From NCBI RefSeq assembly GCF_003596405.1, contig NZ_QYUR01000002.1, forward strand, positions 1,256,501 to 1,320,500: 64,000 nucleotides of DNA, given 5' to 3'. This document shows, piece by piece, positions 1 through 64,000 of this stretch. The stretch is from Pseudomonas cavernicola (GTDB lineage: Bacteria; Pseudomonadota; Gammaproteobacteria; Pseudomonadales; Pseudomonadaceae). Below the pieces are notes generated by a model that saw only the letters and a program-made list of their open reading frames with translations, had not been told where the DNA came from and did no database searches. The translations under genes and the position numbers were made by a program. Position 1 is the stretch's first letter. Each line of letters opens with the position of its first letter.

Positions 1-86
1 TAGGGTATGCCGAGCTTTTCCAGCAGCTGAAGAATCACCGCCGGCGGTTGCGGCGAGGTGTCGGTGGCGAAGGCTACTTCAGTCAT
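1..86 (-). CDS. YbaK/HDOD-type protein, N-terminal fragment
   Basis: Only the first 28 codons lie in the window; the gene runs off the left edge. The start ATG is the complement of 84-86 and the N-terminus reads MTEVAFATDTSPQPPAVILQ. This resembles the aminoacyl-tRNA deacylase (YbaK-like) plus HDOD signalling protein that lies beside recG in P. aeruginosa and P. putida. The call rests on this short peptide and on position. It is transcribed in the same direction as recG, 89 bp downstream of the recG stop. Confidence 0.5.
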   Translation of the reverse strand, partial: MTEVAFATDTSPQPPAVILQLLEKLGIP

Positions 87-175
87 GAGCGGGATCCGGC
101 GGAAGAATTTCTGCCCGAGTATAACCAGCGGGCGTGGTGACTGACGGGTCAGCCGACCGGCGCCTGTGCGCTGGG

Positions 176-2251
176 TCACACTTGACCGTATTGTTGGCCG
201 TGCCGTAACCAGCGTTCCAGCAGTGGGCTGACATGCTGCGGCCAGCGCGCCAGTAGGGCTTGTGCGGCATCGCGAACGGCTGGCAACAAGTCCGCATCGC
301 GCATCAGGTCGGCGACCTTGAACTGCAGTAAGCCGGTCTGTCGGGTGCCGAGCATTTCTCCGGGACCGCGTAGCTCCAGGTCTTTCTCGGCGATCAAGAA
401 GCCATCGCAGGTCTCGCGCATGATGCCCAGGCGTTCACGGCCGAGTTGCGACAGTGGTGGATGGTAGAGCAGCACGCAGTGGCTGGCGGCGCTGCCACGG
501 CCAACCCGCCCGCGCAGCTGATGCAGCTGGGCCAGGCCGAGGCGTTCGGGGTTTTCGATGATCATCAGGCTGGCATTCGGCACGTCGACGCCGACTTCGA
601 TCACCGTGGTCGCGACCAACAATTGCAACTGGCCCTTTTTGAACTGGGCCATCACGGCGGCCTTTTCCGCCGGCTTCATGCGCCCGTGAATCAGCCCGAC
701 ATGCAGGCCGCCGAGGGCGGCAGAGAGATCCTCGAAGGTGGTCTCGGCGGCTTGGCAGGTCAACTCCTCGGATTCCTCGATCAGCGTGCAGACCCAATAG
801 GCCTGGCGCCCCTCGTGGCAGGCCGAGCGGACTCGCTCGATCACTTCGAAGCGCCGGCTGTCGGCCACCAGCACGGTGTTGACCGGGGTGCGGCCGGGCG
901 GCAGCTCGTCGAGGATCGAGGTGTCCAGGTCGGCATAGGCGCTCATCGCCAGGGTTCGCGGAATCGGCGTGGCGGTCATGATCAGTTGGTGCGGGCAGAG
1001 ACGCCCCTCGACGCCCTTCTTGCGCAGGGCCAGGCGCTGCTGCACGCCGAAACGGTGCTGCTCGTCGATCACCACCAGGGCCAGGCGCTTGAACTGCACT
1101 TCATCCTGAAACAGTGCGTGGGTGCCGACCACCATCGGCGTGCCATTGGCGATCTGCTCCAGCGCGCTAGCGCGGGCCTTGCCCTTGAGCTTGCCGGCCA
1201 GCCAGGCTACGTCGAGACCGAGCGGCGTCAGCCAGCGCTGGAAGTTGATGAAGTGCTGCTCGGCGAGAATCTCGGTCGGCGCCATCAGCGCGACTTGATA
1301 GCCGGCCTCCAGCGCTTGCAGGGCGGCGAGGGCGGCGACCACCGTCTTGCCGGCGCCAACGTCGCCTTGCACCAGGCGCAGCATCGGTTCGGGCTGGCTT
1401 AGGTCGTAGGCGATTTCGGCGCCGACCCGTTGTTGCGCGCCGGTTGGCTGAAAGCCCAGGTTGGCGAGGAACTGCGTGGGCAGTCGGCGCGCCTTCGGCA
1501 GTTGCGGCGCTTCTTGTGCGCGCAGGCTTTCGCGCAGGCGCTGCAGCGACAGTTGGTGAGTCAATAACTCTTCGAAGGCCAGGCGATGCTGGGCCCAATG
1601 CCGGCCCTCGGCCAGTTCCTCCAGATTGGCGTCCGCCGGTGGCCGGTGCAGGTAACGGATTGCCTCGTCCAGCGGGCCGAGCTGGTAGTCGCGCGCCAGT
1701 TCGGCGGGTAGCCAGTCCGGCAGGCTATGCGGGCCGAGCCGCGCCAGGGCCTGTTCGCTGAGCTGACGCAGGCGCTGTTGCGTCAGCCCCTCGGTGGTCG
1801 GGTAGATCGGGGTCAGCGTCTGCTCCACCGGGATCGGTTCATGGCCATTCAGCGAGCGGTATTCCGGGTGATAAATCTCCAGTCCCGAGGCTCCCGGCCG
1901 GGCTTCGCCGTAGCAACGCAGCTGGGTGCCGCGCTTGAGGCCGTCTTTCTGCGCCTGGCTGAAGTGGTAGAAGCGCAGGCTCAAGGTGCCGCTGCCGTCT
2001 TGCAGGCGCACCAACAGGCTACGGCGCTTGCCCATCAGCACATCGGCGCCGGCCACGACGCCTTCGATCACCGCATCCTGACCAGGGCGCAGGGCGCCGA
2101 TCGGGATGATGCGGGTGCGATCCTGGTAGCGTAGCGGCAGGTGGAACAGCACATCTTGCAGGGTTTCCAGGCCGACGCGGGCGAGCTTTTCCGCCAAGGC
2201 TGCTCCTACGCCCTTCAGAGCGGTAACGGAAACCGCTGCCAGTTCAGTCAT
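176..2251 (-). CDS. recG: ATP-dependent DNA helicase RecG
   Basis: This 691-residue protein matches the usual RecG length (693 in E. coli). RecG is a superfamily 2 DNA translocase that regresses stalled forks and branch-migrates Holliday junctions. The N-terminal wedge/OB domain covers about residues 1-250. The Walker A motif GDVGAGKT is at 296-303, followed by the DEQH box (IDEQHRFG, about 395), the TATPIPRTLA motif, and the C-terminal helicase motifs ending in QLRGRVGRG. It lies 12 bp downstream of oxyR on the same strand; an oxyR-recG operon is established in P. aeruginosa, which suggests co-expression under peroxide stress. The frame is intact. Confidence 0.97.
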   Translation of the reverse strand: MTELAAVSVTALKGVGAALAEKLARVGLETLQDVLFHLPLRYQDRTRIIPIGALRPGQDAVIEGVVAGADVLMGKRRSLLVRLQDGSGTLSLRFYHFSQAQKDGLKRGTQLRCYGEARPGASGLEIYHPEYRSLNGHEPIPVEQTLTPIYPTTEGLTQQRLRQLSEQALARLGPHSLPDWLPAELARDYQLGPLDEAIRYLHRPPADANLEELAEGRHWAQHRLAFEELLTHQLSLQRLRESLRAQEAPQLPKARRLPTQFLANLGFQPTGAQQRVGAEIAYDLSQPEPMLRLVQGDVGAGKTVVAALAALQALEAGYQVALMAPTEILAEQHFINFQRWLTPLGLDVAWLAGKLKGKARASALEQIANGTPMVVGTHALFQDEVQFKRLALVVIDEQHRFGVQQRLALRKKGVEGRLCPHQLIMTATPIPRTLAMSAYADLDTSILDELPPGRTPVNTVLVADSRRFEVIERVRSACHEGRQAYWVCTLIEESEELTCQAAETTFEDLSAALGGLHVGLIHGRMKPAEKAAVMAQFKKGQLQLLVATTVIEVGVDVPNASLMIIENPERLGLAQLHQLRGRVGRGSAASHCVLLYHPPLSQLGRERLGIMRETCDGFLIAEKDLELRGPGEMLGTRQTGLLQFKVADLMRDADLLPAVRDAAQALLARWPQHVSPLLERWLRHGQQYGQV

Positions 2252-2263
2252 AGCGGCTGTGCC

Positions 2264-3190
2264 TTAAGCTTCTTGGGCCAGCGGCCGTGCGACCGAGCAC
2301 AGGCGGATCGAGTCGGCCAGCACCTCGATCGCCCGCGGCCGCGGGAAGCTCGCGCGCCAGGCAATGGCCACCGTGCGAAACGGCACTGGCGGGGTTAGCG
2401 GGCGCACTTCGAATACGCCGGGGGCGTAGTGATGGCTGTCCACTGCGGAGAACGGCAGGATCGAGATACCCATGCCGGAGGCGACCATGTGCCGAATGGT
2501 TTCCAGCGAGCTGGATTCCACCGTGGTGTGCTTGGCGTGCTCTTCGCCGCCCTTGCGCAGGGTCGGGCAGGCTTCCAGCACCTGATCGCGGAAACAATGA
2601 CCCTCACCCAGCAGCAGCAGGCTCTTGTCGTTGAGCTGTTCGGCGTCGATGGTTTTCTTCGCCGCCCATGCGTGGCCGTTGGGTAGCAGCACATAGAACG
2701 GTTCGTCATACAGCACTTTGGTCAGCACGTCGGCTTCCTGGAAGGGCAGCGCGATGATGACCGCGTCCAGTTCGCCGTTGCGCAGTTTGTCGCGCAGCAC
2801 GTGGGTGAAATTTTCTTCGATATACAGCGGCATCTGTGGCGCGACGCGGTGCAGCTGCGGGATCAGATGGGGAAACAGGTAAGGGCCGACGGTGTAGATG
2901 GCGCCGACCTTGAGCGGTGCGGCCAGTTGGTTCTTGCCGGCCTGCGCCAGTTCGCGGATGCCTTGCGCCTGCTCCAGGACTTTTTGCGCCTGGGTGACGA
3001 TGCCTTCACCGACCGGGGTCAAGCGGACTGCGCTCTTACTGCGCTCGAAGATCAGCACGCCGAGTTCGTCTTCGAGTTTTTTCACCCCGACCGAAAGGGT
3101 CGGCTGGCTGACATGGCAACGCTCGGCCGCACGCCCGAAATGCTGCTCTTGAGCCAGGGTGACGATGTAGCGCAGTTCGGTGAGGGTCAT
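2264..3190 (-). CDS. oxyR: OxyR, peroxide-sensing LysR-type regulator
   Basis: This is a 308-residue LysR regulator that activates catalase and peroxidase genes. With the start at the ATG ending at 3190 (MTLTELRYIV), the two redox cysteines fall exactly at 199 and 208 (GEGHCFRDQVLEACPT), the E. coli OxyR numbering, which supports this start over an upstream TTG. The N-terminal winged HTH (FGRAAERCHVSQPTLS) is at about 18-33 and the substrate-binding-like sensor fills the rest. It probably leads an oxyR-recG operon. A 90-bp gap separates it from the tonB stop upstream, on the same strand. Confidence 0.97.
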   Translation of the reverse strand: MTLTELRYIVTLAQEQHFGRAAERCHVSQPTLSVGVKKLEDELGVLIFERSKSAVRLTPVGEGIVTQAQKVLEQAQGIRELAQAGKNQLAAPLKVGAIYTVGPYLFPHLIPQLHRVAPQMPLYIEENFTHVLRDKLRNGELDAVIIALPFQEADVLTKVLYDEPFYVLLPNGHAWAAKKTIDAEQLNDKSLLLLGEGHCFRDQVLEACPTLRKGGEEHAKHTTVESSSLETIRHMVASGMGISILPFSAVDSHHYAPGVFEVRPLTPPVPFRTVAIAWRASFPRPRAIEVLADSIRLCSVARPLAQEA

Positions 3191-3280
3191 AGTGTTTTTC
3201 CATTGAAGTGCGCCCAAGCATAGCGGCTGCACTCAATGGAACCAACCAGGCCTGTACTCTTGTGCCGGGCGCAGGTCGGC

Positions 3281-4009
3281 TTAGCGGCGATCCAGGGAGT
3301 AGACGAAGGGCGCCACGACCTCCACGCTGCCGCCGTTCAGCAGTTCCGCCGGCGGTTTTGGCAGGGGTTGGGCACGCCTGATCATCGCCAGGGTGGCGCG
3401 ATCCAGCGAGGCGCTGCCAGAAGTGCCGGCCAGCGAAACGCTGAGGACCTTGCCTTCGTGATCGACACTGAAGCGGATTCGACTGGTGCCTTCGAAGCCA
3501 CGCCGGCGGGCGTCGTCGGGATAACGCTTATAGCGGGCTAGATGGCTGAGCAGCTTGCTCTGCCAGGTCACCTTGGCTTCAGAGGGCGCACTCGTGCTGC
3601 TCGGCTGCGGGGCTGCTGGAGCAGCGGGGGCGGTTGGCGGCGAGGGGCGCTCCTGCGGCTTAGCCTGTTCGACCGGCTTTTCCTGTGGCTTGGGCGGTTC
3701 TACAGGTTTTTGCGGCGGCTTGGGTTTGGGTTTTGGCTTGGGTTTTTCAACCACCAGCTTGGGTTTCGGCGCTTCGATTACCTCGGGCTGCGGTTCCGGC
3801 TCCGGCTGCACGATTTGCGCAGGCGCGGGTGGTGGCGGAGCGACTTCCGGCAGCGGCGCCAACTCGAGCAGCATCGCCGGTGGCGGCAATTCGACCGCCA
3901 CGGCTTCCGCGCGCCAATACAGCGCCCAGACACCCAGGCCGATATGCAGACCAAGGACCAGCAGCAGACTGATGGCCCAACTCGACAGTTTGTGGCGGGT
4001 CTGGGTCAT
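3281..4009 (-). CDS. tonB: TonB energy-transducing protein
   Basis: This 242-residue protein couples the proton motive force, through ExbB-ExbD, to outer-membrane siderophore and vitamin receptors. A single N-terminal membrane anchor is seen at about residues 10-30 (WAISLLLVLGLHIGLGVWAL). A long Pro/Lys-rich periplasmic spacer with KPKPKPKP-type repeats runs over about 60-130, and a C-terminal TonB domain (YPDDARRRGFEGTSRIRFSV) covers about 155-242. The gene overlaps exbD by 4 bp (ATGA), which indicates translational coupling. The order exbB-exbD-tonB next to oxyR-recG is the P. putida arrangement. Confidence 0.95.
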   Translation of the reverse strand: MTQTRHKLSSWAISLLLVLGLHIGLGVWALYWRAEAVAVELPPPAMLLELAPLPEVAPPPPAPAQIVQPEPEPQPEVIEAPKPKLVVEKPKPKPKPKPPQKPVEPPKPQEKPVEQAKPQERPSPPTAPAAPAAPQPSSTSAPSEAKVTWQSKLLSHLARYKRYPDDARRRGFEGTSRIRFSVDHEGKVLSVSLAGTSGSASLDRATLAMIRRAQPLPKPPAELLNGGSVEVVAPFVYSLDRR

Positions 4010-4431
4010 TTCTGCCCGACCGCCTCAAGCCCGACCAGGCCGACTTTGAGATAACCGGCCGCGCGCAAGGCGTTCATCACGTCCATCAGGTCGGCGTAAT
4101 CCACGCCCTTGTCGGCGCGGAAGAAGATGGTGGTGTCTTTCTTCGCCGCGGTTTGCTGATCCAGCGCCTGTGCGAGCTGCTCACGGTTGATCTGCTGATC
4201 GCCGAGGAACAGGCTCTGGTCTTCCTTGACCGTCAGGTATACCGGCTTGTCCGGCCGTGGCTGCGGTTCGGCGCTGGAAGCGGGCAAATCGACCTTGATG
4301 TCGACGGTGGCCAAAGGCGCCGCGACCATGAAGATGATCAACAGCACCAGCATGACGTCGATAAAAGGCGTTACGTTGATCTCATGCGCTTCGACGAGAT
4401 CATCACCGCCATCATTCAAATGAAGTCCCAT
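4006..4431 (-). CDS. exbD: ExbD, biopolymer transport protein
   Basis: This 141-residue protein is the ExbD subunit of the TonB-ExbB-ExbD motor. It has one membrane helix near residues 18-42 (INVTPFIDVMLVLLIIFMVA) carrying the proton-responsive Asp (FIDVML). The periplasmic domain ends in LRAAGYLKVGLVGLEAVGQK. The start is the ATG at 4429-4431, because the family sequence begins MGLHLNDGG; longer in-frame reading upstream runs through a palindromic element. No Shine-Dalgarno is visible before this ATG: the element's end (AGGCTCTGTTGA family) lies 4 bp upstream, so translation may be affected. Confidence 0.95.
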   Translation of the reverse strand: MGLHLNDGGDDLVEAHEINVTPFIDVMLVLLIIFMVAAPLATVDIKVDLPASSAEPQPRPDKPVYLTVKEDQSLFLGDQQINREQLAQALDQQTAAKKDTTIFFRADKGVDYADLMDVMNALRAAGYLKVGLVGLEAVGQK

Positions 4432-4435
4432 ATAC

Positions 4436-4609
4436 AGGCTCTGTTGAGGTTTAATGACAGCCGCGACGGAGCCTGCTGTTGCGCAGGGCAAGGCGCGAGG
4501 AGTGTGATTTGGTTGTTCCAAATGAACGACGAGTAACGCAGCCCTGCGCAACAGCAGGCCCGTCCCTTCAGGCGACAACGCGGTTCGTCATTAAATTTCA
4601 ACAGAGCCT
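4436..4609. mobile_element. MITE-like palindromic element between exbB and exbD
   Basis: This 174-bp non-coding element has terminal inverted repeats AGGCTCTGTTGA at 4436-4447 and TCAACAGAGCCT at 4598-4609; the match extends to about 21 bp with two mismatches. An inner pair of perfect 18-bp arms (beginning CCTGCTGTTGCGCAGGGC) makes most of it foldable. TAC flanks both sides (4433-4435 and 4610-4612), a possible 3-bp target duplication. The right end touches the exbB stop codon and the left end is 4 bp from the exbD start. A 51-bp palindrome with the same ends is at 6661-6711. No transposase is inside. Confidence 0.75.
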
Positions 4610-5604
4610 TACCCCACTTTCACCACGTGTGGCTGGCTGCGTTCAGCCGGCAGGTGGTCGAGATCGCGGCTGACCAGCAGCAGGACTTGCGCCGAGGCGT
4701 CCGCGACTTGGGCCTTGTAGCCGGCGATCGAGCGGGCAAAGACGTTGTAGATGACCACCGCCGGAATCGCCGCGACCAGGCCCAGCGCGGTGGCCAGTAG
4801 GGCTTCGGCGATGCCGGGAGCGACCACTGCGAGGTTGGTGGTTTGCGATTTGGCGATGCCGATAAAGCTGTTCATGATGCCCCAGACGGTGCCGAACAGG
4901 CCGACGAACGGTGCGGTCGAACCGATGGTGGCGAGCACCCCGGTGCCTTGGCTCATCTGCCGGCCGCAAGCAGCGACCAGACGTTCCAGGCGGAAGCTGA
5001 CGCGCTCCTTGATGCCTTCCTTCTCGCGGGTGTTGGCCGACAGGCGCATTTCCTCGAGCGCATCCTGCACCAGCAGGTGCGACAGGCTGCCGGTCTTGCG
5101 GACCTGTTCGCCGGCCTCTTGCAGCGAGCGGGTCTGTTTCAGCGTGGTTAGTTCGGTACGCAGGCGACGTTTGGCGCCGAGCAGCTCAAAGCCCTTGGCA
5201 ATCCAGATGGTCCAGGTGATCACCGAAGCCAGGGCCAGGCCGATCATCACGATCTTCACGATGATATCGGCGTTCTGGTACATGCCCCAGGGCGACAGAT
5301 CACTCGCCAGAGCCTGTTCCGCCTCTTCGACGGCCTGCTCCGCCGCGAGTGTTTCGACTGCCCCTTCGAGCTTTTCCAGTGCGGCGGCGGCCTCCGGGCT
5401 GAGCTCCGGCTTCGCCGCGTTGGCAACTGCCATTGCCGCGCTGGCGGGCGTGTTGGCCTGGGCTGCGGGGCTGGCGGCGGGCTCTTCGGCAAAGGCCACG
5501 CTGGGCGCCAGCAACAGGCTGAACAGCAATGCGGCGAGGCTACGCCAGGCGCGTGGCAGGTTGGGAAGGCGGGTTGGCTGCGTGCTGGATGGGATAGGAT
5601 TCAT
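4609..5604 (-). CDS. exbB: ExbB, proton-channel protein of the TonB system
   Basis: This 331-residue protein of the MotA/TolQ/ExbB family forms the stator ring that powers TonB. It starts at the ATG ending at 5604 (MNPIPSSTQP), followed by a signal-peptide-like segment ending SVAFAEE and an Ala/Glu-rich extension typical of the long Pseudomonas ExbB. Membrane segments are near residues 130-150 (VKIVMIGLALASVITWTIWI), 235-255 (FVGLFGTVWGIMNSFIG) and 270-295. Its stop codon TAA overlaps the outer end of the palindromic element at 4436-4609, which separates it from exbD. Confidence 0.95.
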   Translation of the reverse strand: MNPIPSSTQPTRLPNLPRAWRSLAALLFSLLLAPSVAFAEEPAASPAAQANTPASAAMAVANAAKPELSPEAAAALEKLEGAVETLAAEQAVEEAEQALASDLSPWGMYQNADIIVKIVMIGLALASVITWTIWIAKGFELLGAKRRLRTELTTLKQTRSLQEAGEQVRKTGSLSHLLVQDALEEMRLSANTREKEGIKERVSFRLERLVAACGRQMSQGTGVLATIGSTAPFVGLFGTVWGIMNSFIGIAKSQTTNLAVVAPGIAEALLATALGLVAAIPAVVIYNVFARSIAGYKAQVADASAQVLLLVSRDLDHLPAERSQPHVVKVG

Positions 5605-5802
5605 GCTGGCCGGACCTGAGAGAAAGAAAAAACGGCTTGTCCATGGATGCGCTTGCGGAGGCGTCCAAAATGGGGGCGCATTATTGCAAGTAATTCTTGT
5701 TAACAAAAGTGATACCGTCTCTTTCGTGTTTATCTTTCTCGGGCGAAGGCTTTGCCCGTGGCTCTTGCGGCGCTAGGCTGCGAGCTTTTCAGTGGAGCAT
5801 CC

Positions 5803-6672
5803 ATGATGGCTGATACGCCCTCTGTGTTGATTGCCGGTTGTGGCGATGTGGGCGGCCGTCTCGCCGAGCGACTGCTGGCGAGCGCTTGGACCGTCTATGG
5901 TCTGCGTCGCAATGTCGCTGCGTTGCCGGCGGGTGTCCTGCCGGTGGCGGGTGATTTGGAACACAGCGAGTCGCCCGTGGCCTGGCCGACCGGCGGTCTG
6001 GATTATCTGGTCTATAGCGCCGCGGCCACCCGGGCCGATGAGGCGGGCTATCGCGTGGCGTATGTCGAGGGTCTGCGACATGTACTGGGCTGGCTGACGC
6101 AGCACGGGCAAACGCCGAAGCGCTTGCTGTTTGTCTCCAGTAGCGGTGTGTATGGCCAGCAGCAGGGCGAATGGATCGATGAGAGCTCTCCGGCTGAAGC
6201 CATGAGTTTTTCCGGACAGGTGATGCGCGAAGCCGAACAGCTGGCGCTGCACAGCGGGATTGCGGCGAGCCTGGTGCGCTTGACCGGCCTCTATGGGCCG
6301 GGCCGCGAGTGGCTGCTGACGCAGGTGCGGCAAGGCTATCGGGTGGCGGTTGAGCCGCCGCTGTATGCCAACCGCATTCATGTCGACGATGCCGCCGGGC
6401 TGTTGGCCTTCCTGCTGCAGGCAGATGCCCGCGGTGTGGCGTTGCAGGAGTGTTACCTGGGGGTCGACGACGCTCCGGCAGCGTTGGCGGAAGTGGTGGC
6501 CTGGCTGCGTGAGTATCTGGGCGTCACTCAATGGTCTGCAGAGGCGACGGTACGGCGTGCTGGCAGCAAGCGCTGCAGCAATGCCCGTGCCCGCGCGCTG
6601 GGATGGGCGCCGCAGTACCCGAGCTATCGCGAAGGTTATGCCGCAGTGTTGGCCGGGCCGAGGCTCTGTTGA
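5803..6672 (+). CDS. NAD-dependent epimerase/dehydratase family protein (YeeZ-like)
   Basis: This protein of about 289 residues has an extended SDR fold. A Rossmann motif GCGDVGGRLAERL follows the N-terminus, SSSGVYG corresponds to the active-site Ser region, and YANRIHVDDAAG is the typical substrate-domain signature. The relative YeeZ is an uncharacterised nucleotide-sugar-type oxidoreductase, so the substrate is unknown. Two adjacent ATGs (5803, 5806) follow a GGAG at 5793-5796. The last codons (RLC, TGA) are supplied by a palindromic repeat beginning at 6661, so the natural C-terminus may have been replaced. Confidence 0.8.
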   Translation: MMADTPSVLIAGCGDVGGRLAERLLASAWTVYGLRRNVAALPAGVLPVAGDLEHSESPVAWPTGGLDYLVYSAAATRADEAGYRVAYVEGLRHVLGWLTQHGQTPKRLLFVSSSGVYGQQQGEWIDESSPAEAMSFSGQVMREAEQLALHSGIAASLVRLTGLYGPGREWLLTQVRQGYRVAVEPPLYANRIHVDDAAGLLAFLLQADARGVALQECYLGVDDAPAALAEVVAWLREYLGVTQWSAEATVRRAGSKRCSNARARALGWAPQYPSYREGYAAVLAGPRLC

Positions 6673-6711
6673 CGCAGCAACGCGGCGTGCTCGCTTACGT
6701 CAACAGAGCCT
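6661..6711. repeat. Short palindrome with AGGCTCTGTTGACG ends
   Basis: Perfect 14-bp inverted arms at 6661-6674 and 6698-6711 enclose a 23-bp centre. The outer 12 bp are identical to the ends of the element at 4436-4609, so this is probably a short member of the same family. It contains the stop codon of the upstream epimerase gene and ends 5 bp before the AraC-family start at 6716. It could act as a transcript hairpin between the two genes. Confidence 0.7.
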
Positions 6712-6715
6712 GAGC

Positions 6716-7516
6716 ATGGATGCCAATCGCCTGCTGGTGCAGCCCTGGTTGTCGGGCGTGGAGCTGTTCCAGGCGGACTTCTCCGGGCAGCCGTTTGGCC
6801 GTCACAGCCATGACGCGTTCGCGATCGGTGCGATTTTGCAGGGAGTCGGCGGTTACCAGTGTCAGGGCGCCCGGCATGCGTTGCCGGCCGGCACGCTATC
6901 GCTGATGAATCCGCAAGAGCCGCACACTGGGCATGCCGAGTCGCCACGGCTGGTCTACCACATGCTCTATGTCGAGGAGGCGCGGCTGCCGACGTTGCTC
7001 GGCCGCAAGCGCTTGCCGCGCGGCTTCCATCAACTCAATCCGGCGGATGACGGCGCTGTGGCGGCGGAACTGGCGCGGCTGGCGGTTGAATTCGAGCGGT
7101 CGGACGCATTGGCCTTGGAGAGCCAGTTGCTGACGCTGTTGGAGCTGGTGTTCGTCCGCCACGGAGGTATGCGCCCGCTGCCTACAGCGCCGCGCGATGG
7201 TGGTAGCACGGCGCGGCTGCGCGATTACTTGGAAGCGCATTACCGTGAGGCGGTCAACCTGGAGCACTTGGCGACCCTGAGCGAGCGCCACCCACGGCAT
7301 CTGATCGAGGCCTTTCGCCGCGTCTATGGGGTGCCGCCGCATACCTACCTGCTGCAACGTCGGATCCGTGAGGCCAAGCGCCTGTTGCTGGGTGAGGTCG
7401 AGTTGGCCGAGTTGGCGCTGCAGCTGGGTTTCTATGATCAGGCGCATTTCTGCGGCACCTTCAAACGCTTTACCGGCGTGACGCCTGGACGTTTTCGCGC
7501 TGCCGCGCGCACCTGA
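6716..7516 (+). CDS. AraC-family transcriptional regulator
   Basis: This 266-residue protein has an N-terminal cupin-type sensor (FGRHSHDAFAIGAILQGVGG, about residues 23-45) and a C-terminal double HTH (about 170-262) ending in the AraC signature (LALQLGFYDQAHFCGTFKRF then TGVTPGRFR). The ATG at 6716 lies just after a palindromic repeat. The next gene, 65 bp downstream, is a LysE/RhtB exporter in the same direction. AraC-LysE pairs of this type usually mean local control of the exporter, but the inducer cannot be read from the sequence. Confidence 0.88.
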   Translation: MDANRLLVQPWLSGVELFQADFSGQPFGRHSHDAFAIGAILQGVGGYQCQGARHALPAGTLSLMNPQEPHTGHAESPRLVYHMLYVEEARLPTLLGRKRLPRGFHQLNPADDGAVAAELARLAVEFERSDALALESQLLTLLELVFVRHGGMRPLPTAPRDGGSTARLRDYLEAHYREAVNLEHLATLSERHPRHLIEAFRRVYGVPPHTYLLQRRIREAKRLLLGEVELAELALQLGFYDQAHFCGTFKRFTGVTPGRFRAAART

Positions 7517-7581
7517 GTTTTCTCCAAGACCGCTGCGCCGATGGCGCGACAGACTGGCCGCCGAGTTCATTGGAGGCGGTC

Positions 7582-8208
7582 ATGGTTGCGCTTTTTCTGC
7601 TGGTTGCCAGCACTCACTTCGCGGCGTTGTTATCACCGGGGCCGGATTTTTTTCTGCTGCTGCGCACGGCCTTGCTGCGGGGGCGTCGGCAAGCAGACGG
7701 CTGTGCGGCAGGCATCGCCCTGGCCAATCTGTTCAGCATGCTGTTGGTATGGCTGACGCTGAGTCTGCTGCCGGCTGAAGGGGGCTGGGTTTGGCGATTG
7801 TTGCAGGGCTGCGGTGGCGCTTACTTCGTCGGGCTTGGCGTGCAGGCGTTTAGCGCGCATCGCCAGTTGGTGTTACCGGAGCACGGGTCGGAGGTGCTCG
7901 GTCGCTGGCGCGTCGGTTTGGCTCAAGGCCTGCTGGCCAGCAGCTTGAATCCCAAGTTGCCGATCTTCTATGCGGGGTTGTTCGGTGTGCTGCGTGAAGC
8001 GGCCATGCCAGGTTGGGAACTGGCGCTGTGCATGCTGTGGATGGGCGCGGTGGTGCTAGGTTGGGATCTAGCCTTAGTGCGTTTGCTCAGCCAACCGCGC
8101 TGGCGAAGCTGGTTGCAGCGGCGGGTAGGGCTGCTGGATCGGCTCTGCGGTGGGTTGTTGCTGATCCTGGGCGTTTACCTGCTGCTCGGCGCGCTATCGC
8201 GGTCTTAA
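7582..8208 (+). CDS. LysE/RhtB-family amino acid exporter
   Basis: This 208-residue inner-membrane protein has about six hydrophobic helices. The family signature near the N-terminus, THFAALLSPGPDFFLLLRTA, matches the LysE/RhtB translocators that export amino acids. The ATG at 7582 has a strong GGAGG 5 bp upstream and is preferred over an in-frame TTG at 7570. It follows an AraC-family regulator gene and is closed by a perfect palindrome. The substrate is unknown. Confidence 0.88.
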   Translation: MVALFLLVASTHFAALLSPGPDFFLLLRTALLRGRRQADGCAAGIALANLFSMLLVWLTLSLLPAEGGWVWRLLQGCGGAYFVGLGVQAFSAHRQLVLPEHGSEVLGRWRVGLAQGLLASSLNPKLPIFYAGLFGVLREAAMPGWELALCMLWMGAVVLGWDLALVRLLSQPRWRSWLQRRVGLLDRLCGGLLLILGVYLLLGALSRS

Positions 8209-8217
8209 CGAGCATCT

Positions 8218-8288
8218 GTAGGCTGGGTAGAGCGCAGCGAAACCCAGCTCATACCCTGCTGGGTTTCGCTGCGCTCTACCCAGCCTAC
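8218..8288. terminator. Perfect 31-bp-arm palindrome, likely bidirectional terminator
   Basis: The arms at 8218-8248 and 8258-8288 are perfectly complementary (GTAGGCTGGGTAGAGCGCAG is the start of the left arm) around a 9-base loop. It lies between convergent genes (the LysE-type exporter and the lipoprotein gene). Palindromes beginning GTAGGSTGG are common in Pseudomonas intergenic regions; here it would fold strongly in both transcripts. It lacks a U-tract, so intrinsic termination is inferred. Confidence 0.7.
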
Positions 8289-8328
8289 CGTGTCGACAAA
8301 GAAGCCGATAGTGGCGCTCGGGTTTGTG

Positions 8329-9066
8329 CTAATCACGCCCCAGCAACCAACGTGGTTTGCCGGGCGTGTAGTCCGGCATCTCGTCAGCCTGGGCGCGGTT
8401 GAGTGCTTCGAAGATTTCCAATTGCTCGCCATCGCGCTTGAAGATCCAGCTGTTGCCCTGCTCGCCGAGTTGCAACCAGAGGCTGTCGTACTCGCCGCTC
8501 ATGGCTGCGCAGTCGCCGGCCAGGCACAGCGCGTAACGCTCCGCGCCGGGTAAGCCTTCGACTTTGCCGTCCGGGTGGAACAGCACCAAGCCGCCGGTGC
8601 CGGTGCCTTGTTTGATCTTCCAGGTGCCGCCAAGGTAGGCGGCGTAGAGGGTTTGTTCGAAGCTGCTGCCGGGCGGGGCACCCACCGCTACCTTGACTGT
8701 CGGGCGGTCAAAGCGTTGCTCGGGGCCCGACTCGCTTTCTTCCTGTAGCAGTTGATCGCCTTTCAAGCGCAACTGCTGGTGGTAATCGCCGTAGAAATCC
8801 ACCCGCCAGCGAGCATCGGGTTCGGCGACCAATTGGCCTTCATCCAACTCGAAACCATTGGTGAAGCTCGCCAATTGGCGTGGGCCGTCGATACGCCATT
8901 CCAAATTGGGGCCGTAGGCCTCCAGGGCTTCGCGCAGGCTGCCACCTTGCGCCGCGGCATCGATCGCGGCCTGGTTGATCCAGATCCCACTAGGGTCGCG
9001 GTTGGCTTGACTGGTGCAGCCGCTCAGCCAGGTTGCCAGCAGTAACAGGGCGAGCGCATTGCGCAT
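8329..9066 (-). CDS. Hypothetical lipoprotein
   Basis: This 245-residue protein has a clear lipoprotein signal: MRNALALLLLATWLSGC with Cys17 as the lipidation site. The mature part is polar and rich in Gly, Asp and Trp, with no enzyme motif I recognise; a passage reading FHPDGKVEGLPGAERYALCL suggests a beta-rich, lipocalin-like or META-like fold, which is only an impression. A Ser/Asn-Gln-Ala sequence follows the Cys, consistent with outer-membrane sorting. Function unknown. Confidence 0.75.
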   Translation of the reverse strand: MRNALALLLLATWLSGCTSQANRDPSGIWINQAAIDAAAQGGSLREALEAYGPNLEWRIDGPRQLASFTNGFELDEGQLVAEPDARWRVDFYGDYHQQLRLKGDQLLQEESESGPEQRFDRPTVKVAVGAPPGSSFEQTLYAAYLGGTWKIKQGTGTGGLVLFHPDGKVEGLPGAERYALCLAGDCAAMSGEYDSLWLQLGEQGNSWIFKRDGEQLEIFEALNRAQADEMPDYTPGKPRWLLGRD

Positions 9067-9104
9067 GGCAGATTCCTTTCCTGGGGCGGGAGAACGGGGC
9101 GGCT

Positions 9105-9244
9105 CAGGCTGTGTGAAAACTACTGCGCTCGGTTATACGGCGTTAAAAGCAGGCTCAAAATGCTCATTTACAACACGTAAACTGCGCTTTCTCGCCTGTT
9201 TTTGCCTTGCCTAACCTTCGCTCGCTACGTTTTCACACAGCCTG
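9105..9244. mobile_element. MITE-like element, AGGCTGTGTGAAAAC ends (copy 1)
   Basis: The 16-bp perfect inverted repeats CAGGCTGTGTGAAAAC and GTTTTCACACAGCCTG bound a 140-bp non-coding unit. The interior is closely similar along its length to the unit at 44309-44447 (shared blocks include CGTAAACTGCGCTTT and CTAACCTTCGCTCGCTACG). Two more units with the same ends but different interiors are at 50890-51048 and 53104-53260. It lies between the lipoprotein gene and ridA. The TIR suggests mobilisation by an IS encoded elsewhere. Confidence 0.8.
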
Positions 9245-9264
9245 GACGGGCCCCCTTCAGTGGC

Positions 9265-9645
9265 TTACTCGATGACTAGAATAGCGTCCATTTCCACCTG
9301 GGCACCGCGCGGCAGAGCGGCTACGCCGATGGCGGCGCGCGCCGGGTAGGGCTGCTGGAAGTAGCGGCCCATGACCTCGTTGACCTTGGCGAAGTGCGAC
9401 AGGTCGGTGAGGAAGATGTTCAGCTTGACGATGTCTTTGAACGAACCACCAGCGGCTTCAGCCACGGCTTTAAGGTTCTCGAACACCTGCACGGTCTGCG
9501 CTTCAAAGCCTTCCACCAGCTCCATGGTCTTCGGGTCGAGCGGGATCTGCCCGGACATGTAGACGGTGTTACCGGCCTTGATAGCCTGGGAGTAGGTGCC
9601 GATAGCGGCCGGGGCCTGCTCGGAAGTGATAACGCTCTTGCTCAT
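9265..9645 (-). CDS. ridA: RidA, 2-iminopropanoate/2-iminobutanoate deaminase
   Basis: This 126-residue RidA/YjgF/UK114 protein hydrolyses reactive enamine/imine intermediates made by PLP enzymes. Family features are [18 protein letters not shown] near the N-terminus, the [12 protein letters not shown] stretch, and the substrate-binding Arg in [20 protein letters not shown]. It follows spoT in the same direction with 73 bp between them, the conserved Pseudomonas order. A second, shorter RidA-like protein occurs at 35358 beside dadA. Confidence 0.93.
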
Positions 9646-9718
9646 GAAAAACTCCTTGCGGTTCTTTTGTTTTAGCTAGGGCGGCCAACGCCATGCGTCA
9701 GCTGCCGTGGGATCTGCT

Positions 9719-11827
9719 CTACGCACGCACGCGGGAGATGTGCACCACCCCTTTCAGGGCGCGCAGCTTTTTGATCACGCGGGCCAAGTGGACGCGGTCG
9801 TGCACGCTGACGACCAACTGAACCACGCTAATGCGCCCATCGCGCTCATCCATGCTGATTTTTTCGATGTTGCCGTCGGCGGCGTTGACGCTGCTGGCCA
9901 GCAGGGCGATCAAGCCGCGCTGGTGCTCCAGTTCGATGCGCAGCTCGACGTTGAACTCGCCGACCACATCCTTGGCCCAGGACAGTTGAATGCACTTTTC
10001 CGGGTTGTGGCGGATTTCGCTGATGTTCTTGCAGTTGTCCAGATGCACCACCATGCCTTTACCTGCGGACAGGTGACCGACGATCGGGTCGCCAGGGATC
10101 GGCGTGCAGCACTTGGCGTAGCTCAGCACCAGGCCTTCGGTCCCGCGAATCGCCAGTGGGCCTTCGGCGCTCGGCAGTTGTTCGCCCTCGCTGGCCAACA
10201 AACGGCGGGCGACCACATAGGCCATACGGTTACCCAGGCCAATGTCTTCCAGCAGGTCTTCGATAAGCTCCAGGCGATACTCGCCGAGCACTACTCGCAC
10301 CTGCTCCGTTGGAAGCTTGTCCAGATGGCTGTTGAAGCCGGCCAGGACCTTGTTCAACAGCCGCTCGCCGAGGCTGATCGACTCCGAGCGGCGTTGCAGT
10401 TTCAGCGCATGGCGGATATGGGTGCGGGCCTTGCCGGTGACGACAAAATTGAGCCAGGCTGGGTTCGGCCGCGCACCCGGCGCGGTGACGATTTCCACCG
10501 TGGCGCCACTTTGCAACGGCTCTGACAAGGGCGCCAGACGCCGATTGATCCGGCAGGCGATGCACGAATTACCGACGTCGGTATGTACGGCATAGGCGAA
10601 GTCGACCGCGGTCGAGCCTTTCGGCATCTCCATGATCCGGCCCTTGGGCGTGAAGACGTAGACCTCATCGGGGAACAGGTCGATCTTCACGCTCTCGATG
10701 AATTCCAGGGAGTTGCCGGCACGTTGCTGCATTTCCAGCACGCCCTTGACCCACTGGCGGGCGCGGGCGTGAGTGCCTTTGGGCTGGTCTTCTTCACTGG
10801 ATTTATACAGCCAATGGGCGGCGATGCCGTTGTTGGCCATCTCTTCCATATCGCGGGTGCGGATCTGGATCTCGATGGGCACGCCGTGCATGCCGAACAG
10901 GGTGGTGTGCAGCGACTGGTAGCCGTTGGCCTTGGGAATCGCGATGTAATCTTTGAAGCGTCCCGGCAGCGGCTTGTAGAGATTGTGTACGGCGCCGAGT
11001 ACGCGGTAACAGGTATCGACCTTGTCGACGATGATGCGGAAGGCGTAGACGTCCATGATCTCGTTGAACGCCCGGCGCTTGCCGCGCATCTTCTGGTAGA
11101 TGCCGTACAGGTGTTTCTCGCGGCCGATCACCTCGCCTTCCATGCCTTCGCGGGCCAGGCAATGGGTTAGCGACTCTTCGATCTTGTTGACGATTTCCTT
11201 GCGGTTACCGCGGGCGCGTTTGACCGCCTGGCGGATGCGCTCGGAACGCATCGGGTGCATGGCCTTGAAACCCAGCTCCTCGAATTCCACGCGCATGCTG
11301 TGCATGCCTAGCCGGTTAGCGATTGGCGCGTAGATTTCCAGGGTTTCCTTGGCGATGCGTCGGCGTTTTTCGCCAGCCAGCACTTCCAGGGTACGCATGT
11401 TGTGCAGGCGGTCGGCCAGTTTGACCAGGATCACGCGGATATCGCGGGCCATGGCCATGGCCATTTTCTGGAAGTTTTCCGCTTGCGCCTCGGCCTTGGT
11501 CTCGAAGTTCATCTGGGTCAGTTTGCTGACCCCGTCGACCAGTTCGGCGACGGTTTCGCCGAATTGCGCAGTCAGCGCTTCTTTGGCGATGCCGGTATCT
11601 TCGATCACGTCATGCAGCATCGCGGCCATCAGGCTCTGATGATCCATGTGCATGTCTGCGAGGATATTCGCCACAGCCAGGGGATGGGTGACGTAGGCTT
11701 CGCCGCTACGGCGGCGTTGGCCGTCGTGGGCTTGTTCGGCGTAGAAATAAGCGCGGCGTACCAGATTGACCTGCTCGGCGCCGAGGTAGGTCGAAAGCCG
11801 ATCGGCGAGGGCGTCTATGCTCGGCAA
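9719..11827 (-). CDS. spoT: SpoT, bifunctional (p)ppGpp synthetase/hydrolase
   Basis: This 702-residue RelA/SpoT protein controls alarmone levels in the stringent response. The N-terminal HD hydrolase is intact (VTHPLAVANIL, AMLHDVIEDTG, DRLHNMRTL). It is followed by the synthetase region (GRFKDYIAIPKANGYQSLHT, EIQIRT), a TGS domain (VYVFTPKGRIMEMPKGST, about residues 390-450) and a C-terminal ACT domain (ISVVQLVVSVHDRVHLARVI). The intact HD motifs separate it from RelA. It sits between rpoZ and ridA, as in other pseudomonads, and is probably cotranscribed with rpoZ. Confidence 0.96.
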   Translation of the reverse strand: MPSIDALADRLSTYLGAEQVNLVRRAYFYAEQAHDGQRRRSGEAYVTHPLAVANILADMHMDHQSLMAAMLHDVIEDTGIAKEALTAQFGETVAELVDGVSKLTQMNFETKAEAQAENFQKMAMAMARDIRVILVKLADRLHNMRTLEVLAGEKRRRIAKETLEIYAPIANRLGMHSMRVEFEELGFKAMHPMRSERIRQAVKRARGNRKEIVNKIEESLTHCLAREGMEGEVIGREKHLYGIYQKMRGKRRAFNEIMDVYAFRIIVDKVDTCYRVLGAVHNLYKPLPGRFKDYIAIPKANGYQSLHTTLFGMHGVPIEIQIRTRDMEEMANNGIAAHWLYKSSEEDQPKGTHARARQWVKGVLEMQQRAGNSLEFIESVKIDLFPDEVYVFTPKGRIMEMPKGSTAVDFAYAVHTDVGNSCIACRINRRLAPLSEPLQSGATVEIVTAPGARPNPAWLNFVVTGKARTHIRHALKLQRRSESISLGERLLNKVLAGFNSHLDKLPTEQVRVVLGEYRLELIEDLLEDIGLGNRMAYVVARRLLASEGEQLPSAEGPLAIRGTEGLVLSYAKCCTPIPGDPIVGHLSAGKGMVVHLDNCKNISEIRHNPEKCIQLSWAKDVVGEFNVELRIELEHQRGLIALLASSVNAADGNIEKISMDERDGRISVVQLVVSVHDRVHLARVIKKLRALKGVVHISRVRA

Positions 11828-11884
11828 GGTTTTACTCCTTGCCGGCTGGGTTCCCGCGCCGTGTGACTTCGACCAGGCATAGGC

Positions 11885-12148
11885 TTACAGGGCCTCGTTG
11901 GCCTCGTCCTCGAAAGAACCGAACAGCGGCTCGTCATCGACGATTTCTTCCTCGGCGATCACGTTGTAATCGATCAGGCCGGCAGCGATTTCGCGCAAGG
12001 CGACCACGGTCGGCTTGTCGTTTTCCCAAGCTACCTTGGGTTCTTTGCCACCGGTAGCCAGCTGGCGAGAGCGCTTGGTAGCGAGCATGACCAGCTCGAA
12101 GCGGTTATCGACGTTGTCCAGGCAATCTTCAACGGTAACGCGAGCCAT
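11885..12148 (-). CDS. rpoZ: RNA polymerase omega subunit
   Basis: This 87-residue protein with the RpoZ signature [20 protein letters not shown] and TKRSRQL aids beta' folding and assembly. The acidic tail ([17 protein letters not shown]) is usual for Pseudomonas. The gene lies between gmk and spoT on the same strand. RpoZ is also linked to (p)ppGpp binding on RNA polymerase, so its pairing with spoT makes functional sense. Confidence 0.95.
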
Positions 12149-12271
12149 GGTATTCCTCGTAGCGACGTATATAAGAGCGAAAAACTGTGCCCAGATGGGC
12201 GAGCGGACTGGATAGTCTAAAAAATAACCAGCCTTTAGGGAAGCGCAGATTTTTTCGGCGCTTCGTCCGGG

Positions 12272-12904
<633 letters not shown>

Positions 12905-13768
12905 TTACTCGATGTTCTGTACTTGTTCGCGCATTTGTTCGATCAGCACCTTGAGGTTCACCGCCGCCTGCGTACTGCGCGTATCAAAGGCCTTGGAGCC
13001 AAGAGTGTTGGCCTCGCGATTGAGTTCCTGCATGAGAAAATCCAGGCGCCGGCCCGCTGCGCCACCGGCTTTCAGCACGCGCCGTACCTCGGTTACGTGG
13101 GTGCTCAGGCGATCCAGTTCTTCGGCGACGTCGCTTTTTTGCGCAAGCAGTACCAGTTCTTGCTCCAGGCGCTGCGGATCCAGTTCGGCTTGCATCTCGG
13201 CGCAGCGGTCGAGGATTTTTTGCCGCTGTGCGGCGAGCATCTGCGGGATCAGCTCGCGCAGGGCGCTGACTTCGTCGGTGATGTTGTCCAGGCGCTCATT
13301 GAGCAGCTTGGCCAATTCGGCGCCTTCGCGCTCGCGGCCATTTTTCAGCTCGCTCAGGGCGTGGGTGAACAGCTCCAGGGCTGCATTATTGAGGGCTTGT
13401 GGGTCGGTGGCGTCGGCAACTAGCACGCCTGGCCAGGCCAGGACTTCCAGTGGATTGAGTGGTGCCGGTTGTTTGATCAGGCTGGCCACGCTTTCTGCGG
13501 CGGCGACCAACTGAGCCGCGCGCTCGCGATCCACTTGCAGCGGTTTGCCGGCGGTTTCTTCGGCAAAGCGCAGGGTGCATTCCACTTTGCCGCGTGACAG
13601 GCCTTGGCGCAGGGCTTCGCGTACCGCGCCTTCAAGGTCGCGGAAGGATTCCGGCAGGCGCAGCTGCGGCTCCAGGTAGCGGTGGTTGACCGAGCGCAGT
13701 TCCCAGCTCAGCGTGCCGTTGGCACTGGCCCGTTCGATGCGGGCGAAGGCGGTCATGCTGTGCACCAT
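12905..13768 (-). CDS. yicC: YicC-family endoribonuclease
   Basis: This 287-residue YicC protein belongs to a family recently recognised as an endoribonuclease. The family start MVHSMTAFARIE and end (the DUF1732 region around GGAAGRRLDFLMQELNREAN, then MREQVQNIE) are both present. The central region is predicted helical with many Glu/Arg heptads. It lies upstream of gmk and is divergent from rph; this yicC/rph arrangement is conserved in gammaproteobacteria. Confidence 0.93.
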   Translation of the reverse strand: MVHSMTAFARIERASANGTLSWELRSVNHRYLEPQLRLPESFRDLEGAVREALRQGLSRGKVECTLRFAEETAGKPLQVDRERAAQLVAAAESVASLIKQPAPLNPLEVLAWPGVLVADATDPQALNNAALELFTHALSELKNGREREGAELAKLLNERLDNITDEVSALRELIPQMLAAQRQKILDRCAEMQAELDPQRLEQELVLLAQKSDVAEELDRLSTHVTEVRRVLKAGGAAGRRLDFLMQELNREANTLGSKAFDTRSTQAAVNLKVLIEQMREQVQNIE

Positions 13769-13910
13769 GGGGTGACCTCGCGAGATTAATACGATACGAA
13801 AGGCGCAGGATTGTAGCGCAGTGCGCGGGCAGCTCCCAATTTGGCGTGTCGACCCGGCTGTGCGGCCCTATAATGCCGAGCAGATTTCCGTCCCGAATAG
13901 GTATTCCCAA

Positions 13911-14633
13911 ATGAAACGTCCCAGTGGCCGTGCCGCCGACCAGCTGCGCCCGATCCGCATCACCCGTAACTACACCAAACACGCCGAGGGCTCGGTGCTG
14001 GTGGAGTTCGGTGACACCAAAGTGATCTGCACGGTCAGCGTCGAGTCGGGAGTACCGCGCTTTCTCAAGGGCCAAGGCCAAGGTTGGTTGACCGCCGAGT
14101 ACGGCATGTTGCCGCGCGCTACCGGCGAACGTAATCAGCGTGAAGCCAGCCGTGGCAAGCAAGGCGGGCGGACCCTGGAAATCCAGCGCCTGATCGGCCG
14201 TTCGCTGCGCGCTGCACTGGATATGTCCAAGCTGGGTGAAAACACCCTGTATGTCGACTGCGACGTGATCCAGGCCGACGGTGGTACGCGTACTGCGTCG
14301 ATCACCGGCGCCATGGTTGCGCTGGTCGATGCGCTGAAAGTCATCAAGAAACGCGGCGGCTTGAAAGGTGGCGATCCGCTGAAGCAGATGATTGCAGCGG
14401 TCTCTGTCGGTATGTATCAGGGCGAACCGGTGCTGGATCTGGATTACCTGGAAGACTCTGCCGCGGAAACCGACTTGAATGTGGTGATGACCAGTGAAGG
14501 TGGTTTCATCGAGGTGCAGGGCACTGCGGAAGGCGCACCTTTCCAGCCGGCCGAGCTGAATGCCATGCTGGCTCTGGCGCAGAAAGGCATGGCCGAGTTG
14601 TTCGAACTGCAGCGCGCGGCGTTGGCTGACTAA
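13911..14633 (+). CDS. rph: Ribonuclease PH
   Basis: This 240-residue phosphorolytic exoribonuclease trims tRNA 3' ends. The family start [20 protein letters not shown] fixes the ATG at 13911; an upstream in-frame GTG-type start would add about 30 unrelated residues. Motifs seen are [20 protein letters not shown], the phosphate-binding [20 protein letters not shown] and [24 protein letters not shown] at 13869-13874 is a possible -10 box for this gene. It is divergent from yicC. Confidence 0.96.
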
Positions 14634-14660
14634 TTTCCCGGCTATCCAAGGAGGAACAGC

Positions 14661-15029
14661 ATGAACGAGAACCAGGCTCCAGTGCCGGCACCCAGCCAAG
14701 AAGTGCGTCAGTGGGCGATGTTCTGCCACTTCGCGGCTTTTCTCGGGTTGGTGTTTCCCTTCGGCAATCTACTGGGTCCGCTGATCGTCTGGCAGATCAA
14801 GAAGGATCTCGATCCTTTTGTCGATGCCCAGGGCAAGGAAGCGCTGAACTTCCAGATCACCGTGGCGCTTGCAGCGGTGGTGTGCATTCTGCTGATGTTG
14901 GTGGTGATCGGTTTCGCCTTGCTGGGGTTGCTCGGCATCGGTGCGCTGGTGCTGACCATCATCGCGGGGATCAAGGCCAACGAAGGTCAGGCCTATCGCT
15001 ACCCATTCTGCTGGCGGTTGTTGAAGTAA
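14661..15029 (+). CDS. DUF4870 small membrane protein
   Basis: This 122-residue protein has three to four membrane segments: about residues 22-45 (MFCHFAAFLGLVFPFGNLLG), 70-90 and 92-108. The WQIKKDLDPFVDAQGKEALN motif between helices is the hallmark of the DUF4870/Tic20-like family, whose function is not known. AAGGAGG (14649-14654 region) gives a strong ribosome site. It follows rph by 27 bp and is probably cotranscribed, then closed by the terminator at 15045-15071. Confidence 0.85.
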   Translation: MNENQAPVPAPSQEVRQWAMFCHFAAFLGLVFPFGNLLGPLIVWQIKKDLDPFVDAQGKEALNFQITVALAAVVCILLMLVVIGFALLGLLGIGALVLTIIAGIKANEGQAYRYPFCWRLLK

Positions 15030-15044
15030 GGCGAGCAGAAACTA

Positions 15045-15071
15045 AAAAGCCGGCGCAATGCCGGCATTTTT
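15045..15071. terminator. Bidirectional intrinsic terminator
   Basis: GCCGGC-GCAAT-GCCGGC stem with an A-run before and a T-run after (AAAAAGCCGGC ... GCCGGCATTTTT). It lies between the convergent DUF4870 gene and crc and can serve both. Confidence 0.85.
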
Positions 15072-15087
15072 GTTTCTGCGTTTTGGC

Positions 15088-15867
15088 TTAGACGCTCAGC
15101 GTCCAGTCATAGTCAACGATCAGCGGAGCATGCTGGGAGAAGCGTGGCTGGCGTGGTAGGCGGGCGCCGCGGACAAAGCGGCGCAGGCCGGGTGTCAGCA
15201 GTTGATAGTCGAAGCGGTAGCCTAAGTTGAGCATCTCGGCCTGTTCGCTGTTCGGCCACCAACTGAATTGGTCGCCCTCGCGGTTCACTTCGCGTAGCGC
15301 ATCGACGTAACCCATGGTGCCGACGACTTCGTCCATCCACGCCCGTTCCGGCGCGAGAAAGCCCGGCTCCTGCTGGCAGTCGCGCCAGTTCTTCACATCC
15401 AGTTTCTGGTGGGCAACGTAGAGTGAGCCGCAGTAGATGTACTCGCGGCGCTTGCGACGTTGCTTGTCCAGGTAGTGGGTGAAATCGTCCATAAACTTGA
15501 ATTTCTGGTTCAAGTTCTCGTCACCGCTCTGTCCCGAAGGCAGCAGTAGGGTGGCGATACTCACTTTGTCGAAATCGGCCTGCAGGTAGCGCCCGTAGCG
15601 ATCGGCTGTCTCGAAACCGAGTCCGCTGATCACCGCCTTGGGTTGCAACCGCGAATAGAGTGCCACACCACCTTGGTCGGGCACTTCAGCATCGCAGGCA
15701 TAGAGGAAATAGCCATCCAGTTGGAGGGCTGGGTCGTCCAGTTCAAAGGCGGAGGCACGGGTGTCCTGCAGGCAGATGACGTCGGCATTCTGAGCCTGCA
15801 GCCAACTGAGCAAACCGCGCTCGACTGCAGCCTGAATACCATTCACGTTCACACTGATGATCCGCAT
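15088..15867 (-). CDS. crc: Crc, catabolite repression control protein
   Basis: This 259-residue protein has the exonuclease III/EEP fold, but its sequence is that of Pseudomonas Crc (MRIISVNVNGIQAAVERGLL; end FSQHAPLIVDYDWTLSV). Crc has no demonstrated nuclease activity and acts with Hfq on A-rich mRNA motifs to repress use of less favoured carbon sources. The normal ExoIII LQET motif reads LQDT here. The start ATG ending at 15867 gives the canonical length; an upstream in-frame start adds 21 unrelated residues. It is divergent from pyrE, the conserved arrangement. Confidence 0.95.
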   Translation of the reverse strand: MRIISVNVNGIQAAVERGLLSWLQAQNADVICLQDTRASAFELDDPALQLDGYFLYACDAEVPDQGGVALYSRLQPKAVISGLGFETADRYGRYLQADFDKVSIATLLLPSGQSGDENLNQKFKFMDDFTHYLDKQRRKRREYIYCGSLYVAHQKLDVKNWRDCQQEPGFLAPERAWMDEVVGTMGYVDALREVNREGDQFSWWPNSEQAEMLNLGYRFDYQLLTPGLRRFVRGARLPRQPRFSQHAPLIVDYDWTLSV

Positions 15868-15960
15868 AAATGGCCCCCAAAAACACGTGCGTGTATGATA
15901 CCCGAGCTCACCCTTATTAGCTAAACCCATAGCTAAATCCGTGCCGTTCGGGGCTTTTTT

Positions 15961-16602
15961 ATGCAGGCGTACCAGCGCGAGTTCATTCGTTTTGCCATCG
16001 AGCGCGGCGTGCTGCGCTTCGGTGAGTTCACCCTCAAGTCGGGTCGTACCAGTCCGTATTTCTTCAATGCTGGGTTATTTAACAGCGGTTTGGCGTTGGC
16101 CCAGTTGGGGCGCTTCTATGCCGCGGCGCTGGTGGAGAGCGGGATTGCCTTCGATGTGCTGTTTGGGCCCGCCTACAAAGGCATTCCGTTAGCCGCGACC
16201 ACCGCGGTGGCCTTGGCCGAGCAGCATCAGCGCGACCTACCCTGGTGCTTCAATCGTAAGGAAGCCAAAGACCACGGCGAAGGCGGCACTTTGGTCGGTG
16301 CGCCTCTGGCTGGGCGGGTGTTGATCATCGACGATGTGATCACCGCCGGTACGGCGATCCGCGAAGTGATGCAAATTATTCATGCGCAAGGCGCGCAAGC
16401 GGCCGGCGTGTTGATCGCGCTGAATCGTCAGGAGCGCGGCCAGGGCGAACTGTCGGCGATCCAGGAGGTCGAGCGTGACTTCGGCATGCCGGTAGTGAGC
16501 ATTGTTTCGCTCGAGCAGGTGCTGGAATACCTGGCCGGTGATGCTGAGCTGAAGCAGCATTTGCCGGCGGTACAAGCCTACCGCGCGCAGTACGGAATCT
16601 AA
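15961..16602 (+). CDS. pyrE: Orotate phosphoribosyltransferase
   Basis: This 213-residue enzyme makes OMP from orotate and PRPP in pyrimidine synthesis. [20 protein letters not shown] and the [15 protein letters not shown] loop mark the N-terminal part, and [16 protein letters not shown] is the PRPP-binding motif (about residues 120-135). The length equals the E. coli enzyme. It is divergent from crc with 93 bp between the two starts, and a hairpin repeat follows its stop. Confidence 0.96.
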
Positions 16603-16605
16603 TAA

Positions 16606-16646
16606 CCCGTTCAATATCTGCTGCGCTCGCGACGATCTTGAACGGG
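16606..16646. repeat. Short hairpin repeat (ATCTGCTGCGC family)
   Basis: Perfect 9-bp arms CCCGTTCAA (16606-16614) and TTGAACGGG (16638-16646), with ATCTGCTGCGC in the left half of the loop. Related units follow the genes ending at 17274 and 35711. It sits directly after pyrE and may attenuate read-through. Confidence 0.6.
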
Positions 16647-16680
16647 CTCTAAGTTCAATCACGACAGGGTGTTTGTTTGC

Positions 16681-17274
16681 ATGGTCAAACCGGGGGCAAT
16701 TCGCTTTACGTTGTTGTTTAGCTTGCTGCTGCCGGCTTTGGCTGGGGCAACGGAGTTGTACCGTTACGTCAACGCCAAAGGCGTCACGGTGTTGGATCGC
16801 CTGGGCGTGCCGCCGGAGTACATCAGCAAAGGCTACGAGGTCCTCAACGATCAAGGTCGGGTGGTCAAGGTGATTCCGCCGGCCCCGAGCGCCGAGGAAA
16901 TGCGGCGTCAACTCGCGGATAAGGCGCGCGCTAGCTCTGATGCCCAGTTACTGCGTTTGTATTCCACGGTGGATGATGTCGATCGGGCCAAGGCCCGCAA
17001 GCTTACCGAATTGGATGGCGTGATTAGCGCGGCGCAGGGCAACTTGCAGTTGCTGCGAACGCAGCAGGCGAACTTGCAGAGCCAGGCGGCCGATCAGGAG
17101 CGGGCTGGGCGCCAAGTCCCCGAGCATTTGGTGGCGCAGATCGACAACCTGAAAGCGGAACAAGCAGGGCTGCAGAAGGACATCCTGCGTTACCAGGAGG
17201 GTCGCAAGCAGGCCGAAGCCAGTTTTGCGGCGGATCAAGCACGTTTGCTCGAGCTGATCGGTACTCGTCGCTAA
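16681..17274 (+). CDS. DUF4124 domain periplasmic protein
   Basis: This protein of about 197 residues has a signal peptide (LLFSLLLPALAGATE, cleavage after AGA) and then the DUF4124 pattern ELYRYVNAKGVTVLDR. The region from about residue 75 to the end is a long coiled coil rich in Ala/Gln/Leu. A GTG at 16669 is an alternative start; the ATG at 16681 is preferred because it gives a standard signal peptide. No enzymatic role is known; envelope structural or binding functions are possible. Confidence 0.75.
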   Translation: MVKPGAIRFTLLFSLLLPALAGATELYRYVNAKGVTVLDRLGVPPEYISKGYEVLNDQGRVVKVIPPAPSAEEMRRQLADKARASSDAQLLRLYSTVDDVDRAKARKLTELDGVISAAQGNLQLLRTQQANLQSQAADQERAGRQVPEHLVAQIDNLKAEQAGLQKDILRYQEGRKQAEASFAADQARLLELIGTRR

Positions 17275-17317
17275 GAGCCTGTTCAAGACCAAGCGCAGCA
17301 GATACCCAACAGGTTCT
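17274..17317. repeat. Short hairpin repeat (ATCTGCTGCGC family, inverted)
   Basis: Arms AGAGCCTGTT (17274-17283) and AACAGGTTCT (17308-17317) match at nine of ten positions around a loop containing GCGCAGCAGAT, the reverse complement of the core in the unit at 16606. It separates two convergent genes. Confidence 0.6.
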
Positions 17318-17322
17318 AACGA

Positions 17323-17763
17323 TCACTCCTCGGGTGCGCAGCGCTCATACGCGCGTACCTTTTCACGCAGCCAGTCGGGCAGCGCTCGGCTCGAGCGGCT
17401 GACGCTGTCGGCATGCACATAGATCACCTCGATGAGTGTCAGCAGCTCAGTCTGATGCCAGATGGCGAGGCTGAATGTCAGGCTGCTGCGACCGAGGCGG
17501 GTGGTGCGCACGCCAATCTCCAGGATATCGTCGAGGCGTGCTGGAGCCAGGTATTCGAGGGTGTTCTTGGCCGTGAAGAAGTCGCCACCGCCGCGGGTGA
17601 GATCGGCGGGATAGGCGACTTCAAGCGCGCGGAAATATTCGCTGATGGCGACGTCGGCGTAGGTCAGGTAGTGACCATTGAAGACGATGTCTTGCCGATC
17701 GACCTCCGCCCAGCGCACTCGAAGTGAGTGCTCGAAGCGGAAGTCAGAGCGCAGCACGGGCAC
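17323..17763 (-). CDS. Acyl-CoA thioesterase, 4HBT hot-dog family
   Basis: This 146-residue single hot-dog domain protein has the 4-hydroxybenzoyl-CoA thioesterase-type signature RVRWAEVDRQDIVFNGHYL with the catalytic Asp. YLAPARLDDILEIGVRTTRL and SLTFSLAIWH follow in family order. It lies 1 bp downstream of argB on the same strand, though no pathway link is evident. The substrate cannot be given. Confidence 0.85.
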   Translation of the reverse strand: MPVLRSDFRFEHSLRVRWAEVDRQDIVFNGHYLTYADVAISEYFRALEVAYPADLTRGGGDFFTAKNTLEYLAPARLDDILEIGVRTTRLGRSSLTFSLAIWHQTELLTLIEVIYVHADSVSRSSRALPDWLREKVRAYERCAPEE

Positions 17764-17764
17764 C

Positions 17765-18703
<939 letters not shown>

Positions 18704-18724
18704 TCAGACCGGCCAAGCAGTCAA

Positions 18725-21328
18725 TCAGAAGGGTAGGTTGAGGGCGGGGGCAACGGTGTACAGCTGGGCGCGGAACACGCCCTGAATGCGCTCGAGCTCC
18801 TCGGCACTATCGGCTTCAAAGCGCAGTACCAGTACCGGCGTGGTGTTGGAGGCGCGTACCAGACCCCAGCCTTTGGGGTAGTCGACGCGCACGCCATCGA
18901 GGGTGGTGATGCTGCCTTCACCCCAATGCCCATCACGCTGCAGCGCGTGGATGATGCTGAATTTGCTCTCCTCGGTGACCGTGATGTTGATTTCCGGCGT
19001 GGAAAGATCGCTGGGGAAGGCAGAGAACACGTGTTCGGCGTCGCGCTTGTCCTGGCTGAGGATTTCCAGCAGGCGGGCGGCGCTGTAGATGCCGTCGTCG
19101 AAACCGAACCAGCGTTCCTTGAAGAAGATATGCCCGCTCATCTCGCCGGCTAGCAGGGCGCCGGTTTCCTTCATCTTTTTCTTGATCAGCGAGTGACCGG
19201 TTTTCCACATCACCGGGCGGCCACCGTAACCGCTGATCAGTGCGCCGAGACGACGGGTGCATTTGACGTCGAAGATGATGTCGGCGCCTGGGTTGCGCGA
19301 TACCACGTCTTTGGCGAACAGCATCATCAGGCGGTCGGGATAGACAATAGTGCCGGTGTTGGTCACCACGCCGACGCGGTCGCCGTCACCGTCAAAGGCC
19401 AGGCCGAGGTCGGCGTTCTCTTCTTTGACCTTGGCGATCAGATCCACCAGGTTTTCCGGCTTGCCCGGGTCCGGGTGATGGTTGGGAAAGTTGCCGTCGA
19501 CGTCGCAGAACAGCGGAATCACGGTGCAGCCCAGCGCTTCGATCAGCTGCGGGGCGATCACCCCGGCGGCGCCGTTGCCGCAGTCGACCACCACTTTCAG
19601 CGGTTTGGCCAGGGCGATGTCATCGCGGATCTGCTTGAAGTAGCGCTCAAGGATTTCGACCTGCTCGACACTGCCCATGCCGCTGACCAGGTCATTGTTT
19701 TCGATGCGCTGGCGCAGGGCTTGGATCTGTTCGTTAGCCAGGGTGTCTCCGGCCACCACGATCTTGAAACCGTTGTAATCCGGTGGGTTGTGGCTGCCGG
19801 TGAGCATCACGCCGGATTTGCCGGCCAAGACATTGGCGGCGTAATACAGTGCCGGGGTCGGCACCATGCCGATGTCGCTGACCTGGCAGCCGGATTCGAC
19901 CAGCCCTTGGATCAACGATTGCACCAGCTCGGGGCCAGACAAGCGGCCGTCGCGGCCGACGGAAACATTCGGCTCGCCGCACGCAATGCTCTCGGAGCCA
20001 ACGGCGCGGCCAACCCAATAGGCGGTTTCCGGGGTCAGGGTATCGCCGACCACACCGCGGATGTCATAGGCGCGGAAAATGCTGGCGGGCAAGTTGGGTG
20101 CGGTGTGCGGGGTGTTGCTCATGGCTGGGGCTTGCTCCAATCCCAGGAGATCCTGGTCTTCGTCGAGGATGTCGATATCGAAAATATCGGTGTCTTGAAA
20201 CAGTGGGTCGATCAGCTCCGCCGGTTTGGCCGAGCGCTGGGCTGTGTGAGCTGCGCCGGTTGTGCTGGCTTGATCGTCACCATTGTTAGTTGCTCGTTCG
20301 CTTTGCCGGCGTGGCAGGCGAGCGAGGTTTTGCGCCAGTGCATTCAGTGCTGGCAGGCGCAAACTGAAAGCTTTGACGGCTTTTCCGGCGGAGAGTTCTT
20401 GTACCAGTTGACCTAGTTGCTCGGCATCGCTGCGCAGGCGGCGCTGCATGGCGTTGTGCAGCAGGAGTAGGCCGAGCAGCGCGCCGGCCAATGCCAGCAA
20501 GCCCGCCAAGAACAGCGGTAGCGGCGAGAAGGCGGATTGAGTCAGTGCCGGGCCGGCAACGAAGTCGAGCTTCCAGTTGGGATTGCCGCTGCTGAGTACC
20601 AGCGCAGAGCCAGGCTGATCTTGGCCAAGCTGTGCCAGGCGTTGTGCGGGGCTGTTGCCGAATTGTTGGCTCAGTTGCAGCTGGCCAACGCCTGCCGGCA
20701 AGGCTGGCAGTGCGGCCAGCAAGCGCTGCAGGTCGACCACCAGCAATAGGGTGCCTTGGAGCGGTTGGTTATCGGCCAGGCGCAACGGCGCAGCGCTGTA
20801 AACCAGCCAGCGCAGGCCGATTTTGTAAGCTTCCGGCGCTGGGGACTGGCCGTCTTCGGCCCGTCGCAGCAGATCCAGGGCGGCAAAGTTCATCGGCGCG
20901 GCGCGGCTGGCGTTCTGCGTGGCTTGACCGGGTAGGTTGAGGTGGGCGTCCACTACGCCGTCCCAGTAACTGAGGCTGCGCTCGGCGCTCCATAGCTGTT
21001 CGTTATCTTGGCTCTGCAACGCCTGGAGCAGTTGCGGATTGCGCGCGGCGGTTTGAGTGTCGGCACTCAGCTGGCGCAGTGCCTGCTGCAAGGCGGCGGC
21101 TTGGCTGCCACCCCAGGCCTCGCTGAGTTGCGTCTGTGCTTGCTGCTGGATGTTGTTGAATAGACCAAGCCAAAGCACTGCCGCGGCCGCGACCAGGCCG
21201 ACCAGCGCAGTACCCAGGCCTGGGAGTAACGCCGACAGGCCGTGCTCCTGGCCGGCGCGGGTCGTGGCCGGCGCGCTGGGCAGGGTCGGCTTGTCGGCGT
21301 CCTCGGCAGTGCGCATGAAGAGTTTCAC
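18725..21328 (-). CDS. algC: AlgC phosphomannomutase/phosphoglucomutase, long membrane-anchored form
   Basis: This 867-residue reading frame combines a membrane-anchored N-terminal region with a complete AlgC mutase. Helices are near residues 30-55 and 272-295 with a probable periplasmic sensor-like segment between; a low-complexity linker follows. The mutase part (from about residue 403, MSNTPHTAPN) has the phosphoserine loop LTGSHNPPDYNG, the metal loop DGDGDRVG and GEMSGHIFF. AlgC feeds alginate, LPS, rhamnolipid and exopolysaccharide synthesis. An internal ATG ending at 20122 would give the classical soluble 465-residue form, so two products are possible. It lies between dut and argB. Confidence 0.93.
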   Translation of the reverse strand: MKLFMRTAEDADKPTLPSAPATTRAGQEHGLSALLPGLGTALVGLVAAAAVLWLGLFNNIQQQAQTQLSEAWGGSQAAALQQALRQLSADTQTAARNPQLLQALQSQDNEQLWSAERSLSYWDGVVDAHLNLPGQATQNASRAAPMNFAALDLLRRAEDGQSPAPEAYKIGLRWLVYSAAPLRLADNQPLQGTLLLVVDLQRLLAALPALPAGVGQLQLSQQFGNSPAQRLAQLGQDQPGSALVLSSGNPNWKLDFVAGPALTQSAFSPLPLFLAGLLALAGALLGLLLLHNAMQRRLRSDAEQLGQLVQELSAGKAVKAFSLRLPALNALAQNLARLPRRQSERATNNGDDQASTTGAAHTAQRSAKPAELIDPLFQDTDIFDIDILDEDQDLLGLEQAPAMSNTPHTAPNLPASIFRAYDIRGVVGDTLTPETAYWVGRAVGSESIACGEPNVSVGRDGRLSGPELVQSLIQGLVESGCQVSDIGMVPTPALYYAANVLAGKSGVMLTGSHNPPDYNGFKIVVAGDTLANEQIQALRQRIENNDLVSGMGSVEQVEILERYFKQIRDDIALAKPLKVVVDCGNGAAGVIAPQLIEALGCTVIPLFCDVDGNFPNHHPDPGKPENLVDLIAKVKEENADLGLAFDGDGDRVGVVTNTGTIVYPDRLMMLFAKDVVSRNPGADIIFDVKCTRRLGALISGYGGRPVMWKTGHSLIKKKMKETGALLAGEMSGHIFFKERWFGFDDGIYSAARLLEILSQDKRDAEHVFSAFPSDLSTPEINITVTEESKFSIIHALQRDGHWGEGSITTLDGVRVDYPKGWGLVRASNTTPVLVLRFEADSAEELERIQGVFRAQLYTVAPALNLPF

Positions 21329-21372
21329 GGAGCTTCTCCTCGGCTATTCATCCTGAAATGCAGCCGGGCGTT

Positions 21373-21828
21373 TCAGTGGCTGCCGGAGTGGCCGAAGCCG
21401 CCGGCGCCGCGCTGGCTTTCATCGAATTGTTCGACCAGCTCGAAGTGTGCCTGTACCACCGGCACCAGGATCAGCTGCGCAATGCGCTCGCCGACGGCGA
21501 TGGTGAAGGCCGTCTGCCCGCGGTTCCAGCAAGACACCATCAGTTCGCCCTGATAATCCGAGTCGATCAGACCGACCAGGTTGCCGAGCACGATGCCGTG
21601 TTTATGGCCGAGGCCCGAGCGTGGCAGGATCAATGCGGACAAACCGGGGTCGCCGATATAGATCGACAGGCCAGTGGGGATCAGCAGGGTTTGACCGGGT
21701 TCGAGTACGCTGTCTTGGGGCAGCATGGCACGCAGATCGAGGCCGGCAGAACCTGGGGTGGCGTACTGTGGCAGCGGGAAGTCGCGGCCAATGCGAGGGT
21801 CGAGAATCTTGGCTTGCAGTGCGTGCAT
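21373..21828 (-). CDS. dut: dUTP diphosphatase
   Basis: This 151-residue trimeric dUTPase hydrolyses dUTP to dUMP, keeping uracil out of DNA and feeding thymidylate synthesis. Motifs in order: [16 protein letters not shown] (1), [15 protein letters not shown] (2), [11 protein letters not shown] (3), [11 protein letters not shown] (4) and the C-terminal arm [12 protein letters not shown] (5). The length equals the E. coli enzyme. It lies 31 bp downstream of coaBC, the conserved pairing. Confidence 0.97.
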
Positions 21829-21859
21829 GTCAGGCTCTGTTAGTGATCATGTGCGAGCC

Positions 21860-23068
21860 TTAGGCCCGGTTCAGGCGGTCGGCGATGAAGGCGATCAGTT
21901 GCCGGGCAATCTTGCCCTTGCTGGTCTGGGCGAGGCTATTTTGCTGCAGATCGCGATCGATGATGGTGATCGCGTTCTCTTCGCTGTTGAAGCCAATGCT
22001 CGGATTGGCGACATCGTTGGCGACGATCAGGTCGAGGTTTTTGTCTTTCAGCTTGCGCGCCGCATAGTCGAGTAGCTTCTCGGTCTCGGCGGCAAAGCCG
22101 ACGCTGAACGGGCGATCGGCGCGCTGCGCGAGGGTCGCCAGAATGTCCGGGTTGCGGACCATCTGCAGGAGCAGGCCGTCGCCGCTGGTCGGGTCTTTCT
22201 TCAGCTTGTGCTGGGCCACCACTTCCGGGCGATAGTCGGCAACTGCGGCGGCGGCGATCAGCAGGTCGCAGGGCATCGCGGCCTCGCAGGCGGCCAGCAT
22301 GTCGCGGGCGCTGACCACGTCGATACGGTTAACCCGCTCAGGCGTCGGCAGATGCACCGGACCGGTGATCAGGGTCACTTTGGCGCCCGCTTCGGCGGCG
22401 GCTTCGGCGAGGGCAAAGCCCATCTTCCCTGAGCTGTGGTTGGTGATATAGCGCACCGGGTCGATGTTTTCCTGGGTCGGTCCGGCGGTAATCAGCACGT
22501 GCCGGCCGGTCAGGCTGCTGCGCTTGAAACAGTCGGCGGCGCATTGTGCCAGCTCATCGGCTTCGAGCATGCGACCGAGGCCCACGTCGCCGCAGGCTTG
22601 GCTGCCGGAGGCGGGGCCGAACAGGTGCAGGCCGCGCTCGGTGAGCACTTTGCGGTTGGCTTGGGTCGCGGCATCGCGCCACATCGCCTGGTTCATCGCC
22701 GGGGCCAGAGCGACCGGGGCATCGGTGGCGAGCACCAAGGTGGTCAGCAGGTCATTGGCGATACCTTGCGCCAGGCGGGCCATCAGGTCGGCGGTGGCCG
22801 GGGCGATCAGGATCAGGTCGGCCCACTTGGCCAGCTCGATATGCCCCATGGCGGCTTCGGCGGCCGGGTCGAGCAGGTCAAGGTGTACCGGGTGGCCGGA
22901 AAGGGCTTGCAGGGTCAGCGGGGTAATGAACTCGCGCCCGCCCTGGGTCATCACCACGCGGACTTCCGCACCTTGGTCGCGCAGGCGGCGAACCAGTTCG
23001 GCGCTCTTGTACGCGGCAATGCCGCCACCCACGCCGAGGACGATGCGTTTCCGATACAGCCGCTGCAT
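21860..23068 (-). CDS. coaBC: CoaBC, phosphopantothenoylcysteine decarboxylase/synthetase
   Basis: This 402-residue bifunctional enzyme of coenzyme A synthesis. The N-terminal flavin-dependent CoaC part has VLGVGGGIAAYKSAELVRRL and the PAMNQAMW substrate motif. The C-terminal CoaB part starts near residue 190 (VLITAGPTQENIDPVRYITN) and carries the SSGKMGFALAEAAAEAGAKV nucleotide-binding stretch. It precedes dut on the same strand and is divergent from radC (136 bp between starts). Confidence 0.96.
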   Translation of the reverse strand: MQRLYRKRIVLGVGGGIAAYKSAELVRRLRDQGAEVRVVMTQGGREFITPLTLQALSGHPVHLDLLDPAAEAAMGHIELAKWADLILIAPATADLMARLAQGIANDLLTTLVLATDAPVALAPAMNQAMWRDAATQANRKVLTERGLHLFGPASGSQACGDVGLGRMLEADELAQCAADCFKRSSLTGRHVLITAGPTQENIDPVRYITNHSSGKMGFALAEAAAEAGAKVTLITGPVHLPTPERVNRIDVVSARDMLAACEAAMPCDLLIAAAAVADYRPEVVAQHKLKKDPTSGDGLLLQMVRNPDILATLAQRADRPFSVGFAAETEKLLDYAARKLKDKNLDLIVANDVANPSIGFNSEENAITIIDRDLQQNSLAQTSKGKIARQLIAFIADRLNRA

Positions 23069-23204
23069 AGGCCCGCCTTATTAAAGAGTGGAAGTGCGCA
23101 GCGGCGACGACGCCTCCCCAGGCCAATCGCCGCGCAAAAAAGTTGCGCTAAGATAGCACAGCGCCCGCACCGGAACAGCGGGCCCCGCTCGACATGGAGG
23201 TGCT

Positions 23205-23879
23205 ATGAGCATTCGCGATTGGCCTGCGGCAGAGCGCCCGCGGGAGAAACTTCTCGGCCAGGGGGCGGCGACCCTGACTGACGCCGAACTACTGGCTATT
23301 TTTCTGCGCACTGGGGTTACAGGCAAAAGCGCGGTGGATCTTGCGCGGCACTTGCTCGACTCCTTCGGCGGGCTGCGATCGCTGCTGGAGGCGGATCAAG
23401 TGAGTTTCAGTCAGCACCTCGGGCTGGGGCCGGCCAAATTCGCCCAGTTGCAGGCGGTGCTGGAGATGGCGCGCCGGCATTTGGCCGAGCGCCTGCGCCG
23501 CGATTCTGCCTTGGAGAGTCCGCAGGCGGTGCGCGATTACTTGAAAACGCTGTTGCGGCATGAGCCGCATGAGGTGTTCGGTTGCCTGTTTCTCGACTCC
23601 AAGCACCGAGTGCTGGCGTTTGAAGCGCTGTTTCAGGGTTCTATCGATAGCGCCAGCGTTTACCCGCGACAGGTGGTTAAACGCGCTCTAGCGCATAACG
23701 CCGCGGCTTTGATCCTTTGCCATAACCATCCCTCCGGCGTCGCCGAGCCCAGTCAGGCTGACCGGGTGCTGACCCAGCGACTCAAGGAGGCGCTGGCGCT
23801 GGTGGATGTGCGGGTGCTCGATCACTTTATCGTTGGCGACGGGGAGCCGCTGTCGATGGCGGAATACGGCTGGCTGTAG
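23205..23879 (+). CDS. radC: RadC family protein (JAB1/MPN metalloprotease fold)
   Basis: This 224-residue RadC protein has an N-terminal helix-hairpin-helix part ([20 protein letters not shown]) and a C-terminal MPN+ domain with the JAMM zinc motif [14 protein letters not shown] at about residues 173-186. Its role is unresolved; the old radiation-sensitivity link to E. coli radC was not sustained. A GGAGG at 23196-23200 supports the ATG at 23205. Its stop codon lies in the start of a palindromic repeat. Confidence 0.93.
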
Positions 23880-23950
23880 GGTGGATAGCGCTTTATCCAT
23901 CCACCGCAGGGTGGTGCGACCGGTGGATGAAAGAAGCGTCATCCACCCTA
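23877..23950. terminator. Palindromic repeat with TAGGGTGGAT arms
   Basis: Outer arms TAGGGTGGAT (23877-23886) and ATCCACCCTA (23941-23950) enclose further ATCCATCCACC/GGTGGAT complementarity, giving a branched hairpin. It lies between convergent radC and the binding-protein gene and includes the radC stop codon. It belongs to the widespread Pseudomonas GTAGGGTGG-type repeats; a terminator role is inferred. Confidence 0.6.
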
Positions 23951-23958
23951 TGTCACGC

Positions 23959-25548
23959 TCACTGGCTTAGGCTGACTCGGGAGAAGTCCTGTCGACCGAA
24001 CGGGCTGAGCTGGTAACCCTGCACGTCCTTGCGGGTCAGCGCGGCGGCGGTGGGGTGCGCCAGTGGTAGCCACAGCGCCTGCTGCTGGATCAGTTGTTGG
24101 GCTTCTTTATAGAGCCGAGTGCGCTCGGTCGGGTCGCTGGTGCCTTTACCGGCGCCGATCAGCTGATCGAGGGTTTTATCGCAGTAACGGGCGAAATTAG
24201 TGCCGGACTGCACGGCCGCGCAGGAAAACTGTGGGGTGAGGAAGTTGTCCGGGTCGCCATTATCGCCGGCCCAACCCATAAACAGCAGGTCATGCTCGCC
24301 AGCTTTGGCGCGGCGAATCAGCTCGCCCCATTCGATCACACGGATCTGCGCGCGAATGCCGACTTCCGCCAGGTCGGCCTGCAGCAACTGGGCGCCGAGG
24401 CTCGGGTTGGGGTTGAGCAGGCTGCTGGACGGGCGGGTCCAGATGGTGGTCGCGAAACCATCCTTGAAGCCGGCCTGGGCCAGCAGCGCGCGGGCCTGGG
24501 TCGGATCATAGGCGTAACCGGGCAGTTCGCTGGCATAGCTCCAGGTGTTGGGCGGGTATGGGCCGTTGGCGCTGGTGGCGCTGTCTTCGAACACGGCGCG
24601 CAGGTAGCTGGCTTTATCGAAGGCGAGGTTGATTGCCTGGCGCACGGCTGGCTGATCCAGCGGAGGGTGCTGGCTGTTGAGTGCGACGAAGGCGGTCATA
24701 AAGGCTGGGGTGGTGACGACCTTGAGGGCTGGCTCGTTGGCTGCGGCGCGCACATCCAGCGGCTTGGGCGATAGGGCGATCTGGCACTCGCCGCGGCGCA
24801 GCTTCTGCAGGCGCACATTGGCGTCCGGGGTGATGGCGAACACCAGCCCATCGACTGCGGGTTTGCCGGCAAAGTAGTCCGGGTTTGCCGCATAGCGCAC
24901 CACGGCGTCCTTCTGGAAGCGCTTGAAGCTGAACGGGCCGCTACCAATCGGCTGGGCGTTGAGTTTCTCCTGCGTGCCGGCCTTGAGCAGTTGCGCCGCG
25001 TACTCGGCAGAATAGATCGAGGCGAAACCCATGCTCAGGGTGGCCAAGAAGGTGGCCTCAGGATGCGTCAAGGTAAAACGCAGGTGATGCGGATCGGGTG
25101 CCTCGATGGCTTTGATCAGGCTCGGCAGCTGCATGGATTGCGCGTGCGGGAAGCCGCTCTGCGCGACCTTGTGCCAAGGATTGCTCGGATCGAGCATGCG
25201 CTGGAAGCTGAATAGCACGTCGTCGGCATTCAGCTCGCGGCTGGGGCTGAAATAGTCGGTCTTGTGGAACTTCACACCCTGGCGCAGTTGAAAGTCGTAG
25301 GTCAGCCCGTCCGCTGAGACGTCCCAGCTTTGCGCCAGGCTCGGCAGCAATTTGCCGCTAGCCGCGTCGAATTCCACCAGGCGGTTCATCAGCACGTCAG
25401 CGGAGGCATTGGTTGTGGTCAGTGAGTTGTACTGCACGACGTCGAAGCCCTCCGGGCTGGCCTCGGTGCAGACGCTGAGGGTGGCGGCCTGTGCTAGTGA
25501 AGGGCTCAGCAGCGGGGCGAATAGCAGCGGCAAGGCGGCGAGGCGCAT
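23959..25548 (-). CDS. ABC transporter solute-binding protein, family 5 (peptide type)
   Basis: This 529-residue periplasmic protein has a signal peptide (MRLAALPLLFAPLLSPSLAQA) and the SBP_bac_5 pattern typical of DppA/OppA: CTEASPEGFDVVQYNSLTT, then LAQSWDVSADGLTYDFQLR, and ARALLAQAGFKDG. It would deliver di- or oligopeptides to an inner-membrane ABC importer, but no permease or ATPase gene is next to it, so it may be an orphan that shares a distant dpp system. The ATG ending at 25548 is chosen because it starts the signal peptide. Confidence 0.9.
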   Translation of the reverse strand: MRLAALPLLFAPLLSPSLAQAATLSVCTEASPEGFDVVQYNSLTTTNASADVLMNRLVEFDAASGKLLPSLAQSWDVSADGLTYDFQLRQGVKFHKTDYFSPSRELNADDVLFSFQRMLDPSNPWHKVAQSGFPHAQSMQLPSLIKAIEAPDPHHLRFTLTHPEATFLATLSMGFASIYSAEYAAQLLKAGTQEKLNAQPIGSGPFSFKRFQKDAVVRYAANPDYFAGKPAVDGLVFAITPDANVRLQKLRRGECQIALSPKPLDVRAAANEPALKVVTTPAFMTAFVALNSQHPPLDQPAVRQAINLAFDKASYLRAVFEDSATSANGPYPPNTWSYASELPGYAYDPTQARALLAQAGFKDGFATTIWTRPSSSLLNPNPSLGAQLLQADLAEVGIRAQIRVIEWGELIRRAKAGEHDLLFMGWAGDNGDPDNFLTPQFSCAAVQSGTNFARYCDKTLDQLIGAGKGTSDPTERTRLYKEAQQLIQQQALWLPLAHPTAAALTRKDVQGYQLSPFGRQDFSRVSLSQ

Positions 25549-25735
25549 GGTGGTACTCCTTGTGCAGGTCGACGGCCCGTCCGCGGGCATTCGTGGAAAG
25601 ACCCTACCCTAGACCATGGGGCGGAGTAGGACAATGCGGTTGGAGTGACGAGCGGTCGGTGAGCGCGCAGCCCATGGCGCTGCCGGTTGCAGCGCGGGCG
25701 CGGCCTGTCGGGGTTGTGGAAAAGCGCGGTTATCC

Positions 25736-25764
25736 TTGTTGCCTGGGGGGCTTTCTGGTATAAA
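25736..25764 (+). promoter_or_regulatory. Sigma-70-type promoter for rpmB-rpmG
   Basis: TTGTTG (25736-25741), a 17-bp spacer, then TATAAA (25759-25764). It lies within the 363-bp gap between the divergent binding-protein gene and rpmB, and would give a leader of about 140 bases before rpmB. I see no clear riboswitch or ribosomal-protein binding structure in that leader. Confidence 0.55.
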
Positions 25765-25912
25765 GCAGCGCTCTTTTCTAGGGGCCCGGTTCCTTCGCTT
25801 GTAGGTGTGGCCGGTAAGACCCTGAAGAAACGTGGCGCCGAGCGCCAAATGACTTTGAGTTTAAGCGGCCAACCCATGCCGGGTTGGGCATGTGGTTTTA
25901 GAGGGCTGAGGT

Positions 25913-26149
25913 ATGTCGAGAGTCTGTCAAGTTACCGGTAAGGGTCCGGTAACCGGGAATAACATTTCCCATGCAAACAACAAAACCCGTCGCCGTTTCC
26001 TGCCGAACCTGCAGCATCACCGCTTCTGGGTCGAGTCCGAGAAGCGCTTCGTGCGTCTGCGCGTAACTGCCAAAGGCATGCGTATCATCGACAAGCGCGG
26101 CATTGATGTTGTGCTGAGCGAAATCCGCAGCCGCGGCGAAAAAGTTTAA
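25913..26149 (+). CDS. rpmB: 50S ribosomal protein L28
   Basis: This 78-residue protein has the typical L28 sequence [33 protein letters not shown] and [15 protein letters not shown]. It is the only Cys-bearing form here, with a single Cys. The gene precedes rpmG by 10 bp, forming the standard two-gene ribosomal operon. Confidence 0.98.
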
Positions 26150-26159
26150 GGAGTTAATC

Positions 26160-26315
26160 ATGCGTGAACTAATCCGTTTGGTGTCGAGCGCCGGTACTGG
26201 CCACTTCTACACCACCGACAAGAACAAGCGCACCACTCCGGACAAAATCGAAATCAAAAAATTCGATCCGGTTGTGCGTCAGCACGTGATCTACAAGGAA
26301 GCCAAGATCAAGTAA
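26160..26315 (+). CDS. rpmG: 50S ribosomal protein L33
   Basis: This 51-residue protein starts at the ATG at 26160 behind an AAGGAG (26147-26152) and reads [20 protein letters not shown], ending KEAKIK. It is the zinc-free L33 form without CxxC motifs. It is followed by an intrinsic terminator and is cotranscribed with rpmB. Confidence 0.97.
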
Positions 26316-26333
26316 TTGATCCGGCCCTTGCCG

Positions 26334-26362
26334 AAAAAGCCCGCCCTTTGGCGGGCTTTTTC
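26334..26362 (+). terminator. Intrinsic terminator of rpmB-rpmG
   Basis: AAAAAGCCCGCC-CTTT-GGCGGGCTTTTT stem-loop with a T-run, 19 bp after the rpmG stop. Confidence 0.9.
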
Positions 26363-26420
26363 TTGCCCGCGATTTAGTCCGGGCGGTGCGCGCAGTTGGG
26401 GGGGGCTTTGCTAGCGGCAT

Positions 26421-26447
26421 AAAAAAGCCCGCTGAAGAGCGGGCGAA
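26421..26447 (-). terminator. Intrinsic terminator of the cupin gene
   Basis: Read on the minus strand: GCCCGCT-CTTC-AGCGGGC followed by TTTTTT. It lies 28 bp beyond the stop of the cupin gene at 26475. Confidence 0.85.
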
Positions 26448-26474
26448 AAGGTCACGCATGAAGATGGGGCGGGA

Positions 26475-26840
26475 TCAGCTCGGCGCTTGCTCGAAGAGCA
26501 CGTAGACCTTGCGGCAGGCTTCCAGTACTTCCCAGGTGCCGGAGAAACCGGCCGGAATGACGAAGCGGTCGCCCGCCCGTAAAGTCTTGGCGTTGCCCTC
26601 TGCGTCCCGCAGCACGGAGACGCCTTGGAGGATTTCGCAATATTCGTGCTCGCTGTAATTCACCGTCCACTGGCCGACCGCGCCTTCCCAGATGCCGGCG
26701 TTGAATTGGCTGCAAGGGCTGGCGTAGTGGTTGCGCACGCTTTGCTCGGGGTCGCCTTTGAGAATCTTTTCCGGCGCCGGGCGGTAATGCTCGGGCGTAG
26801 TGGTGGCGTGAGCGAAGTCGACGATTTGTTCGATGTTCAT
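26475..26840 (-). CDS. Cupin domain protein
   Basis: This 121-residue single cupin protein resembles the (S)-ureidoglycine aminohydrolase-type cupin domain (DUF861 type). WTVNYSEHEYCEILQGVSVL and AGDRFVIPAGFSGTWEVLE form the two cupin motifs. It is transcribed with the omega-aminotransferase gene (23 bp gap), in the block that degrades polyamines. A sensor or small-molecule-binding role is possible; no reaction is assigned. Confidence 0.8.
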   Translation of the reverse strand: MNIEQIVDFAHATTTPEHYRPAPEKILKGDPEQSVRNHYASPCSQFNAGIWEGAVGQWTVNYSEHEYCEILQGVSVLRDAEGNAKTLRAGDRFVIPAGFSGTWEVLEACRKVYVLFEQAPS

Positions 26841-26863
26841 GGGCTTTTCCAGATTCAGAGGGC

Positions 26864-28207
26864 TTAGCTAGCCTTGCGGATCGAGCTGGCGAGTTTGTCG
26901 ATCAGTGTGTCGATCTGCGCTTTCTCGATGATCAGTGGCGGCGACATGGCCACGATGTCGCCGGTCACACGCACTAGCAGATCGTCCTGGAAGCACTGCT
27001 CGAACACCTGATAACCGCGCTTGCCGACGCCTTCGGCATTCGGCGCCAGCTGCACGCCGCCGACCAGGCCAATGGCGCGGATGTCGATCACGTTTGGCAG
27101 GTCCTGCAGGCTGAGCAGCGCGTCCTGCCAGTAGCCTTCCAGTTCGATGGCTTGCTGGAACAGATTGTCGCGCTGATAGATATCCAGGGTTGCCAGGGCA
27201 GCGGCGCAGGCCACCGGATGACCGGAGTAGGTGTAGCCGTGGAAGAATTCGATGGCGCTCTCCGGGCCGCTCATGAAGGCCTCGTAGAGGTTTTCATGGA
27301 CGAACACCGCACCCATCGGGATCGCGCCATTGGTCAGGCCCTTGGCGGTCGTGAGAATGTCTGGAGTGACACCCCAGCGCTGTGCAGCGAAGGCTTCGCC
27401 GACACGGCCGAAACCGGTGATGACTTCGTCGAAGATCAACAGAATGCCGTGTTTGCGGGTGATTTCGCGCAGTCGCTTGAGGTAGCCAACCGGCGGCAAT
27501 ACCACGCCGGCGGAGCCGGACATCGGCTCGACAATCACCGCAGCGATGTTTTCCGCTCCGTGCAGGGCTACCAGGCGTTCCAATTCATCGGCTTTTTCCA
27601 CGCCGTGTTCCGGCAGGCCACGGCTGAAGGCGTTGCGCTGCATGTCCAGGGTATGCGGCAGGTGATCGACGCCCGGCAGCAACGCAGCCGAGAAGGCTTT
27701 GCGGTTGTTGACCATGCCGCCGACCGAGAGGCCGCCGAAACCAACGCCGTGATAGCCCAATTCGCGGCCGATCAAACGGGTGCGGGTGCCTTGGCCAATC
27801 GCGCGCTGGTAGGCCAGGGCGATCTTCAAGGCGGTGTCCGCCGACTCCGAGCCAGAGTTGGTGAAGAAGATTTTATTCAGGCCCGTTGGCGCGATGGCTG
27901 CCAGGCGCTCAGCCAGCTCAAAGGGCAGCGGGTGGCCCATCTGGAAGGTCGGCGCGAAATCCAGCTTGGCGATCTGCTTGCTCACCGCCTCAGTGATTTC
28001 CCGGCGGCCGTGGCCGGCGTTGCAGCACCAAAGCCCAGCGGTACCATCCAGAATCTGACGCCCGTCGCTGGCGGTGAAATACATGCCTTCGGCACTTTCC
28101 AGCAAGCGCGGCTTGGCTTTGAACTGGCGGTTGGCGGTGAAGGGCATCCAGAAATCGTCAAGAGTGTTGGTTTTTCTGCTCAGTTGCGGCTTGTAGTCAG
28201 TCGTCAT
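26864..28207 (-). CDS. Omega-amino acid--pyruvate aminotransferase (BauA/SpuC type)
   Basis: This 447-residue class III PLP aminotransferase starts at the ATG ending at 28207 (MTTDYKPQLS). Features: FFTNSGSESADTALKIALAY, IFDEVITGFGRVGEAF and the PLP lysine in ILTTAKGLTNGAIPMG. Relatives use beta-alanine, putrescine-type amines or 4-aminobutyrate with pyruvate. The position beside the KauB-type aldehyde dehydrogenase fits polyamine catabolism, in which the amine is converted to an aldehyde that the divergent dehydrogenase oxidises. Substrate choice (beta-alanine or diamine) is not resolvable here. Confidence 0.9.
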   Translation of the reverse strand: MTTDYKPQLSRKTNTLDDFWMPFTANRQFKAKPRLLESAEGMYFTASDGRQILDGTAGLWCCNAGHGRREITEAVSKQIAKLDFAPTFQMGHPLPFELAERLAAIAPTGLNKIFFTNSGSESADTALKIALAYQRAIGQGTRTRLIGRELGYHGVGFGGLSVGGMVNNRKAFSAALLPGVDHLPHTLDMQRNAFSRGLPEHGVEKADELERLVALHGAENIAAVIVEPMSGSAGVVLPPVGYLKRLREITRKHGILLIFDEVITGFGRVGEAFAAQRWGVTPDILTTAKGLTNGAIPMGAVFVHENLYEAFMSGPESAIEFFHGYTYSGHPVACAAALATLDIYQRDNLFQQAIELEGYWQDALLSLQDLPNVIDIRAIGLVGGVQLAPNAEGVGKRGYQVFEQCFQDDLLVRVTGDIVAMSPPLIIEKAQIDTLIDKLASSIRKAS

Positions 28208-28296
28208 TGGGTGATCCGGGCGAGCGAGGGGAGGTCTATATAGCGTTGCGTTGCAGTCTATGTTTAATAAAACGAACATGACAAGGCCGTTTACTG

Positions 28297-28317
28297 CCAA
28301 TATGTAAAAAATATTGG
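28297..28317. promoter_or_regulatory. Palindrome CCAATAT-N7-ATATTGG, possible operator
   Basis: A 7-bp perfect inverted repeat with an A-rich spacer lies in the 231-bp gap between the divergent aminotransferase and aldehyde dehydrogenase genes. PauR, encoded at 37008, is known to control such genes in P. aeruginosa; assigning this site to it is inference. Confidence 0.35.
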
Positions 28318-28438
28318 AAAGGTAAGGCCCGGTAGTTTAGTGTTGCCGCCATGATGGGCTAGTGCTTGGCCTTGCAGAATTTTTGACAGTGCGCGCGTTG
28401 AGCACGCCGCACTCTTCTACTAATAAGAGGATGCTCGA

Positions 28439-29932
28439 ATGACTACCTTGACCCGCGCCGACTGGGAACAACGCGCCCAGAACCTGAAGATCGAAGGTCG
28501 TGCCTTTATTCATGGCGAATACACCGCCGCCGTCTCCGGTGCCACCTTCGACTGCATCAGCCCGGTCGATGGCCGTCTGCTGGGCCAGGTCGCCAGCTGT
28601 GATGCCGCCGATGCCGAGTTGGCGGTGCAAGATGCCCGCGCGACGTTCAACTCCGGCGTCTGGTCGCGCCTGGCGCCGGTCGCGCGCAAGGAAGTGATGA
28701 TCCGCTTCGCCGCGCTGCTGGAGAAACATGCCGAAGAGCTGGCCCTGCTGGAAACCTTGGACATGGGTAAGCCGATCAGCGACTCGCTGAGCATCGACGT
28801 GCCCGGTGCGGCCCGCTCGCTGTCGTGGAGCGGCGAAGCGATCGACAAGATTTATGACGAAGTGGCGGCTACCCCGCACAACGAGCTGGGTCTGGTGACC
28901 CGTGAGCCGATTGGCGTGGTCGCCGCCATCGTGCCGTGGAACTTCCCGTTGCTGATGAGCTGCTGGAAGCTCGGCCCGGCGCTCTCCACCGGCAACTCGG
29001 TGATCCTCAAGCCGTCCGAGAAGTCGCCGCTGACTGCCATTCGCATCGCCCAACTGGCCATCGAGGCCGGTATTCCGGCCGGTGTGTTCAACGTCCTGCC
29101 GGGTTACGGCCACACCGTCGGCAAGGCGCTTGCGCTGCACATGGATGTTGACACCCTGGTGTTCACCGGCTCGACCAAGATCGCTAAGCAGCTGATGGTC
29201 TACGCTGGCGAGTCGAACATGAAACGCGTCTGGCTGGAAGCTGGCGGCAAGAGCCCGAACATCGTCTTTGCCGATGCGCCGGATCTGCAAGCCGCTGCCG
29301 AATCCGCCGCCGGGGCTATCGCCTTCAACCAGGGCGAGGTCTGCACCGCTGGTTCGCGGCTGTTGGTCGAGCGTTCGATCCACGACCAGTTTTTGCCGCT
29401 GGTGATCGAGGCGCTGAAGGGCTGGAAGCCGGGTAACCCGCTGGACCCGGAGACCAACGTGGGCGCGCTGGTGGATACCCAACAGATGAACAACGTGCTG
29501 TCTTATATCGAAGCAGGGCACGCCGATGGCGCCAAGTTGGTCGCCGGTGGCAAGCGCACCCTGCAAGAAACTGGTGGCACCTATGTTGAGCCGACCATTT
29601 TCGACGGCGTGAGCAACGCGATGAAGATCGCCCGCGAAGAGATCTTTGGCCCGGTTCTGGCGGTGATCACCTTCGACAGCGTCGAAGAGGCCGTCAATAT
29701 CGCCAACGACTCGCCATATGGTCTGGCGGCTGCGGTGTGGACGTCTAACCTGTCGAAGGCGCATCTGACCGCCAAGGCGTTACGCGCCGGTAGCGTGTGG
29801 ATCAACCAATACGACGGTGGCGACATGACCGCACCGTTCGGTGGTTTCAAACAGTCGGGTAACGGCCGCGATAAATCGCTGCACGCGTTCGACAAGTACA
29901 CCGAATTGAAAGCCACCTGGATCAAGCTGTAA
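28439..29932 (+). CDS. kauB: Gamma-glutamyl-/4-guanidinobutyraldehyde dehydrogenase (KauB/PauC type)
   Basis: This 497-residue NAD(P)-dependent aldehyde dehydrogenase has VPWNFPLLMSCWKLGPAL (cofactor), LEAGGKSPNIVF with the general-base Glu, and the catalytic Cys in NQGEVCTAGSRLL. It ends in GGFKQSGNGRDKSLHAFDKY. The close match in sequence style and place (next to the aminotransferase, before an MFS gene, near the puuB-like oxidase) points to KauB of polyamine and arginine catabolism. A strong RBS (AGAGGA, 28427-28432) precedes the ATG. The frame is intact. Confidence 0.9.
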   Translation: MTTLTRADWEQRAQNLKIEGRAFIHGEYTAAVSGATFDCISPVDGRLLGQVASCDAADAELAVQDARATFNSGVWSRLAPVARKEVMIRFAALLEKHAEELALLETLDMGKPISDSLSIDVPGAARSLSWSGEAIDKIYDEVAATPHNELGLVTREPIGVVAAIVPWNFPLLMSCWKLGPALSTGNSVILKPSEKSPLTAIRIAQLAIEAGIPAGVFNVLPGYGHTVGKALALHMDVDTLVFTGSTKIAKQLMVYAGESNMKRVWLEAGGKSPNIVFADAPDLQAAAESAAGAIAFNQGEVCTAGSRLLVERSIHDQFLPLVIEALKGWKPGNPLDPETNVGALVDTQQMNNVLSYIEAGHADGAKLVAGGKRTLQETGGTYVEPTIFDGVSNAMKIAREEIFGPVLAVITFDSVEEAVNIANDSPYGLAAAVWTSNLSKAHLTAKALRAGSVWINQYDGGDMTAPFGGFKQSGNGRDKSLHAFDKYTELKATWIKL

Positions 29933-30088
29933 GCGTTGGCTGGGTCAGCCGGTATAGGCGCTGACCCCGTTCAAGTCTGTTAGGTCCGCCCTTCGGGGCC
30001 GGCTCGTTCGAGCCAAACCTGCGGCCGGGTTTCCTTAGGGAGCCTGGCCGTTTTGCTTTCTCTGTGGCGAACATCAGGGAGAAGAACA

Positions 30089-31249
30089 GTGGTAATGCGC
30101 TGGGGGACTTACTTCGCCGTCTGCGCGGCGGTGATCAGTATCGGCCTGGCCCTCGGGGTGACCATGCCGCTGGTGTCGTTGCGCCTGGAAGGCTGGGGGT
30201 ATGACTCGTTCGCCATTGGCGTGATGGCCGCGACACCAGCCATCGGCGTACTGCTCGGCGCCTCGCTGGCCGGGCGATGGGCGGCCCGTTTCGGCACCAC
30301 CGGTTTGATGCAGCTGTGCCTGTTGGCTGGCGCGGTGTCGGTGGGTTTGCTGGCGCTGGTGCCGAGCTATCCGGTCTGGCTGCTGCTGCGCTTGCTGATA
30401 GGGGTGGCGTTGACCGTGGTGTTTATCCTCGGCGAAAGCTGGATCAATCAGTTGGCGGTGGATAAATGGCGTGGCCGGCTGGTGGCGCTGTACGGCACCG
30501 GTTATGCGCTCAGTCAGTTGTCCGGGCCCTTGCTGCTGAGCCTGTTGGGGGCGGCGACCGACCTGGGTTTCTGGGTCGGCACGGGCTTGCTGATCGGCGG
30601 TTCACTGCTGCTACTCGGTCGCACCGGTGCGCCGACGGTGGATGCGCATAGCGCGTCCGGACGTGGCTTGACGGGGTTCTGTCGCAAACTGCCGTCGATT
30701 GCCTGGGCGGTGAGTCTGTTCGCCGCGTTCGAGGCGATGATGCTGACCTTGCTGCCGATCTATGGGTTGCGCCAGGGTTTTACTCAGGAGGTCGCGCTGC
30801 TGATGGCCAGCGTTGTGGTGGTCGGCGATGCGGTGTTGCAGTTGCCGATCGGCTGGCTGGCCGACCGCATGTCGCGGCGTACGCTGTTCCGCGCCTGTGG
30901 CGTGACCCTGCTGTTGTCCAGCCTGGGCGTTCCGCTGCTGCTGCATACCCCGCTGATCTGGCCGCTGTGGGTGCTGTTCGGCGCCAGCGCCGGTGGTCTG
31001 TTCACCCTCTCGCTGATTCTGATTGGCGAACGTTACCGTGACGATGAACTGGTACGCGCCAACGCCCATATCGCGCAGCTCTGGGGCATCGGTTGCCTGA
31101 TCGGGCCACTGGCGACCGGGGCTGCCAGCCAGTGGGTGAGCGGCCATGCGTTGCCGATGATGATGGCTCTGGGGGCGGCCGGTTTTGTCTGGCTGGCTTG
31201 GCAGCGGCCGGACTTCGGCGACGCGGGCGCGGCGCTGGAGGCTGACTGA
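30089..31249 (+). CDS. MFS transporter
   Basis: This protein of about 386 residues has twelve predicted membrane helices. The MFS loop pattern between helices 2 and 3 is seen as GRWAARFGTTG and its half-repeat as GWLADRMSRRTLFRACG. A GTG at 30089 with an AGGGAGAAG just upstream is chosen; an ATG at 30095 is close and a TTG at 30053 would add charged residues. It lies between the aldehyde dehydrogenase and the gamma-glutamylputrescine oxidase-type gene, so a role in amine or amino acid transport is plausible but unproved. Confidence 0.85.
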   Translation: MVMRWGTYFAVCAAVISIGLALGVTMPLVSLRLEGWGYDSFAIGVMAATPAIGVLLGASLAGRWAARFGTTGLMQLCLLAGAVSVGLLALVPSYPVWLLLRLLIGVALTVVFILGESWINQLAVDKWRGRLVALYGTGYALSQLSGPLLLSLLGAATDLGFWVGTGLLIGGSLLLLGRTGAPTVDAHSASGRGLTGFCRKLPSIAWAVSLFAAFEAMMLTLLPIYGLRQGFTQEVALLMASVVVVGDAVLQLPIGWLADRMSRRTLFRACGVTLLLSSLGVPLLLHTPLIWPLWVLFGASAGGLFTLSLILIGERYRDDELVRANAHIAQLWGIGCLIGPLATGAASQWVSGHALPMMMALGAAGFVWLAWQRPDFGDAGAALEAD

Positions 31250-31444
31250 GCGAAATGGGCGCCTCGGCGCTAATGCCGATCAGTTAAGTGTTGGATAATT
31301 GTGCGGCATTGTGCAAAACCGGTTGGTGCTGAGCCAAAGGCGATGCCCAACACCTGGCCGGCAAGGTCGGGCTTTCAGGTTCGAGACCGTGAAGAGGGAG
31401 TCGCAGGCGACTCCTTGTTGGGCATCACCGCGTTCAGCGCCAAC

Positions 31445-32776
31445 CTACAACGGGTTGGCGCTGCCCAGGGCATCCTTCAGGCGGTACCAGAGCATGCCGA
31501 GGGCCAGCAGTGGTGAGCGCAGGTGCTTGCCGCCGGGGAAGGTCATGTGCGGCACCTTGGCAAACAGATCGAAGCCACGGCTCTCCTGCCCGGCGATGGC
31601 TTCGGCGAGTAGCTTGCCGGCCAGGTGGGTGGCGTTCACCCCATGGCCGGAATAGGCCTGGGCGTAGAACACATTGGGCTGGTCCTTAAGGCGACCAATC
31701 TGCGGCAGGCGATTAGCGCCGATGCCGATCATGCCACCCCACTGGTAAGCGATTTTCACATTGGCCAAATGCGGGAAGACTTCCAGCATCTTCGGTCGCA
31801 TATAGGCGGCGATGTCCTGCGGATCACGCCCGGAGTAGTGGCAGGCGCCGCCGAACAGCAGGCGGCGGTCGGCGGAAAGGCGGTAGTAGTCGAGCGCCAC
31901 CCGTTGATCGCAGAGCGCCATGTTCTGCGGAATCAGGGTTCTGGCCTGCGCTTCGCTCAGAGGCTCAGTGGCGATGATGTAGCTGCCGGCGGGCAGGACC
32001 TTGCCGCCGAGGGTCGGGTTCAGGTCGTTGAGGTAGGCGTTGCAGCCGAGCACCAGGTTTTTCGCGCGGACTTTGCCGTTGGCGGTATGCACGCAGACCT
32101 CGGGGCCGTAGTCGATACGGTTGACGGCCGACTGCTCGAACAGCTGCACGCCGAGTGACTGCGCCGCCGCGGCCTCGCCCAGGGCCAGGTTGAGCGGGTG
32201 CAAATGGCCCGAGCCCATGTCGATCAGACCGCCGACGTAGCGGTTGGAGCCGACCACCTGGTGCATCTCATCCGCCTGCAACAGGCGCAACTCGTGGCGG
32301 TAGCCGAGGCTTTTCAGCTCGTCCAGGTCTTCGGCAAAGCCAGCCAGATCGCGTGGCTTGTTGGCCAGGTCGCAGTAACCCCAGGTCAGGTCGCAATCGA
32401 TTGCGTAGTGCTCGACCCGCCGCCGGACGATCTCCACCGCTTCCAGGCCAAGCAATTGCAGTTCGCGCACGCCGTCGTTGCCGATCACTCCGGCGAACTG
32501 TTCGAGGCCATGGCCGACGCCGCGAATCAGCTGGCCGCCGTTACGCCCGCTGGCACCCCAGCCGATCTTGTGCGCCTCCAGCAGCACCACCGAGAAACCG
32601 CGTTCGGCCAACTCGATAGCCGTGTTCAGGCCGGAAAAGCCACCGCCGACAATGCACACATCGGCGCTCACCTCGCCGGCCAAGGCTGGGTAGCTGAGGC
32701 TGCGGTTAACGCTGGCGGCGTAATAGGACGGGGCGTGCTGATGGCTCTGTGCCGAAGGCTGAACGCGGGCGTTCAT
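31445..32776 (-). CDS. FAD-dependent gamma-glutamylputrescine oxidase-type enzyme (PuuB/PauB)
   Basis: This 443-residue DAO-family flavoenzyme has the dinucleotide fold VCIVGGGFSGLNTAIELAER at about residues 40-60, then GWGASGRNGGQLIRGVGHG, the PuuB-like segment. The C-terminal part has GIGANRLPQIGRL and AQAYSGHGVNATHLAG (substrate/FAD region). PuuB-type enzymes oxidise gamma-glutamylputrescine to the aldehyde used by KauB/PuuC. P. aeruginosa encodes several paralogues (PauB1-4); this position corresponds to the copy near dadR. Convergent with the MFS gene. Confidence 0.87.
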   Translation of the reverse strand: MNARVQPSAQSHQHAPSYYAASVNRSLSYPALAGEVSADVCIVGGGFSGLNTAIELAERGFSVVLLEAHKIGWGASGRNGGQLIRGVGHGLEQFAGVIGNDGVRELQLLGLEAVEIVRRRVEHYAIDCDLTWGYCDLANKPRDLAGFAEDLDELKSLGYRHELRLLQADEMHQVVGSNRYVGGLIDMGSGHLHPLNLALGEAAAAQSLGVQLFEQSAVNRIDYGPEVCVHTANGKVRAKNLVLGCNAYLNDLNPTLGGKVLPAGSYIIATEPLSEAQARTLIPQNMALCDQRVALDYYRLSADRRLLFGGACHYSGRDPQDIAAYMRPKMLEVFPHLANVKIAYQWGGMIGIGANRLPQIGRLKDQPNVFYAQAYSGHGVNATHLAGKLLAEAIAGQESRGFDLFAKVPHMTFPGGKHLRSPLLALGMLWYRLKDALGSANPL

Positions 32777-33020
32777 GTGCGAAATCCTGATTATTATGTT
32801 TGGTAAATTTTACGCACCTTTTTGCTTATAAAGAAAGGCGTGACCTTGCGCCGACGCCAAGGGGGGCAGGAAAAAACCTTGTGCGGCTGGGAAAAAAGTG
32901 TCGTCGAAAGCCTTGTGTCGGCTGAGGCGGGTGCGCCGTGGGGGGTCTTTGTTACCATGCGCGCCGCGCGCTGCCGCGCGGGCTATTTCACCTGTATCGA
33001 TTCCCCAGGAGCCCCAGCCC

Positions 33021-33374
33021 ATGAGCTGCAACAGTCGGAAAATCGAGTATTTGCGCCAGCGGATTCCCTCGTTCGAGTGCGTGCCCGGCTGTCACGACTG
33101 CTGTGGGCCAGTGACCACCTCGTCGGAGGAGATGTCCCGGCTGCCGGTGAAAAGCGACGCAGAGCATGAGGCCGCGTTGGCCGAGCTGAATTGCGTGCAC
33201 CTGGGGCCCAATGGTTGCCAGGTCTATGACGAGCGTCCGCTGATCTGCCGCCTGTTCGGCACCACCCCGCGTCTGCCGTGCCCGAATGGCCGGCGCCCGG
33301 AAGAGATGATCGAGCTGCGGATCGAACAGCAGATTCATCACCTGATTGCGACCACGCGGCAAGTGCTGGTGTGA
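33021..33374 (+). CDS. YkgJ-family cysteine cluster protein
   Basis: This 117-residue protein starts at the ATG at 33021 behind AGGAG (33007-33011). Cysteines are spaced as in the YkgJ family (CVPGCHDCCGP; C in LNCVHLGPNGCQVYDERPLICRL split over two motifs; CP near the end). The family binds Zn or Fe-S clusters and has no agreed function. It is convergent with dadR. The 5' gap to the flavoenzyme gene is 244 bp and shows no clear operator. Confidence 0.82.
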   Translation: MSCNSRKIEYLRQRIPSFECVPGCHDCCGPVTTSSEEMSRLPVKSDAEHEAALAELNCVHLGPNGCQVYDERPLICRLFGTTPRLPCPNGRRPEEMIELRIEQQIHHLIATTRQVLV

Positions 33375-33440
33375 TTCGCCAGGCGGCGCAATACGGCCTG
33401 GGGCCTATTGACGCCCTACGGCCTATTGGCGTCTTACGTC

Positions 33441-33929
33441 CTACTCGGGGACGGGTAGATGCAGGCTCTCCTTCACCTCTTCCATGACGATGTAACTCTT
33501 CGACTCGCGCACATGCGGCAACTTGAGGAGGATGTCGCCGAGCAGTTTGCGGTAGGAGGCCATCTCCGATATCCGCGCCTTCACCAGGTAGTCGAAGTCG
33601 CCCGAGACCAAGTGGCACTCCAGCACGTGCGGCAGTTTGAGTACGGCGCGGCGGAAGTCATCGAAGGTGTCGCCGGACTTGTAGTCCAGGCTGATCTCGA
33701 CGAACACCAGCAAATTGGCCTTCAAATGCTGCGGGTTCAGCCGTGCCGTGTAACCCATGATGATCCCTTCGCGCTCCAGCCGCCGCACCCGCTCGGTGCA
33801 GGGCGTGGTGGAGAGGCCGACCCGTTCGCCCAGCTCGGTAAACGACAGGCGGCCGTCCTCCTGCAGGATTCGTAAAATATTCCGGTCGATCTTATCCAGC
33901 TCGCGACGGGTCTGATGCTGCGTTCTCAT
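33441..33929 (-). CDS. dadR: DadR, Lrp-family regulator of D-alanine catabolism
   Basis: This 162-residue Lrp/AsnC protein has an N-terminal HTH (GRLSFTELGERVGLSTTPCT, about residues 25-45) and a C-terminal RAM domain (LLVFVEISLDY, HLVSGDFDYLVKARI). It starts at the ATG ending at 33929 (MRTQHQTRREL). In P. aeruginosa the orthologue next to dadA activates dadAX in response to alanine. It is divergent from dadA with a 155-bp shared control region. Confidence 0.92.
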   Translation of the reverse strand: MRTQHQTRRELDKIDRNILRILQEDGRLSFTELGERVGLSTTPCTERVRRLEREGIIMGYTARLNPQHLKANLLVFVEISLDYKSGDTFDDFRRAVLKLPHVLECHLVSGDFDYLVKARISEMASYRKLLGDILLKLPHVRESKSYIVMEEVKESLHLPVPE

Positions 33930-34019
33930 GGGGAATCCGCCTCTGCAATAAGCGTTTGTGCCAAGAATTCTCGCCAAATATAGCCTTCAATATAGTGAAA
34001 TGCACTGGCTATAGCTTTC

Positions 34020-34025
34020 TATACT
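34020..34025 (+). promoter_or_regulatory. -10 box of the dadA promoter
   Basis: TATACT lies 60 bp before the dadA ATG without a good -35 match, which fits activator-dependent (DadR) transcription. AT-rich repeats (AATATAG, GGCTATAG) upstream at 33977-34014 could bind DadR; this is inference. Confidence 0.4.
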
Positions 34026-34084
34026 GCGCGCATTAACGCTCAAGATAACAAACGTCGGCGTAAAGTCGCGGTGAGGAGACAGAC

Positions 34085-35383
34085 ATGCGAGTAATGGTGC
34101 TTGGCAGCGGTGTGATCGGTACCACCAGCGCCTATTATCTGGCCCGTGCCGGCTTCGAGGTGGTGGTGGTCGACCGCCAGAATGCGCCTGCGATGGAAAC
34201 CAGCTTCGCCAACGCTGGCCAGGTCTCGCCCGGCTACGCCTCGCCTTGGGCTGCCCCTGGGGTGCCGCTGAAGGCGATGAAGTGGCTGCTGCAAAAGCAC
34301 GCGCCGCTGGCGATCAAAGCCACCGCCGATGTCGATCAATATCTGTGGATGCTGCAGATGTTGCGCAACTGCACGGCCAGCCGTTATGCGGTGAACAAGG
34401 AGCGCATGGTGCGCTTGTCCGAGTACAGCCGCGACTGCCTCGACGAACTGCGCGCGGAAACCGGCATCGCCTATGAAGGCCGCAGCCTCGGTACCACGCA
34501 ATTGTTCCGCACCCAAGCCCAACTGGATAACGCGGCGAAAGACATTGCCGTGCTGGAACAGTCCGGTGTGCCCTATGAGTTGCTCGACCGTGAGGGTATC
34601 GCCCGCGTTGAGCCGGCCCTGGCCAGCGTCACCAATATTCTGGCTGGCGCCCTGCGCCTGCCGAATGACCAGACCGGCGACTGCCAGATGTTCACCACCC
34701 GCCTGGCCGAGATGGCCGTGCAGCTGGGTGTGGAGTTCCGTTTCGGCCAGAACATCGAGCGCCTGGACTTCGCCGGCGACCGGATCAATGGGGTGTGGAT
34801 CGACGGCACGCTGGAAACCGCCGATCGCTACGTCTTGGCGCTCGGCAGCTACTCGCCGCAACTGCTCAAGCCGCTCGGCATCAAGGCACCGGTCTATCCA
34901 CTGAAGGGTTACTCGCTGACCGTGCCGATCACCAATCCGGCGATGGCGCCGACCTCGACCATCCTCGATGAGACCTACAAGGTCGCCATCACTCGCTTCG
35001 ACAACCGCATCCGCGTTGGCGGCATGGCGGAAATCGCCGGCTTCGATTTGTTGCTGAACCCGCCTCGGCGCGAGACGCTGGAGATGATCGTCGGCGACCT
35101 CTACCCGCAAGGTGGCGATCTGAGCCAGGCGGACTTCTGGACCGGACTGCGCCCAACCACGCCGGACGGTACGCCGATTGTGGGCGCCACGCCGATACGC
35201 AATTTGTTCCTCAATACCGGCCACGGCACCTTGGGCTGGACCATGGCCTGTGGCTCTGGTCGCCTGCTGGCCGATTTGATGGCGAAGAAACGCCCGCAAA
35301 TCAGCGCCGAAGGCCTCGATATCACTCGTTACGACAATTCTCAGGAGACTGACAAACATGTCCGTCCGGCGTCTGCACACTGA
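34085..35383 (+). CDS. dadA: D-amino acid dehydrogenase, small subunit DadA
   Basis: This 432-residue FAD enzyme oxidises D-alanine and other D-amino acids to keto acids, feeding electrons to the respiratory chain. [20 protein letters not shown] is the FAD-binding start, [19 protein letters not shown] follows as in DadA, and the C-terminus has [14 protein letters not shown] and [16 protein letters not shown]. Its 3' end overlaps the next gene by 26 bp, so the two are translationally linked. Confidence 0.97.
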
Positions 35384-35711
35384 AGCGCGTTACAGCGAAA
35401 TCGTCATCCACAACGGTACCGTCTACCTGGCCGGTCAGCTGGATGAGGGCCTGAGTGCCGGTATCGAGCAACAGACCCGCGAGACCCTGGCCAGCATCGA
35501 TCGCATGCTCGATGAGGCCGGTACCGACAAGACGCGGATTCTGTCGGTGACGATTTACTTGAAGGATATCGACGCCGACTACGCAGGCATGAACGCAGCA
35601 TGGGATGCCTGGGTGCCGAAGGGCGCCGCGCCGGCCCGCGCCACAGTCGAAGCCAAGCTGTATGCGCCGGAAGTTCTGGTGGAAATGTCTGTCGTCGCCG
35701 CACTGCCTTAG
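35358..35711 (+). CDS. RidA-like protein linked to dadA
   Basis: This 117-residue RidA family protein has [26 protein letters not shown]-like [19 protein letters not shown] and the binding Arg in [13 protein letters not shown]. DadA produces imines that RidA proteins hydrolyse, so the overlap with dadA (26 bp) has a clear biochemical logic. It is distinct from the ridA beside spoT. A hairpin repeat and a terminator follow. Confidence 0.9.
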
Positions 35712-35770
35712 AGCCTGTTCATGATCTGCTGCGCGTCGGTCATGCTGCGTTGAGATCGTGAACTGGCTCT
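35710..35770. repeat. Short hairpin repeat (ATCTGCTGCGC family)
   Basis: Arms AGAGCCTGTTCATGATC (35710-35726) and GATCGTGAACTGGCTCT (35754-35770), two mismatches, around GATCTGCTGCGC. It shares ends with the unit at 17274 and core with those at 16606 and 17274. It begins in the stop codon region of the RidA-like gene. Confidence 0.65.
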
Positions 35771-35783
35771 TGAAACCCTGTTT

Positions 35784-35808
35784 ACCCGGCTTCACACCGG
35801 GTTTTTTT
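35784..35808 (+). terminator. Intrinsic terminator between dadA-ridA-like and dadX
   Basis: ACCCGG-CTTCACA-CCGGGT followed by seven T. It lies 24 bp before the dadX ATG, so dadX may be expressed by read-through or from its own weak promoter. Confidence 0.75.
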
Positions 35809-35832
35809 ATTCCTTAGCAGAAGTCTGTCGCC

Positions 35833-36906
35833 ATGCGTCCAGCCCGCGCCCTGATTGATCTCGATGCCCTGCGTCACAATTACCAATTGGCCCGCACCGT
35901 CAGCGGCGCCAAAGCCCTCGCCGTGGTTAAGGCGGATGCCTACGGACATGGCGCGGTGCGCTGTGCCAAAGCACTGGAGGCCGAAGTCGATGGTTTCGCC
36001 GTGGCCTGCATCGAAGAGGCGCTGGAGCTGCGTTCTGCCGCGATTGGCAAACCGATCCTGCTGCTCGAGGGCTTCTTCGAAGCCGAAGAGCTGGCGCTGA
36101 TCGACCAGCACGACTTGTGGTGCGTGGTGCATTCGACCTGGCAGATTGAGGCGATTGAGCGGACGCATTTCGGTCGGCCGCTGACGGTCTGGCTGAAACT
36201 GGACTCCGGAATGCATCGGGTTGGCCTGCATCCGGCGGATTATCAGGCGGCCTATCAGCGCCTGCTGGCCTGCGACAAGGTCGGCAAGATCGTGCTGATG
36301 AGCCACTTTGCCCGCGCCGACGAGCTGGATTGCGAGCGCAGTGTCGAGCAAGTCGCGGTGTTCGAGAAGGCTCGTGCGGGGCTGGCGGCCGAAGTCAGCT
36401 TGCGTAACTCGCCAGCCGTTCTCGGTTGGCCAAACATCTCAAGTGATTGGGTGCGCCCCGGCATCATGCTCTACGGGGCTACGCCGTTCGAGCAGGAGCA
36501 GGCTCTGGCGGCGCGCTTGCGGCCGGTGATGACCCTGGAATCGAAAGTCATCTCTGTGCGTGAGCTTCCGGTCGGCGAGCCGATTGGCTATGGCGCGCGC
36601 TTCATCACCGAGCGGCCGACCCGCGTCGGCGTGGTCGCCATCGGCTATGCCGATGGCTATCCGCGACATGCACCAACCGGCACACCGGTGCTGATCGATG
36701 GCCAGCCGAGCCGATTGATTGGCCGGGTGTCGATGGACATGCTCACGGTCGATCTGACCGACCTGCCCCACGCCGGACTCGGCAGCCGCGTCGAACTCTG
36801 GGGTAAAAACGTGTTGGCCAGTGATGTTGCTGCCCTGGCCGGGACCATTCCCTACCAGTTATTTTGCAATTTGCGCCGGGTGCCATTGGTCTATTCCGGG
36901 GCTTAG
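35833..36906 (+). CDS. dadX: Alanine racemase, catabolic
   Basis: This 357-residue PLP enzyme interconverts L- and D-alanine, supplying DadA. The PLP lysine is Lys33 in [15 protein letters not shown], and the second-base Tyr is in EPIGYGARF near residue 255. It starts [17 protein letters not shown]. dadA-ridA-like-dadX follows the P. aeruginosa order and the gene is followed by pauR. A terminator-like hairpin precedes the start. Confidence 0.96.
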
Positions 36907-37007
36907 CGGCAAGACTGAACAGGATTGCAGTCAAGGTGTTGTAAATACTGAACGCTGTTGCGATGATACGGCTTCGTTTTCGTATCTTCCCAAGGGGGAC
37001 TCCATCA

Positions 37008-37556
37008 TTGGACGTCGGCGTTCGACTGCAATCCATTCGCAAGCTTAAAGGCCTATCGCAACGTGAGCTCGCCAAGCGCGCGGGCGTCACGAATAGCACC
37101 ATTTCGATGATCGAGAAGAACAGCGTCAGCCCCTCGATCAGTTCGTTGAAAAAGGTGTTGGCGGGCATTCCCATGTCGTTGGTGGAGTTCTTCTCCCTCG
37201 AAGTGGAGCAAGACAACCACACCCAGGTGGTCTACAAAGCGAGTGAGCTGATCGACCTCTCCAGTGGTGCAGTAAGCATGAAACTGGTCGGTAAAGCGCA
37301 CCCCAGTCGGGCGATTGCCTTCCTCGATGAGACCTACCCACCGGGCTCCGATACCGGCGACGAGATGCTCACCCATGAGGGTGAAGAGTCCGGCGTGTTG
37401 GTGGACGGGCGTCTGGAACTGACCGTCGGCAGCGAGATTTATATCCTCGAAAGCGGCGACAGTTACTACTTTGAAAGCAGTAAGCCGCACCGTTTCCGTA
37501 ATCCGTTCGATGCCCCGGCGCGACTGATCAGCGCCACCACACCGGCTAATTTCTAG
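37008..37556 (+). CDS. pauR: PauR, polyamine catabolism repressor
   Basis: This 182-residue protein has an N-terminal XRE HTH (GLSQRELAKRAGVTNSTISM, about residues 15-35) and a C-terminal cupin (HEGEESGVLVDGRLELTVGS). In P. aeruginosa PauR represses polyamine pathways and is released by putrescine or cadaverine. The likely start is the TTG at 37008 with AAGGGGGA (36992-36999) 8 bp upstream, giving MDVGVRLQSI as in relatives; an ATG at 36963 would add 15 unrelated residues. Confidence 0.9.
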   Translation: MDVGVRLQSIRKLKGLSQRELAKRAGVTNSTISMIEKNSVSPSISSLKKVLAGIPMSLVEFFSLEVEQDNHTQVVYKASELIDLSSGAVSMKLVGKAHPSRAIAFLDETYPPGSDTGDEMLTHEGEESGVLVDGRLELTVGSEIYILESGDSYYFESSKPHRFRNPFDAPARLISATTPANF

Positions 37557-37700
37557 TTTTTCAACGACTCTAGGCAACGCCTACGGACACAAACCCCTGC
37601 GACAAGTTGGGTTGTTTCGGCCTGGCGGGCTAACCGTTATACTGGCGCCCGCTCGCGAAACCGTGGCCGCGGGCGTACTAGCCACGATGAGGGTGTAAGC

Positions 37701-38126
37701 GTGAACCTAATTAAGAAAATGCTAGCGGCCCATGCTGCCGTGTTGGCCCTGTGGGCGGTGAGCGCTCAGGCTGCGACTAACGACGACATCGCCGCGCGCC
37801 TGAAGCCGGTCGGTGAAGTGTGCGTGCAAGGCGAAGAGTGCAAAGGCATTGAAGCCGTTGCCGCAGCTGCCGGTGGCGGGGCGAAAACCCCGGATGACAT
37901 CATTACCAAGCATTGTGGCGCTTGCCACACTGCGGGCGTGCTGGGCGCACCGAAAATTGGCGATGGCGCCGCCTGGAAGGCCCGTGCTGGTGAGCGTGGT
38001 GGCCTGGATGCGCTGCTTAAGAGCGCGATCGCCGGCCTTAACGCCATGCCACCGATGGGCACCTGCGCCGATTGCACCGATGCTGACCTGAAAGGTGCGA
38101 TCGAGAAGATGTCTGGCTTGAAGTAA
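37701..38126 (+). CDS. cycB: Cytochrome c5-type protein
   Basis: This 141-residue protein has a signal peptide (AAVLALWAVSAQA, cleaved near residue 25) and one c-type haem motif (KHCGACHTAG, about residue 71). NAMPPMGTC contains the likely Met ligand and the C-terminal TCADCTDADL adds an extra Cys pair as in cytochrome c5. It would carry electrons in the periplasm. It is followed by a strong terminator. Confidence 0.92.
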   Translation: MNLIKKMLAAHAAVLALWAVSAQAATNDDIAARLKPVGEVCVQGEECKGIEAVAAAAGGGAKTPDDIITKHCGACHTAGVLGAPKIGDGAAWKARAGERGGLDALLKSAIAGLNAMPPMGTCADCTDADLKGAIEKMSGLK

Positions 38127-38141
38127 GCCGCATCCACTGCA

Positions 38142-38169
38142 GAAAAAGCCGCCTTCGGGCGGCTTTTTC
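38142..38169. terminator. Intrinsic terminator between cycB and xpt
   Basis: AAAAAGCCGCC-TTCG-GGCGGCTTTTT, symmetrical A/T runs, between convergent genes; usable from both sides. Confidence 0.92.
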
Positions 38170-38223
38170 GTTTGCCTGCGGCTCGCGGCTGAACCTTGCG
38201 CCGCGCCACAGCGAGCTAGGCGC

Positions 38224-38811
<588 letters not shown>

Positions 38812-38887
38812 TCAGTCTGTGTCTGGAGGCTAGCGCGCGGCGTTAGTCTCCGTTGGGCTCATTTCGGCGAATAACCGCCGTTTTAAC

Positions 38888-40897
38888 CTATTTCTTCATC
38901 ATCGCCCGGATGTCTGCCAAGGCCGCGTTACCGCGTACGGCTTTGACTTCTACCGGGGTGTCTTCCAGGCCTTCCCACTGCAAATCTTCCGCAGGCAGCT
39001 CATCGAGGAAGCGGCTTGGCGCGCAGTCGATGATCTCGCCGTATTGTTTGCGTTTGGCGGCAAAGGTGAAGGCCAGGGTTTGTCGGGCGCGGGTGATGCC
39101 GACGTAGGCCAGGCGGCGCTCTTCCTCGATGGTGTCGGCTTCGATGCTGGAGCGGTGGGGGAGGATTTCCTCTTCCATGCCGATGATGAACACGTAGGGA
39201 AACTCCAGGCCCTTGGAGGCATGCAAGGTCAGCATCTGCACGCCCTCGGCGCCGTCTTCCTCTTCCTGCTGGCGTTCGAGCATGTCGCGCAGGACCAGCT
39301 TGCCGATGGCCTCCTCGATGGTCATGTCACCGTCTTCGTCGCGCTCCAGGGTGTTTTTCAGCGCTTCGATGAGGAACCAGACATTGCCCATCCGCGCCTC
39401 GGCTACCTTGTCGCTGGAGGCGTTCTGCCGCAGCCAATTCTCGTAGTCGATGTCCATCACCATGCTTCGTAGCGCGGCGATCGGATCGTTTTGCGCGCAC
39501 TGCTGGCGCACCCCGTCCATCCAGCGCTTGAAGCGCTGCAGGCGCTCGGTGAAACGGCTGTCGAGGTGCTCGCCAAGGCCCATCTCATCGGCGGCGTTGT
39601 ACATCGAGGTCTTGCGTTCGGTGGCGTAGTTGCCGAGTTTTTCCAGGGTGGTCGAGCCGATCTCGCGGCGCGGTACGTTGATCACCCGCAGAAAGGCGTT
39701 GTCGTCATCCGGGTTTACCAGCAGGCGGAAATAGGCCATCAAGTCCTTCACTTCCTGTCGGCCGAAGAAGCTGGTGCCGCCGGACAGGCGATAGGGAATC
39801 TGATGGTGCTGCAACTTCAGCTCCATCAGCTTGGCCTGATAGTTACCGCGGTAGAGGATCGCAAAATCGCTGTAGGGGCGGTCGGTGCGCAGGTGCAGGC
39901 TGAGGATTTCCATGGCCACGCGCTCGCACTCGGCGTCTTCGTTGCGGCAGCGGATCACGCGGATTTCGTCGCCGTGGCCCATCTCGCTCCACAGCTGTTT
40001 CTCGAAGGCGTGCGGGTTGTTGGCGATCAGCACGTTGGCGCACTTGAGGATGCGGCTGGTCGAGCGGTAGTTCTGCTCGAGCATTACCACCTTCAGCGAG
40101 GGGTAGTCCTCCTTCAGCAGCATCAGATTTTCCGGGCGCGCGCCGCGCCAGGCGTAGATCGACTGGTCATCGTCGCCGACTACGGTGAACTGGTTGCGCT
40201 GGCCGACCAGCATCTTCACCAGCAGGTATTGGCTGGCGTTGGTGTCCTGATATTCGTCGACCAGCAGGTAGCGCACCTTGTTCTGCCACTTCTCGAGGAT
40301 GTCGGCATGCTCCTGAAACAGCTTTACCGGCAGCAGGATCAGGTCATCGAAATCCACTGCGTTGTAGGCCCGCAGGGTGCGCTGGTAGTGCAGGTAGACG
40401 ATGGCAGCGGTCTGTTCCTTGGGGTTGCGGGCATTTTCCAGGGCTTGCGGCGGCAGAATCAGATCGTTCTTCCAGGCGCCGATCATGTTCTTGATCTCGT
40501 CGACACCGTCGTCGCCGGCGTACTCCTTCTGCATGATGTCGGTCATCAAGGCTTTCACGTCGGTCTCGTCGAAAATCGAGAAACCGGGCTTGAAGCCCAG
40601 GCGTGAGTGCTCCTTGCGGATGATGTTCAGGCCCAGGTTGTGGAAGGTCGAAACCGTCAGGCCGCGGCCTTCGGCGCCTTTGAGCAGGGTACCGACGCGC
40701 TCTTTCATCTCGCGCGCGGCCTTGTTGGTGAAGGTCATCGCAACGATGTGTTGGGCGCGGATACCGCACTGCTGCACCAGATGGGCGATCTTGCGGGTGA
40801 TTACGCTGGTCTTGCCGGAGCCGGCGCCAGCGAGCACCAAAAGTGGGCCGCCGACGTAGTTCACGGCTTCTTGCTGCCGGGGATTGAGTCGGGACAT
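38888..40897 (-). CDS. rep: ATP-dependent DNA helicase Rep
   Basis: This 669-residue UvrD/Rep-type SF1A helicase clears proteins ahead of the fork and aids restart. The ATP loop LVLAGAGSGKTSVITRKIAH is at about residues 20-40, VDEYQDTN in motif II, VGDDDQSIYAWRGA, and TLHASKGLEFPYVF near the C-terminus. Its length and MSRLNPRQQEAVNYVGGPL start fit Rep rather than UvrD. Its start is overlapped by no downstream gene; it is divergent from the GGDEF-EAL gene. Confidence 0.95.
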   Translation of the reverse strand: MSRLNPRQQEAVNYVGGPLLVLAGAGSGKTSVITRKIAHLVQQCGIRAQHIVAMTFTNKAAREMKERVGTLLKGAEGRGLTVSTFHNLGLNIIRKEHSRLGFKPGFSIFDETDVKALMTDIMQKEYAGDDGVDEIKNMIGAWKNDLILPPQALENARNPKEQTAAIVYLHYQRTLRAYNAVDFDDLILLPVKLFQEHADILEKWQNKVRYLLVDEYQDTNASQYLLVKMLVGQRNQFTVVGDDDQSIYAWRGARPENLMLLKEDYPSLKVVMLEQNYRSTSRILKCANVLIANNPHAFEKQLWSEMGHGDEIRVIRCRNEDAECERVAMEILSLHLRTDRPYSDFAILYRGNYQAKLMELKLQHHQIPYRLSGGTSFFGRQEVKDLMAYFRLLVNPDDDNAFLRVINVPRREIGSTTLEKLGNYATERKTSMYNAADEMGLGEHLDSRFTERLQRFKRWMDGVRQQCAQNDPIAALRSMVMDIDYENWLRQNASSDKVAEARMGNVWFLIEALKNTLERDEDGDMTIEEAIGKLVLRDMLERQQEEEDGAEGVQMLTLHASKGLEFPYVFIIGMEEEILPHRSSIEADTIEEERRLAYVGITRARQTLAFTFAAKRKQYGEIIDCAPSRFLDELPAEDLQWEGLEDTPVEVKAVRGNAALADIRAMMKK

Positions 40898-41174
40898 TGT
40901 CGGCTATCGAAGGGAATGGGCGCGCATTTTAGCAGGCCTGACCGGTTATGCCGTAACCGTCTGGAACACTGTGATGCGGCGCGTACTGGCAACGCGCCAG
41001 CCTTGGTTATTTCGCTCAATGCAGTACGCTGGTGCCGCTTATCGCTGTCAGCCGACCTTGACACTAGCCCGCAGGATGCACGAGAACAGCTCACAGGATG
41101 TGCGCGAAAAGACGCCGATAACGGCGCGCAATGGCGAAATAGCTGCCAAAGATCTTTTGCCCTGGGGAGGTTGT

Positions 41175-42848
41175 TTGTCCGCGCTTGTCGAACCCTTACG
41201 TATAGTCCTACTGGCCGAGGTGCCTGAATGGGCGGTTTTACTGCGTGAGCATCTGGCCGCGTTGGGCAACCTTTCCCCGCTGATTACCGCGCCGTCCTGG
41301 GAGGCCGCCAGTGGCCTGTTCGATGAGGACGGCAACGGTTTGCTGTTAACCACGCAGGCTTTGCAGCCGGCCCCCGGGCGTTGCGCGCTGCCGACAGTGC
41401 TGCTGCTGGAACAAGAGCCGGCCGAACCGCCGATCGGGGTTAGCGATTGGCTGGTGCGCGATAGCCTCAGCACCGATGTGTTGCGCCGCTGCCTGCGTTA
41501 TGTACGTGAGCAGGGCACTCTGAAAGATACCTTGCAGCGTTTGGCCGAGCAGGACCCGCTGACCGGCATCGCCAACCGCCAGGGTTTCCAGGCATTACTT
41601 GCGGCGCGTCTGGCCGAGTTCCAGGGGCGTGGTCTGGCCCTCGGCCATCTCGATCTGGACAACTTCCGCCACGCCAACGATGCCCTCGGCCACCAAGCCG
41701 GCGATCGCTTGATTCTGCAGGTGGTCGCGCGGCTGAAGACGCAGCTGGAGGCCGGCGATCAGCTGGCGCGCCTGGGCAGTGACGAGTTCGCCCTGTTGCT
41801 GGATATCCGCCGTGACCCGGCGCGCGGCGAGCGGATTGCCGAGCGCGTCATCGAGGCGCTGTCCGAACCCTATTGGGTGGATGGCGAGAGCCTGCTGATC
41901 GGCTGCAGCCTGGGGCTGGCCCATGCTCGCGCCGAGGTGGGGGCCGATCCGTTGATGTGGTACGCGCATATTGCCATGCAGCAGGCCAAGAGTGCCCAGG
42001 GCTGCACCCTCCATGTCTATGACGAGCGGATCAACCGTAATGCGCGCAGCCTCGCCGACCTTGAGGCCGAGCTGCGTCGCGCCCTGCGCCGGGACGAGTT
42101 GGAGCTGCACTATCAACCGCGGCTGTGCCTGCACAGCGGGCAGATTCTCGGCCTGGAAGCGCTGGTGCGCTGGCGGCATGGCAAGCGTGGGCTACTAGCG
42201 CCGAATGAGTTCGTACCGTTGGCCGAAGAGAGCGGGCTGATCGTGCCGCTCGGCTATTGGGTGATTTCCCGTGCTCTGCGCGACATGCAGTGGCTGCGTG
42301 GACGCGGCCTGCCGGCGTTGCACATGGCGGTCAATCTATCGTTCCGCCAGTTTCAGGACAGCCAGTTGCTGCCGACCTTGAACCGATTGATCAGCGAGCG
42401 CGGGGTGGACGCTCAATGGCTCGAATTCGAGCTGACCGAGACCGCCGTGATGCGCCGCAGTGACCACGTGCAGCTGACCATGCAGGCGCTCGGGCGGCTC
42501 GGCGTGCGCTTCTCACTGGACGATTTCGGCACCGGGTTTTCCTCCTTCGTGCACCTCAACAGCTTGCCGATCACCCTGCTGAAGATCGACAAAAGTTTCG
42601 TCGGCGGCATGGATGAACGCCCGGAGAATCGCCAACTGGTTCGGGCGATGATCAACCTGGCGCATAACCTCGAACTGGAGGTGGTGGCCGAAGGGGTGGA
42701 AAACGCCGAGCAGCTGGCTCTGTTACGCCAGTTCGGTTGTGATCAAGTGCAGGGCTATCTGATCAGCAAACCCTTGCCGCTGGCCGAGTTGGCGCGTTTC
42801 CTGGTGTTTGGCAGCCGTCAGGCGCTGCTGGCCAAGTTGCCTTCGTAG
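41175..42848 (+). CDS. c-di-GMP phosphodiesterase with degenerate GGDEF and EAL domains
   Basis: This 557-residue protein has an N-terminal receiver-like part (about 1-115), a GGDEF domain whose motif reads GSDEF (RLGSDEFALL, about 200), and an EAL domain from about 300. EAL features are complete: LEALVRWRH, ELTETAVM, DDFGTGFSS, KIDKSFV and VVAEGVE, so the phosphodiesterase should be active while the cyclase may be lost. It corresponds in position to PA5295 (ProE). The TTG at 41175 with GGAGG 4 bp upstream gives the family length; the upstream ORF extension is not conserved-looking. Confidence 0.88.
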   Translation: MSALVEPLRIVLLAEVPEWAVLLREHLAALGNLSPLITAPSWEAASGLFDEDGNGLLLTTQALQPAPGRCALPTVLLLEQEPAEPPIGVSDWLVRDSLSTDVLRRCLRYVREQGTLKDTLQRLAEQDPLTGIANRQGFQALLAARLAEFQGRGLALGHLDLDNFRHANDALGHQAGDRLILQVVARLKTQLEAGDQLARLGSDEFALLLDIRRDPARGERIAERVIEALSEPYWVDGESLLIGCSLGLAHARAEVGADPLMWYAHIAMQQAKSAQGCTLHVYDERINRNARSLADLEAELRRALRRDELELHYQPRLCLHSGQILGLEALVRWRHGKRGLLAPNEFVPLAEESGLIVPLGYWVISRALRDMQWLRGRGLPALHMAVNLSFRQFQDSQLLPTLNRLISERGVDAQWLEFELTETAVMRRSDHVQLTMQALGRLGVRFSLDDFGTGFSSFVHLNSLPITLLKIDKSFVGGMDERPENRQLVRAMINLAHNLELEVVAEGVENAEQLALLRQFGCDQVQGYLISKPLPLAELARFLVFGSRQALLAKLPS

Positions 42849-42884
42849 GTGGGTTAGCCGCATCGCGGCGTAACCCACCCTACG
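42845..42884. terminator. Palindrome with GTAGGTGGGTTA arms
   Basis: GTAGGTGGGTTAGCCGC opposite GCGGCGTAACCCACCCTAC around CATC, between the convergent GGDEF-EAL and MATE genes; it covers the MATE stop codon. It is of the GTAGGSTGG repeat type seen at 8218 and 23877. Confidence 0.6.
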
Positions 42885-44253
42885 TTAGGCACGGGCGTTC
42901 GAGCGGTAGCAGGCGGGAGGTTTTCCATTCGAAGCCCAAGGTCAGCCCCAGCGCCGCACAGGCCAGACCCAGGGCCAGCCCCCACCAGACCCCCGCGGCG
43001 CCCCAGCCGAGCTGGAAGGTCAGCCACCAGGCCGCCGGTGCGCCTACCAGCCAGTAGCAGGCCAGGCCGACCAGGAAAGTGGTCTTGGCATCTTTCAAAC
43101 CCCGGATCGCCCCCATGGCAATGGTCTGGATGCCGTCGAACAGCTCAAACCAGGCGGCGATGGCCAGCAGGCTGACGGCCAGCGCGATCACCTCGGTGTA
43201 GGCCGGATCGTTGTGGTCGAGGAACAGTCCAACCACCTGGCCAGGCGCCAGCCAGAACAGCAGGGCGAAGCCGAGCATGCAAGCGGCACCCACGGCGATG
43301 CCGAGGCGTCCGGCACGCCGCGCATCCGCCAGGCGCCCGGCACCGAAATGTTGGCCGATGCGGAAGGTCACGGCGTAGGAAATGCCCACCGGCACCATAA
43401 ATGCCACGTACACCGACTGCAGGGCGATCTGGTGCGCCGCCAACTGCGTGCTGCCCAGTGCGCCCATGCACAGCGCGGCGAAAGCGAACAAGCCAGATTC
43501 CACCGCGTAGGTCCCGCCAATCGGCAGGCCCAGGCGCAGCAGCTCGCCCAGCGCCGCCCGTGACGGGCGCAGCAGGCCACGCAGCAGCGGGTAGGCGGCA
43601 TACGCCGGATTGCGGATCACATGCAGTGCGAGCAACAGCGCCATGGCATTCATCACCAGCGCGGTGACCAGGCCAATCCCGGCCAGGCCCAGGCGCGGCA
43701 GGCCGAACAGGCCGTGGATCAGCACATAGTTGAGGAGGAAGTTGGCCAGTGCCCCGCCGATGCTGATCGCCATCACCGGGCCGGCGCGGCCGATGGCGCT
43801 GGTGAAGCCGCGTAGCGCCATAAAGCTCATATAGCCGGGGAGGGCGAGTACCAGGGTGGAGAGAAAGCTGGTTGCCGCGACCACGCTGTCCGGCGCCTGG
43901 CCGAATTGCAACAGCAGTGGCCCGAGGTTCCACAGCAGCAGCCCGGCACCGAGCGCCAACCCCCAGCCGAGCCAGAGACCGCTCTGGGTCAGGCGCGCGG
44001 CGCCGGCGGCATCCCCGGCGCCATGGCGGATAGCGACGAGGTTGCCGACAGCGGCGATCACGCCGACGCAGAAGATCGAGACAAAGGAATAGCTGGCCGC
44101 GCCCAAACCACCCCCGGCCAGTGCTTCGGGGCCGAGCAGGCCCATCATTACGGTGTCTGTGAAGACCATCAAGACATGCGCCAGCTGCGCGGCAATCAGC
44201 GGTCCGGCAAGGCGCAAGATGGCCCAGAGTTCGTCACGGGTGGTGTGCGACAT
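42880..44253 (-). CDS. MATE-family efflux transporter (NorM type)
   Basis: This 457-residue membrane protein has twelve predicted helices in two related halves. The N-terminus shows the MATE pattern PLIAAQLAHVLMVFTDTVMM and GGLGAASYSFVSIFCVGVIA. The length and pattern fit NorM-type multidrug:cation antiporters. It lies between the GGDEF-EAL and LysR genes as in P. aeruginosa; the divergent LysR regulator could control it. Drug range cannot be inferred. Confidence 0.9.
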   Translation of the reverse strand: MSHTTRDELWAILRLAGPLIAAQLAHVLMVFTDTVMMGLLGPEALAGGGLGAASYSFVSIFCVGVIAAVGNLVAIRHGAGDAAGAARLTQSGLWLGWGLALGAGLLLWNLGPLLLQFGQAPDSVVAATSFLSTLVLALPGYMSFMALRGFTSAIGRAGPVMAISIGGALANFLLNYVLIHGLFGLPRLGLAGIGLVTALVMNAMALLLALHVIRNPAYAAYPLLRGLLRPSRAALGELLRLGLPIGGTYAVESGLFAFAALCMGALGSTQLAAHQIALQSVYVAFMVPVGISYAVTFRIGQHFGAGRLADARRAGRLGIAVGAACMLGFALLFWLAPGQVVGLFLDHNDPAYTEVIALAVSLLAIAAWFELFDGIQTIAMGAIRGLKDAKTTFLVGLACYWLVGAPAAWWLTFQLGWGAAGVWWGLALGLACAALGLTLGFEWKTSRLLPLERPCLT

Positions 44254-44308
44254 GATGAGTCAGGCTCAATAGGGTGACTTGTCGGGCTTTCCAGCGCCGA
44301 CGGAGAGC

Positions 44309-44447
44309 CAGGCTGTGCGAAAACTACTGCACTCGATTATCCAGCGTTAAAAACCGGCTAAAAATGTTTATCTGCGACGCGTAAACTGCGCTTTTTCGCC
44401 TGTTTTGCCTTGTCTAACCTTCGCTCGCTACGTTTTCACACAGTCTG
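44309..44447. mobile_element. MITE-like element, AGGCTGTGTGAAAAC ends (copy 2)
   Basis: A 139-bp unit bounded by CAGGCTGTGCGAAAAC and GTTTTCACACAGTCTG; each end has one change from the copy at 9105-9244, and the interiors align over their whole length. It occupies half of the gap between the divergent MATE and LysR genes, so it may affect one of their promoters. Confidence 0.8.
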
Positions 44448-44535
44448 GAATGTCGCTATTCTCGGGAGTCGCCAAGCTTGGCACAAAGGGATAAAAACGA
44501 TGCTAAACATGATTAAAACTCATAGGTAAGTGGCT

Positions 44536-45456
44536 ATGTCGCAGCGTCTCCCCGGACTGTATGCCCTGCGTGCCTTCGAAGCTGCCGCTCGGCATGCCTC
44601 CTTCACTCGGGCGGCGGAGGAGCTAGCTATTACCCAGAGCGCGGTGAGCCGGCATATCCGCACCCTCGAGGAGCATTTCGCCTGTCGGCTGTTCCAGCGT
44701 CAGGGCCGCAACCTGCAATTGACCGAGGCGGCACGGCTGCTATTGCCGGGCGTACGCGAAGGCTTTGCGGCGTTGGAGCGAGCCTGCAATACCTTGCGCG
44801 CGGAGGACGACACGCTGCGGCTCAAGGCGCCCTCCACCCTGACCATGCGCTGGTTGCTGGCGCGGCTCAGCCGCTTCCGGCATTTGCAGGCTGACAATGA
44901 GGTGCAACTGACCAGCGCCTGGATGGATGTGGACAAAGTGGATTTTCTCAACGAGCCCTTTGACTGCGCCGTGCTGCTCGGCGACGGACACTTCCCGCCG
45001 GAATGGGAGAGCACGCTGTTGTTCCGCGAGTGGCTGATCCCGGTGGGCCCTCCGACCCTGGTCAAGGAGGGGCCGTGGGATGCCGCGCGCTTGGCCCGTG
45101 AAGAACTGCTGCACCCAACCCCGGATCGCCGCGATTGGCGGCAATGGTTGGAGCGGATGGGCTTGAGTACGCAGGTGTCGCTCAAGGGTGGGCAAGTGTT
45201 CGATACCCTGGAGCTGGGCATGGTCGCCGCTGCACGCGGTTACGGGGTGTCCATCGGTGATTTGGTCATGGTCGCCGAGGATGTCGAGCAAGGGCGGCTG
45301 GCCCTGCCGTGGCCGAGCGCGGTGGCCAGCGGTTGCAGCTATTACCTGGTCTGGCCCAAGGCGCGGCGCGGCCAGGAGCGCTTGCGCCGGCTCAGCGAAT
45401 TTTTGCAGGCGGAGGTGCAGGCGATGGTTTTGCCGGATGTGGAGCGGCTGGAGTAA
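44536..45456 (+). CDS. LysR-family transcriptional regulator (GcvA-like)
   Basis: This regulator of about 306 residues has an N-terminal HTH (ASFTRAAEELAITQSAVSRH, about residues 20-40) preceded by LPGLYALRAFEAAARH, the GcvA/AmpR subgroup pattern. The effector domain follows. The ATG at 44536 is chosen; a GTG at 44530 would add two residues. A MITE-like element lies just upstream. The target is not known; the divergent MATE gene is the natural candidate. Confidence 0.88.
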   Translation: MSQRLPGLYALRAFEAAARHASFTRAAEELAITQSAVSRHIRTLEEHFACRLFQRQGRNLQLTEAARLLLPGVREGFAALERACNTLRAEDDTLRLKAPSTLTMRWLLARLSRFRHLQADNEVQLTSAWMDVDKVDFLNEPFDCAVLLGDGHFPPEWESTLLFREWLIPVGPPTLVKEGPWDAARLAREELLHPTPDRRDWRQWLERMGLSTQVSLKGGQVFDTLELGMVAAARGYGVSIGDLVMVAEDVEQGRLALPWPSAVASGCSYYLVWPKARRGQERLRRLSEFLQAEVQAMVLPDVERLE

Positions 45457-45495
45457 ATTCGCGCAGATTCATAACGGCAGCAACGTCGCGCCGCT

Positions 45496-46760
45496 TCAGG
45501 ACAAATTCGTCCGGTATTGCAGGGCCTCGGCCAGATGCGCGCGGCCGATAGCGTCGAGCTGTTCCAGATCGGCCAGGGTGCGGGCGACCTTGAGCACGCG
45601 ATGAGCCGAGCGCAGGGACAGGCCCAGGCGTTCACAAGCGCTTTCCAGCCAAGTTTGGTCGCTGCTGACCAGCGCGCAATGTTGGCGCAGGCCGGGCAAA
45701 TCGAGAAAGGCATTGGCGCAACCCTGGCGCTGTAGCTGCCGCTCACGTGCCTGGGCGACCAGGGCGGCGGCACTCGCGCTGTCGTCGCCGGCCGCGCTCG
45801 GTACATGCAGCGCAGTGGTTTCCCGCGCGACGGTCAGGTGCAGATCTATACGGTCGAGCAGCGGCCCGGAGAGCTTGGCGCGGTAGCGTTGGATCTGCTC
45901 GGAGCTGCAACGGCAACGGCCGCTCGGGTCGCCCAAATACCCGCACGGGCAGGGATTCATCGCCGCGACCAGTTGAAAGCGGGCGGGGAACCGCACCTTG
46001 TCCCGCGCCCGGGCAATGACGATCTGGCCGCTTTCCAGCGGTTCTCTTAAAACTTCCAGTACCTTGCGATCGAACTCCGGCAGCTCATCGAGAAATAACA
46101 CCCCTTGGTGCGCCAGGGTGATTTCTCCCGGCTGCGGCCGACTGCCGCCACCGACGAGAGCCGGCCCTGAGGCGCTGTGGTGCGGGTTACGAAACGGCCG
46201 CTGTGGCCAGGCACTCAACGGCGCATGGCTGACCACCGACTGGATGGCGGCGACCTCCAGGGCTTCCTGCTCGCTCAGTGGTGGTAGCAACCCGGGTAAA
46301 CGGCTGGCCAGCAGGGTTTTACCGGTGCCAGGCGGGCCGCTAAACAACAAGTTGTGCGAGCCTGCGGCGGCCACCAGCAGGGCGCGTTTGGCCGCGACCT
46401 GGCCCTGCACTTCAGCAAGGTCGGGGTAGGGCGCGGTTTGCCGCAGCAGGCCCAGAGCCTGGTAGGGCGCAATCGGGGTTTGGCCGTTGAAGTGCGCCGC
46501 CAGCTCCAGCAGGTGGTCGGCGGCGATCACCAGAAGGCCCGAGGCCAGGCAGGCTTCTTCTGCATTGGCGCGCGGCACCACCAAGGCGCGCCCGGCGGCA
46601 CGGGCGGCGAGCGCGGCGGGCAGCACGCCCTGCACCGACCGCAAGGCGCCGGATAGCGCGAGTTCACCGAGACATTCGACTTCGAGCAGCGCGGCGCCTG
46701 GCAGCTGGCCGCTGGCGGCGAGAATGCCGAGTGCGATGGCCAGATCGAAGCGTCGGCCTA
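45496..46760 (-). pseudogene. comM: comM (yifB) broken by an insertion; 5' part missing
   Basis: This fragment of about 420 codons encodes the C-terminal part of the ComM/YifB Mg-chelatase-like AAA+ helicase, which aids branch migration in natural transformation. Walker A GPPGTGKTLLASRL, LDELPEFDRKVLEVLREPL and MNPCPCGYLGD are intact. The full protein is about 500 residues; here the reading frame enters at GRRFDLAIALG and the next upstream codons are unrelated with a stop (TAA). The N-terminal domain is not in the adjoining sequence. It marks the left edge of the accessory region. Confidence 0.88.
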
Positions 46761-46890
46761 CCGATTACAAGGACGGCATGGACATCTCCTTGAGCCCAAT
46801 AAAATCAGGTGTTTCGACATATTCTGAGATGTCCATGGTCGGCGGAGCCTGCACATGGACAATTCTGCCCATTATGTCCATGCCGTAGTT
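46761..46890. mobile_element. Putative transposon end with four CATGGACAT-type motifs
   Basis: Directly past the comM break, 12-mers of the form CATGGACATCTC occur at 46777-46788 (+), 46826-46837 (-), 46854-46865 (+, CATGGACAATTC) and 46871-46882 (-, CATGGACATAAT). The outermost pair shares ACGGCATGGACAT in inverted orientation. Clusters of short transposase-binding repeats are typical of Tn7-like element ends. No transposase gene is in the window. Confidence 0.5.
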
Positions 46891-46988
46891 CACGCGCTGA
46901 GAGTTCAACGCCCCGAATCTACATTCGGTGCCTCTTTCGGTATGCCAGGGTGGTCGCTCGCAGCTTAGGGTAACGAGCTCGGCGAGCC

Positions 46989-47365
46989 CTATTTAACGTC
47001 GACCTCAACCTTGGAGGGCGTCATTTTCAGCGCCGTGGAGTTCCATGCTGCAGCGAACTGGCGCGCATCGCGCATGAGGGTCATTTGATCATTCCGCTCA
47101 CCGTAGCCAATAACATTGCCTTCAGCTACCTGGACCCAATATTCACGCGTGTCGCTGCCATCTATATCTAGGGGCGACGAAGCGAGGCGGTAATACAAGA
47201 TTTTAGTGTCTTCCGGGCCGCTTTCAGCGCTTATTGGCTTGCCGATAAGGCCTGTTAGTTGTGTAAAGCTCATCCCCTTCTCTATTAGGGGGAAGTTAGT
47301 GTTGTACTAGCCGCGCAACCTGAAAGCATAAAACCAACCAATGCAAAACAACCCAATATTTTCAT
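46989..47365 (-). pseudogene. Small lipoprotein gene with a frameshift in a C-run
   Basis: On the minus strand an ATG ending at 47365 starts MKILGCFALVGFMLSGCAAS, a good lipoprotein signal (lipobox LSGC), but the frame meets TAA at 47285-47287. One base shift at the five-base G/C run at 47288-47292 restores a frame reading LIEKG then MSFTQLTGLIGKPISAESGP and continuing 94 codons to 46989. The second part alone begins at an ATG ending 47273. The protein is unrecognised; it resembles small SmpA/OmlA-like lipoproteins only in length and style. The base could be a real mutation, a phase-variable run or a sequencing error. Confidence 0.6.
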
Positions 47366-47642
47366 CACTCGATTCCAGCTCTTTTTAGTTGTACTTCTGG
47401 CGATATGAAGAAATCAAAATCCACTTAGCCTTTCTACTTCAGCCCATCCGACTGGGTCGGTAACACGGTACAGGACGAGGTTGACCTCAAGCAATACACC
47501 TCCAGCCAGTGAGTCGCGGCCAGTTGGCTAGGATAATTGAGCAACAAACAAGCCTATCCCTTTCTGGAGGTGGATTAGCTGTTTTTGCAGAAGCCGGATG
47601 GCAGCTTCTGGCCCGACTTTCGCCGGTCACGACCGGCAGAGA

Positions 47643-47874
47643 TCGGCCAAAAGCAGACACTGGCCAGACACACAGTACTGTAGTAGCGTTGTGCCCATGC
47701 CTTCGTCGAATACCACGACAAACGACCGGCCTCATTCGTGACGTATAACACCCTTGTACCTCCACCGAACCGCTGTAATGTGCAGCCTCGACAGGGATAG
47801 ACGAGAGAGTGAGGAATGTTATCCACCACGCCCGCAAAAGCGTTATCGCACCATTTGGTGTCTATTTATAGTTA
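47643..47874 (+). repeat. 232-bp direct repeat, copy A (possible attI/leader)
   Basis: This stretch matches 53877-54108 at a constant offset of 6234 with no gaps and about nine substitutions by eye; the last 90 or so bases are identical. It ends on GTTA, the first bases of a GTTATAC core where a gene cassette begins; copy B ends on GTTAAGC with a different cassette. Both therefore abut a cassette array. No integrase motif is found on either strand within it. An attI-like site or promoter leader is inferred. The preceding 110 bp (47530-47642) show nothing recognisable. Confidence 0.7.
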
Positions 47875-47897
47875 TACCCTTAATTACCCGGAGCCAA

Positions 47898-48269
47898 ATG
47901 AAAGCATTTTATCTACTCTTGCCTCTGCTGTTAGCTGGCTGCGTATATTCATACCCAGAGGAAGCACATGATATTGGGGGAAAGCTTATCGATGAGCTGG
48001 TGGTATCGGGCCTCTGTGAAGAAAAAAAGGAATGTGCATACCTAAAGGTCGCAGGAAAGCCAGGCGACGCAATTATTAACATTTACGAAGCAAATAAAAT
48101 CGACAATAATACCCTCTCAAAACTCATTAGTATTTGCTTAAATCAATATGGTCAATACGGAAAGAAAGTAGATATACAAATAAATGCATACAGAGAAACA
48201 CATGAGCAAGCCAGATCTCTTTTTTCTCAGGCTAAGCCCTATATTCAAGTCAGACTAAGAGCAGATTAA
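47898..48269 (+). CDS. Small lipoprotein, cassette gene
   Basis: This 123-residue protein has a lipoprotein signal (MKAFYLLLPLLLAGC, Cys15). The mature part is Lys/Asp/Ile-rich and not recognised. A GGAG at 47890-47893 precedes the ATG. The gene fills a short unit that starts at the GTTATAC core after the 232-bp repeat and ends in an attC-like site at 48300-48375, so it is probably an integron-type gene cassette. Base composition is much lower in GC than the core genes. Confidence 0.7.
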   Translation: MKAFYLLLPLLLAGCVYSYPEEAHDIGGKLIDELVVSGLCEEKKECAYLKVAGKPGDAIINIYEANKIDNNTLSKLISICLNQYGQYGKKVDIQINAYRETHEQARSLFSQAKPYIQVRLRAD

Positions 48270-48299
48270 TGAGAGTTATCATCGAGCGCTCGACAACGA

Positions 48300-48375
48300 G
48301 TATAACTATGCGCTCAAGCCGTTCGCTTCGCTCACTGGGACCGCGTTCCGCGGCCCCTTAGCTTAATCGTTAGCG
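48300..48375 (+). other. attC-like cassette recombination site 1
   Basis: Starts GTATAAC, ends GTTAGCG; the inner part (CAAGCCGTTCGCTTCGCTCACTGG, split; GGGACCGCG-TTCC-GCGGCCCC hairpin; TTAATC) matches the layout of the sites at 54870 and 56339. It closes the lipoprotein cassette and abuts the next one. Confidence 0.75.
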
Positions 48376-48381
48376 GTGTAT

Positions 48382-48855
48382 ATGAATTTCAAAGTATCCG
48401 AAAAATACAAACGCAGTGGCAAACGAAAAACTGTACTTGCTGCATTACTGGTGGCCGGACTCATTGCAGGATCTGCCTGGATGTTTATTGCCAGCGAAAG
48501 CCTTTACCATAAAATAATTTCGGCAATTACCGCCTTCCTACTCATAAAATATTTACCACACGCATACAAAAGCATAAGAACACATGACGCGTCTTACCCA
48601 GTGGTAGAAATAATTGAATCCGAAAACAAAATCGACATATCGCACAAAGGCGCCGTTGTAAGCATGCCGTTATCAGATATAGAAAGCCTAAGAATTCAGA
48701 ATATTAAAGGAAGTGTTAAATCAATATTGCTCACTACCAAATCCTTCAGCAACTTACGTTTTGAAGGGTACGAAAATTTAGCTGAAATGGCTGAGCTACT
48801 TAAAAAGCACACCCCGGCGGGGAAAACAAAAATTGCAACGTGGTATCACCGCTAA
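48382..48855 (+). CDS. Hypothetical membrane protein, cassette gene
   Basis: This 157-residue protein has two membrane segments (about residues 18-40, TVLAALLVAGLIAGSAWMFI, and 44-64) and a cytosolic C-terminal domain with DISHKGAVVSMPLSDIESLR, reminiscent of a PH-like small beta domain. It is preceded by an attC-like site and followed by CGCTAACAAACGG, which may be the left part of a decayed attC. Low GC. Not recognised. A GTG at 48376 is an alternative start. Confidence 0.65.
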   Translation: MNFKVSEKYKRSGKRKTVLAALLVAGLIAGSAWMFIASESLYHKIISAITAFLLIKYLPHAYKSIRTHDASYPVVEIIESENKIDISHKGAVVSMPLSDIESLRIQNIKGSVKSILLTTKSFSNLRFEGYENLAEMAELLKKHTPAGKTKIATWYHR

Positions 48856-48973
48856 CAAACGGTATATGGACTCTCCCCGCAAGTAGTGAGCAAAGCTCTT
48901 CCAACCCTGTCGTCAGTGCGGTTGCATATTTAGTACAACGACATTGCGATATTCTCGTTATCCGTGGGCTCTT

Positions 48974-49432
48974 ATGGAAAAGATCAAAAGCTTAATCGTG
49001 GAAAGACCTTATCTTGCTATCGGGGTTGCAGTTGCCCTTGGTATCGCTCTGTCTTATTTCTTCGGATTTTTTCAACGTGCTCTTCTTCCTATCGCTGAGT
49101 GGGCGCGCCTTAGCTTCATCGTTCCATCTTCAAGCCCAGTTCTTGCGGAAAATATCGTTAACTTCCTCTACCACCTAATTTCCTTTGGCTTGGCCTCGGT
49201 CTGCGTGCTGCTATTTCTGGCGAGGTTCCTTGGGGTTCGCGGCCTTTTCTACCTTGGCGTTGTGCTGACCGCCTCTCAGGTAATCTGCTTACGGTGGGTG
49301 TTTGAGGGGGTTGTATTTGGTTTCGATCCGACGCTCCTGCCAGTGCTGCCACTTATTCCAATCTCGGTTTTAGCTATGTGCACTTCTTTCGCGCTGGCAT
49401 CGTTTCTCGTATTGCGGAAGCCCGCGCTATAA
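48974..49432 (+). CDS. Hypothetical membrane protein with four helices
   Basis: This 152-residue protein has four hydrophobic segments (about residues 12-32, 48-75, 82-105 and 118-145). The start at 48974 (MEKIKSLIVERPYLAIGVAV) is preferred over an upstream in-frame ATG. It resembles small integron-cassette or prophage membrane proteins only in general features; no family recognised. It lies in the 5.1-kb stretch between the two repeat copies. Confidence 0.6.
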   Translation: MEKIKSLIVERPYLAIGVAVALGIALSYFFGFFQRALLPIAEWARLSFIVPSSSPVLAENIVNFLYHLISFGLASVCVLLFLARFLGVRGLFYLGVVLTASQVICLRWVFEGVVFGFDPTLLPVLPLIPISVLAMCTSFALASFLVLRKPAL

Positions 49433-49773
49433 GCAGCAAACTCGAGAGGTGGGAATGCAGCATCAGAATCAACGATCAATGGCGAAGAAATTGAGCATGA
49501 GATCGAGCCGTTAGCGGCTCGTGGTTGACGCGGGGATATACGCCACGATCGCCTATGGGGTAAGGGGTCAAACACTCCCTAAAACGTCCAGAATTTACGT
49601 TTTTACGCAGCCTGGACCCTTTGCAGTCATTCACAAAAGTCGGTGGACAAGAAAAGCGTTGTCCACCCTACGATGTCTGACCCTCCGCGTAGGGTGGCCC
49701 AAGCGCTGTCGTTAGACAGCGCAGTCAGTCTGCAATTTAAATTGGCTCCATGTTTCCAGGGTGATCTTCCAGA
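49433..49773. other. 341-bp gene-free stretch with decayed repeats
   Basis: It holds one half of a MITE end (GTTTTTACGCAGCCTGG, 49598-49614) without its partner, a palindrome GGTGGACAAGAAAAGCGTTGTCCACC split over 49641-49667, and a nearby GTAGGGTGG motif. No open frame of note. Confidence 0.55.
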
Positions 49774-50175
49774 ATGATTGAATACTTTCAGGGCAGCTGC
49801 CTTTGCGGTGCCGTTAAATACGAAATCCGATCTCGCCCCAAAGCGCTGAGCCACTGCCATTGCAGCCACTGTCGTAAAGGCCATGGGGCCGCATTCGCCA
49901 GCTATGGCAGTGTGTTGCGTAATGACCTGCACTTGGTTCAGGGCGCGGATGACATCAAGTCCTACTCTTCCTCCGCATCAGTGCTTCGCCAGTTCTGCGC
50001 CCACTGTGGCTCGTCGCTGTTTTGGTCGAGAAGCCAAGGTGAATACTCCGACTGGATCTCGATAGCGCTCGGCACCCTGGACACTCCATTCACGTCGGAA
50101 AAGCAGAAGCACATCCAGGTGATATCCAAGGCACCATGGTATGAAATTCGGGATCCTTGGCCACAGTCCGGCTGA
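49774..50175 (+). CDS. GFA family (glutathione-dependent formaldehyde-activating-like) protein
   Basis: This 133-residue protein has the GFA zinc pattern: GSCLCGAVKYEIRSRPKALS, then HCHCSHCRKGHGAAFASY and FCAHCGSSLFWSR. These bind two zinc ions. The family includes Gfa/CENP-V enzymes acting on glutathione adducts, but many members have no known substrate. A cassette-borne or mobile origin is plausible since it lies between transposon-like repeats. Confidence 0.85.
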   Translation: MIEYFQGSCLCGAVKYEIRSRPKALSHCHCSHCRKGHGAAFASYGSVLRNDLHLVQGADDIKSYSSSASVLRQFCAHCGSSLFWSRSQGEYSDWISIALGTLDTPFTSEKQKHIQVISKAPWYEIRDPWPQSG

Positions 50176-50255
50176 CCGTGTAGGGTCGAGTTCTGCCGGT
50201 GGCGAGGGGCAGAAAGCGACCAGGAACGGGCATGAAACTTCGAAGCTGAAACGCT

Positions 50256-50816
50256 TCAGCCTATCGGGGGAACTTTCAGATCCGGCCAGGTTGCGAGCCA
50301 GTTTTTTGAGCGAAGGCGGTTCAGATAGACCTGCCGTTTATCTGCCTGGAACTTCGCCGTAGGTCGGACGACAAGGTCAAAGAGATCGTCTAGGCCGAGT
50401 GGTGCCGCGACCTCGACCACACCCTCTACTCCAAGCCGTACAGCAACGGCGGTGGCCGTTTCCGGCCAATGGGTCATGGCATCGACCGCCGAGGAGTAGG
50501 GGGAATCATCATTGCGCAGGTGCATGCGCGCCTGGTTCTTTACGGACCAATCTATCGTTTGGTCCTTGCGCCGCAAGGCGGCTTCGATGTGGGTGTCCAG
50601 GTCCGGAGAGGTCCGCTCGCTGTCGAACCAGATGACATCGACATCCGGAGGCAGCGGTGAGGTGCTTCGCTGATGTAGGTGATCCCATATCGCGCTGCGC
50701 ACGAAGCCCGCTGCAACCCAGCAATCGGGAAGCTCTAGCTCTTGCACCAGACGGAGTATCCGCCAACGTACCGGATCGGCAGCGATGATGGTCTGCACCT
50801 GCGAGAGCTGGATCAT
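50256..50816 (-). CDS. Nucleotidyltransferase family protein (DUF925 type)
   Basis: This 186-residue protein has a nucleotidyltransferase-like core: VAAGFVRSAIWDHLH, PPDVDVIWFDSERT (Asp pair) and SAVDAMTHWPETATAVAVRL. The DUF925/NTP_transf_6 family has no agreed substrate. It is on the opposite strand to its neighbours and next to a MITE-like element. It ends NWLATWPDLKVPPIG. It resembles stand-alone chromosomal copies, so it may have moved into this region. Confidence 0.78.
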   Translation of the reverse strand: MIQLSQVQTIIAADPVRWRILRLVQELELPDCWVAAGFVRSAIWDHLHQRSTSPLPPDVDVIWFDSERTSPDLDTHIEAALRRKDQTIDWSVKNQARMHLRNDDSPYSSAVDAMTHWPETATAVAVRLGVEGVVEVAAPLGLDDLFDLVVRPTAKFQADKRQVYLNRLRSKNWLATWPDLKVPPIG

Positions 50817-50889
50817 GGGCGCTGGCCTAGATGTTAAAAGTCGGAACGAGAGACTAACAATCCAGCTGCGTTAATGTCTGCTTTTGCCC

Positions 50890-51048
50890 CAGGCTGTGTG
50901 AAAACGTATTGAGTGCCAAGCGCTGATCAATAAATGATCAAACTTGGTGCTCTTCCGCGGATTCTATGCAGGCTAGCTCGGATAACTTCTGCAGATTTCG
51001 CGTAGCAACGCGAACCTCAGAATCGATCGGGAGTTTTCACACAGCCTG
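50890..51048. mobile_element. MITE-like element, AGGCTGTGTGAAAAC ends (copy 3)
   Basis: The ends CAGGCTGTGTGAAAAC and GTTTTCACACAGCCTG bound a 159-bp unit whose interior differs from copies 1 and 2. It takes up much of the 393-bp gap between the nucleotidyltransferase gene and the nuclease-like gene; the remaining sequence contains one CGGCCCAAAAGCGG motif (51082-51095) and no genes. Confidence 0.75.
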
Positions 51049-51209
51049 GCCCGTTAGCTGCCGGTCGTGAAGGACCGCTTTCGGCCCAAAAGCGGTCACT
51101 CGCACCCAAGTCTTCCAAATTCCATCTATCCGATTCGTTTCAAGGCGTGTGTTAGCCTGATCAGCTAAAGAACTGGCCCAGTCCAGATCAATCACCTACG
51201 GGGAGCTGT

Positions 51210-52202
51210 TTGATGCATTTCTTGGCACATGTAGCGGCGGAAATTAACAAAAAATCGAAAACATATGAAGTTGGCAACCTACAGAATCTTCGAAAAAAAA
51301 TAAACAACCAATCGAGGCTTTCATCCCGTCAACTATTCGATCAAAGAACTGTATTTGAAGAGTGGGGATGGCATTATGGAGGCAGGAAGGAACTTCAGTT
51401 TAACATCGGTATTGAGGGGGACTTCCTTAGATACGGTGTCGCGTTTTCCCTTGAGTGCAGCCAGTCGCTTCCGAGTATAGAGGTGCTCATCCCCAAAATA
51501 GCGCTATTCAATGAGTACCTGAACGAATACTGCGAGAATTTTTCAGACTTACGAATGTGGCACTACGAAGGCGATGGCCGAAGCACTGAGTACATGCCCT
51601 CATCTATTCCTCAAGAACGAGTAAGAGAAGGTGTTTTTATATTTCTTGGAGGAAAGTTGGAGAAAAGCAAGATTGATTATGACCGGGTCTTGGAAACCCT
51701 TGATCGGCTGCTCCCAATCTATTTGTTTACAGAGGGTGGCCACCCCGATGTAGCTATCAAGGAGAAGCTTTTCGATTTTAGATTTAGCGCTGGCTGCACA
51801 AAAAAGCCATCGACAACCTCAGGACTGTTAATTCAAAGAGAATTGGATATTCGACTGAAACATAACGATTATCAGAGCAATCTCTATAGCGAACTTTCAA
51901 ATGTATACGGAAAGGAAAACGTCGGCACCGAAATATATGCAAACAGGCTGAGCATAGACTTGGTAGTCAAACAAGGAGAGAACTATTGGTTTTATGAAAT
52001 AAAAACGGCATCCACTGCGAGAGCTTGCATTCGACAGGCACTGGGTCAAATACTGGAGTATTCATACTGGCCTGGCCATCAGCGTGCCGCGAAATTAATT
52101 ATCGTAGGCTCAGCCGTGGCAACGGCAGAAGAAATTAGATACATCGAGTATTTGCGCGACACATTTGGTCTACCACTCGAATACCAAGCGATCGATCATT
52201 AA
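51210..52202 (+). CDS. PD-(D/E)XK nuclease-like protein, candidate defence gene
   Basis: This protein of about 330 residues has a C-terminal nuclease-type core: YANRLSIDLVVKQGENYWFY (catalytic Asp) then EIKTASTARACIRQALGQIL (E-x-K plus the helix with RQALGQ), near residues 252-290. The N-terminal half has WGWHYGGRKELQFNIGIE, seen in some standalone restriction-like proteins. The gene is AT-rich, lies alone between mobile repeats and has no methylase beside it. A role in phage or plasmid defence is inferred. A second ATG two codons in (51213) is also possible. Confidence 0.65.
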   Translation: MMHFLAHVAAEINKKSKTYEVGNLQNLRKKINNQSRLSSRQLFDQRTVFEEWGWHYGGRKELQFNIGIEGDFLRYGVAFSLECSQSLPSIEVLIPKIALFNEYLNEYCENFSDLRMWHYEGDGRSTEYMPSSIPQERVREGVFIFLGGKLEKSKIDYDRVLETLDRLLPIYLFTEGGHPDVAIKEKLFDFRFSAGCTKKPSTTSGLLIQRELDIRLKHNDYQSNLYSELSNVYGKENVGTEIYANRLSIDLVVKQGENYWFYEIKTASTARACIRQALGQILEYSYWPGHQRAAKLIIVGSAVATAEEIRYIEYLRDTFGLPLEYQAIDH

Positions 52203-52315
52203 TCGTCAAAATCAATGAAAATGCTCTAATTTTTCAATCGAGAATGAACGCTTTGGATCGATAGTTGCCCTTCATGAACGGCAACTATCGGCCAGAAGCA
52301 GCCGGTGACGAAGTG

Positions 52316-52462
52316 ATGTACAAATTAGCAGCTATGCTTAGCTCTAATATCGAAACTAATACAACAGATGGGCAAACATGGCTACCCGCCGGTTAACCGG
52401 GTGAGGTCTATAAAGAAATTTTCGAGCTAGCCGAGAGCTTCGAAAAATACCAAGCAGCCTGA
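52316..52462 (+). pseudogene. Short ORF remnant with an internal stop
   Basis: The frame from 52316 reads MYKLAAMLSSNIETNTTDGQ then TWLPAG, TAA (52394-52396), and continues in the same frame with PGEVYKEIFELAESFEKYQ to a TGA at 52460. The two halves look like one small protein broken by a nonsense codon. It lies in the 331-bp gap between the nuclease-like gene and the next gene; the rest of that gap shows only one CGGCCAGAAGCAG motif (52289-52301). Weakly supported. Confidence 0.35.
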
Positions 52463-52533
52463 AGCCCGTGGTGGCGTTCGCTTTTAATGGCAACGCCACC
52501 GCTGATGACTACAATCAAGAGAGGCAACCTTTT

Positions 52534-53043
52534 ATGAATACAGAACTTGTCATAAATCTCTGGGCCATATTCGACGGTTCGACAGGTTTCGTCTATGGGT
52601 TGGCCGGAAAGGCGTATAATGTACCTGGGACTGAGCGACAAAAGCTTGATCTTCTAAAAGCCTTATCTGCTACAGATCATGTCACCGCTAAGCGATACAA
52701 AGTACCTGAGCGGTTTTCTGTCAGTTTTACAGACGGAAGTTCAGAGTCAGGTATTACTTATCTAAATTCGGTTTACACACCCTATGCACAGCTTTTTGAA
52801 GATGTCTTTAAGAGCATCGAGCAAGAGCTACCTCCCATCTTTAATTTATCCAGTGAGGACTGCGGGCTAATCCATCAAGCTATCCCCCAAGACCCTCTCT
52901 GCGTAACGACTGTCCTCTACGAGGATGAAGTGGGGAACATTCGCCCAATTATTACTGATGAAGACAGGGAGTGGGTTAGATTGCAGGAGGAACTCGCGCA
53001 CGGCTCTGACAACGCATGTAGCGAAGAATCGGAAAGCCTATAG
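52534..53043 (+). CDS. Hypothetical protein
   Basis: This 169-residue protein has no recognised domain. The start at 52534 (MNTELVINLWAIFDGSTGFV) is chosen because of a weak GAGGC upstream and a plausible N-terminus. The C-terminal region is acidic (EDEVGNIRPIITDEDREWVR). It is single and lies between a defence-like gene and a MITE-like element. Confidence 0.55.
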   Translation: MNTELVINLWAIFDGSTGFVYGLAGKAYNVPGTERQKLDLLKALSATDHVTAKRYKVPERFSVSFTDGSSESGITYLNSVYTPYAQLFEDVFKSIEQELPPIFNLSSEDCGLIHQAIPQDPLCVTTVLYEDEVGNIRPIITDEDREWVRLQEELAHGSDNACSEESESL

Positions 53044-53103
53044 CGCAGGCGATATGGCTGCTTCAGGCCGTAGCTGCCTGTCACGATGGGCTGCTTACGG
53101 CCC

Positions 53104-53260
53104 AGGCTGTGTAAAAACGCAGGCACTGTTTTGAAGTCTGCGCTTCTACGTGAAATCTGCCAGCGTATGGTTAATCAGCAGATCTGAAATTTTCATAGAA
53201 GCGCGATTTTCGTTCTGATTCAGGCTGCCAAACTTGCTCGAAAACGTTTTTACACAGCCT
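53104..53260. mobile_element. MITE-like element, AGGCTGTGTAAAAACG ends (copy 4)
   Basis: Perfect 16-bp ends AGGCTGTGTAAAAACG and CGTTTTTACACAGCCT bound a 157-bp unit; the interior has further inverted parts (AATCAGCAGATC). It occupies the 381-bp gap between two hypothetical genes; the rest shows a CGGCCAGAAGCGG motif (53263-53275) and nothing coding. Confidence 0.75.
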
Positions 53261-53424
53261 CGGCCAGAAGCGGACAGCGGACAGTGGACAGAGACACGGT
53301 AAAATGACTAGTTTCCGCTGCGCTCCATTCGCGCAGCTTATGGGTGGCGGATGCTGACACATAGTGCAAAGTGCCTAGGAAGGACTACTCTTGTGCTCTC
53401 ATCGACTGCAACCGGAGCGTCGCT

Positions 53425-53727
53425 ATGAATATCACTAAGTTCGGGCCGCCAGAGTTTCATGGAATCGACCTTGACTGCGATGTCTACTTCACCCTCAACA
53501 AGCCGGAAGTGGATACACTGAGCAACCCTGTCACTCAGGCTGCGATCGTGGCAGAGCTGGCTCCCGGCGCGCCGCCATTTGGAGCCATCGCGGCGGCACT
53601 GATTCTGAACTACATCAATCTGATGAAGGAGCGTGCTGGTCCCAACGGTGTTTCGGTAAAGTCCACGATCCGACAAGGCGCCGGCGCGCTTATGCAGATG
53701 AAGGAGTTCATCGCCGAGCCGATCTGA
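53425..53727 (+). CDS. Hypothetical protein
   Basis: This 100-residue protein begins MNITKFGPPEFHGIDLDCDV with GGAG (53413-53416) 8 bp upstream. The middle is rich in Ala/Gly/Pro (AELAPGAPPFGAIAAALILN) with a hydrophobic stretch near residues 47-68, and the end is IRQGAGALMQMKEFIAEPI. No family recognised. Confidence 0.55.
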   Translation: MNITKFGPPEFHGIDLDCDVYFTLNKPEVDTLSNPVTQAAIVAELAPGAPPFGAIAAALILNYINLMKERAGPNGVSVKSTIRQGAGALMQMKEFIAEPI

Positions 53728-53876
53728 GGGGCTAGTTAGTGGCAATACGCGTTCAGGATGGCCTTCACCAGGACGGAACGGACGATGTCGTCTTTGGTGA
53801 ACTCGCCCCCCGGGCCTGGTCCGAGTGGCTCAAAGCCAAAAAGGGACACCCATTAGCCGGTCGCGGCAGGCCGGAG

Positions 53877-54108
53877 TCGGCCAAAAGCAGACACTGGCCA
53901 GACATACAGCGCTGTAGTAGCGTTGTGCCCACATCTTCGTCGAATACCACGACAAACGACCGGCCTCATGCGTGACGTATAACACCCGTGTACCTCCACC
54001 GAACCGCTGTAATGTGCAGCCTAGACAGGGATAGACGAGAGAGTGAGGAATGTTATCCACCACGCCCGCAAAAGCGTTATCGCACCATTTGGTGTCTATT
54101 TATAGTTA
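53877..54108 (+). repeat. 232-bp direct repeat, copy B (possible attI/leader)
   Basis: This matches 47643-47874 without gaps. It ends on GTTA of GTTAAGC (54105-54111), the core at which the NYN cassette starts. Sequence between 53728 and 53876 holds no gene; the 406-bp gap before the NYN start is otherwise this repeat. Repetition with different cassettes after each copy suggests the repeat is a fixed leader rather than part of a cassette. Confidence 0.7.
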
Positions 54109-54134
54109 AGCACCACCACAGAACAAGGACGCCC

Positions 54135-54875
54135 ATGAAAGACCTGAACGAGCACAAGAAAATTGCAGTGCTGATTGACGCCGATAACGCACAGCACTCG
54201 AAGATAAAGGCAATAATCAGCGAAATATCTGTTCATGGGCACATTGTAATAAAAAGAGCATACGGGGATTGGTCAAAAGACAATTTGAAAGGATGGAAAA
54301 CATCTTTAAACGAGCTGGCCATACAACCAATTCAGCAATTTGCATACACCACGGGCAAGAACTCTACAGACGCCTCAATGATTATTGACGCAATGGATCT
54401 GCTGTACTCGAACAAGTTTGATGCCTTTGTTCTAGTATCAAGTGATAGCGATTTTACAAAATTAGCATCCAGGCTTAGAGAGGCGGAGATAGTCGTTTAT
54501 GGTGTCGGGGAAAAGAAGACTCCCATTTCTTTTCGAAACGCTTGTGACGACTTCATTTATACGGAGAATATCGGCGTAGAAATAGCTGAAGAAGCACAAG
54601 AACAGCAAAGAACTAAGGACTACAGCAACGCTGAAGACCTTGTACCTGCTCTAACTAAAGCCTGGGAACGTTATCAAGACGATGAAGGGTGGGCAAACGT
54701 TGCACCTGCCGGAAGTTTTGTTAAACGCGCCATGCCAGACTTTGATCCTCGATCATATAACGCCAGCAAATTTCCAGACATAATTTCACGCCTTACCAGT
54801 CATTTCGAAATGAAGAAATTCAAGGGTAAAGGCACAGTTAATATCGTTGCATACAAACCTCTTACAGACGCTTAA
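54135..54875 (+). CDS. NYN domain plus LOTUS/OST-HTH domain protein, cassette gene
   Basis: This 246-residue protein has an N-terminal NYN (PIN-like) ribonuclease domain: KIAVLIDADNAQHSKIKAI with the first Asp pair, KNSTDASMIIDAMDLL with the second, and FVLVSSDSDFTKLASRLRE with the third. The C-terminal LOTUS-like HTH covers about 170-246 (LVPALTKAWERYQDDEGWAN, RSYNASKFPDIISRL). The combination is that of LabA/MARF1-type RNA-binding nucleases. AAGGA (54125-54129) precedes the ATG. It begins right after repeat copy B and ends at an attC-like site. An RNA-targeting defence or regulatory role is inferred. Confidence 0.8.
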   Translation: MKDLNEHKKIAVLIDADNAQHSKIKAIISEISVHGHIVIKRAYGDWSKDNLKGWKTSLNELAIQPIQQFAYTTGKNSTDASMIIDAMDLLYSNKFDAFVLVSSDSDFTKLASRLREAEIVVYGVGEKKTPISFRNACDDFIYTENIGVEIAEEAQEQQRTKDYSNAEDLVPALTKAWERYQDDEGWANVAPAGSFVKRAMPDFDPRSYNASKFPDIISRLTSHFEMKKFKGKGTVNIVAYKPLTDA

Positions 54876-54945
54876 CAACTGGTTCAAACCGTTCGCTTCG
54901 CTCACTGGGACGGGCTAAAGCCCGCCCCTTAACCAAGCGTTAGAT
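54870..54945 (+). other. attC-like cassette recombination site 2
   Basis: GCTTAAC at the left (shared with the NYN stop), CTGGTTCAAACCGTTCGCTT, then CGCTCACTGGGACGGGCTAA-AGCCCGCCCC hairpin, and AACCAAGCGTTAGAT at the right. It is nearly identical in layout to the sites at 48300 and 56339. Confidence 0.85.
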
Positions 54946-54962
54946 TTCCTGGAGCCCCACTC

Positions 54963-55919
54963 ATGGCCGACATACCGAGATCCGAACTGCGCGAAGTACT
55001 GCGAGCACTTTCGAACGACGTCGAGCTGTACTTTGCCACCGCTGCTATTGCGCTTCAGCAAGAGGCTGAGTCTCCCTTCCTCTCCAGTTACGAATCGGCC
55101 AATCATTACTGGGATCTACTGCCCAAGGAGTTGCAGTCAACTGCAAACACCCTCATCGACCGACTCCTTCCACCTTGCGCGGCACTCGCTGATCTGGCGC
55201 GTTCCTCCCCCCTCACCGGATCGGAAGACCTACAAGACGTCAAAATTGCTACGAAGGCAATGCGGGCCGTGCTAAGGCTTCGTCGGTACAGCTATCGTGA
55301 ACCGGATGCCATACACGATGAAGGCACCGTTCTCGGGTTCCGCCCAGCCGAGCAGTTCGAGAACCAAGGCCTTTCGCCCAAGGCGGCTGAAAGCGAGTTC
55401 TTCGAGCACATGTCAACACTCGGAGCAGTCCTTAAGCTTGTTGAAGCCGCCGTGTCGGCCAGTCCAGAAGCCTCTTCGAGCGCCGCAAGCGAGCCGGCAA
55501 AGTACCGGACAGGCACCGCCTTCATAATGATGTGGATGGATCCGCAGCATCCCGAACTCACCGATGTCGCCGATGCGGTTAGGTCGGTCTTTCGATCGTT
55601 TGGAGTACGAGCAGTACGCGCGGACGATATCGAGCACGAGGGCCTCATCACCGAGCGTGTATTGAACGAAATTCGAACGTCGGAGTTCCTCTTCGCCGAC
55701 CTGACAGGCATGCGACCGAACGTCTACTACGAAATCGGCTACGCACACGCACTCGGGAAGCGAGTAATTCTCTTCCGCAAGTCCGGCACAGGTTTGCACT
55801 TCGATCTGGCCGGGTATAACTGCCCTGAATATGAGAACCTGCGCGATCTTCGAGAGAAGCTGAGCAAACGGCTAGTCAACGTAACCAATCGGAATCCATC
55901 CGAGAGCACGGAAATCTAA
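54963..55919 (+). CDS. TIR/nucleoside deoxyribosyltransferase-like protein, cassette gene
   Basis: This 318-residue protein has an unknown N-terminal helical part (about 1-175) and a C-terminal Rossmann-type domain: GTAFIMMWMDPQHPELTDVA, then LITERVLNEIRTSEFLFADL, TGMRPNVYYEIGYAHALGKR and VILFRKSGT. This combination is typical of the TIR-like/nucleoside 2-deoxyribosyltransferase-like proteins found in defence and toxin loci; NYYEIGYAHALGK contains the conserved Glu. NADase or nucleotide-cleaving activity is inferred. It is a full cassette between attC-like sites 2 and 3. Confidence 0.72.
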   Translation: MADIPRSELREVLRALSNDVELYFATAAIALQQEAESPFLSSYESANHYWDLLPKELQSTANTLIDRLLPPCAALADLARSSPLTGSEDLQDVKIATKAMRAVLRLRRYSYREPDAIHDEGTVLGFRPAEQFENQGLSPKAAESEFFEHMSTLGAVLKLVEAAVSASPEASSSAASEPAKYRTGTAFIMMWMDPQHPELTDVADAVRSVFRSFGVRAVRADDIEHEGLITERVLNEIRTSEFLFADLTGMRPNVYYEIGYAHALGKRVILFRKSGTGLHFDLAGYNCPEYENLRDLREKLSKRLVNVTNRNPSESTEI

Positions 55920-55966
55920 CATGTCGTTCAACAGGACGTCGCCGCCTGTTAACTCAAACGTTAGGT
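55914..55966 (+). other. attC-like cassette recombination site 3 (short type)
   Basis: ATCTAAC at the left, ATGTCGTTCAACAGGACGTC in the middle, CTCAAACGTTAGGT at the right, about 53 bp. It belongs to a different attC subtype from sites 1, 2 and 4. It closes the TIR-like cassette. Confidence 0.75.
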
Positions 55967-55978
55967 CGCAGAGGGAAC

Positions 55979-56344
55979 ATGCACCAGATCAAGTCCAATT
56001 TATACCCTTGCGCTCATTGCTCTGGCGTGGGTACCTGCAAAAATGGCATCAATGAGTCTTCTTGCGCTGTTTGTGTAAAAGAATATGAACTAAAAGGCAA
56101 AGAATTCGCAGGGCTTCCATGTGGTGTTTGCGGTGGTATCGGGCAAGCAGAACCTCGGACTGAGCGCATCAATAAACGAATGCCTGCCATATTAGGCTTT
56201 ATGGTTGTTTTCCTTTTAATGTTTGGCGTATTCCTCAGTGCGGCTTTGAAAAGTCCATACTTCAGCGAGGTGTTAGCCTTCTCTGGCACACTCATTGGTA
56301 CAGTTTTGGGTTTCTATTATTCAGACCGCAGCAAGGCAACCTAA
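55979..56344 (+). CDS. Small zinc-ribbon membrane protein, cassette gene
   Basis: This 121-residue protein has a Cys-rich N-terminal part (YPCAHCSGVGTCKNG, SSCAVCV, GLPCGVCGGIGQA) like the DnaJ zinc-binding repeats, then two membrane helices (about residues 68-90 and 97-113). It is a complete cassette between attC sites 3 and 4, with AGGGAAC before the ATG. Function unknown. Confidence 0.72.
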   Translation: MHQIKSNLYPCAHCSGVGTCKNGINESSCAVCVKEYELKGKEFAGLPCGVCGGIGQAEPRTERINKRMPAILGFMVVFLLMFGVFLSAALKSPYFSEVLAFSGTLIGTVLGFYYSDRSKAT

Positions 56345-56414
56345 CTAGTGGTTCAAATCGTTCGCTACGCTCACTGGGACTGGCTAAAGCCAGCCCCTTA
56401 ACCAAACGTTATAC
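56339..56414 (+). other. attC-like cassette recombination site 4
   Basis: ACCTAAC at the left, AGTGGTTCAAATCGTTCGCT, GGGACTGGCTAA-AGCCAGCCCC hairpin, AACCAAACGTTATAC at the right. It closes the zinc-ribbon cassette and precedes the broken ORF at 56435. Confidence 0.85.
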
Positions 56415-56434
56415 CCTTACCATCAGGAACTGCG

Positions 56435-56782
56435 CATGGAATTCAGTGAGCTGACCGTTGACGTAGAATCCGCAATTGCAGCAGCTTACGACTCTAAATT
56501 GTCTACCAAAGAGCAAAAGAAACTTATATAAGGGGAAAGCTCAGGGGTGAAAACGCGCTCATCCAGCCAATTGAAGCAGCGATTATTGTTATGCGCCCGG
56601 CGAAAGGACAACGACACACGGCAATGGTAACTATCGAGGTTCTTACTTCTAAGCTCGACACTTTCAGAAGTCTCAGCGAAGAGCGCAAGAATTGGGTCGA
56701 CGAAGCTTTGGCACGCGTCAAAGAGGAAGACTACCACCCTAAATGGTCTGGATTCATACGTTTGTCGGAGCTATCTGTATGA
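56435..56782 (+). pseudogene. Small ORF with a 2-base frameshift
   Basis: The ATG at 56435 gives MEFSELTVDVESAIAAAYDS and meets TAA at 56528. Reading on two bases later (the TATATA at 56525-56530 has one TA too many) gives a continuous product KLRGENALIQPIEAAI then MRPAKGQRHTAMVTIEVL and ends LSELSV at 56782, overlapping the recombinase ATG at 56779 as ATGA. No domain recognised. The cassette-like start (just after attC site 4) and translational overlap with the recombinase both suggest it was a real gene. Confidence 0.5.
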
Positions 56783-58773
56783 ATACTCATGCGATTACAT
56801 TTTCATCAATTGGGGTTATACATCCGACGAATACGCCATCCTCACCCAATTTCAAACTACCATCATGGCCACCTCCCGCGGACTTTCCAGTAGTGGTAGA
56901 CCAAGATGGGAACGTGATCAGCAGGATATCTGATCACATTTGGAATATAAGTATCTGGGCAGGGAAATCGCTTCATCTAAATTTTGGAGACGGCCCTCAA
57001 CGCCGCTCATCGGATCCAGTAATTAGTAAAGAGAATGCGGATATTCTAAGGCTCGTTTCCGCATTTTGGCTTTGGGGCCCTAAACCCTCAATATCAGCCG
57101 ACTCTCTCAAGGCCAGATTCACGAGCATATTTAACGTGTTTCGTTTTTGCAGCAGCCGGAATATTGTTGCGACTCAGCTTTCAGAGTCTTCGGCAATCGA
57201 CGAGTTACACACGAGCTTTACAACAGCAGCGGGCGAAAAAGCACTAGTACTTCTTCATGATTTATTTGAACAGAGCAAAGCATTGCAATTTGTGATTCTC
57301 AATAAAGAATGCCTGCGTAGGTTTGCTGTCGCGCTCCCTGAACACCAGGTTAAACAAACTGCCTACATACCCCCCCGTATTTGGTCGTACCAAGTAACAC
57401 GGCTAAAAGAGCTAATCGACGACTATCTCAACCATGAGGAAAATATTAAAAATTGCTACATGGATTGCTTAGCCCAGTACCTCAACAAGAAATCTAAATA
57501 CACTTCACCCTTTGGTGGGTATAAGCCCGCCGAAAAATTTCAGGATGTCACCGACCGGTATGGAATTTCTCATTTACTCTACAAATGGATACTTCCCCCC
57601 GGAAACAATCTCCACGACCGGGGCCGTGGGTTAATCGCTTTTTCATCCTTTTTAACACTCACCAGCCGATCAGCATTAAATTACACCCTTAACTTTTCCT
57701 TGATGAGAATTGACGAGGGATGGAACCTTCGAAGTGACTGTTTCAGCAAAGAAGTTGATCCACACTTTGGCCACTTCTGCCTTTTACGTGGCGAAACGAC
57801 AAAAACCATTCAAGACTCTGACGCAAATTGGATCACTTCCCCGTCGGTGGAGCTAGCTGTAAATGTCATGGCCTCGATAGCCAAACTTCGCATGGCCGCC
57901 GCCAAAGCTCGTAATATCAAACTCCCACAGGACCATTTCGATAATCCGTACCTGATTACAAGAAGCTTTGAGCCCTGGAGCAACCACAGACCCAAGAAAC
58001 ACGTCGATTTCCAACCGTCATATGCGTCATACGACGGGATACTAGATACATATCCAAAACTTTTTGATAAGGACATATTAACTATCACGCCAGAAGATTT
58101 GCAGATTGCAAAAATCATCACCCCATCTCTAGACCTTAGCACACACAATGTGGGAGCACCGTGGAGGTTTTCATGGCATCAGCTTAGAAGAACAGGTGCA
58201 GTCAACATGCAAGCTTCTGGGCTTGTTTCAGACTCGTCAGCTCAATATCAACTGAAGCACAGTACACGCTTTCAAACATTGTATTATGGACAAGGTTATT
58301 CACACGTACGCTTAAATGAGAGCGCACGAGTCGAATACCTCACCGCCATGTATAGATTCATTGGCAGAGAGGTTTCGAAACTTCTATCTAATCAATTTGT
58401 TAGCCCTTACGGTGAAAACCATAAAAGCGAACTTCTTAAGCTGGTATCTAACTCTGACGACCAGAAACTGACGGCCGCAGCCAAAAATGGCCAAGTGAGT
58501 TGGCATCCAATCCTTCTGGGAGCCTGTTGCTACAAAGGAGTATGTGCTCACGGTGGTATTGACAACATTATTAGGTGTGGCGGCGGCGACGGGCAACCGC
58601 CGTGTGCGCACACTTTATATGACAAAGAGAAAAGGCCAGAAATTATAGAGCTCCAAAATGAGGTCAGCTCCAGCCTGAAGTCTGCCGAGCCAGGATCACC
58701 CTTTTACCAATCTTTGCAAGCTCAATACAAAGCAGCGGAGAATGCTCTAAATGTCATCGCCAAAAGTAAATAA
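56779..58773 (+). CDS. Large tyrosine recombinase (GInt GinC-like)
   Basis: This 664-residue protein has the C-terminal catalytic pattern of tyrosine recombinases: WHQLRRTGAVNM with H-x-x-R near residue 466 and TLYYGQGYS with the nucleophile Tyr near residue 502. It has an additional C-terminal Cys/His-rich region (GACCYKGVCAHGG, RCGGGDGQPPCAHT), probably zinc binding. Size, the overlapping coiled-coil gene downstream and the lack of standard Int features resemble the third recombinase of a GInt island operon (ginABCD). The first two recombinases are absent here. Low GC versus core. Confidence 0.72.
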   Translation: MNTHAITFSSIGVIHPTNTPSSPNFKLPSWPPPADFPVVVDQDGNVISRISDHIWNISIWAGKSLHLNFGDGPQRRSSDPVISKENADILRLVSAFWLWGPKPSISADSLKARFTSIFNVFRFCSSRNIVATQLSESSAIDELHTSFTTAAGEKALVLLHDLFEQSKALQFVILNKECLRRFAVALPEHQVKQTAYIPPRIWSYQVTRLKELIDDYLNHEENIKNCYMDCLAQYLNKKSKYTSPFGGYKPAEKFQDVTDRYGISHLLYKWILPPGNNLHDRGRGLIAFSSFLTLTSRSALNYTLNFSLMRIDEGWNLRSDCFSKEVDPHFGHFCLLRGETTKTIQDSDANWITSPSVELAVNVMASIAKLRMAAAKARNIKLPQDHFDNPYLITRSFEPWSNHRPKKHVDFQPSYASYDGILDTYPKLFDKDILTITPEDLQIAKIITPSLDLSTHNVGAPWRFSWHQLRRTGAVNMQASGLVSDSSAQYQLKHSTRFQTLYYGQGYSHVRLNESARVEYLTAMYRFIGREVSKLLSNQFVSPYGENHKSELLKLVSNSDDQKLTAAAKNGQVSWHPILLGACCYKGVCAHGGIDNIIRCGGGDGQPPCAHTLYDKEKRPEIIELQNEVSSSLKSAEPGSPFYQSLQAQYKAAENALNVIAKSK

Positions 58774-59194
58774 CTCATCCCTGAGCAAAGCCGAGCTTAA
58801 CTTTCGTGATGCTTTCATGCGGCTATGCGCAGGTAAGCCCAGAGTAATTCCAAAAGGGTCGCCTGTTTCTCAGAATAATGTAGCTCGTGAGTCCGGGGCA
58901 GACCCATCAGCGCTGAGAAAGTCACGGTACCCCCTTCTAATTAATGAAATTCAGAGATGGATCAGGGACAATGATGTTAATAATGGATCGCCCTCCGCTA
59001 GGCAGATCAAGAAAAAACATCAAGATCACACTCGATCTTTGAGAAAAAAAATTGACGATCTTCGAACCCAGCGCGACCTTGCCGCCTCCCTCTTGGTGGA
59101 GGCTGACGCAAAGATTCTCGAACTGACCCAAGAGCTGCTATACCTTCAATCAGTTTTAGAGTCGAATGGAATTACACAACCAAAAACTTTCTAA
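58751..59194 (+). CDS. Coiled-coil partner protein of the recombinase (GinD-like)
   Basis: This 147-residue protein overlaps the recombinase gene by 23 bp, so the two are translationally coupled. The N-terminal part has an HTH-like segment (VSQNNVARESGADPSALRKS RY) and the rest is a coiled coil (DHTRSLRKKIDDLRTQRDLA and ILELTQELLYLQSVLE). Tn554 and GInt systems carry a short partner of this design after their recombinases. Function in recombination is inferred from context. Confidence 0.7.
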   Translation: MSSPKVNNSSLSKAELNFRDAFMRLCAGKPRVIPKGSPVSQNNVARESGADPSALRKSRYPLLINEIQRWIRDNDVNNGSPSARQIKKKHQDHTRSLRKKIDDLRTQRDLAASLLVEADAKILELTQELLYLQSVLESNGITQPKTF

Positions 59195-59225
59195 CAAACG
59201 CTTGTCGTGGCGATGCCCTTCGTTC

Positions 59226-59861
59226 ATGTTTGGCCAGGCGATTTGGCGTCCCCTTGGAACGGTGCTCATTTTAGGCCGTTCAGATTTCCTGATCTTATGG
59301 TCTCCCTCGGCCTCGTATGACGAGTATAAGCGAGTCTTTCCGACTGAAGGGCAGCCTGTAGCAAAGACCGAAATAAAGGAGGGCATCCCGCTCTCTATTC
59401 GCCTTCCGAACGGTGGCCCTAATGCTACGATCGACCTGCCTAGCTTCGTCGACTACTGGTGCCGTAAAGGCATTCTCAGCATGCCGATCAGTCAGCGCGC
59501 TAAGCCTTTCAAGGATTTTGAGCCTCGTGAACGCTTCTCCGTAGAGGCCTTGGTACGGGTGAGCTTCATATCGGAGTCGTACCGCAACACGATGCAGGTG
59601 ACTACGGAGGTAGCGCAGGAACTGATCGCCACTGGACTCTTTAAACTGGTCAAGTTCGACAGCGCTCGGATGAAAGATGGGTACCCCTTCGTGCGCTCTG
59701 AGGCCTTGGTCAAGGAAGAACATGCGGTCCTGGACATCGAGAAGTACTCGCGAGCGGTCAAGTGTTTGGAGATCGTAGAGGATGTTGCGGTCCAGTACGT
59801 GAAGGAGCATAAGCCCTCCAAGCCCATCTCCGACAACTGGCACTATCGGATCCCCGGCTAA
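59226..59861 (+). CDS. Hypothetical protein
   Basis: This 211-residue protein starts at the ATG at 59226 (MFGQAIWRPLGTVLILGRSD) or possibly at 59166. It is rich in charged residues (KEEHAVLDIEKYSRAVKCLE) with no domain I recognise. It is only 31 bp after the coiled-coil gene and same strand. A strong hairpin with T-run follows, indicating a complete transcription unit end. Composition is closer to the core than to the cassette genes. Confidence 0.6.
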   Translation: MFGQAIWRPLGTVLILGRSDFLILWSPSASYDEYKRVFPTEGQPVAKTEIKEGIPLSIRLPNGGPNATIDLPSFVDYWCRKGILSMPISQRAKPFKDFEPRERFSVEALVRVSFISESYRNTMQVTTEVAQELIATGLFKLVKFDSARMKDGYPFVRSEALVKEEHAVLDIEKYSRAVKCLEIVEDVAVQYVKEHKPSKPISDNWHYRIPG

Positions 59862-59881
59862 CGGAAGGCCGTTCCGAGCAG

Positions 59882-59919
59882 ATCCCCGCCAGCCGAAGGC
59901 TGCCGGGGATTTTTCCGTA
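59882..59919 (+). terminator. Intrinsic terminator
   Basis: ATCCCCGCCAGCC-GAA-GGCTGCCGGGGAT stem (one mismatch) followed by TTTTTCC, 20 bp after the stop at 59861. Confidence 0.8.
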
Positions 59920-59965
59920 TGAAGTCAAGACCTCAGGCCAGGAGCAGCGGCTCAGTCACCAACAA

Positions 59966-60166
59966 CTAAGACGCCAGTAAATCCGGATCGTCGTTGCGCG
60001 TGTAGTTCACCCGGGTGCTCACCCGATGTCCCATAAAGCCATCACGAGCGCTGGCGATAGCCGCACTGACCTCCTGAGGTGAACAACTTTCGGATAGCCA
60101 CGGATCAAACTGGTGAGGCGCGAGGTCATTGTTCCAGCGTTCGCCACCACATGCGTACCTAGTCAC
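59966..60166 (-). CDS. Hypothetical short protein
   Basis: This 66-residue frame (MTRYACGGERWNNDLAPHQF ... ending DPDLLAS) has no recognised motif. It lies alone in the 357-bp space between the hypothetical gene and umuC. It may be a fragment; low confidence. Confidence 0.25.
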   Translation of the reverse strand: MTRYACGGERWNNDLAPHQFDPWLSESCSPQEVSAAIASARDGFMGHRVSTRVNYTRNDDPDLLAS

Positions 60167-60218
60167 TCCATACTTTTGGCATGCGTTAGCGTTCCGCCCT
60201 CTCCCAGCCTGAAAATGG

Positions 60219-61496
60219 CTATTCCGCCTTAACCGGCCATAATTGGTCCAACCGGGTTGTATAACTCTGGCTGATCATCTCCCTCCGCATCCCCCAGTCC
60301 GGCTCTTCCGGCACACCTCCCGGCCGTAGCGTCCCCCTACCCCATCTCGCATTGATAGCATCCATCACACCCATCACCCGCTCCGACGCCTCCGGCTGCG
60401 TCACGGCAAACAGGTCGTCGGTGAACTCGCCGCGCTGGCGCAGATCAAGCAGCAGCAACTCGGCCTTACTGAACGCAAAACCCTCCCGGTAGATCAGCTC
60501 CAGCCCATCGGCGGCCGCCTTGCTTATCAGGCGGGTATCGTCAGTTGGGTATGGCAGCTCGACCACCACACCCTTGGCGAATTTCGGTTCGTCTGGATTG
60601 AACATGCCGGTACGGATGCTGACCCGCACCCGCTTGCACATCGATTGCTGCGCGCGGAGCTTCTCGCAGGCGCGCGCTGCATAGGTCGCCACTGCTTCCC
60701 GAATTGGCGGCAGCTCACGCAACCGCTTGCCGAACATCCGGCTACAACAGATCTCCTGCTTAGGCGGCGTTGCCTCTTCCAGTTCAAGACAAGGCGTGCC
60801 GCGTAGTTCGCGAGCGGTCTTCTCCACCACCACGCTGAACTTCTGCCGCAGGGTCCAGGCGTCGGCCTGGGCGAGATCCAATGCGGTGCGGATGTTCATC
60901 TCGGCCAGGTGCTCGGTCATACGCCGGCCAATGCCCCAGACCTCGCTGACATCGGTGACCTTCAGCACTTTGTCGCGCCGATCCGGATCGCGCAGATCCA
61001 CCACCCCTCCGGTCTGTCGCTGCCAGCGCTTGGCAGAATGGTTCGCGAGCTTGGCCAAGGTCTTGGTTGTGGCGATGCCAACGCCGACCGGGATGCCCGT
61101 CCAGCGCAACACCCGCGCGCGCATTGCACGACCCAACGCCTCCATATCACCAGGCATGCCCGTCAGGTCGGCGAACGCTTCATCGATGCTGTACACCTCG
61201 ATAGCAGGCACCATACCTTCGAGCGTTGTCATCACGCGCTGGCTCATGTCGCCATAGAGGGCGTAGTTGCTGGAGAACGCCAGAATGCCGTGGCGCCGAA
61301 GTTTGTCGCGGATCTGGAAATATGGCTCGCCCATCTTGATGCCCAGCAGCTTGGCCTCGGCCGAACGGGCTATCACGCAGCCGTCGTTGTTCGACAGCAC
61401 CACGATGGGGGTATGCGCCAGGTCTGGCCGGAACACTCGTTCGCAGCTCGCGTAGAACGAATTGCAGTCGACGAGCGCCAGTACCTGTTCAGCCAT
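60219..61496 (-). CDS. umuC: UmuC-type translesion DNA polymerase subunit
   Basis: This 425-residue Y-family polymerase starts MAEQVLALVDCNSFYASCER with the active-site Asp, and has YSIDEAFADL (catalytic Asp-Glu pair, about residues 100-110) and GVGIATTKTLAKLANHSAK. It is the catalytic subunit of Pol V (UmuD'2C). It overlaps umuD by 8 bp, so the pair is cotranslated from the LexA-controlled promoter. Such umuDC (rulAB) operons are frequent on Pseudomonas islands and plasmids. Confidence 0.95.
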   Translation of the reverse strand: MAEQVLALVDCNSFYASCERVFRPDLAHTPIVVLSNNDGCVIARSAEAKLLGIKMGEPYFQIRDKLRRHGILAFSSNYALYGDMSQRVMTTLEGMVPAIEVYSIDEAFADLTGMPGDMEALGRAMRARVLRWTGIPVGVGIATTKTLAKLANHSAKRWQRQTGGVVDLRDPDRRDKVLKVTDVSEVWGIGRRMTEHLAEMNIRTALDLAQADAWTLRQKFSVVVEKTARELRGTPCLELEEATPPKQEICCSRMFGKRLRELPPIREAVATYAARACEKLRAQQSMCKRVRVSIRTGMFNPDEPKFAKGVVVELPYPTDDTRLISKAAADGLELIYREGFAFSKAELLLLDLRQRGEFTDDLFAVTQPEASERVMGVMDAINARWGRGTLRPGGVPEEPDWGMRREMISQSYTTRLDQLWPVKAE

Positions 61497-61923
61497 GGTG
61501 GCGATGGCGCCGGATGCTGTCGGTCACCACTCCCCAGATACGCAGCTCATCCCCTTCCAGGATGTAGCGCGGCGCATACGCCGGATTTTCGGCATGCAGG
61601 ATGATCTGCCGGCCATGCCGGTGGAAACGCTTCACTAGCGCCTCGTTATTTAGCGCAGCGATGACGATGTCACCTGAGACCACTTCCAGCGAACGATCGA
61701 CCACCAGCCAGTCGCGGTCAAAAATACCGACACCGATCATGCTGTCGCCGACCGCCTGGGCGATGTACATGTGTGGCGCGCGCAGGTTGAGCAATTCATC
61801 CAGGGAGATTTCGGCCTCGATGTGGTCAGCCGCTGGCGAGGGAAACCCAGCGGAGACCAATGAGGAGTACAGCGGCAGAGCCTGCCCGCCTAGCGCGAGC
61901 GGCCCGAGGATGGTACAGGACAT
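61489..61923 (-). CDS. umuD: UmuD, self-cleaving Pol V accessory protein
   Basis: This 144-residue S24 peptidase-like protein has the self-cleavage site Ala-Gly (SAGFPSPA, about residues 24-32), the nucleophile Ser in GDSMIGVGI and the Lys base in EALVKRFHR. RecA* triggers cleavage to UmuD', which joins UmuC. The start is the ATG ending at 61923, 18 bp from a LexA box. Confidence 0.95.
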   Translation of the reverse strand: MSCTILGPLALGGQALPLYSSLVSAGFPSPAADHIEAEISLDELLNLRAPHMYIAQAVGDSMIGVGIFDRDWLVVDRSLEVVSGDIVIAALNNEALVKRFHRHGRQIILHAENPAYAPRYILEGDELRIWGVVTDSIRRHRHHG

Positions 61924-61940
61924 GATTCACCCGAACAGAA

Positions 61941-61956
61941 CTGTATATACATACAG
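61941..61956. promoter_or_regulatory. LexA (SOS) box
   Basis: CTGTATATACATACAG matches the LexA consensus CTGTATATAAATACAG except at one position. It lies between umuD (minus) and the SRAP gene (plus), so it may control both. Confidence 0.9.
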
Positions 61957-62014
61957 TATCCGATAAAATCCACAGCCTACAATAGAGCCAGACAGACGGA
62001 ATGAGGTATCAGTC

Positions 62015-62713
62015 ATGTGCGGACGTTTCGCCCAGTACCAGGGCATGGCCGACTACCTGCGGGAATTGGACAGCGAGCAGGACGTGATCAGCGGGTACGA
62101 CAACGTGCCGATCGATCATTACAACGTGCCGCCGACTACGAAGGTTCAGTTGCTGCACGCCGAAGGCGGCGGGCTGACAATCGCCGCTGTGAAGTGGGGA
62201 TGGGCGCCGCATTGGGCGCAGGGGAGGATGCCGCCACCGATCAACGCTCGGGTCGAAACGGTGGCCAGCGGAAAGTTTTTTAAGCAGATTTGGCCGCACC
62301 GCGCGTTGGTCGCTGCAGACGGCTGGTATGAGTGGGTCAAGGATGAGGCGGACCCGAAGCGCAAACAGCCGTACTTTATTCGGCTGCGAGAGGGCGGCGC
62401 GATGTTCTTCGCCGCGATCGGCCAGATCCCGCACGAAGGTGAGCTGCGCGAGGGCGATGGATTCGTGATCATCACCGCCGACAGCCAGGGCGGCATGGTC
62501 GACATCCATGATCGGCGACCAGTGGTATTGGAGCCAAGCCTGGCGCGAGAGTGGATCGACCCGGATACCACTCTCGCCCGCGCCGAAGAGATCGTGCTGA
62601 TCTGCGGCCGACCGACCGAAGACTTCGAATGGTATGCAGTCGATAAAGCGGTAGGTAATGTCCGCAATCAAGGTGACGCGTTGATTCATCCCTTGGGCGA
62701 TAGCGAATCATAG
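62015..62713 (+). CDS. SRAP-family protein (HMCES/YedK)
   Basis: This 232-residue protein starts MCGRFAQYQGMADYLRELDS with the catalytic Cys2 that forms thiazolidine links with abasic DNA. WGWAPHWAQGRMPPPINAR, ADGWYEWVK and the HDRRPVVLEP motif with the conserved His complete the SRAP set. These proteins shield abasic sites in single-stranded DNA. The shared LexA box with umuDC fits an SOS damage-tolerance cluster. Confidence 0.92.
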   Translation: MCGRFAQYQGMADYLRELDSEQDVISGYDNVPIDHYNVPPTTKVQLLHAEGGGLTIAAVKWGWAPHWAQGRMPPPINARVETVASGKFFKQIWPHRALVAADGWYEWVKDEADPKRKQPYFIRLREGGAMFFAAIGQIPHEGELREGDGFVIITADSQGGMVDIHDRRPVVLEPSLAREWIDPDTTLARAEEIVLICGRPTEDFEWYAVDKAVGNVRNQGDALIHPLGDSES

Positions 62714-62806
62714 CTACCTCAAGACATCTGCCGATTTTGCCTAAGCGGTAAAATGGAACGGCTGCAATTGGCCGAACTCGGCCAGTTTTAGGATGTCGTA
62801 ATTGAC

Positions 62807-62992
62807 TCAAATGGATACATTTTTCTCCATCTTGGAGACTCGCCACGAACCGTCTTCCTGCTGCTCGAAATTCAGTTCCTCTCCGATGCTCCAGCCTGAC
62901 TCTGCCATGAATTCATCTGGAAGAATGAGCATCAAGTCACCGCTGCCATCGCCAGCATCCTGACAAGTAACCAACCATGAGCGTGATTCCAC
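62807..62992 (-). CDS. AbrB/MazE-like small protein
   Basis: This protein of about 61 residues has the swapped-hairpin style pattern DAGDGSGDLMLILPDEFMAE then SGWSIGEELNFEQQEDGS, typical of short AbrB/SpoVT-type proteins. The GTG ending at 62992 with GAGGA 8 bp upstream is a likely start; a TTG at 63010 gives 67 residues. No toxin gene is adjacent, so an antitoxin role is not supported. Possibly a DNA-binding regulator. Confidence 0.55.
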   Translation of the reverse strand: MESRSWLVTCQDAGDGSGDLMLILPDEFMAESGWSIGEELNFEQQEDGSWRVSKMEKNVSI

Positions 62993-63196
62993 GATGATCT
63001 TCCTCAGCAAAATACCTTTTCATCCAGGCGGATAATATTTTAGCAGCCACTCTGATCTTAAACGTTTCCGTTGTTCCCCGGATCATGGCTGAGGAGACTG
63101 TTCAAGGCGGGTCGTTCTCTTGATGGGAAGAAGTTGGCCGTTTTTGACCTCATGTGACTGATCGTATAAGCCCTCTGGACAGTTCCAGTAGCTTGC

Positions 63197-63660
63197 CTAC
63201 ATTCGTATATCCGGCCTGTGTTGGGCGCTACCGCCGGGGCCACTCTGTAGCCGAGAAGGCTGCTTGTCCTGTGTCATTTCTTCCCTTTTGAAATAGCCTC
63301 TATCCGCGACCACTGAGAGCTCTTCCGTGCTCATGGCCTCTCGAGCTTTCTTGGCCATGGAACTCAACTGGTCTCGATCAATCCCGTCGTTCGTGACCTC
63401 GTGCGCCACGATCAGGTGGTGCTGCGCGTCGACCGCCGTCTGGACGTTGTAGCCGACCATTCCGGTTCCACGCGTTTTCATCGAGCGGGCATCGTTGGCT
63501 TTCAAGGTCGCGATTTTTTCGTGCAGCGTTCGGCTTTGGCCTGCGCGACTGCGGGTTCCTGGCGGACTGCGATATCGAGCGCCGTCAGGTAACGGTTGAT
63601 GCTGGACTCAATCTCCGCCATTCGCCGCTGGAGCTTGTTGCCTGAGTCGGTGAGAGATTG
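63197..63660 (-). pseudogene. IS1182-type transposase remnant
   Basis: The fragment reads NKLQRRMAEIESSINRYLTA then VRQEPAVAQAKAERC in one frame, and, one base later, KIATLKANDARSMKTRGTGM, VGYNVQTAVDAQHHLIVAHE and STEELSVVADRGYFKREEM. These match the middle of IS1182-family DDE transposases (DARSM...GYNVQ region). It lacks both ends, has a frameshift near 63510 and a diverged tail, so it cannot be active. Confidence 0.78.
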
Positions 63661-63670
63661 TGATGAATCG

Positions 63671-63964
63671 TTATTCTTCAGAGGAGTTGTGGGTCAGGTT
63701 CGCAATAGTCTCCCTTCGAATTTTGTTCAAGAGGTCGTCCAGAGAGAGGCCGGGCTCTTTAAGTAGAAATCCGGTGGCGAGAATACTCATGGGGTGTACA
63801 CCCATCACCGTTGCGATCTTTTCTATTTTCTCAAGCGAAGGGCTCTTCAAACCGCGCTCAATACTGCTGATGTAGCTCTGGCTGGCTCCCACCCCCTCCT
63901 GGGGCAGTTCTTTGCGTTCCCTCATTCGCCTGATGGCTTCACCAAATGCTTGTTTCAGTTCCAT
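63671..63964 (-). CDS. XRE-family transcriptional regulator
   Basis: This 97-residue protein has a Cro/C1-type HTH: FGEAIRRMRERKELPQEGVG then ASQSYISSIERGLKSPSLEK (about residues 7-47). The C-terminal tail has GLSLDDLLNKIRRE. The ATG ending at 63964 (MELKQAF) is preferred over a TTG five codons upstream. It is transcribed towards the IS1182 remnant. Such small XRE proteins are common in mobile islands as regulators of neighbours; the target lies outside the window or is lost. Confidence 0.75.
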   Translation of the reverse strand: MELKQAFGEAIRRMRERKELPQEGVGASQSYISSIERGLKSPSLEKIEKIATVMGVHPMSILATGFLLKEPGLSLDDLLNKIRRETIANLTHNSSEE

Positions 63965-64000
63965 TTGCCGATCTCGCAAAAGGAACGATGAAGCCTTTCG

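Follow-up and report, generated by a model that had tools for sequence, protein, structure and literature searches.

Sedentary chromosomal integrons of Pseudomonas (P. stutzeri type) consist of an integrase gene (intI), an attI site and gene cassettes. Cassette arrays without a neighboring integrase gene have been termed CALINs (clusters of attC sites lacking an integrase), which in the account of IntegronFinder 2.0 are defined by attC sites alone (PMC9024848) and which in Xanthomonas are described as sitting at conserved loci (PMC12444791); degraded integrons, off-target insertions and rearrangement products have been proposed as their origins (PMC9024848, PMC8618304). An unusual cassette of the form attI1-aadB-attI1 has been described as being excised by IntI1 (PMC12901181). 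Among the literature matches listed, judged by titles and abstract openings and including few subscription journals, none dealt with intI-less attI platforms in Pseudomonas.

The window, that is, the whole 64,000-nucleotide stretch of Pseudomonas cavernicola DNA analyzed here, contains two such platforms. A preliminary description had pointed to a gapless 232-bp repeat with about nine substitutions, taken as a duplicated attI/leader that starts a different cassette series at each copy and has no integrase gene with either, and all of these points were borne out. Ungapped alignment of 47643-47874 with 53877-54108 gives exactly 9 mismatches in 232 bp, and the full repeat extends to 256 bp (47619-47874 and 53853-54108; 17 mismatches, 93.4% identity; BLAST E-value of copy 1 against copy 2, 1e-108), 5' of which the ungapped identity between the copies drops to 23-40%. 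All 17 mismatches lie 5' of the final 85 bp, which are identical in both copies; if the mismatches were evenly spread, a clean last 81 bp would have P of ~0.0012, for a stretch picked post hoc from the alignment. Both copies terminate in ...TCTATTTATAGTTA, after which come different ORFs and attC sites, and tblastn at 1e-3 detected no intI fragment adjoining either of them. The features are as follows.

47619..47874, plus strand: copy 1, orphan attI region with upstream leader, intI not detected; 256-bp repeat, the 3' part of which is homologous to attI beside long intI in relatives
47739..47749, minus strand: inverted copy of the 11-bp motif GTTATNCACCA, 2 mismatches (motif scan)
47813..47874, plus strand: conserved attI core region of copy 1 (25-copy alignment); crossover core GTTA at 47871-47874
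47818..47828, plus strand: direct repeat 1 (GTTATCCACCA), DR1-like (motif scan)
47842..47853, plus strand: direct repeat 2 (GTTATCGCACCA), DR2-like, motif plus 1 base (sequence and alignment; missed by the ungapped motif scan)
47856..47866, minus strand: core-adjoining inverted motif (TGGTGTCTATT), L-box-like (motif scan, 3 mismatches)
47875..48372, plus strand: array 1 cassette 1 with attC; 123-aa ORF 47898-48269, without Pfam match
48303..48372, plus strand: attC of array 1 cassette 1, repeat family D2 (self-inclusive nhmmer E 3.9e-15)
48373..48863, plus strand: array 1 probable cassette 2; 157-aa ORF from 48382, attC not detected
53853..54108, plus strand: copy 2, orphan attI region, intI not detected; 256-bp repeat
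54047..54108, plus strand: corresponding attI core region in copy 2, with no differences from copy 1
54109..54942, plus strand: array 2 cassette 1 with attC; NYN-domain/LOTUS protein of 246 aa (54135-54875; Pfam PF01936, PF12872)
54873..54942, plus strand: attC of array 2 cassette 1 (self-inclusive nhmmer E 1.5e-21; DNA fold beats 200/200 shuffles)
54943..56411, plus strand: array 2 cassette 2 with attC; two ORFs, 318 aa and 121 aa
56342..56411, plus strand: attC of array 2 cassette 2 (self-inclusive nhmmer E 9.2e-21)

The nhmmer attC profile was seeded with all three window attC sites, so that their E-values are self-inclusive. Single-strand folding of the three sites yielded only partial attC-like folds (z of -1.09, -3.55 and -2.53), and their identity as attC therefore rests on family similarity to arrays beside intI. 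The 318-aa product of array 2 cassette 2 is nucleoside deoxyribosyltransferase-like, at a score below the Pfam cut-off, and the 121-aa product is without match; a homologue of the probable second cassette of array 1 (76% over 545 bp) lies in an orphan attI array of G436. In intI-linked copies, the inverted GTTATNCACCA motif overlaps the start of intI. A sigma-70 consensus scan of the copy 1 leader and of one leader from platform X (see below) gave no promoter match.

In the genus, the site profile was matched in 77 of 398 genomes. Among 91 copies inspected, 59 are without detectable intI, 15 retain only a 5' stub of intI, and 17 are accompanied by a long divergent intI, starting 133-136 bp from the core and broken in at least G001, G069 and G240. 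The last 61-132 bp of the window copies match the intI-linked attI at 83-92%, and this homology identifies the 3' part of the repeat as the attI region of a Pseudomonas chromosomal integron. The earlier suggestion of a new type of cassette-loading site is rejected, because relatives carry the identical type of site beside intI. A related IntI lineage possesses an attI that is arranged similarly but has altered motifs (CACCA to CGACA), which offers a handle on IntI–attI specificity. Other candidates were discarded as well: an RNA element, by the lack of any Rfam match at gathering scores; a plasmid- or phage-borne element, an 85-bp query being unmatched in 72,556 plasmid and 50,697 phage records; and transposon ends for the Class A copies, their 5' motif being a separate intergenic repeat.

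An attC site lies within 3 kb downstream in 51 of the 74 copies for which 3 kb or more beyond the site was available (long intI, 10/10; intI stub, 11/13; no intI, 30/51), the attC profile finding nothing in the other 21 intI-free copies; the repeat is thus not mainly found away from cassettes, nor inside cassettes with an attC of its own, either of which had been named beforehand as speaking against an attI. The core continues as RRY at 12 of 38 orphan junctions and 8 of 14 intI-linked junctions, against a background of 332 in 2363. The host genome itself has 12 strong copies, eight of which head attC arrays on four contigs, and no intI above the family cut-off; at C6:599k, only about the first 56 intI codons are left beside the leader, the gene at the orthologous place in the near relative G148 being intact. 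The idea of a two-platform integron remnant accordingly falls short in number, and in related species orphan platforms occupy constant positions while their cassettes vary. Cassettes are shared across arrays: the first cassette of the window recurs in G321 as part of an orphan array (94% over its full 498 bp), and the first cassette of the orphan array at C3:290k is also the first of the intI-linked array in G297. An empty-site comparison for C2:945k found its left flank unmatched in 15 kb of G148 sequence.

The most informative platforms are two orthologous series, X, comprising 10 intI-less platforms behind a DinG/YoaA-like helicase gene, and Y, comprising 14 (7+7) behind a PAS-chemoreceptor gene; Y includes L212, for which 417 bp upstream were available, whereas G315:C10, with its leader in two pieces, and L194, with 378 bp upstream, also align with the Y flank but were excluded from the counts. 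Within these series, platforms share 80-93% identity as far as the crossover core and 22.8-26% beyond it (raw identity, with no shuffled baseline), and there are 9 different first cassettes at X and 14 at Y. At X, conserved DNA resumes 0.75-4.5 kb past the core in 7 of 8 members compared. Over all platforms, homology stops at the GTTA core in most pairs, ending between -1 and +4 relative to the core in 568 of 719 pairs that have no long intI and in 378 of 438 intI–intI pairs, counts in which records overlap and pairs are not independent. Nested arrays also occur at Y, cassette 1 of G001 being cassette 2 of G449 and the next stretch of G001 being the first stretch of L220. Because identity breaks at the core and the first cassettes differ, these comparisons indicate that cassettes entered attI sites at X and Y that were already devoid of an integrase gene. 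When 13 X/Y genomes were checked for intI, only G424 had an intact gene beside this attI type, the remainder having a broken intI, an IntI of a different type, or no intI that passed the cut-off.

One alternative would be decay, each copy being the dead rest of a complete integron that lost intI after loading in cis, with no loading in trans. The truncated gene at C6:599k with its intact ortholog, the 15 copies with a stub alone and the host genome without intI over the cut-off all fit such a history. The intI-less structure is, however, common to all 10 X and 14 Y platforms, so that intI loss most simply precedes the splits within each series, and 9 and 14 of them, respectively, nevertheless differ in the first cassette; moreover, the window copies are identical over their final 85 bp, all 17 changes lying elsewhere. 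Decay is therefore disfavored for X and Y, and as a general account we regard it as unlikely.

Alternatively, orphan arrays loaded long ago or in other strains may have been swapped between strains by homologous recombination after transformation, which the X flanks, conserved on both sides, would allow and with which the lack of a matching intI in most of the 13 genomes checked agrees. Yet differing cassettes at one intI-less attI would still need an origin, and insertion at the core is what the nested arrays, and the loss of homology there in most pairs, suggest; we regard such block exchange as improbable. It is scarcely credible that an unrelated dispersed element, such as a transposon end or promoter repeat, came to lie before cassettes by chance: the repeat is indeed dispersed, and its first ~50 bp belong to a separate intergenic repeat also present in other genomes of the genus, but its 3' part aligns collinearly with the attI found beside intI, most copies are succeeded by attC cassettes, and the related IntI lineage has the similarly arranged attI mentioned above.

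We thus consider it likely that the orphan attI copies are stand-alone docks loaded by IntI in trans. In the predicted mechanism, the attI region of the Pseudomonas chromosomal integron would have been copied without intI to many places, each copy forming a docking platform, where a cassette would recombine at the GTTA core and later ones would be added in front. The integrase would have to act from another locus because cassettes have changed at orthologous platforms without intI, and the loader is inferred, since most X/Y genomes are without a matching intact gene. IntI may bind the repeated 11-bp motif, the leader may drive cassette expression, and the two window copies may have arisen by duplication of a platform that was already intI-less. 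Whether these platforms further constitute a distributed integron, in which several intI-less docks at conserved positions are kept intact and reloaded by integrases that are either encoded at other loci or present transiently after arrival, one enzyme serving many arrays, appears to us evenly balanced. The function of attI without intI in cis and the identity of the loader are now directly testable.

The attI system of the window, which may correspond to the published P. stutzeri Q/BAM integron type, is worth comparing with the systems described above. It shares the attI sequence and the attC family with the sedentary chromosomal integron of Pseudomonas, whereas the window copies are without intI and several platforms occur per genome; of the features of an integron platform, intI was not detected beside either copy, attI is present as judged by homology, and cassettes with attC begin at the core. 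The 6.2-kb stretch between the window copies, flanked by two direct attI, resembles an attI-type unusual cassette in geometry alone, but holds cassettes together with genes matching a chromosomal region of a relative. The attC arrays without neighboring intI are also reminiscent of CALINs, from which they differ in keeping a conserved attI at the head; under the CALIN rule (at least two attC, no integrase nearby), array 2 would be recorded with its two attC, whereas array 1, with one clear attC, would be missed. Tools based on attC only overlook the docking site, and many of the CALIN-like arrays seen here are headed by a proper attI at fixed positions, with cassettes differing across species and intI absent.

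The preliminary description had claimed a 232-bp repeat pair, and this is borne out by an ungapped alignment with nine substitutions; the full repeat is 256 bp, with 17 mismatches between the copies (47619-47874 versus 53853-54108), the final 85 bp being mismatch-free. Each copy heads a cassette array, in which the following attC sites were found.

48303-48372, attC after window copy 1
54873-54942, attC after window copy 2
56342-56411, second attC after window copy 2

The repeat opens with a 40-bp intergenic motif, GCCGGTCGTGACAGGCAGCAATCGGCCAAAAGCAG, which recurs within the window and has short matches in other genomes of the genus.

47622-47661, 51060-51100, 52267-52306, 53055-53091 and 53856-53895, 40-bp motif

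The DNA between the two arrays is not all cassettes, because 49704-50889, carrying genes for a GFA-type enzyme and a nucleotidyltransferase, matches a region of the near relative G148 at 87%. Read by eye, MITE-like stretches with inverted ends GGCTGTGTGAAAACG... lie at 50890-51050 and 53089-53265, the latter having several matching places in relatives (76-82%). To the left, comM (yifB; 45490-46758) is truncated at its 5' end: family-model positions 1-110 are absent from the ORF as listed, and DNA homology to each of the six relatives searched ends at 46758; a dispersed repeat of about 140 bp (44308-44448) has several copies in relatives (77-89%). To the right, 60222-61923 holds umuC and an S24-peptidase (umuD-like) gene.

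A DNA search of the own genome (GCF_003596405.1) with a 341-bp query gave 18 matches, among them one split copy and some short 5' fragments, and a profile covering the final 75 bp of the repeat (R1, built from 25 sequences) gave 13, of which 12 were strong, across four contigs. Eight of the 12 strong copies are followed by attC arrays.

Own-genome copies with attC arrays (contig:position)
Window copies 1 and 2
C2:945k, 2 attC downstream
C2:1439k, 3 attC downstream
C3:169k, 1 attC downstream
C3:290k, 7 attC downstream
C6:599k, 7 attC downstream
C8:564k, 6 attC downstream; an insert of about 1.3 kb splits the leader

No attC array was found at the other four (C2:2112k, C8:550k, C8:301k and C8:116k), among which C8:116k is without the core and C2:2112k and C8:550k represent one duplicated region. 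This duplication (L065 around 9452; L066) is 99% identical over the 3 kb compared upstream and presents a bare 60-bp attI with core GTTG, with no attC detected, before a gene that is GST-like by eye. Across the genus, R1 matched 77 of 398 genomes at E 0.001, the own genome counted; an earlier search of 144 relatives in 49 genera had confined the matches to one genus. In the genome collection an exact 20-base pattern matched 53 stretches, whose titles name Pseudomonas or Stutzerimonas in every case but two contigs, both from a single MAG titled Gammaproteobacteria. A search of plasmid and phage collections with an 85-bp query gave no match.

Judged from its sequence surroundings, the repeat family is attI. 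Among 91 copies in regions taken from 58 of the 77 profile-positive genomes, 17 adjoin a divergent long intI (at least 200 matched codons, long not always being complete) beginning 133-136 bp from the core, with at least those of G001, G069 and G240 broken; 15 adjoin only a shorter N-terminal stub, and beside 59 intI is undetectable. The integron integrase family was matched over the cut-off in 28 of the 56 leader-bearing genomes searched, and nothing exceeded it in the own genome. At C6:599k about the first 56 intI codons are left beside the leader, and G148 has an open intI gene at the orthologous place.

The attI carries an inverted 11-bp motif about -136 from the core (within one 4-bp bin in 112 of 144 records), direct copies at about -57 and -32, with GTTATNCACCA as their consensus, and a weaker inverted copy adjoining the core; a scan of two leaders for a promoter consensus found no match. 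Four loci (L291, L293, L294 and L295) bear a related intI that shares 68-73% identity with the G148 gene. By eye, the first direct repeat in these four stretches is TTATGCGACA or TTATACGACA, a second CGACA lies ahead of the core in three, TGTCG adjoins the core in three, and each of the four has ATGTCGC where intI begins; the positions of these CGACA/TGTCG motifs are occupied in the first lineage by CACCA or TGGTG. We infer a putative binding code changing along with the integrase. The CGACA-lineage integrase coexists with CACCA-type orphan sites in G063, G321, G379 and G028.

Grouping the copies by shared upstream DNA (144 records, that is, 91 genome copies and 53 named contigs, overlapping) brought out two orthologous intI-less positions: platform X, which follows a DinG/YoaA-like helicase gene, and platform Y, which follows a PAS chemoreceptor gene, the annotation of either gene coming from one member. 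None of the 10 distinct X members has intI, and they hold nine different first cassettes; likewise, the 14 Y members (two sets of seven) hold no intI and 14 different first cassettes. Averaged over pairs, identity at X and Y amounts to 84.5-92.8% for the flanks, 80-92% immediately ahead of attI, 90.9-92.7% within attI itself and 22.8-26% over the interval +3 to +203, and at X conserved DNA returns 0.75-4.5 kb downstream in seven of eight members compared. Of the 719 pairs without a long intI, 568 lose homology at -1 to +4 of the core (47 of the remainder, duplicate records among them, extend past +40, and the others stop nearby), as do 378 of 438 intI-intI pairs. The GTTA core runs on as RRY at 12 of the 38 orphan junctions that have attC and at 8 of the 14 that are intI-linked, the background being 332 of 2363 GTTA sites.

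At Y, cassette 1 of G001 is cassette 2 of G449, and the next stretch of G001 is the first stretch of L220, a nesting as expected if cassettes were gained or lost singly at the core. A swap of whole arrays between strains by homologous recombination is possible. Individual cassettes are also common to several arrays: the first window cassette aligns along its full 498 bp with part of an orphan array of G321 at 94% identity, the second has a relative in an orphan array of G436, and the cassette heading C3:290k has counterparts in the first cassette of the G297 intI-linked array (89%) and in cassette 3 of G014 (83%). With regard to candidate loaders, G424 alone of the 13 X/Y genomes with handles carries an intact intI next to an attI of this type, the intI of G001 being broken; G063 and G379 carry the CGACA-lineage intI (with a stop codon in G063), G008, G232 and G325 an integrase type about 51% identical, G064 a truncated integrase, and five no integrase over the family cut-off. 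Six own-genome copies (window copies 1 and 2, C3:290k, C2:945k, C3:169k and C8:564k) have their intI-less upstream part in common, which suggests that the platform was already truncated when it was copied.

Judging by titles and abstract openings, none of the papers listed in the literature searches described attI platforms without intI in Pseudomonas; integron integrases of this genus are listed in PMC3108266. Arrays of attC sites without a neighbouring integrase (CALINs) are defined by attC, and descriptions of attI beyond class 1 are said to be poor (PMC9024848); proposed CALIN origins have been listed (PMC8618304). Those of Xanthomonas are reported to lie at conserved loci and stated to be mobilisable in trans, the passages of that report considered here describing no attI at the arrays (PMC12444791). 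The motif layout found here is similar to that of DR1/DR2 and the L box in attI1, and the class 1 enzyme, IntI1, is reported to excise an attI1-flanked gene (PMC12901181).
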